Of a stretch of 20,905 nucleotides of DNA, positions 1 through 20,905 are shown in pieces (within the stretch, counting starts at the first letter, position 1; every line of letters begins with the position of its first letter). The stretch spans positions 1-20,905 of the IMG/VR virus record IMGVR_UViG_3300032315_001242; one strand, given 5' to 3'. The notes under the pieces were generated by a model. That model ran no database searches, was not told where the DNA came from, and saw only the letters and a program-made list of their open reading frames with translations. Source of the stretch: a virus. Made by a program: the position numbers and the translations under genes.

Positions 1-412
1 CATCTTTATCACTAACTATCATACCATATTCGGAATATACTTTACGCTCGCTAATCCAACCATCACCAGTTAACCAACCACATAAAAATCCATCATTATA
101 TTTTCCAATAGTACCATCAAATAATTTTGTCTCCCTTAAAAAAGGTAATAAGTCACCATTTTTAAGATTTGGTGTGTTAACTTTTATGTATTTTTCACCA
201 TCCCAAACTGGCCATTCATGTTCTTTTGTTGCAAAGTATTCTTGACCATCACCTAATGTTAATTTGATTAGTTTTTGATTTTTACCAGATAACCAACATT
301 TTGCTTCACTTATTTCACCATTAAGATTTTTAACTTTAAAGGTTTTGTCTTGTAACTCTTCAATTGGTAGTATCCCTTCGGTCGTTAAAACTTTGGTTCC
401 AGCTCGTAATGA
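1..412 (-). other. Intein, N-terminal part, with the start of a LAGLIDADG endonuclease
   Basis: A protein-splicing element translated in frame inside the ribonucleotide reductase gene. Splicing block A is visible as SLRAGTKVLTTEGILPIEEL, directly after the extein residues NP. About 60 residues on, ATKEHEW fits block B (TxxH). GFLCGWLTGDGWIS near positions 30-85 resembles the first LAGLIDADG helix of a DOD homing endonuclease. The first residue is serine, not the common cysteine, so the first acyl shift would be N-to-O. The C-terminal splicing blocks (His-Asn and the +1 residue) lie beyond position 1. The insertion point, immediately before the presumed active-site cysteine of the NPC motif, is a place where selection against imprecise loss would be strong. 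The alternative, an inactive Hint-like insertion, cannot be excluded without the C-terminus. Confidence 0.8.
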
Positions 413-1348
413 TGGATTTGTTCCCCAATCTTTATCATTAGAGAAATAAACACCTGGTTCTCCAGCATTACTATCTTCAATCTTTTTCCATAGTTGCATA
501 AACTCTTCTTGATTAATCTTATGTCTTAAGATTACAGCTGAATTATTAGCACGACCTCTTTGTGGATTTAATTCCCACCATGCACCAGATTTAGCTGAAA
601 GCATTTCTTCATCATCTAATGAGAATAATGAAATAAGAGCTGCTCTACGAATACCACCAGTTAACACCGCATCAGCAATGAAACAAATAATATCGTGAAC
701 TTCTATTGGTTCTAATCTTGAACCATCTTCTTTTCTATCTAATATTTTTTTAATATTATGAATACAGTCTTTAAGTGGTTGTGGACCTGGGGCTTTACCA
801 CCACTAGTTATCAACGCAGCACCTTTCTGACGAATATCAGAATAATCAAAATCTGGTGTTGAAAGACCTTCAAAATATGACCTCATAAGATTTTTGATAG
901 CATCAGCCCAACCTTCAATAGAATCACCAATTAAGAACCTTCTACTTCTTGTAGGATTTGGTTTTCCTATTTCTGGAAGTTGCTCAACGTGGTGTCTTTG
1001 AACTGAGAAACCAACACCTGTACCACCTAACAAAAGAAACATTGTTTCACTGAATGCTCTCCAATCATCAATTGGTAAATATGAGCAATTGTACACCCTA
1101 TTTGGACTGATTTCAATTGGTTTTCCACCGAATTGAAGTGACCTCATTGAAGGAAGAACCTTCTTATCATATACATACTTGTACGCTTCTTCAATTTCAT
1201 CAATTATTGCAGGGTATTTCCTTTGATGCATTTCTTTATTACGTGTTACCAATTCGTGCCACGTTTCTCGTCTGTTTAAATTCGGATTAAACTTTGCGTA
1301 CTTCATATGTACTGTAATGTCCGATAGAATTTTTGTTGATAAATCCAT
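1..1348 (-). CDS. nrdJ: Class II (B12-dependent) ribonucleoside-triphosphate reductase, 5' part, interrupted by an intein
   Basis: Reduces ribonucleotides to deoxyribonucleotides with an adenosylcobalamin-generated thiyl radical, feeding phage DNA synthesis in the cytoplasm. The reading frame starts with ATG at 1348 and stays open to the window edge, giving about 449 codons. Residues 1-312 read as the N-terminal part of the reductase. They include YNCSYLP, with Cys88 as the likely first cysteine of the redox pair, the GGTGVGFSV segment, GGIRRAA, and then GTNP at 309-312. GTNP is the start of the usual (G)NPCxE active-site motif, but the expected cysteine is replaced by the first residue of an intein-like sequence (from 412 downward). 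The catalytic cysteine and C-terminal half must lie outside the window. Class II is chosen from the GTGVGFSV/YNCSYLP pattern and the monomeric-type order; this is recognition by eye. It lies 37 bases downstream of the DnaB-like helicase gene, so the two are probably co-transcribed. No Shine-Dalgarno is visible; the leader is A-rich. Confidence 0.85.
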   Translation of the reverse strand, partial: MDLSTKILSDITVHMKYAKFNPNLNRRETWHELVTRNKEMHQRKYPAIIDEIEEAYKYVYDKKVLPSMRSLQFGGKPIEISPNRVYNCSYLPIDDWRAFSETMFLLLGGTGVGFSVQRHHVEQLPEIGKPNPTRSRRFLIGDSIEGWADAIKNLMRSYFEGLSTPDFDYSDIRQKGAALITSGGKAPGPQPLKDCIHNIKKILDRKEDGSRLEPIEVHDIICFIADAVLTGGIRRAALISLFSLDDEEMLSAKSGAWWELNPQRGRANNSAVILRHKINQEEFMQLWKKIEDSNAGEPGVYFSNDKDWGTNPSLRAGTKVLTTEGILPIEELQDKTFKVKNLNGEISEAKCWLSGKNQKLIKLTLGDGQEYFATKEHEWPVWDGEKYIKVNTPNLKNGDLLPFLRETKLFDGTIGKYNDGFLCGWLTGDGWISERKVYSEYGMIVSDKD

Positions 1349-1385
1349 TTTTTTAATCTTTTTAATCTTTTACTTTATTAATTAT

Positions 1386-2804
1386 TTACCCATTGTGATT
1401 TTCCGTACCGCCACTAAGAATATCGTTAAGATGTTTTTTTGTGTTTAATAATTGATTAAGTCTTACTATATTACTAGTCTCTTTATCCTTATTATACTCT
1501 TGTTGTGTTTTCATTGTTGAATCTGATGCCATATCGATTTGTATTCTAGCATTGTCAAATATTATATCGTTAAATATAATACCGTCTTTACCGAATCTTG
1601 ATTTTAAGATGGCCATATTTGCAGTGCCATTTTCTTTTTGTTCAAGAGTCTTTGCAATAGAAACAACAAAGTGACCAATTTGACCCTTTTTAATTGAACC
1701 ACCCATTTGGTCTGACTGTACAATTGGTGAAGCGATGGAACTTCTGTTCCCTTGAACGGCTGTCCAGCCTGCAATGTTAAATTCAGATAACATTGTCTCA
1801 AATTCTCTCATAACATTTCCTTCACCTGTCCATGTATTATCAACAGATTTTGATGGTTGAACACAATCAATATAATCTAATAGGATTAAATCTGGTTTAA
1901 AACCTTGAGCAATTAACTTCCTTACGTACTGTTTAATAACTGGTATTGTTGTCCCATCACTTGGGAATTTTTTTAGTTTCAATTCGCCGAGTTCTGATTT
2001 TTTTTTCTCGACTAATTGAATTAATTCTTCCTTATGTAGTGATAAATCATTAAGTTTATAACCACTCCAACAAGAAAGATGTTTTCTTTGAATTACCTTT
2101 GGCATATCTTCAAAGAATATTTGTAAAACATTTAAACCTAAGTCTTTTGCTGTATTAGCAATTTTGGTTATCATTGTTGTTTTACCAACACCAAATGGTG
2201 CTAAGATAATTGCTAACTCACTTCTTGATAACCCACCATCCATAACTTCATCTAATCCTTTAATTCCAGTTGGAATAGGTTTTCTGAAATCTTCAACTAA
2301 AACTGAATTGATGTCATCCAAGACATTAATACCATTATCTTTCATGTCACCATGTTCTAGCGCTTTTCTAAGAATTGATTCGCATTCTTCATACTTATCA
2401 ATATCTCCTTTATCGATTATGGTATTAATCTCTTTAATTGATTTTTTAAGTTCTTGCTGCTTACAGAATGACATAGCCATTCTTTGAATTTCAAGTGTAT
2501 CATGAAGACTAACTTCTTTGATATACTTCAACTCTTTGATGGCTATGTTTCTGTGCATCTCCACAGTTATTTTACTAGATACTCTAATCTCAAGGGTGTT
2601 AATATCTGGTATAATATTATCAGTTTCATAGGCATCCTTGATAATAGCAACCATAACCTTATGATGATTATCTTGAAAATAATTCGGACTTAAAATATCA
2701 ATTATTGCTTCGGCAAAACGCGTATCGGTTAAAACTTGTGCTAGGAGTCTTCTTTGAAACTCCATACCTAAATAATTAAAACTGACTCTAATAACTTTTG
2801 CCAT
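1386..2804 (-). CDS. Replicative DNA helicase, DnaB/T4 gp41-like
   Basis: Hexameric 5'-3' helicase that unwinds DNA ahead of the phage replisome. The 472-residue protein has the length and order of the family. An N-terminal helical domain of about 110 residues (MEFQRRLLAQVL...) is followed by a linker and a RecA-type ATPase domain from about residue 175. Walker A is APFGVGKTT at 202-210 with Lys208. The FFED segment at 230-233 supplies the probable catalytic Glu232. Walker B is LILLD at 306-310, followed by YIDCVQP. The DnaB-like phrase GLSRSELAIILAP precedes Walker A. The ATG at 2804 follows an A-rich leader without Shine-Dalgarno. It lies 27 bases after the 167-residue unknown gene and just upstream of the reductase gene. 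No helicase loader is recognisable by sequence. Confidence 0.9.
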   Translation of the reverse strand: MAKVIRVSFNYLGMEFQRRLLAQVLTDTRFAEAIIDILSPNYFQDNHHKVMVAIIKDAYETDNIIPDINTLEIRVSSKITVEMHRNIAIKELKYIKEVSLHDTLEIQRMAMSFCKQQELKKSIKEINTIIDKGDIDKYEECESILRKALEHGDMKDNGINVLDDINSVLVEDFRKPIPTGIKGLDEVMDGGLSRSELAIILAPFGVGKTTMITKIANTAKDLGLNVLQIFFEDMPKVIQRKHLSCWSGYKLNDLSLHKEELIQLVEKKKSELGELKLKKFPSDGTTIPVIKQYVRKLIAQGFKPDLILLDYIDCVQPSKSVDNTWTGEGNVMREFETMLSEFNIAGWTAVQGNRSSIASPIVQSDQMGGSIKKGQIGHFVVSIAKTLEQKENGTANMAILKSRFGKDGIIFNDIIFDNARIQIDMASDSTMKTQQEYNKDKETSNIVRLNQLLNTKKHLNDILSGGTENHNG

Positions 2805-2831
2805 TTTTTTGTTTGATTTTAATAAATATCT

Positions 2832-3335
2832 TTAAATCTTAACTTCTCCGTATTTGTTAGTATATTTTTTTTGACTTAACGCATATCTTATTTCAGATAT
2901 AATTTGGCCAATAATTTCTTTAATATCTACTTGATATCTAACATTTTGTGGGAAGTAATTACCTGAAAAACAACTCTTTGCAACCACATTTTTGTCAACT
3001 TTAATTTCAAAATCGAACATATCTTCTTTTTCAAAGATGTTTTTATACATCTCAGCTTTTGCTGGTAAGTATGGATTATAGTTTTTCCATAAGAAATCAA
3101 TTGATTTCTTCTTGAACGATGCTGGAATGATACCTAAGGTACCAAAACTACCATTGTTCATACCAACTATTTTATCCATAAGTTCTTTAAGTTCTAAGGA
3201 TTTTAAAGATTTCTCATTAAAGTCCTTAATACTAAAGTATCTTTGACAGATAATGTGTTTGTTAATGTAAAGAACGAATTCAAATCGTTGTTCTTCAATT
3301 TTTTTTACTTGTGTGTTTTGTGTGTTTTGTGTCAT
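2832..3335 (-). CDS. Unknown 167-residue protein of the replication cluster
   Basis: I do not recognise this family. The protein is soluble, has no transmembrane segment, and is mixed in charge with many Lys/Glu residues. It opens with a low-complexity MTQNTQNTQ encoded by an ACACAAA-type repeat, followed by EQRFEFVLYINKHIICQRYF, which looks like a beta hairpin. A middle part (about 75-115) contains GTLGIIPASFKKKSIDFLW, and the C-terminal part has helical ELKELMD/IGQIISEIRYAL patches. It sits between the RNase H-like gene (30 bases upstream) and the DnaB/gp41-like helicase gene. T4 places small replisome and late-transcription factors such as gp59 and gp33 near rnh and gene 32, so a helicase-loading or replisome accessory role is a position-based guess only. 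Confidence 0.75.
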   Translation of the reverse strand: MTQNTQNTQVKKIEEQRFEFVLYINKHIICQRYFSIKDFNEKSLKSLELKELMDKIVGMNNGSFGTLGIIPASFKKKSIDFLWKNYNPYLPAKAEMYKNIFEKEDMFDFEIKVDKNVVAKSCFSGNYFPQNVRYQVDIKEIIGQIISEIRYALSQKKYTNKYGEVKI

Positions 3336-3365
3336 CTGTGTTTTTTTGTGTGTTAATAAATATAT

Positions 3366-4421
3366 TTAGGTTGAACTAAACCTAATTTCGCGTTCCATTA
3401 ATTGTTTAAAGGGTAAAAGATAATCTAAGTTTCTATTGCTACCGATTGTTCGGTCTAAACCATCTATCTTCATCTTTTGCATAACATTTTTAATACCTCT
3501 GTCCGAAGTGTCAAACTGACCATCAATTAGAAAATTAAGATTATTAATTGATGTCTCCGTCATTAAAGGATTTTTTAGGTTTACTAATTTTGTGTTTATC
3601 TCGTATAGTTTATCACCTTGTATACCATCTGTTACCCCATTTATAATATTATTAAGTGTTTTTAGTGGTGGTTTCTTAGCAACAATTCTTTCATTCTGTA
3701 GTTCTTCCGCTTTTTTAATTATCTCATCTAGCGTAAGTTTGCGTTCTTTTAACTCTGGAAATAATGAAATTAATGTTGTTTCTTTAACCCCCTTAACACC
3801 CTTTATACTATCACTATTGTCACCAATAATTGATTTAATCAAACCAGCATTAACGTAATGGTGTGTAAAATAATCGAAGTAATTATCCTTATCTACGTAA
3901 TTCCTTAAATCACAAAAATAGATTCTTACTCCGTCTCCAATCAATTGGCACATATCCCTATCTGTTGTACAGATGGTTATATTTTCATTATCATTTTTTG
4001 TTAAGCAACAGTAAGCGATAAAATCATCACTTTCAACAACATCATCCTTAATTTGACGAATACAAAGTTCTTCGAGATAATTCCAAACCATTAGTCTCTG
4101 TTTTAATTCTGATTCGTCAACTGGATGTGTGCCATTAATATAATCTTTACCACGACCAGATTTATAATCCTCATAGATTTCCCATCTTAGTTTACCACTA
4201 AGATTTCCATCCCAGAATACATAAACCCTGTGATATAAATTTTCATTAAGTAATTTACGTAGAATTGTAAGGAATTGGTATATTCCACCTATGTGCTCAC
4301 CTATATGATTAAATTCACTCTTGGCCCCGAAAAAGCCAAATTTAAATAAGGCATTTCCATCAACTAAGAGTGTATTAATCGGTTTAATTCTTTCACCATC
4401 TTTTGGTGGTCTTTTATTCAA
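3366..4421 (-). CDS. 5'-3' exonuclease/flap nuclease, T4 RNase H-like
   Basis: FEN/5'-nuclease that would remove RNA primers and flaps during lagging-strand synthesis. In the 351 residues the acidic metal ligands appear in the usual order: Asp21 (LLVDGNALF), Asp71 (VFWDGN), Glu130/Asp132/Asp133 (VVESDDFIA), Asp154/Asp156 (TTDRDM) and Asp201/Asp204 (GDNSDSIKGVKGV). The last of these opens the helix-3-turn-helix DNA-binding motif. YEDYKSGRGKD (83-93) is the basic bridge region. It is somewhat longer than T4 RNase H (305). The reading frame has no early ATG: the start is TTG at 4421-4419, preceded by a four-codon ORF (ATG at 4432) whose TGA overlaps it. The gene lies 25 bases after the recombinase stop, so they are co-transcribed. 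A related assignment as a free DNA polymerase I 5'-exonuclease domain has the same chemistry. Confidence 0.87.
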   Translation of the reverse strand: MNKRPPKDGERIKPINTLLVDGNALFKFGFFGAKSEFNHIGEHIGGIYQFLTILRKLLNENLYHRVYVFWDGNLSGKLRWEIYEDYKSGRGKDYINGTHPVDESELKQRLMVWNYLEELCIRQIKDDVVESDDFIAYCCLTKNDNENITICTTDRDMCQLIGDGVRIYFCDLRNYVDKDNYFDYFTHHYVNAGLIKSIIGDNSDSIKGVKGVKETTLISLFPELKERKLTLDEIIKKAEELQNERIVAKKPPLKTLNNIINGVTDGIQGDKLYEINTKLVNLKNPLMTETSINNLNFLIDGQFDTSDRGIKNVMQKMKIDGLDRTIGSNRNLDYLLPFKQLMEREIRFSST

Positions 4422-4446
4422 TTTGTTAACATTTGTGGTTAATCAA

Positions 4447-5547
4447 TTAACTTAACATATCTTCCGCACTAAAGCCTACTGATTCAGTTTCGATAATAAA
4501 ATCATCATATTCTGTATTCAGCATTTCTTTGATAAAATCTTTATGTTGAGTTTTATACTCATCGATTTTATCAGGATTCCAATAACCGTGCGGAGTAGAG
4601 GCTATTGTACCCTTTTGTTCAATACCATTTACTTGGTTCTTTTCACATCTGATTTTTGTTAAAACACCAAATTGATATTCTTCTCCTTGGAATGTTGCTT
4701 TTAACTTTTCAGTACTGTGAGTTAATATCCCACCAAAATGGAATATCATTCTTGGTGAATAGAAGAATGCTTCACCACCCTTATGTTTAATAACTTTATT
4801 CTCGTTATCTAACCAAATTTGTTGTACAACAGCAAATGTTGCACTATAAGGTGAATCTGTTCTTCTAGATGAAGGAATCCTGTAATTAATCAAAGATTTG
4901 AAACATGTTGCCAATGCACCAGCTGTCCATTGGTTGTTTGTTGTCTTTGATGTTGCACCCTTAAAACAGTTAATCGAACCAACTGAATCCCAAAAGAAAG
5001 CAACGTCTTGTTGAATCGTACCATCTTGTTGTTTATCTAAGATGTTGTGCATAAAGTAAGAAATATCCTCAACCACTGGTTCATATCTTAATGGTTTTGT
5101 TCCCATTTTACTATGTTGGTGGTCATAAGATTGATATAAGTTTACTAAATCTGGACCTTGTAAAAGCATAAAATCTTTTGGTTTATACCTTAATTCTCCA
5201 GTTTCAGTATCCACTTCTTCCCTAAGTTCAACACCTATTTTTTTTGCGTGTTCCCAATTCCAGTTACCTTCAGTTTCAAAAACTACTGCTAATACACCTA
5301 GTTTTTGACAACCAACAATAGCTTCATATATTGCGGTTGATTTACCAGTGTTTGAATAACCTCTGAAACTAACAAAATAACCCATTGGAATACCTGGAAC
5401 CTTAACCGCATCATGAAATGCTGGGGATAATGGAATCCATTTTAATTCTTTTTCTGTTATCGAACTATCAAGACCTTCATTTTTCATGAAATCGTCTAAA
5501 TTAAATTCCTTTTTAGGAATTATCTTTTTTTCTGGTTTTTTTGCCAT
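4447..5547 (-). CDS. uvsX: UvsX/RecA-like recombinase
   Basis: ATP-dependent strand-exchange protein that forms filaments on ssDNA for recombination-dependent replication and repair. It has 366 residues, close to T4 UvsX and bacterial RecA. The N-terminal helix region (about 1-45) precedes the RecA core, with Walker A GYSNTGKST at 63-71 and VVFETEGNW at 88-96, which holds the likely catalytic glutamate. DVAFFWDSVGSI is the Walker B strand. SSRRTDSPYSATFAVVQQIW and the following KGGEAFFYSPRMIFHFGG fit the L1/L2 DNA-binding loop part of the core. The start ATG at 5547 has an ACACA-rich leader without Shine-Dalgarno. It follows the ssDNA-binding protein gene across a terminator, so expression needs read-through or an unrecognised promoter. 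A T4-like family member is preferred over a bacterial RecA because of the divergent Walker A and the neighbours. Confidence 0.9.
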   Translation of the reverse strand: MAKKPEKKIIPKKEFNLDDFMKNEGLDSSITEKELKWIPLSPAFHDAVKVPGIPMGYFVSFRGYSNTGKSTAIYEAIVGCQKLGVLAVVFETEGNWNWEHAKKIGVELREEVDTETGELRYKPKDFMLLQGPDLVNLYQSYDHQHSKMGTKPLRYEPVVEDISYFMHNILDKQQDGTIQQDVAFFWDSVGSINCFKGATSKTTNNQWTAGALATCFKSLINYRIPSSRRTDSPYSATFAVVQQIWLDNENKVIKHKGGEAFFYSPRMIFHFGGILTHSTEKLKATFQGEEYQFGVLTKIRCEKNQVNGIEQKGTIASTPHGYWNPDKIDEYKTQHKDFIKEMLNTEYDDFIIETESVGFSAEDMLS

Positions 5548-5607
5548 TATGTATATATGTATGTGTTTATGTGTGTGTTAATATAAGTTGTACTAAAAAA
5601 AATATAA

Positions 5608-5633
5608 ATGGGTAGCAAAATATTACTACCCAT
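5608..5633 (-). terminator. Intrinsic terminator after the ssDNA-binding protein gene
   Basis: Perfect 8-bp stem (ATGGGTAG / CTACCCAT) with a 10-base loop, and a second 5-bp pairing (5601-5605 with 5636-5640) outside two A-A mismatches. On the minus strand the hairpin is followed within a few bases by a run of eight T (5603-5591). It lies 20 bases after the stop of the ssDNA-binding protein gene, so it would separate highly expressed single-strand-binding protein from the downstream recombination genes. Confidence 0.8.
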
Positions 5634-5652
5634 AAATATTTTGGGTTCTTAC

Positions 5653-6564
5653 TTAGAATGGTAAGTCTTCGTCTTCTTCATCATCTGAAGTTACTGGCAC
5701 CATAGGTGCAGAAGTTACAGTTGGTTCAGCTACAACTAGATTAGGTTTAACATTTGGTATACCTAAAGTTATTTCAGCTTCCAAATTATCGCTAACAACT
5801 GACTTAGATTGTGCTGCGTTTTTATCAACGAATTTCTTTAAGTCTTTATCCCAAACTGGAACACCACCTTTTACGATGATTTCAAGATAATCGTATGATT
5901 TAAGACTGTAAACATCTTCCCACGTTCTATTGTCAGCCACCCATTCACTTATTTTTGCTGAATCATCGCTTAATGGTGAAGGGTCAAGTGGTGCAATTGA
6001 TTGAACAACTGGTTTTCTGTTTTGGTCTCTAGCAACCATAACTAACAAATCACGACCAGTGTTTGTATCAGTAATGTTTTGTTTGATTGCTTGTAAAACA
6101 CCATAGATTTTATCTAGGATACCTTGTTTACGGTAATCATGCATGAATCTCCAGAATTTAGGACCGTGGTCTTCATTATCTCTGTCAATTACTTTTACAA
6201 TATACATAGGTCTAGCCTTGTATTTTTTTGCAAACTCTTTGTCTGATTCACTACCACTAGAATGTAACACATCATGCGCTTCACAAAACGGACATGGTTG
6301 GTTTTTTTCCTTCTGTAGACAAGCAAATGTTTTCCATTCTCCGTCAACTTGGATTCTGTGACCATAAACTTCAACAAATGGTGTTGTACCATCTGAGGTT
6401 GGTAAAATTCTTACTCGCTTGTTGGCCGAGTTCACCTTGTCTGGAAGATAGGTCGTGAAATAGTTGTTCAAATCAACGTTTTTCTTCTCAGTGTTTTGAT
6501 AACCATTTGATTTTGTTTCATACTGGTTAAGCATCGCCATTAAGGCATCTTGTTTTTGACTCAT
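5653..6564 (-). CDS. Single-stranded DNA-binding protein, T4 gp32-like
   Basis: Coats ssDNA and organises replication and recombination proteins. In the 303 residues (T4 gp32 has 301) the zinc ligands are clear: His69, Cys82, Cys91 and Cys94 (GHRIQ...FACLQ...QPCPFC). The spacing almost equals His64-Cys77-Cys87-Cys90 of gp32. The following KARPMYIVKVIDRDNEDHGPKFWRF belongs to the OB-fold core. The N-terminal 30 residues are basic/polar, as in the cooperative-binding B domain. The C-terminus is acidic and ends EDEDLPF, resembling the DDDIPF tip of bacterial SSB rather than that of T4. It is preceded by two candidate Bacteroidetes-type promoters and followed by a terminator, so it probably forms its own strong transcript. 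The start is ATG 6564 with an AT-rich leader. Confidence 0.92.
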   Translation of the reverse strand: MSQKQDALMAMLNQYETKSNGYQNTEKKNVDLNNYFTTYLPDKVNSANKRVRILPTSDGTTPFVEVYGHRIQVDGEWKTFACLQKEKNQPCPFCEAHDVLHSSGSESDKEFAKKYKARPMYIVKVIDRDNEDHGPKFWRFMHDYRKQGILDKIYGVLQAIKQNITDTNTGRDLLVMVARDQNRKPVVQSIAPLDPSPLSDDSAKISEWVADNRTWEDVYSLKSYDYLEIIVKGGVPVWDKDLKKFVDKNAAQSKSVVSDNLEAEITLGIPNVKPNLVVAEPTVTSAPMVPVTSDDEEDEDLPF

Positions 6565-6615
6565 AAATCTTAAATTTAATATATATAGATTGTTATTTAC
6601 TAATTTTTAGCTATT

Positions 6616-6645
6616 TAAATATACGAAAAAATTTAAGAAAGTCAA
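6616..6645 (-). promoter_or_regulatory. Candidate Bacteroidetes-type promoter P2 for the ssb gene
   Basis: On the minus strand a -33 TTG (6645-6643) is followed by 19 bases and a -7 box TATATTTA (6623-6616), a one-base variant of the Bacteroidetes TAnnTTTG box. The two bases before the box are CG, as in the other sites of this window. The predicted RNA start is near 6611, leaving a leader of about 47 nt before ATG 6564. Confidence 0.5.
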
Positions 6646-6684
6646 GTAAATCTTGGACCCATAAACTTTTTTTTAATATGAGTA

Positions 6685-6715
6685 CAAATATACGAATAAA
6701 ACTAATTAGTTGCAA
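6685..6715 (-). promoter_or_regulatory. Candidate Bacteroidetes-type promoter P1 for the ssb gene
   Basis: On the minus strand TTG (6715-6713), a 20-base spacer and TATATTTG (6692-6685) match the Bacteroidetes primary-sigma promoter (TTG, 19-21 bases, TAnnTTTG) exactly. The box is preceded by CG. It lies between the terminator at 6741-6757 and the ssDNA-binding protein gene, about 70 bases upstream of P2, so the gene appears to have tandem promoters. The predicted leader is about 115 nt. Confidence 0.65.
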
Positions 6716-6734
6716 GTTATTCTGTAAATAAAAT

Positions 6735-6757
6735 AAAAAAGGTGCTAAATTAGCACC
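6735..6757 (-). terminator. Intrinsic terminator after the acidic repeat protein gene
   Basis: A 7-bp perfect stem GGTGCTA/TAGCACC with a 3-base loop (6741-6757). On the minus strand it is followed by six T (6740-6735) and more T-rich sequence. It begins 7 bases after the stop of the acidic protein gene and closes the four-gene transcription unit. The opposite flank also has a short T run, so weak bidirectional action is possible. Confidence 0.85.
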
Positions 6758-6763
6758 CTTTTC

Positions 6764-7534
6764 TTAATATATTTCTTCTTCTTCATAATCATTTGTGTCT
6801 TCATCATTTGGTAGACTGAATGAATTTTTAACCGATGTATCTAAGTATTCAGAGTCAACATCATCTTTTGTTAAAACATACTCTTTTTTCTTAGTTTCTT
6901 CTCCAGTATCATAACCATCAACATCTTTCCAAAAATCTTTTAATTTTACATTAAATGGAGCTGAATCTAATGACCTTAACTCTAATTTCTCAACTGGTGT
7001 TGGATTTCTTTTAACTATTTCTTTTTCAAGCGTATCAATTTTTTTTGATAACACCGACATAGTGGCTAATTTTTGTTCTAGTTCATCAAACTTAGATAAT
7101 AACTGAGAAGTTTTTTGGTTTGCATCATCCGCAGATTTTTTAACCTCTTCACCACTTTGTACTAATTGTGTAACATCTACATCAACCTCATCTTCTTCTG
7201 GCATTTCAGGTGCCGCATCATCAGCTGGCATTTCATCATCAGCTGGCATTTCATCATCAGCTGGCATTTCATCATCAGCTGGTATTTCGTCATCAGCTGG
7301 CATATCCTCTGGAGTTTCACCAGTATTTTTTTCAGCGGTTTTTGAATCATCTGCTGGTGCTTCATCAGCACTAAAATCTAAACTATCATCAGTTTCTTCT
7401 CCGTCTTCTGATAAATTACCTAAGATTAATTTGTCATTATCTTCAGGTTGCTCAGTATAGAAACTATATTCTAATAACGTATTAAATCTTTTTAATTCTT
7501 CGCTTAATATTGTCTTGTTAAATTTCTTTTTCAT
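6764..7534 (-). CDS. Acidic repeat protein with a predicted coiled coil, unknown function
   Basis: I do not recognise a family. The 256-residue protein starts with a basic, helical segment (MKKKFNKTILSEELKRFNTL). A very acidic, Pro/Ala/Asp/Glu-rich part follows (about 30-120), with five near-identical hexapeptides of type MPADDE at about 78-107. A predicted coiled coil (about 122-175, heptad-like LLSKFDELEQKL) and a mixed C-terminal region ending in DYEEEEIY complete it. No membrane segment or signal peptide is visible. The composition recalls phage scaffold/prohead-core proteins or assembly chaperones, but no motif proves it. The start ATG lies one base after the stop of the 64-residue gene, suggesting translational coupling. 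A strong terminator follows directly. Confidence 0.8.
   Translation of the reverse strand: MKKKFNKTILSEELKRFNTLLEYSFYTEQPEDNDKLILGNLSEDGEETDDSLDFSADEAPADDSKTAEKNTGETPEDMPADDEIPADDEMPADDEMPADDEMPADDAAPEMPEEDEVDVDVTQLVQSGEEVKKSADDANQKTSQLLSKFDELEQKLATMSVLSKKIDTLEKEIVKRNPTPVEKLELRSLDSAPFNVKLKDFWKDVDGYDTGEETKKKEYVLTKDDVDSEYLDTSVKNSFSLPNDEDTNDYEEEEIY
7216..7305. repeat. Five tandem 18-bp repeats inside the acidic protein gene
   Basis: Five consecutive 18-base units based on CATCATCAGCTGGCATTT. The second and third are identical to the first, the fourth differs at one position and the fifth at a few. They keep the frame and encode the hexapeptide (M/I)PADDE. Near-identity at the DNA level suggests recent slippage expansion, so copy number may vary between relatives. 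Confidence 0.95.
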
Positions 7535-7535
7535 A

Positions 7536-7730
7536 TTAGATTAGTAATTGTCTACCGTCTTCGACTATTATTTTTTTATTTATTCTTTCAAGTATACTCT
7601 TATCATTTTTGATTACACAAACACCATTATCGCAATCCATTTCTTGTTGCTCTTGTGTTGTTTTTTGAGTATCAATTAAAAAGCTATCAATAGCATTATT
7701 AATCTTATTTTGATTGTTTTGTGTTTCCAT
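7536..7730 (-). CDS. Small unknown protein, 64 residues
   Basis: Not recognised. A polar, Gln/Asn-rich N-terminal half (METQNNQNKINNAIDSFLI) is followed by MDCDNGVCVI, with two cysteines five residues apart, and a basic C-terminal part. No membrane segment is seen. The gene is supported by its tight packing: its TAA lies one base before the ATG of the acidic protein, and ATG 7730 follows an A/T-rich leader 36 bases after the previous stop. The Cys pair could bind metal or form a disulfide, but that is conjecture. Confidence 0.65.
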   Translation of the reverse strand: METQNNQNKINNAIDSFLIDTQKTTQEQQEMDCDNGVCVIKNDKSILERINKKIIVEDGRQLLI

Positions 7731-7766
7731 AAAAAATATTTTAATTATTGTGTTTACTATAAATAT

Positions 7767-8177
7767 CTATGAATTGGTAAAAATTCTCTTTATATCTAGA
7801 AAAGCTAGTTCGTTCTTATCAATAAGAATAAATTTATTTTGATACTTAGACCAATCAATTTTTATTGATTTGTGGTCAACATTCCCAAGTGTATCTTGAA
7901 AGTCTTTTTCAATTAATTTATTTAATGCATTAATTGTATAAAGAGCATCGCCTTTTTTATGTATAATAATAGCATTTGGGAAGAGTTTTTTAAAGTTCAA
8001 CTTTTCACCTTCTTTAACTGTTACCTTATACGTTAAGATTGTTTTTGATTCGTCATTAATGTTTTGATAACGGAATACTCCATCACCTTTAATTCCAAAC
8101 GTCTTATCTAAATGTCCTAAGAACCAATCAATTCTTTCTGGGAATATAAATGATGCTAATAATATTGTTTTATCCAT
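7767..8177 (-). CDS. Unknown phage protein, 136 residues
   Basis: Function unknown. The 136-residue protein has alternating beta-like and helical segments. ILLASFIFPERIDWFLGHL opens it, ILTYKVTVKEGEKL follows, and a central DALYTINALNKLIEKD is a clear amphipathic helix. SIKIDWSKYQNKFILIDKNELAF comes near the end. The YTINALNxLI...IDWxxYxNxxIL pattern looks like a conserved family of large T4-like phages rather than random sequence, but I cannot name it. ATG 8177 overlaps the stop of the upstream gene by 8 bases, pointing to translational coupling and possibly to joint function of the two products. Confidence 0.75.
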   Translation of the reverse strand: MDKTILLASFIFPERIDWFLGHLDKTFGIKGDGVFRYQNINDESKTILTYKVTVKEGEKLNFKKLFPNAIIIHKKGDALYTINALNKLIEKDFQDTLGNVDHKSIKIDWSKYQNKFILIDKNELAFLDIKRIFTNS

Positions 8178-8766
8178 GGTCTATTGAATATAATATAGGG
8201 ATTAGTTTAACCCTATTTCCAAGCTTTTCAATTCTTGTTTTATATTCAATAAATATAACATCTTTATCTAAAAAGATATAACTTTTTTGTTTAATTTTAT
8301 CTGTTAGCTTATATTTGTTTAAACCAATATAATCAACCATTTCAAGGTTTATACCTAACATAAAATTATCAGCATAAAGATAAAGCATTTCATCATGTTT
8401 ATACGTTATTAAATTCGTTATTGATGATACTTTTCTGATTATCTTATGTAGTGTTTTTTTCTTTATTGTGAATGGGTCTATGAAGTAATATTTTACCTTA
8501 TCAAATATTATATTGTAACATAATTGTGTGAAGTAATATAAATCCTCCTCAAAGCTATCTCTTTTTTCTACACTCTTATAAGTCCAATATAAATTATTTG
8601 ATAACTTCTTATCAAAGATATCATAATCTGGATAGTGCTTATGAACATAATCCCACCCAATGATTAATGTGGGTAACCCATCGATTATTTTATCCATTGA
8701 GTTAACCACATTGAAATCATCTGAAACAGATATCTTTACCCTTGAAAATATATTGCCGACTTTCAT
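8170..8766 (-). CDS. Unknown phage protein, about 198 residues
   Basis: Function unknown. I choose ATG 8766 (MKVGNIFSRV...) over an in-frame TTG three codons upstream, because the TTG is part of the -7 promoter element TATATTTG at 8780-8773. Visible features are SMDKIIDGLPTLIIGWDYVHKHYPDYDI, a Trp/Tyr-rich SNNLYWTYKSVEKRDSFEEDLYYF and a beta-rich second half ending KLIPILYSIDHG. No membrane helix, signal or nucleotide-binding loop is seen. It is the first gene of the four-gene unit lying between the hub gene (stop at 8804) and the terminator at 6741-6757. Confidence 0.75.
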   Translation of the reverse strand: MKVGNIFSRVKISVSDDFNVVNSMDKIIDGLPTLIIGWDYVHKHYPDYDIFDKKLSNNLYWTYKSVEKRDSFEEDLYYFTQLCYNIIFDKVKYYFIDPFTIKKKTLHKIIRKVSSITNLITYKHDEMLYLYADNFMLGINLEMVDYIGLNKYKLTDKIKQKSYIFLDKDVIFIEYKTRIEKLGNRVKLIPILYSIDHG

Positions 8767-8772
8767 AAGTTG

Positions 8773-8803
8773 CAAATATACGAAATTATTTTAATAAAAA
8801 TAA
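8773..8803 (-). promoter_or_regulatory. Candidate Bacteroidetes-type promoter P3, possibly giving a leaderless mRNA
   Basis: The minus strand carries CGTATATTTG (box TATATTTG at 8780-8773), identical to P1 including the preceding CG. Twenty bases upstream is TTA (8803-8801) instead of TTG, so the -33 element is weaker. It fills the gap between the hub stop and the 198-residue gene. The expected RNA start (about 4-7 bases after the box) falls on or just before ATG 8766, which would make the mRNA leaderless or nearly so. Confidence 0.45.
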
Positions 8804-11800
8804 TTATATTGAATTAACGTATCGTTTAAAATCACCAACAGTCAAAGCATCACCTGGTGTTTTTTTGTTTGTTGTAGCTATTTTTGGATTTTGTTTTGAT
8901 ATAATTTCAGCTGAAAGGTTATTAGATTGTATAATAGTTGTGTCACTACCATTTTTAAATATTGTAAAATATGCTGGAAAGAAAACTAAACTGTATATTC
9001 CTAACTTGCTACCATTAGTAATATCTTTATTAGCATTTTTCCAAAACTCAAAGTACATATCGACTAATTCAAGTTGTTCAACCCCACTCATTTTTTGAAT
9101 ACTTTCTAATGTGTAATTAGGGCCTGGCGTACCACCTTTTTTAACATTATCTGATGTCCATTGAATAAGACCAGTTGCAAATAAAATTGAATTTGGTTCG
9201 TAAGTCTTTACAAATTTTTTAGTGGTTTTATATAAAGAATCGGCTGGATTCATTTCGCACTCGGCATCAAATATACTTAATATGTCATCCTCACTAATTT
9301 TCCATTTATCACATAATTTTTTTAATCTATCTCTAAATGCAACATTGTTATATAATTTACTTCTCTTAATTTTGTTTATATTATTATTAACACTAGTTGT
9401 AGACACCCCATAGTTAAATGGTAATAAATCTTTTTTATAGTATATACCACCTGTTTTTTTAACGATGATTACAGGATTCATATCTCCAAATTTACCAACT
9501 TTTAAATTATCTTTATCGTAGTAACCACCCTTTAATATCATTTCGCCCTTTTTTATTGTATTACTTATATTACCACCACCAACGTAAGCTTTTTTATCGT
9601 TATCGGTATTATAAACCAAGTTGACATGTGAAATTTCACTTGTTGTTGCGTTATCTGTATAAATAATTAAGTCACCAATTTCAGCTTTAATATTTAATTC
9701 TGAATCACTTAATAAAAAAGATTCGTAACCACTAAGTCCTTTTAAACCATTTGCTGCAATTTCTGCCGATAAAGCTGTTTTAGGAAAGCTTTTATCTATT
9801 TTAGTCATTAAGTATGAAGCAAAAGAAGCGCACCATGGTGAATTAGGTAATGCATGTACAAAACTTAAGTAGTCTTTATTTATAATTCCTTGTTTTTCTT
9901 TTTCATCATCTGGTGTAATAAATTTAATAAATTTATTATATTCATCATTAAAATATCGTTCTAAATCTTTTGTTTGAACTGTTGTACCAGTTATTGTTTT
10001 TGGATTTGGTTTATTAGTAGATAATATATTAATAAATAATTTTATATCTTTAACGTAATCAATAACTTTTCCTAATGGTTGATTAGTTGTTGAATTTGGT
10101 AAATTATAATTATTCAAGATATCTTTAAATAATTTTGTTACATCAACTAATGGTGTTTTATTAATTTTAACCCTAGTCCCAGTAAATGTTGTTGTCATAT
10201 GATTTGGTACAATACTATGTTTTACCTTTGTAACTAAATAAGCACCATGAAACATTGGTATATTATTTAATTGAAAGTACATCATTGGTTGAATCATTGC
10301 ATCACCAAGCATTTCTACTTCAGCCTTATAACTTCTTACCGAATAAATATTATAAAGATTTTGCCCAGCATAAATATTATTTGGGTTATTAACTAGTTGG
10401 TCTGTAATTGATAAAGACTCAATCGTTTCACTAAACTCTGCTTGGTCTAATCTAACATCTTTAAAGATATTTTGGTTTTGATGACCATAGTTTACCAAGA
10501 AAGCAGCACCAACATCTTCCCATGGTTCTGGAGTTTCGGTAAAATCTGAAGGCATTCTAGTGCCGTCTTTTGTGAAATCAAAGCCATCATTATCAAATTC
10601 AAAATTTTGATTATCTGAAAAGTCTAATTTTGTTGAGGTTTGTCCAATATAAACACATACAAATGACGGTCCAGTTTCAGTTAATTCATTTGCTTCATAA
10701 TAAGGGTATGGTTTAAATACCGTCATTAATTCTTCAGGCTTATTATAATTGATGAAATTTGGTAAGGCGATAAACTCCATATTATTATCACTTAGTATTC
10801 TACTAATCAAATCAGCTAAACTTGTATTACCAGAATTATCTAATAATAATTTAACAACCATAAATGGATTTATTGCTAATTGATTACCAATATCATGAAA
10901 TGCTCTATCAACAAATCTAAAACTATCAATTAATTTTGGGATTTCACCCTTATTACCTGTTCTATGTTCAGCAAGTTGTGTATCTTTTGGTAATCTCTTT
11001 TCTTTACCCTTACAACATTGAAAAAATAATTCAGTTGAATCGTTTTCTGAGAGTGAAATCCATTTATCGTTTATTTTTTTTAATGTACGATATATTTCAA
11101 ATTTTAAATCTTCAAATTTTGTATTAGAAAATTTATAAGTTGTTAATTCTTTATTTTTTGCTGCAATACCAGTAATAATTTCAGTAAGATAAATTTTTAA
11201 TTTATTCTCATTAATAGATACAGTTTGATAACTACTTATATTGTTATCCCAAATCATCCAAGAATTATTAATTATATACTTATAATCTTTCATCCATTTA
11301 ACAATTTGTTTCGATGCTTCTGAATCATCACTATATTCTATAAAATAATTATAATTAGAAAATGTTTGATAGCTATCTGAACTAGTTTCTTTTGGAAAAA
11401 TAATATAAAATTTATTTAGTTGTTTTATGTCATTTTCATTATTACTATTTTTTGGGAGATTCAAGTACCCGTCAAATTCATTAAACGGAATAGAAATGGT
11501 ACCATCTTTAGATGTTTTAAAATTTTTATTATATTCATAACCAACAGAAGATTTATTTTTAATATAAACAGGAACACCATCCGTTGTGGTACCAGTTAAT
11601 ATTTCATTATATGTTTTTTTCCATTCATTATCATTATTTGGTAGTACTTTGGTATTTACTTCAAATTTAGACCTATTATCACCAAACTCTTTAACAAAAT
11701 TTTTAAATTCTTGTATAAACACATCTTTAACCTGTCTAGGTAAATTAAGTATTATAGAATCAATTTTAGTATACTCTGCCGAATCAACACTAATATCAAT

Positions 11801-14800
11801 TAATAAACTTAACGGAGCTTGTTGTCCTCTATGATAATGTAAATATTCATCTTTTTTTGGTTTAATAAGCGGTTGTTTTTCACTTGATTTAAAAAGCGAT
11901 TGATTATTTGCACTGAAAAGAATTATATCATCATTTTGCTCATACCTATATAATAATCCACCAATAAACGCTGAATATAAATAAGGTACTTGTATAAAAC
12001 CAGTGTATATATTAAATACATTTTGTATGTAATTATTGTTAAATAAAGATTCCCCATTTTTTTTATTCGAATAAAGTCCATTCCAAGGTAAACAATGTAA
12101 AAACAAAAACGCTCTAGCCTCATTAGTTTGTTGAGCGTTATAAAATCTACTACCAAACAAACTATATACTTGAGTAGAATATGTAAAATTTACAAATGGA
12201 TATGAAAGTTGTTCGTTAGATGATAATAAAAATCTGTTCTTACTAATTTTAGGTCTGTTCTTTAAATCAACAAAAAAATTTTCCCGATTAAGTACGGTAT
12301 TATTATAGAAAACTGATTTTGTATTTGAGATATTATAATTAATATCTAATGTTTCACCAGATAATTTTTTATCTGATAGCGAACCATATGTATAAAATAT
12401 GTTACGACTTATATTCGTAAGTGCATCAGCTAATTCATCATTATAAAAAACAGTATAAAAATCACTTGATTGGTTATTAGAATTTGGATAGATAATCGAT
12501 GTAAAATCTTGTGCGCCAAACCTACCACTACCAATTTGAAACTTAGCCTTTTCCGCTGAAAATGGACTAGTACTTAACCCATCAAAGTTAATTGCTTGTG
12601 ATGACTTACCACCATTATTATATGTGTTCCTATCAATAATTTCAATAAAATTTATATTTTGAGTTGGTGTACTTTTTTGTTCATTATTCTTAATATTAGA
12701 TAATCTATATATTGGTTTACCCTTACTATTTGTATTGGTTCTTAAATAATCATCTATGTCACCCTCAACTTTATTAAATGGGAATGTTATTGGTAACGCT
12801 GCTGGATATTTACCATTCCATGCTGAATTTTGTTTTATATAATCATAATTATATTTATCATTACTCTTATTGAGAATCTTTTGTGAGTCACCAACTGTAA
12901 ATGGTTTATCTGTTTGTTCTAAATATTTAATAGCTTCGTTATAATTAGTGGTTAAGTATCCAATTATATTTTGATTTATACTAAATTTATCAAGAAGAAG
13001 TCTAGCATCATTTTGTGCAAAACTTTTAATTTCATCATCTGTTATATAATTACCATTATTACCAAATCCTAATAAACCAATTGCGCGTAATAATATTAAT
13101 GTTGCTATATCATTACCATTTGCATTATCATCCAATCTATCGTAAGGATTTTTTTCACCCTTATTGTAATAATTTGAATCTAATGGTGTAAATGCTTGAT
13201 TAATAATAGAATTATCTTCTAACAAATTTTTTGCCGAATCTTCAATTTGTTTAAGTTTTGTTTGCTGAATAATAAACAATTCCTCAACAAATTTAATTTC
13301 ATCAACATTGGATGGATTATCTAATGCTGTTGCTAAGTATTTTTCTTCACGATTTTCATAATATTCTGGCCAAGGTAAAAATGTATTTTTTTCTATAAAT
13401 TTCTTTGGTACATCAATACCAGTACCAGTGGTATTATTTTTAAATTTATTACTTAATTCCGTTGTTCTAATTTTTGATTTTTGAGATTGTTGAGATACCT
13501 CTAATAATTGTTGTAAGAATACTTCAACATTTGTTGTTAATAAATTAAAGATATTTCTAATTGTCATATCAAAACCTAATTCTTTTTTTAATTTATCATT
13601 AAGTTTAATTGCAATATTTGTTTTTGTTGTTTCTTGAATTTTCTCTAACTCTTTAATACTTTCATTTACTTCTTTTATAATACGAGTAAAGTTATATGAA
13701 TCAACAGGTGTTGTTGACGCATTACCATCTAATGCGTTTTTATATGGTGCTAAGTATTCATTAATATTATTATCAATATCTTGTTCTTTATATAATCCAT
13801 TACCAAATTTAACAAGCGATAACGCGTTATTTTTAAATTTATCTTTAATAAATGTGTTATCACTACTCGTAAATCCAGTAACATTTATTAATACATCAAA
13901 TGTATAACAAGTATTTTCTAATGAAATTTTTTGGTCACTCTTATAATCACCTAAGTTATTGTTAAATTCACTTTTTATTTTGTATAAATCTACTATAAAT
14001 TCATCATATATTTTTTTTGTTGTTAAATTATTGACTATTATATCATCCTTACAATTAAGAATTACAATGGCTAAATTTGGGTCTCCAAGATTAACATTAA
14101 TATTATCTTTATTTTTATTTATTATATAAGAATCAAAATTAGTTGTAAATTTACTAATTGTACCATCAATAAGTGTTAATACTTCAGTTTTTAATTTATT
14201 AATTAATTCTTGAGTCTTATTTAGTGCCATTACATCCGTATCGTTTGCTGTTAGCACTTCCTTTTTAATTAATTCATTTACCTCGCCAACTCTTTTTTCA
14301 AAAGTTGGTATATCAATAACACCTCTCGCTTTAAGTAACTCTTGACCTCTAGTTGTTAATGAAGCTGGTTTAACTAACCCCATTATCATATCCGATAACA
14401 TCGCATATGTATATCCAATAAATTGTGTTGCTATCTCAAAATTACCAGTTTGAGAATTAAATTTTGAATTAAATTTAATCAAATGAAGACAATAAACAAC
14501 TGGCTTACCATAATACCCTTTAATCTTAAGTCTAAATAAGGGATATGGAAGACTGAAGAAAACACTATACTTTGAATTACCTTGACTTTGAAAAATAGCG
14601 GCACCTTTAACATCAATAAAATTAATATTAACCATTGGTGTATATGATGAATTAAAATCAATATCAATACTTGTTATACCTAACGCTTCTTCAATTGGTT
14701 CATTTTGAGAAAACATATCAGTATAACTTGTTGTTAAATTTATGTTTTCATTTGCATTATCAGTTGACTTTTTTTCATTTGTTCCACCAATAAACTTAAC

Positions 14801-15067
14801 CGTAACATTATTTCCCTTTGTATTGATTACTGAGTTACCATTATTAGTTGTAAGTATTGTTCTAGTTTTTGCTTCAGTTTCTAATTCAACACTTATACAT
14901 AAATCCTCGAGTGGCACTGATATATTATAATTGTTTTCACTAAACATATCTTCACCAAGTTCTTTATTAAAAACAGAACCTGTGTTTGTTTGATTACCAA
15001 AACTATTTGGGTCTATTAAATTAAATCTTCCTAATTGTGTTATCGCATTATTCGTATTATCCGCCAT
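8804..15067 (-). CDS. Giant baseplate hub-like protein with two C-terminal cell-wall hydrolase domains
   Basis: A 2087-residue protein, probably the central baseplate hub with built-in lysins for penetrating the cell wall. Residues about 95-235 (GITSIDIDF...YGKPVVYCLHLIKF) look like a tail/baseplate beta domain. About 1200 residues of unrecognised, Asn-rich sequence follow. Residues about 1570-1635 (YSVRSYKAEVEML, MYFQLNNIPMFHGAYLVTKVKH, MTTTFTGTRVKI) resemble the barrel of gp27/gpD-type hubs. Residues about 1704-1866 resemble a CHAP/NlpC-P60-type peptidase, with Cys1746 (PWCASF), His1814 (SHVNLV) and possibly Asn1833 (GGGN). Residues about 1900-2050 resemble a lysozyme/SLT-like glycosidase, with Glu1936 in FDAECEMNP and GLIQ at 1966-1969. 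Its ATG overlaps the LysM-like gene by 11 bases. In T4 these tasks are split between gp27 and gp5. Hub and enzyme assignments are by pattern only. Confidence 0.75.
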   Translation of the reverse strand: MADNTNNAITQLGRFNLIDPNSFGNQTNTGSVFNKELGEDMFSENNYNISVPLEDLCISVELETEAKTRTILTTNNGNSVINTKGNNVTVKFIGGTNEKKSTDNANENINLTTSYTDMFSQNEPIEEALGITSIDIDFNSSYTPMVNINFIDVKGAAIFQSQGNSKYSVFFSLPYPLFRLKIKGYYGKPVVYCLHLIKFNSKFNSQTGNFEIATQFIGYTYAMLSDMIMGLVKPASLTTRGQELLKARGVIDIPTFEKRVGEVNELIKKEVLTANDTDVMALNKTQELINKLKTEVLTLIDGTISKFTTNFDSYIINKNKDNINVNLGDPNLAIVILNCKDDIIVNNLTTKKIYDEFIVDLYKIKSEFNNNLGDYKSDQKISLENTCYTFDVLINVTGFTSSDNTFIKDKFKNNALSLVKFGNGLYKEQDIDNNINEYLAPYKNALDGNASTTPVDSYNFTRIIKEVNESIKELEKIQETTKTNIAIKLNDKLKKELGFDMTIRNIFNLLTTNVEVFLQQLLEVSQQSQKSKIRTTELSNKFKNNTTGTGIDVPKKFIEKNTFLPWPEYYENREEKYLATALDNPSNVDEIKFVEELFIIQQTKLKQIEDSAKNLLEDNSIINQAFTPLDSNYYNKGEKNPYDRLDDNANGNDIATLILLRAIGLLGFGNNGNYITDDEIKSFAQNDARLLLDKFSINQNIIGYLTTNYNEAIKYLEQTDKPFTVGDSQKILNKSNDKYNYDYIKQNSAWNGKYPAALPITFPFNKVEGDIDDYLRTNTNSKGKPIYRLSNIKNNEQKSTPTQNINFIEIIDRNTYNNGGKSSQAINFDGLSTSPFSAEKAKFQIGSGRFGAQDFTSIIYPNSNNQSSDFYTVFYNDELADALTNISRNIFYTYGSLSDKKLSGETLDINYNISNTKSVFYNNTVLNRENFFVDLKNRPKISKNRFLLSSNEQLSYPFVNFTYSTQVYSLFGSRFYNAQQTNEARAFLFLHCLPWNGLYSNKKNGESLFNNNYIQNVFNIYTGFIQVPYLYSAFIGGLLYRYEQNDDIILFSANNQSLFKSSEKQPLIKPKKDEYLHYHRGQQAPLSLLIDISVDSAEYTKIDSIILNLPRQVKDVFIQEFKNFVKEFGDNRSKFEVNTKVLPNNDNEWKKTYNEILTGTTTDGVPVYIKNKSSVGYEYNKNFKTSKDGTISIPFNEFDGYLNLPKNSNNENDIKQLNKFYIIFPKETSSDSYQTFSNYNYFIEYSDDSEASKQIVKWMKDYKYIINNSWMIWDNNISSYQTVSINENKLKIYLTEIITGIAAKNKELTTYKFSNTKFEDLKFEIYRTLKKINDKWISLSENDSTELFFQCCKGKEKRLPKDTQLAEHRTGNKGEIPKLIDSFRFVDRAFHDIGNQLAINPFMVVKLLLDNSGNTSLADLISRILSDNNMEFIALPNFINYNKPEELMTVFKPYPYYEANELTETGPSFVCVYIGQTSTKLDFSDNQNFEFDNDGFDFTKDGTRMPSDFTETPEPWEDVGAAFLVNYGHQNQNIFKDVRLDQAEFSETIESLSITDQLVNNPNNIYAGQNLYNIYSVRSYKAEVEMLGDAMIQPMMYFQLNNIPMFHGAYLVTKVKHSIVPNHMTTTFTGTRVKINKTPLVDVTKLFKDILNNYNLPNSTTNQPLGKVIDYVKDIKLFINILSTNKPNPKTITGTTVQTKDLERYFNDEYNKFIKFITPDDEKEKQGIINKDYLSFVHALPNSPWCASFASYLMTKIDKSFPKTALSAEIAANGLKGLSGYESFLLSDSELNIKAEIGDLIIYTDNATTSEISHVNLVYNTDNDKKAYVGGGNISNTIKKGEMILKGGYYDKDNLKVGKFGDMNPVIIVKKTGGIYYKKDLLPFNYGVSTTSVNNNINKIKRSKLYNNVAFRDRLKKLCDKWKISEDDILSIFDAECEMNPADSLYKTTKKFVKTYEPNSILFATGLIQWTSDNVKKGGTPGPNYTLESIQKMSGVEQLELVDMYFEFWKNANKDITNGSKLGIYSLVFFPAYFTIFKNGSDTTIIQSNNLSAEIISKQNPKIATTNKKTPGDALTVGDFKRYVNSI

Positions 15068-15377
15068 ATAATAATTTGTATTTATTTACTTCGTTTTTAT
15101 ACCTATTAATCGCACTTTCGAACGGAAACGGTATTCTTATAATTGTTTGGTCTGGTATGTTAAACTCTAAGCCACCAAATTCTGGGTTAGCTTGCATAAT
15201 TAACCAACCAAACAATGGATTATTATAATACAAGTTACTGATTTTGTCAAGCCTTGTTTCACCTAACTTATAAATAATCCTTTTATCTGAAGTTTGTTCT
15301 GGTATATTAATACCAGGTAAGGGTTTAATATCATTATTTACCCTAAATTGACTGTATCTATCGTAATAATTTGGCAT
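15057..15377 (-). CDS. LysM-like baseplate protein (T4 gp53 / P2 gpX-like)
   Basis: A small structural protein of 106 residues, likely part of the baseplate. The core (about 34-84) reads IIYKLGETRLDKISNLYYNN...WLIMQANPEFGG...IPDQTIIRIPFP. This matches the LysM-like tail protein pattern: a G-x-R-L-D-x-I turn, a Tyr-rich stretch, an aromatic helix, a conserved Asn-Pro, and a closing strand with Pro. P2 gpX and T4 gp53 carry such LysM folds and work in baseplate assembly. Here the fold more likely mediates protein-protein contact than peptidoglycan binding. The gene lies 17 bases after the 1535-residue baseplate protein and its last codons overlap the hub start by 11 bases, so the three are co-translated. 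Confidence 0.75.
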   Translation of the reverse strand: MPNYYDRYSQFRVNNDIKPLPGINIPEQTSDKRIIYKLGETRLDKISNLYYNNPLFGWLIMQANPEFGGLEFNIPDQTIIRIPFPFESAINRYKNEVNKYKLLYGG

Positions 15378-15394
15378 ATATTATTTTATTTAAA

Positions 15395-18300
15395 TTAATC
15401 TGTCCATTGATAAAATGTTTCATAATATAGGTATTCTGTACCGTCAATGTTTATTTGTATTTTTTTGGTGTCACCAATTTTCATAATATTCTTAGATTTA
15501 AACGTATCCATAATTTTAGTATGTTGGGCCATAAATCTGTTAAAGGTGTCACTTTGATTTGCTAAAGTACCTATACTACCCCTAGCATCAAAATGTTTGT
15601 AAGAAAAATTATTAGCAGTTGAATATATCGTAGCACTTAATTTTGTTGTAGCATCTTGTGTATTTGTATCATATACTGTTTGCATTGAAATATTTTTAAC
15701 GGCAACACCGTTATATTTTTTTAATTCATCACCAACTTGTTCTGAGAAATCATTACTAATTCTAGCACTAGATGCTGCACCATGAATATCATCGAGAAAT
15801 TTATCATCCGTTTTTTTATTAACAGTATTTGAATAAAATATTGTGTGATTTACTTTTTCATTTATTGTTGTTGTAGTACTAACTGTTGGTGTAGTTCCAC
15901 TACAATTTGATTCAAATTCTGTGAGTGTATCAACAGCAAAAGAAGTTTTATCATCACTATATAAATCGACTAAAAATGTATAAGTAACACCGCTACTTAA
16001 ACCAGTGCAAGTTGGTGTCATATCTGAAAGATTGAAGGTATAGTTCCCAAACGTATTAGTTTGACCAAATAAATCCCATTCTGGGTTATCTACTATTTCA
16101 TAATTTTCCTCTGTTTCATCATTATAAATAGTAACAGATACTTTATAATCTTTTGAAAGAGTACTACTTGGATTTATTAATTCTAAGTTAAATGATATAT
16201 CCGTATTACCACTTAAACAAGCTGTATCAGCTGTAAAGTTTGTTACCTTTACATTTTTATTATCTGGTAATGCTTGTGGTTGATTTGCTGTGCTATTAGC
16301 CAAATCAGCTGATTTTGTTTGGTCAATTTGTGCTGATATTGGTAAGTTATTTAATTCATCATCAGTCAATACACCCATTGATTGTGTATATGGATTCATA
16401 CCTCGAACTAATGAATAATTTAATTCACTTTGATTTTCAGTACCATTGGTTATTCTGGTAATTTTTGCACCAGGTTCAAAATTATTAGAGAATGAATCAA
16501 TCACGACATCAGCTCTAGGGTCATAAACTTGTGTATTTGCAAAGAAGTTAAATGAAAGAGCATTTTGTAATTTATTTATTGGACTGTAAAGACTTGAACC
16601 ACCAATATACTTAAATGAAATTGTTACATTTGCAATCATTGGTTGAATGCCTATACCCTCTGGATTAAGGTCCCACAATTGGTCTTCAAAGGTAAAGCTT
16701 ACATTATCCATCATAATTTTTGTATTATAAAAATCACCTATTCTAAGTATACAAACTGGTGGTACACCAAATGCTAAATTAAATGGTTCGCTAGTACTTT
16801 GTGTTGCACCTTGTCTAGTACATTGTAATAAAAATGTTAGTCTTGAGTTAAGTCCTTCTGGTGTCATTGAATGAAACGCTGGATGGAAATATCTAATTTT
16901 TTGTCTAATTCTATCAAATACAAATTCATCTTCCTGTTTAAGTTTTTCAAAAAAGTTAGCTTCATTGTAAAATCTTTTTCTAACATTTTCTGTAATTTGA
17001 ACTCTATCAGTAGATGCTGGTTTATCAATTACTTTTTTAGTTCCAGTTACTATTTGTTTTGCGTCTCTTTTAATATTAACAATAACACTTCTATCTTTCT
17101 TTTGTGGTTCACCACTAACATCACCTGTTTGTGGGTATTTAGCTCCAGGTACTACCTGTGGGTCTAGTAATTTAAATCGCTTATCACTAATACCGATATT
17201 ATCAATTAACCATTGTTTAAAATTTTTAGCTCTATTTTTTGCCAATTTTTCATTAACCAACTTTGTTTTTCCAGCTGGTGCGAAAGCACCTTGATAAGTT
17301 GCCGTTCCTTGAAGTTCAAATTTTAAATCAGGATTATCATTAAAGAGTTGTTTTAACTTATCTTTAAAATCTTGTCTATTCCATGTTATTGAATTATAGT
17401 AATCAGTTTCGTAATTACTACCATCAAAAAGTGTAATTTTTTTAGTATTTAACTCAAAATTTCTATTATCATCAAATTTTTCATTTGAATTTTCACCATT
17501 ATAAATTCCACAACCATTAAAATTATTATTAGTTAATATTGTAGGTGTTAACAGTGATTTTTTAAACTTTGTTCCTTCATATGGTATACCATTAAGACTT
17601 ATTATTGTTTCAATCTTAGATATATCATTTGGAAAGTATACATTAAAAGTATCATTAACTTCTGGTTGTGTATCATACTGTGGTTCATCCTTATATGTTG
17701 GTGGTGTTTTTTTAACAGATAACAATTCATCTGGTGTTAATCTCTTACTCCATTTATTACTTAAATCAACACAACCAGCAAACCAAGAACGTATAAATTC
17801 ATCATCAGGGCCGTCATTACCAGCAAATGCATTCATAATACTTGGATGGTCAATAATAATCTTAAATGATAAATTACCTGTTCTTTCTGTATTATTATAT
17901 GTATAAATTGGTTCACCTCTACCAATAAAGTTAGTTGATTCTAAATTAACAGAACTTGATTCACTAAAGGTTAAATCATAAGGTGGAAACCACATAATTC
18001 TACCAAACTTACCTGTCAATAAATCACCTGGTCCTTGTTCCACTGGTAATAAATTAGCTGCTGGTGTACCAGCCCAAGCTAAGTTTTCAATTGAAAACAT
18101 ATACTTCTTTGGTTGACTAGCAACTCTAGTTAAATCATCATCTTTATATGGTGCAATTTTAGGAAATCCATTATCATCTAATACAGAACCGTCATAATTT
18201 AATCGCCAATTATTATTTAATATTGATGCATCGTTTTGTTCGCCCCTATTTAACCCTCTGTTTCTAATTAGTTTACTAACTGTGTTATATCTATCATATG

Positions 18301-20002
18301 TTGTCCACACACGACAAAATGTATCTTCAGCTGTTTGGTCTATATTATTTAATGTACCATCATTATTAAATTTCTTTGCAGAAAGTACACCAGAACCCTT
18401 AGATATTCCACCACCAGGTGCAACTGCTGTTTGTATTTGACTACCGTTTTTTATCGTCATATCACCCTTAACAGAAACAATAGTTTTCATACCCTTATTA
18501 TTAAATAATTTTTGTGTTTTACCTAATAATGTTTTTTTATCTGCAATTATTTGGTCGTTGAAACTAACATTATTAACTGAATCACCATTGTTTGATGTCC
18601 AAGTAGCCTTCGACTGTCTAATAGTACTACTATTTGTATATCCATCACCAGTATCATAAAATCCAGAGTTGGTAACCATGCCATCAAGATTATAATTAAT
18701 TTCTGGTATAACCTCACCACTATTCCAAAACTTCAAAACTTTACCACTATTAGTCCCATCAGAAAAAGCATATAATAATGGTTTTTGACCCGTTAATAAT
18801 GAATCACCGCTTTCACCTCTTTTAAAATCTGGTGAATAACCACTTCTAAATGGTGTCTCCTGTGGATTGTCTTGTTTATTATCCTTTGATATACCCTTTA
18901 AACTTGCAATAAACATATTACCCAATGCCCTAGCTTGACCCTTACCAGTCGCTTCTAACATTGAATTTGCTCTTTCAATATTTCCAGCACCACCATTTTC
19001 AGTATTGAATATTGAACCAGATTCTGGTATGTATGATTTTGGTAATTGAAAACCTAATATCCTTTCACCAGCATCAACTATTTGTCCTAAAAGATTTGTT
19101 GGAACTGTAATCTTATAATCAGCTCTAAAGTTTACTGGTTCACCCTTTATTATGTTATATATATTTTCTTTAACATTTAATGGACCAAATAATTGTTGTT
19201 GAACATTAAATGCTGCATTATTTGCTAATGCTAAGACTAACTGTTGACCACCAATTACACCTAATTTAGTATCATTTAATAATCCTGTTGCAGTTAATAC
19301 TCTACCGACAATACTAGCTCTAATATCATAGTTTGTTACAATACCACCCTTAGCTAATCCAAGACCTTGACCATTCAATACACTACCAATGATATCAGCA
19401 GCTTGAACTGCGGCATTTTGACCTAGATTTAAACCACCATATTCATCAAGATAACTTGGTAATTGTTGTGCTGTTTGTATTGGTTGGAGATTAATAAAAC
19501 TAGCAACATCAATTTGTTTATTTGCATCTAAGTATAAATTCTTAATTGTATTTAATTTTCTATACTCTTTATAGTTCATCTTTGATAATAAACCATACTT
19601 ATTGATTAACTCATCATCTGGATTTAACGGATATTGATTCGTACCTGGTGGTTGAGGAAATATTGGAGTTATTAAAGGTGTATTGTCAATACTTAATATA
19701 AGTGGTGCCGCTGGGTCCATATCCTTATATTGATTATTAAGTATCGTTGATGTATAATATAATAACCCAGTAACAGTAAGAGGTATTTGAGGTAATACAG
19801 CACCAACACCTACCATTGTATCAGTAAAAGGCTCTCCACCTCTTGGTGAACCATTAATTGAAGTAGAATATTGAGGATATTTAATTGGATTTTGTATATT
19901 CAATCTTAATAAAAAATCTCTTATTCCATAATCCTTTGCTGTTCTAGTAATTGAATTGTTACCACCTGCAACTGGTGCGGTTGTATTGTAATATATTGGC
20001 AT
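15395..20002 (-). CDS. Large baseplate/tail structural protein with OmpA-like and Ig-like regions
   Basis: A 1535-residue mosaic, probably a baseplate component near the tail tube. The N-terminal ~600 residues are Asn/Gly/Gln-rich and unrecognised. Residues about 640-740 contain FPPYDLTFSESSSV and FIGRGEPIYTYNNTERTGNLSF, a phrase typical of tail-tube/baseplate beta domains. Residues about 850-975 look like an OmpA-like domain: a strand-helix start (KKITLFDGSNYE), ELQGTATY, LAKNRAKNFKQWL with Arg924, and KKDRSVIVNI with Arg971. Residues about 1050-1150 (VPPVCILRIGDFYNT, GIQPMIANVTISFKYIGG) resemble a tube-like beta sandwich. Residues about 1249-1380 are a Cys/Thr-rich Ig-like region, followed by a Thr-rich linker (TVSTTTT) and a 150-residue tail. 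The start is ATG 20002. It heads the tail operon with the LysM-like and hub genes. Confidence 0.7.
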   Translation of the reverse strand: MPIYYNTTAPVAGGNNSITRTAKDYGIRDFLLRLNIQNPIKYPQYSTSINGSPRGGEPFTDTMVGVGAVLPQIPLTVTGLLYYTSTILNNQYKDMDPAAPLILSIDNTPLITPIFPQPPGTNQYPLNPDDELINKYGLLSKMNYKEYRKLNTIKNLYLDANKQIDVASFINLQPIQTAQQLPSYLDEYGGLNLGQNAAVQAADIIGSVLNGQGLGLAKGGIVTNYDIRASIVGRVLTATGLLNDTKLGVIGGQQLVLALANNAAFNVQQQLFGPLNVKENIYNIIKGEPVNFRADYKITVPTNLLGQIVDAGERILGFQLPKSYIPESGSIFNTENGGAGNIERANSMLEATGKGQARALGNMFIASLKGISKDNKQDNPQETPFRSGYSPDFKRGESGDSLLTGQKPLLYAFSDGTNSGKVLKFWNSGEVIPEINYNLDGMVTNSGFYDTGDGYTNSSTIRQSKATWTSNNGDSVNNVSFNDQIIADKKTLLGKTQKLFNNKGMKTIVSVKGDMTIKNGSQIQTAVAPGGGISKGSGVLSAKKFNNDGTLNNIDQTAEDTFCRVWTTYDRYNTVSKLIRNRGLNRGEQNDASILNNNWRLNYDGSVLDDNGFPKIAPYKDDDLTRVASQPKKYMFSIENLAWAGTPAANLLPVEQGPGDLLTGKFGRIMWFPPYDLTFSESSSVNLESTNFIGRGEPIYTYNNTERTGNLSFKIIIDHPSIMNAFAGNDGPDDEFIRSWFAGCVDLSNKWSKRLTPDELLSVKKTPPTYKDEPQYDTQPEVNDTFNVYFPNDISKIETIISLNGIPYEGTKFKKSLLTPTILTNNNFNGCGIYNGENSNEKFDDNRNFELNTKKITLFDGSNYETDYYNSITWNRQDFKDKLKQLFNDNPDLKFELQGTATYQGAFAPAGKTKLVNEKLAKNRAKNFKQWLIDNIGISDKRFKLLDPQVVPGAKYPQTGDVSGEPQKKDRSVIVNIKRDAKQIVTGTKKVIDKPASTDRVQITENVRKRFYNEANFFEKLKQEDEFVFDRIRQKIRYFHPAFHSMTPEGLNSRLTFLLQCTRQGATQSTSEPFNLAFGVPPVCILRIGDFYNTKIMMDNVSFTFEDQLWDLNPEGIGIQPMIANVTISFKYIGGSSLYSPINKLQNALSFNFFANTQVYDPRADVVIDSFSNNFEPGAKITRITNGTENQSELNYSLVRGMNPYTQSMGVLTDDELNNLPISAQIDQTKSADLANSTANQPQALPDNKNVKVTNFTADTACLSGNTDISFNLELINPSSTLSKDYKVSVTIYNDETEENYEIVDNPEWDLFGQTNTFGNYTFNLSDMTPTCTGLSSGVTYTFLVDLYSDDKTSFAVDTLTEFESNCSGTTPTVSTTTTINEKVNHTIFYSNTVNKKTDDKFLDDIHGAASSARISNDFSEQVGDELKKYNGVAVKNISMQTVYDTNTQDATTKLSATIYSTANNFSYKHFDARGSIGTLANQSDTFNRFMAQHTKIMDTFKSKNIMKIGDTKKIQINIDGTEYLYYETFYQWTD

Positions 20003-20065
20003 ACACTAAATCTTTCTATATAAATAGTATTGTAACCAAAATTTTACTAAAATAAAGTGTAATAT

Positions 20066-20094
20066 TAAATATAGTTAAAATAAAAAAAGCCCAA
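20066..20094 (-). promoter_or_regulatory. Weak candidate promoter P5 for the tail operon
   Basis: On the minus strand TTG (20094-20092, inside the terminator loop) is followed by 18 bases and TATATTTA (20073-20066), the same -7 variant as P2 but without the preceding CG and with a spacer one base short of the usual range. It would give a leader of about 60 nt before ATG 20002 and is the only candidate start found between the terminator and the tail genes. Confidence 0.3.
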
Positions 20095-20103
20095 TAAGGG
20101 CTT
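20081..20103 (-). terminator. Intrinsic terminator upstream of the tail operon
   Basis: A 6-bp stem AAGCCC/GGGCTT (20087-20092 with 20098-20103) and a 5-base loop, followed on the minus strand by a run of seven T including the stem end and more T-rich sequence. It lies 124 bases after the HNH gene stop and downstream of promoter P4, so it would stop both transcripts before the tail genes. Confidence 0.7.
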
Positions 20104-20188
20104 ATATTTTTTATGTATAATGTATATATTATGTTATATAGTATGTTATATATTATATATAGTATTTTATATATGTTTTTTATTACAT
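20104..20188 (-). ncRNA. Possible short G-free transcript or attenuated leader
   Basis: Promoter P4 is followed, within about 85-110 bases, by an intrinsic terminator with no ATG and no reading frame between them. The plus strand has no C from 20102 to 20185, so the RNA body would contain only A, C and U apart from the terminator hairpin. It has internal repeats of the type TATAACATA. It could be a small phage RNA or a leader in which read-through controls the tail operon. Existence rests only on the promoter-terminator pair. Confidence 0.3.
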
Positions 20189-20192
20189 AATA

Positions 20193-20223
20193 CAAATATA
20201 CGGTTTTTTTTTCAAAAAAGCAA
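20193..20223 (-). promoter_or_regulatory. Candidate Bacteroidetes-type promoter P4
   Basis: On the minus strand TTG (20223-20221), a 20-base spacer and TATATTTG (20200-20193) preceded by CG give the same architecture as P1. The -33 element begins 4 bases after the stop of the HNH gene. It faces the terminator at 20081-20103 and, beyond it, the tail operon. Confidence 0.6.
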
Positions 20224-20226
20224 TAT

Positions 20227-20905
20227 TTATATATTATTTCTTTTAATATTCCTATTATTATAACTACAGAAAGGTCGTAAATTAGTGAAGTGGTTCAATT
20301 TAGTCAATTCAATTTCATTATCTGCTGAAGATAAAGGTATTATATGGTCAATATCCCAACCATAATTAAACTGCCCATTATACAAACCGTAATTATCCCA
20401 ACTCATCCAAAATTCAAATTTAGACTCTAAGTAACATTTAAATTCTTCAAAAGAACATCCAAGAATTTTTTCAGTTTTAGAATTTTTACGATAGCCTTTA
20501 TTTTTAAATGCATTATTTATTAATGAACGTAAATTTCCAGATAATTTGATTAAATTATTTTGTTTACGTTTATTTCTAACATATAGATTAATTTTTTCTT
20601 TATTTTTATTACGATATTCTTTTTTCTTTACTTTTAAAATATCTTTATTTTTATTATAATATTCTTTTTGATAATCTTTTAACTTATTATTATTTTTATT
20701 AATTTTATAATATTCTAATGATTTTTTATTAAGTTTTTCTTTATTATTTTTATTATATTTAACCTTAGTTTTTTTAATTGTTTCAGAGTTAATTTTATCA
20801 GATGTATATTCTCTATTATAATCAGCTACTTTTTCTTTATTATTTAAATACCATAATTTTTTACGTTCTTTAAATTTTAGTTTATTTTTTTCATAGTATT
20901 GTTTA
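20227..20905 (-). CDS. HNH endonuclease, 3' part, probably homing-type
   Basis: The reading frame is open at the right edge (5' end missing) and ends with TAA at 20227-20229; 225 residues are visible. The last 50 residues form an HNH nuclease core: GWDIDHIIPLSSADNEIELT, with the catalytic Asp-His pair, then NHFTNLRPFC and a final Asn/Arg-rich SYNNRNIKRNN. The part upstream (about 120 residues) is Lys/Asn/Tyr-rich with imperfect repeats of type EYxxKNKEK, a likely helical DNA-contact region seen in phage HNH proteins. Codon use is even more AT-rich than in its neighbours. It is a free-standing gene beside the tail operon, not fused to anything visible. A selfish homing endonuclease is the likeliest role; a packaging nuclease is less likely. 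Confidence 0.8.
   Translation of the reverse strand, partial: KQYYEKNKLKFKERKKLWYLNNKEKVADYNREYTSDKINSETIKKTKVKYNKNNKEKLNKKSLEYYKINKNNNKLKDYQKEYYNKNKDILKVKKKEYRNKNKEKINLYVRNKRKQNNLIKLSGNLRSLINNAFKNKGYRKNSKTEKILGCSFEEFKCYLESKFEFWMSWDNYGLYNGQFNYGWDIDHIIPLSSADNEIELTKLNHFTNLRPFCSYNNRNIKRNNI

Follow-up and report, generated by a model that had tools for sequence, protein, structure and literature searches.

Whether a fold that holds peptidoglycan in bacterial proteins can still grip the cell wall once it is part of a phage particle, or has become building material, is the question raised by one tail gene of an uncultured virus. The window analyzed here, i.e., the whole stretch of 20,905 nucleotides from IMG/VR record IMGVR_UViG_3300032315_001242, encodes a protein in which the initial annotation recognized an OmpA-like domain; it took the protein for a baseplate component and proposed that the domain either docks the baseplate to the wall during puncture or serves only as a structural module. 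Both the domain and its baseplate setting are borne out by PF00691, a profile search of the PDB, two structure models and the tail-gene context, and of the two proposed roles the structural one fits the results better. The features of the protein and of its neighbors are given in Table 1.

Table 1. Positions in the window of the tail protein, its parts and the adjacent genes.
Feature	Position	Strand	Basis
2087-aa neighbor, weak CHAP/peptidase similarity near C-terminus	8804..15067	-	CHAP E = 0.063; phrog peptidase E = 4e-4
106-aa neighbor, baseplate wedge subunit-like	15057..15377	-	phrog_7145 E = 1.1e-4
Tail/baseplate protein with OmpA-like domain, 1535 aa	15395..20002	-	single ORF
Conserved core, first half (residues 645-763; GRIMWFPPYD, FIGRGEPIYTYNNTER)	17714..18070	-	invariant alignment columns, A2/A3
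Probable beta-1 of OmpA-like fold (residues 783-793, NDTFNVYFPND)	17624..17656	-	predicted strand
Insertion between beta-1 and helix 1 (residues 794-876)	17375..17623	-	WD40 repeats here in some relatives
OmpA-like domain, helix 1 to beta-4 (residues 873-979)	17066..17386	-	PF00691, PDB profile, fold search
GTATYQG loop (residues 899-905)	17288..17308	-	motif position in ORF
Thr902, site of the diaminopimelate-binding Asp	17297-17299	-	family alignment
Kept pocket motif Asn917-x-x-Leu920-x-x-x-Arg924	17231..17254	-	family alignment
DRSVIVNI, beta-4 (residues 970-977)	17072..17095	-	strand in both models
Conserved core, second half (residues 1006-1165; FHPAFHSMTPEG, WDLNPEGIG)	16508..16987	-	invariant columns, A2/A3

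Taken alone, the PF00691 match of the window protein is borderline at the sequence level: it covers residues 873-968 with E = 4.2e-4 and reaches 21 bits, under the curated cut-off of 27.2. As a single sequence, the protein has no match in the PDB. The PF00691 match is more than a chance similarity, because the same family is found in 30 of 43 homologous domains on their own (E <= 0.01; best E = 2.9e-10), a profile of the homologous domains retrieves OmpA/Pal chains from the PDB (best E = 9.3e-8, Capnocytophaga OmpA, 5wtp), and two AlphaFold2 models, built with 47 and 90 sequences, agree with their fold matches; a chance origin is ruled out by this profile and fold evidence. The models, which were assessed via confidence, secondary structure and fold matches rather than by coordinate inspection, have pTM values of 0.40 and 0.49 and a core that lacks high confidence throughout in either; the OmpA-like stretch has a pLDDT of about 85-98 in both, and the annotation's expectation of an OmpA fold is thus supported by prediction. 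All PDB matches of the first model at E <= 0.001 are OmpA/MotB/PorE-type domains, and those of the second at the same threshold are OmpA-type domains together with one chain of the Legionella Dot/Icm outer-membrane complex. On profiles and predicted structures, residues 873-979 are a genuine OmpA/Pal/MotB-type domain inside a phage tail protein.

The assignment of this protein to the baseplate is well supported by gene context. In all four relatives inspected (L001, L006, L025, L033) the next gene is an ORF of 105-106 aa. The genes upstream in L006 match tail tube, baseplate hub, T4_baseplate and tape-measure families, and the 2124-aa protein that is syntenic with the 2087-aa neighbor matches the endolysin family phrog_7 (E = 1.8e-13) and has endolysin-like ends. 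T4 gp25 was considered as the identity of the 106-aa neighbors; the comparison was not significant. No LysM match was found in the window protein or in the neighbors scanned.

The OmpA-like domain interrupts a highly conserved core and sits between its two halves; the mean share of the commonest residue is 0.68 in the core vs. 0.36 in the domain (A3 alignment). The first half of the core has weak fold similarity to tube proteins of contractile injection systems, and in a BFVD fold search the core matched the N-terminal domain of a CIS tube protein (E about 1.4e-2) and, at E 0.1, a gp48-like protein. The core may therefore be a tube initiator or centrepiece, as far as the models go. This identity is weak, since the fold matches reach only E about 0.01 and single T4 sequences provide no profile support: hhalign of the core against gp48, gp54 and gp53, a weak test, gave probabilities below 2%. 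Nothing firm emerged from hhalign when gp5, gp27, gp51 and gp26 were considered along with these three, nor from PHROGs.

The annotation described the domain as opening with a "beta-helix start", a loose label; its first strand (beta-1) probably lies upstream, at residues 783-793, and the domain is therefore probably longer than was first drawn. A strand is predicted there in both models (block pLDDT 95-97), the FxND motif of the putative beta-1 is kept across the family, and the first model aligns with 3td3 over 199 columns in Foldseek (TM 0.66-0.70), which suggests that these residues are included in the fold; the best fold alignments of the second model are shorter, and the beta-1 assignment is not certain from them. 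Beta-1 so placed would be parted from helix 1 by an insertion of ~80 residues. In TagL and its relatives the loop between beta-1 and helix 1 borders the peptidoglycan-binding crevice (PMC8253398), so, by analogy, an insertion beside the crevice may hinder wall binding.

WD40 repeats precede the OmpA-like helix 1 in three relatives (L060:3928-9267, L061:7962-11306 and L067:7638-12689), with six or seven stretches each (PF00400, E 5e-60 to 2e-78); L061 ends before helix 1 is reached. L063 and L064 have other long inserts at the same place, which are not WD40-like by eye.

The motifs named in the annotation are where it put them, with GTATYQG at residues 899-905, LAKNRAKNF starting at 920 (which places the Arg of the RA helix at 924, as stated there) and DRSVIVNI at 970-977. 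It had also noted that the acidic residue of the usual TDxxG is not evident, and this holds well beyond the window: the site, Thr902 in the window protein, is non-acidic in each of 114 family domains (non-redundant at 80%), of which 104 have Ser, 4 Thr and 2 Asn, 4 show a gap, and not one has Asp. The NxxLxxxR motif is kept, with Asn in 107/114, Leu in 109/114 and Arg in 114/114, although only profile-detected copies were counted, which is a bias in favor of the motif, and the figure for Arg in particular should be read with caution, since degenerate copies that escaped detection do not enter it. The residues through which TagL contacts its ligand are Asp486, Asn494, Leu497 and Arg501, and wall binding by TagL requires five residues, Asn494, Leu497 and Arg501 among them (PMC8253398). 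Asn917, Leu920 and Arg924 of the window protein correspond to these last three. As judged by sequence alignment, the diaminopimelate pocket is altered: Asn, Leu and Arg are in place, and Asp is replaced by Thr902. In A. baumannii OmpA, D271A and R286A proteins showed that both residues are critical for diaminopimelate binding (PMC6572160). Replacement of the Asp in every copy detected makes a reused building block more likely than a working wall anchor.

Cellular OmpA domains with Ser at this site exist as well. Ten were found by eye when Bacteroidota genomes were searched with the phage profile, a share that is uninformative on Bacteroidota at large because the phage profile selected these domains. 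Each of the ten has a Glu or Asp two residues later (by eye). At that position the phage copies mostly have Gln, Pro or another non-acidic residue, with Asp in 5/114 and Glu in none. A tree made quickly from the phage and Bacteroidota copies of this short domain places some phage copies near the Ser-type cellular ones, a placement that is not taken as evidence of origin.

The window protein belongs to a large family. Viral-contig searches started from the window protein and three relatives, with genome loci added, yielded at least 173 distinct proteins with the core. When four family members were compared by tblastn with 50,697 phage records, none had a match; domain-only searches gave only weak matches, of which a Salmonella OmpA family protein (E 5e-3) was the strongest. 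The phages with this tail protein are apparently a large, uncultured group, and the apparent lack of full-length relatives in the 50,697 phage records marks a common tail type that, in these searches, is apparently still without structure or genetics. Five loci lie in species genomes, on contigs from Bacteroidales and Paludibacteraceae bins, from a Mycoplasmatota MAG and from a Prochlorococcus single-cell genome, which are weak hints to the host. Two predicted structures in BFVD from uncultured Caudovirales phages are of note: A0A6J5L6C4 looks like a family member, and A0A6J5KTY6 (a 411-aa model) is a phage protein named OmpA-like.

The OmpA-like domain is present at the same place in at least 145 of the 173 core proteins (i-E < 1e-3). 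A broader profile detects it in 16 of the other 28 and misses 12, of which five are fragments or split ORFs (L061, L064, L065, L073, L239), five belong to the L084-like clade (L182, L183, L184, L187, L190), and the remaining two are L169 and L231. When read, L182, L183 and L190 look like degenerate versions of the domain. L231 lacks it and has a 162-residue low-complexity stretch instead. The domain is thus usual in the family but not indispensable, given the degenerate copies in one clade and its absence from L231. The low-complexity stretch of the latter (L231:4916-5700) holds TEGVFPGNT twice. Cysteines also vary among relatives: 38 of 90 have a Cys around window residues 884-899 (A3 alignment), and 36 of 90 have a CxxC somewhere in the aligned region, often as KCPHCxV right before the GYAS loop; the window protein lacks it.

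We consider it probable that the OmpA fold, a peptidoglycan-binding fold, has here been put to structural use in a contractile baseplate. The core would form a ring around the hub as a baseplate centrepiece or tube-initiator-like protein, and the OmpA-like domain would project from this ring as a protein-protein joint to adjoining baseplate parts. The structural reading is favored because the Asp is lost, the crevice-side loop is probably long and tolerates WD40 repeats, and the domain varies more than the core, degrades in some copies and is absent from L231; it is favored also because of the tail context, the weak CIS-tube-like fold of the core and the LysM precedent in contractile baseplates. 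The LysM fold is a structural part of such baseplates: in Milano, PVC and AFP the centrepiece carries it as a C-terminal domain (PMC10811340), and in A-1(L) subunits of the wedge, the sheath initiator and the tube initiator surround it (PMC10966104). The OmpA fold would have been recruited as structural material in a similar way, comparable to LysM in T4 gp53, PVC, AFP and Milano. The structural reading has most difficulty with the conservation of Asn, Leu and Arg, since near-invariance of these residues at low overall identity would be unexpected in an idle pocket unless they are structural. The cluster may hold the fold together, or it may bind a protein group, e.g., a carboxylate, rather than the diaminopimelate of the cell wall. 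The hydrolase-like domains in neighboring proteins would also fit a wall-contacting role, against the structural reading.

Such a role, in which the domains, arranged as a ring, would take hold of peptidoglycan once the tail has reached the wall and keep the baseplate steady during cutting by the tail hydrolases, appears unlikely to us. It draws on the endolysin/peptidase-like domains of the large neighboring proteins and on the binning of related contigs with Gram-negative groups (Bacteroidales, Paludibacteraceae, Prochlorococcus), the wall of which contains m-DAP. It draws also on the pocket Asn, Leu and Arg, all three of which are needed for cell-wall binding in TagL (PMC8253398), and on the occurrence of Ser-type OmpA domains in Bacteroidota proteins; in this reading the Ser-type pocket would still bind a stem peptide, possibly in another way. 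However, the Asp that is replaced in 114/114 phage copies corresponds to D271, which A. baumannii OmpA needs to bind diaminopimelate (PMC6572160), and the ten cellular Ser-type domains keep a nearby Glu or Asp at a position that is acidic in only 5/114 phage copies. Moreover, the long loop with its insertions probably lies beside the crevice, degenerate copies exist, and L231 does without the domain. Overall there is no positive evidence for wall docking, and the literature searched on OmpA or WD40 in phage baseplates holds no report of such an arrangement or of a wall-docking step. In its more specific form, with the pocket shifted to a Ser type and the OmpA-type domains set in a ring that takes hold of the host wall at puncture, wall docking is rather doubtful.

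The variability of the domain also bears on a further explanation, in which the domain and its inserts are variable outer surfaces through which the baseplate contacts fibers or the host envelope, the OmpA fold being a mere scaffold. The domain and loop are far more variable than the core (0.36 vs. 0.68), insert lengths span 162-971 residues among the 112 measured, and three relatives have WD40 repeats. Yet fold, place and the Asn-Leu-Arg cluster are kept in most of the family, which is more than a freely exchangeable module would need, and we regard this display role as improbable.

Compared with the PF00691 family (A. baumannii OmpA 3td3-3td5, Capnocytophaga OmpA 5wtp, PorE, MotB, TagL), the phage domain shares the fold, the helix-strand order from helix 1 to beta-4 and Asn-x-x-Leu-x-x-x-Arg, but it has Ser/Thr in place of the Asp of TDxxG and, probably, ~80 extra residues between beta-1 and helix 1. 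Also, the PF00691 proteins are periplasmic, whereas the phage domain is part of a tail protein presumably made in the cytoplasm. The Bacteroidota Ser-type domains (GYASPEG/GHASSEG; e.g., L251, L254, L261, L264), which are among the top-scoring cellular matches of the phage profile, resemble it in having Ser for Asp; unlike the phage copies, which are mostly non-acidic there, the ten examples have an acidic residue two positions later. LysM baseplate domains (BW4) likewise put a peptidoglycan-binding fold to use in the baseplate, and some systems have it fused to the centrepiece, but the two folds are unrelated, and LysM is located at the C-terminus of the centrepiece while the OmpA-like domain is inserted within the core. 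TagL of the type VI secretion system likewise ties an OmpA-like domain to a contractile machine; it is, however, a cellular membrane protein with an intact pocket, by which the machine is fixed to the cell's own wall (PMC8253398), whereas the phage domain is part of the particle itself and its pocket is altered.

If the structural reading is true, contractile baseplates would contain a second cell-wall-binding fold besides LysM. The choice between wall anchor and building block is directly testable with the isolated domain, because the family offers natural comparisons: copies with Asn-Leu-Arg, degenerate copies, one protein that lacks the domain, and members that contain WD40 repeats.

The remainder of the window, also on the minus strand, encodes replication and recombination genes at 3366-6564 (a 5'-3' exonuclease, a UvsX-like recombinase and a gp32-like single-strand binding protein) and has partial ORFs at both ends. 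The ORF at 20227-20904 has an HNH-endonuclease-like end (WDIDHIIPLSSA... NLRPFCSYNN; by eye). The ORF at 2-1348 resembles, by eye, the large subunit of ribonucleotide reductase with an intein-like stretch inside it (GTKVL... and LCGWLTGDGW).
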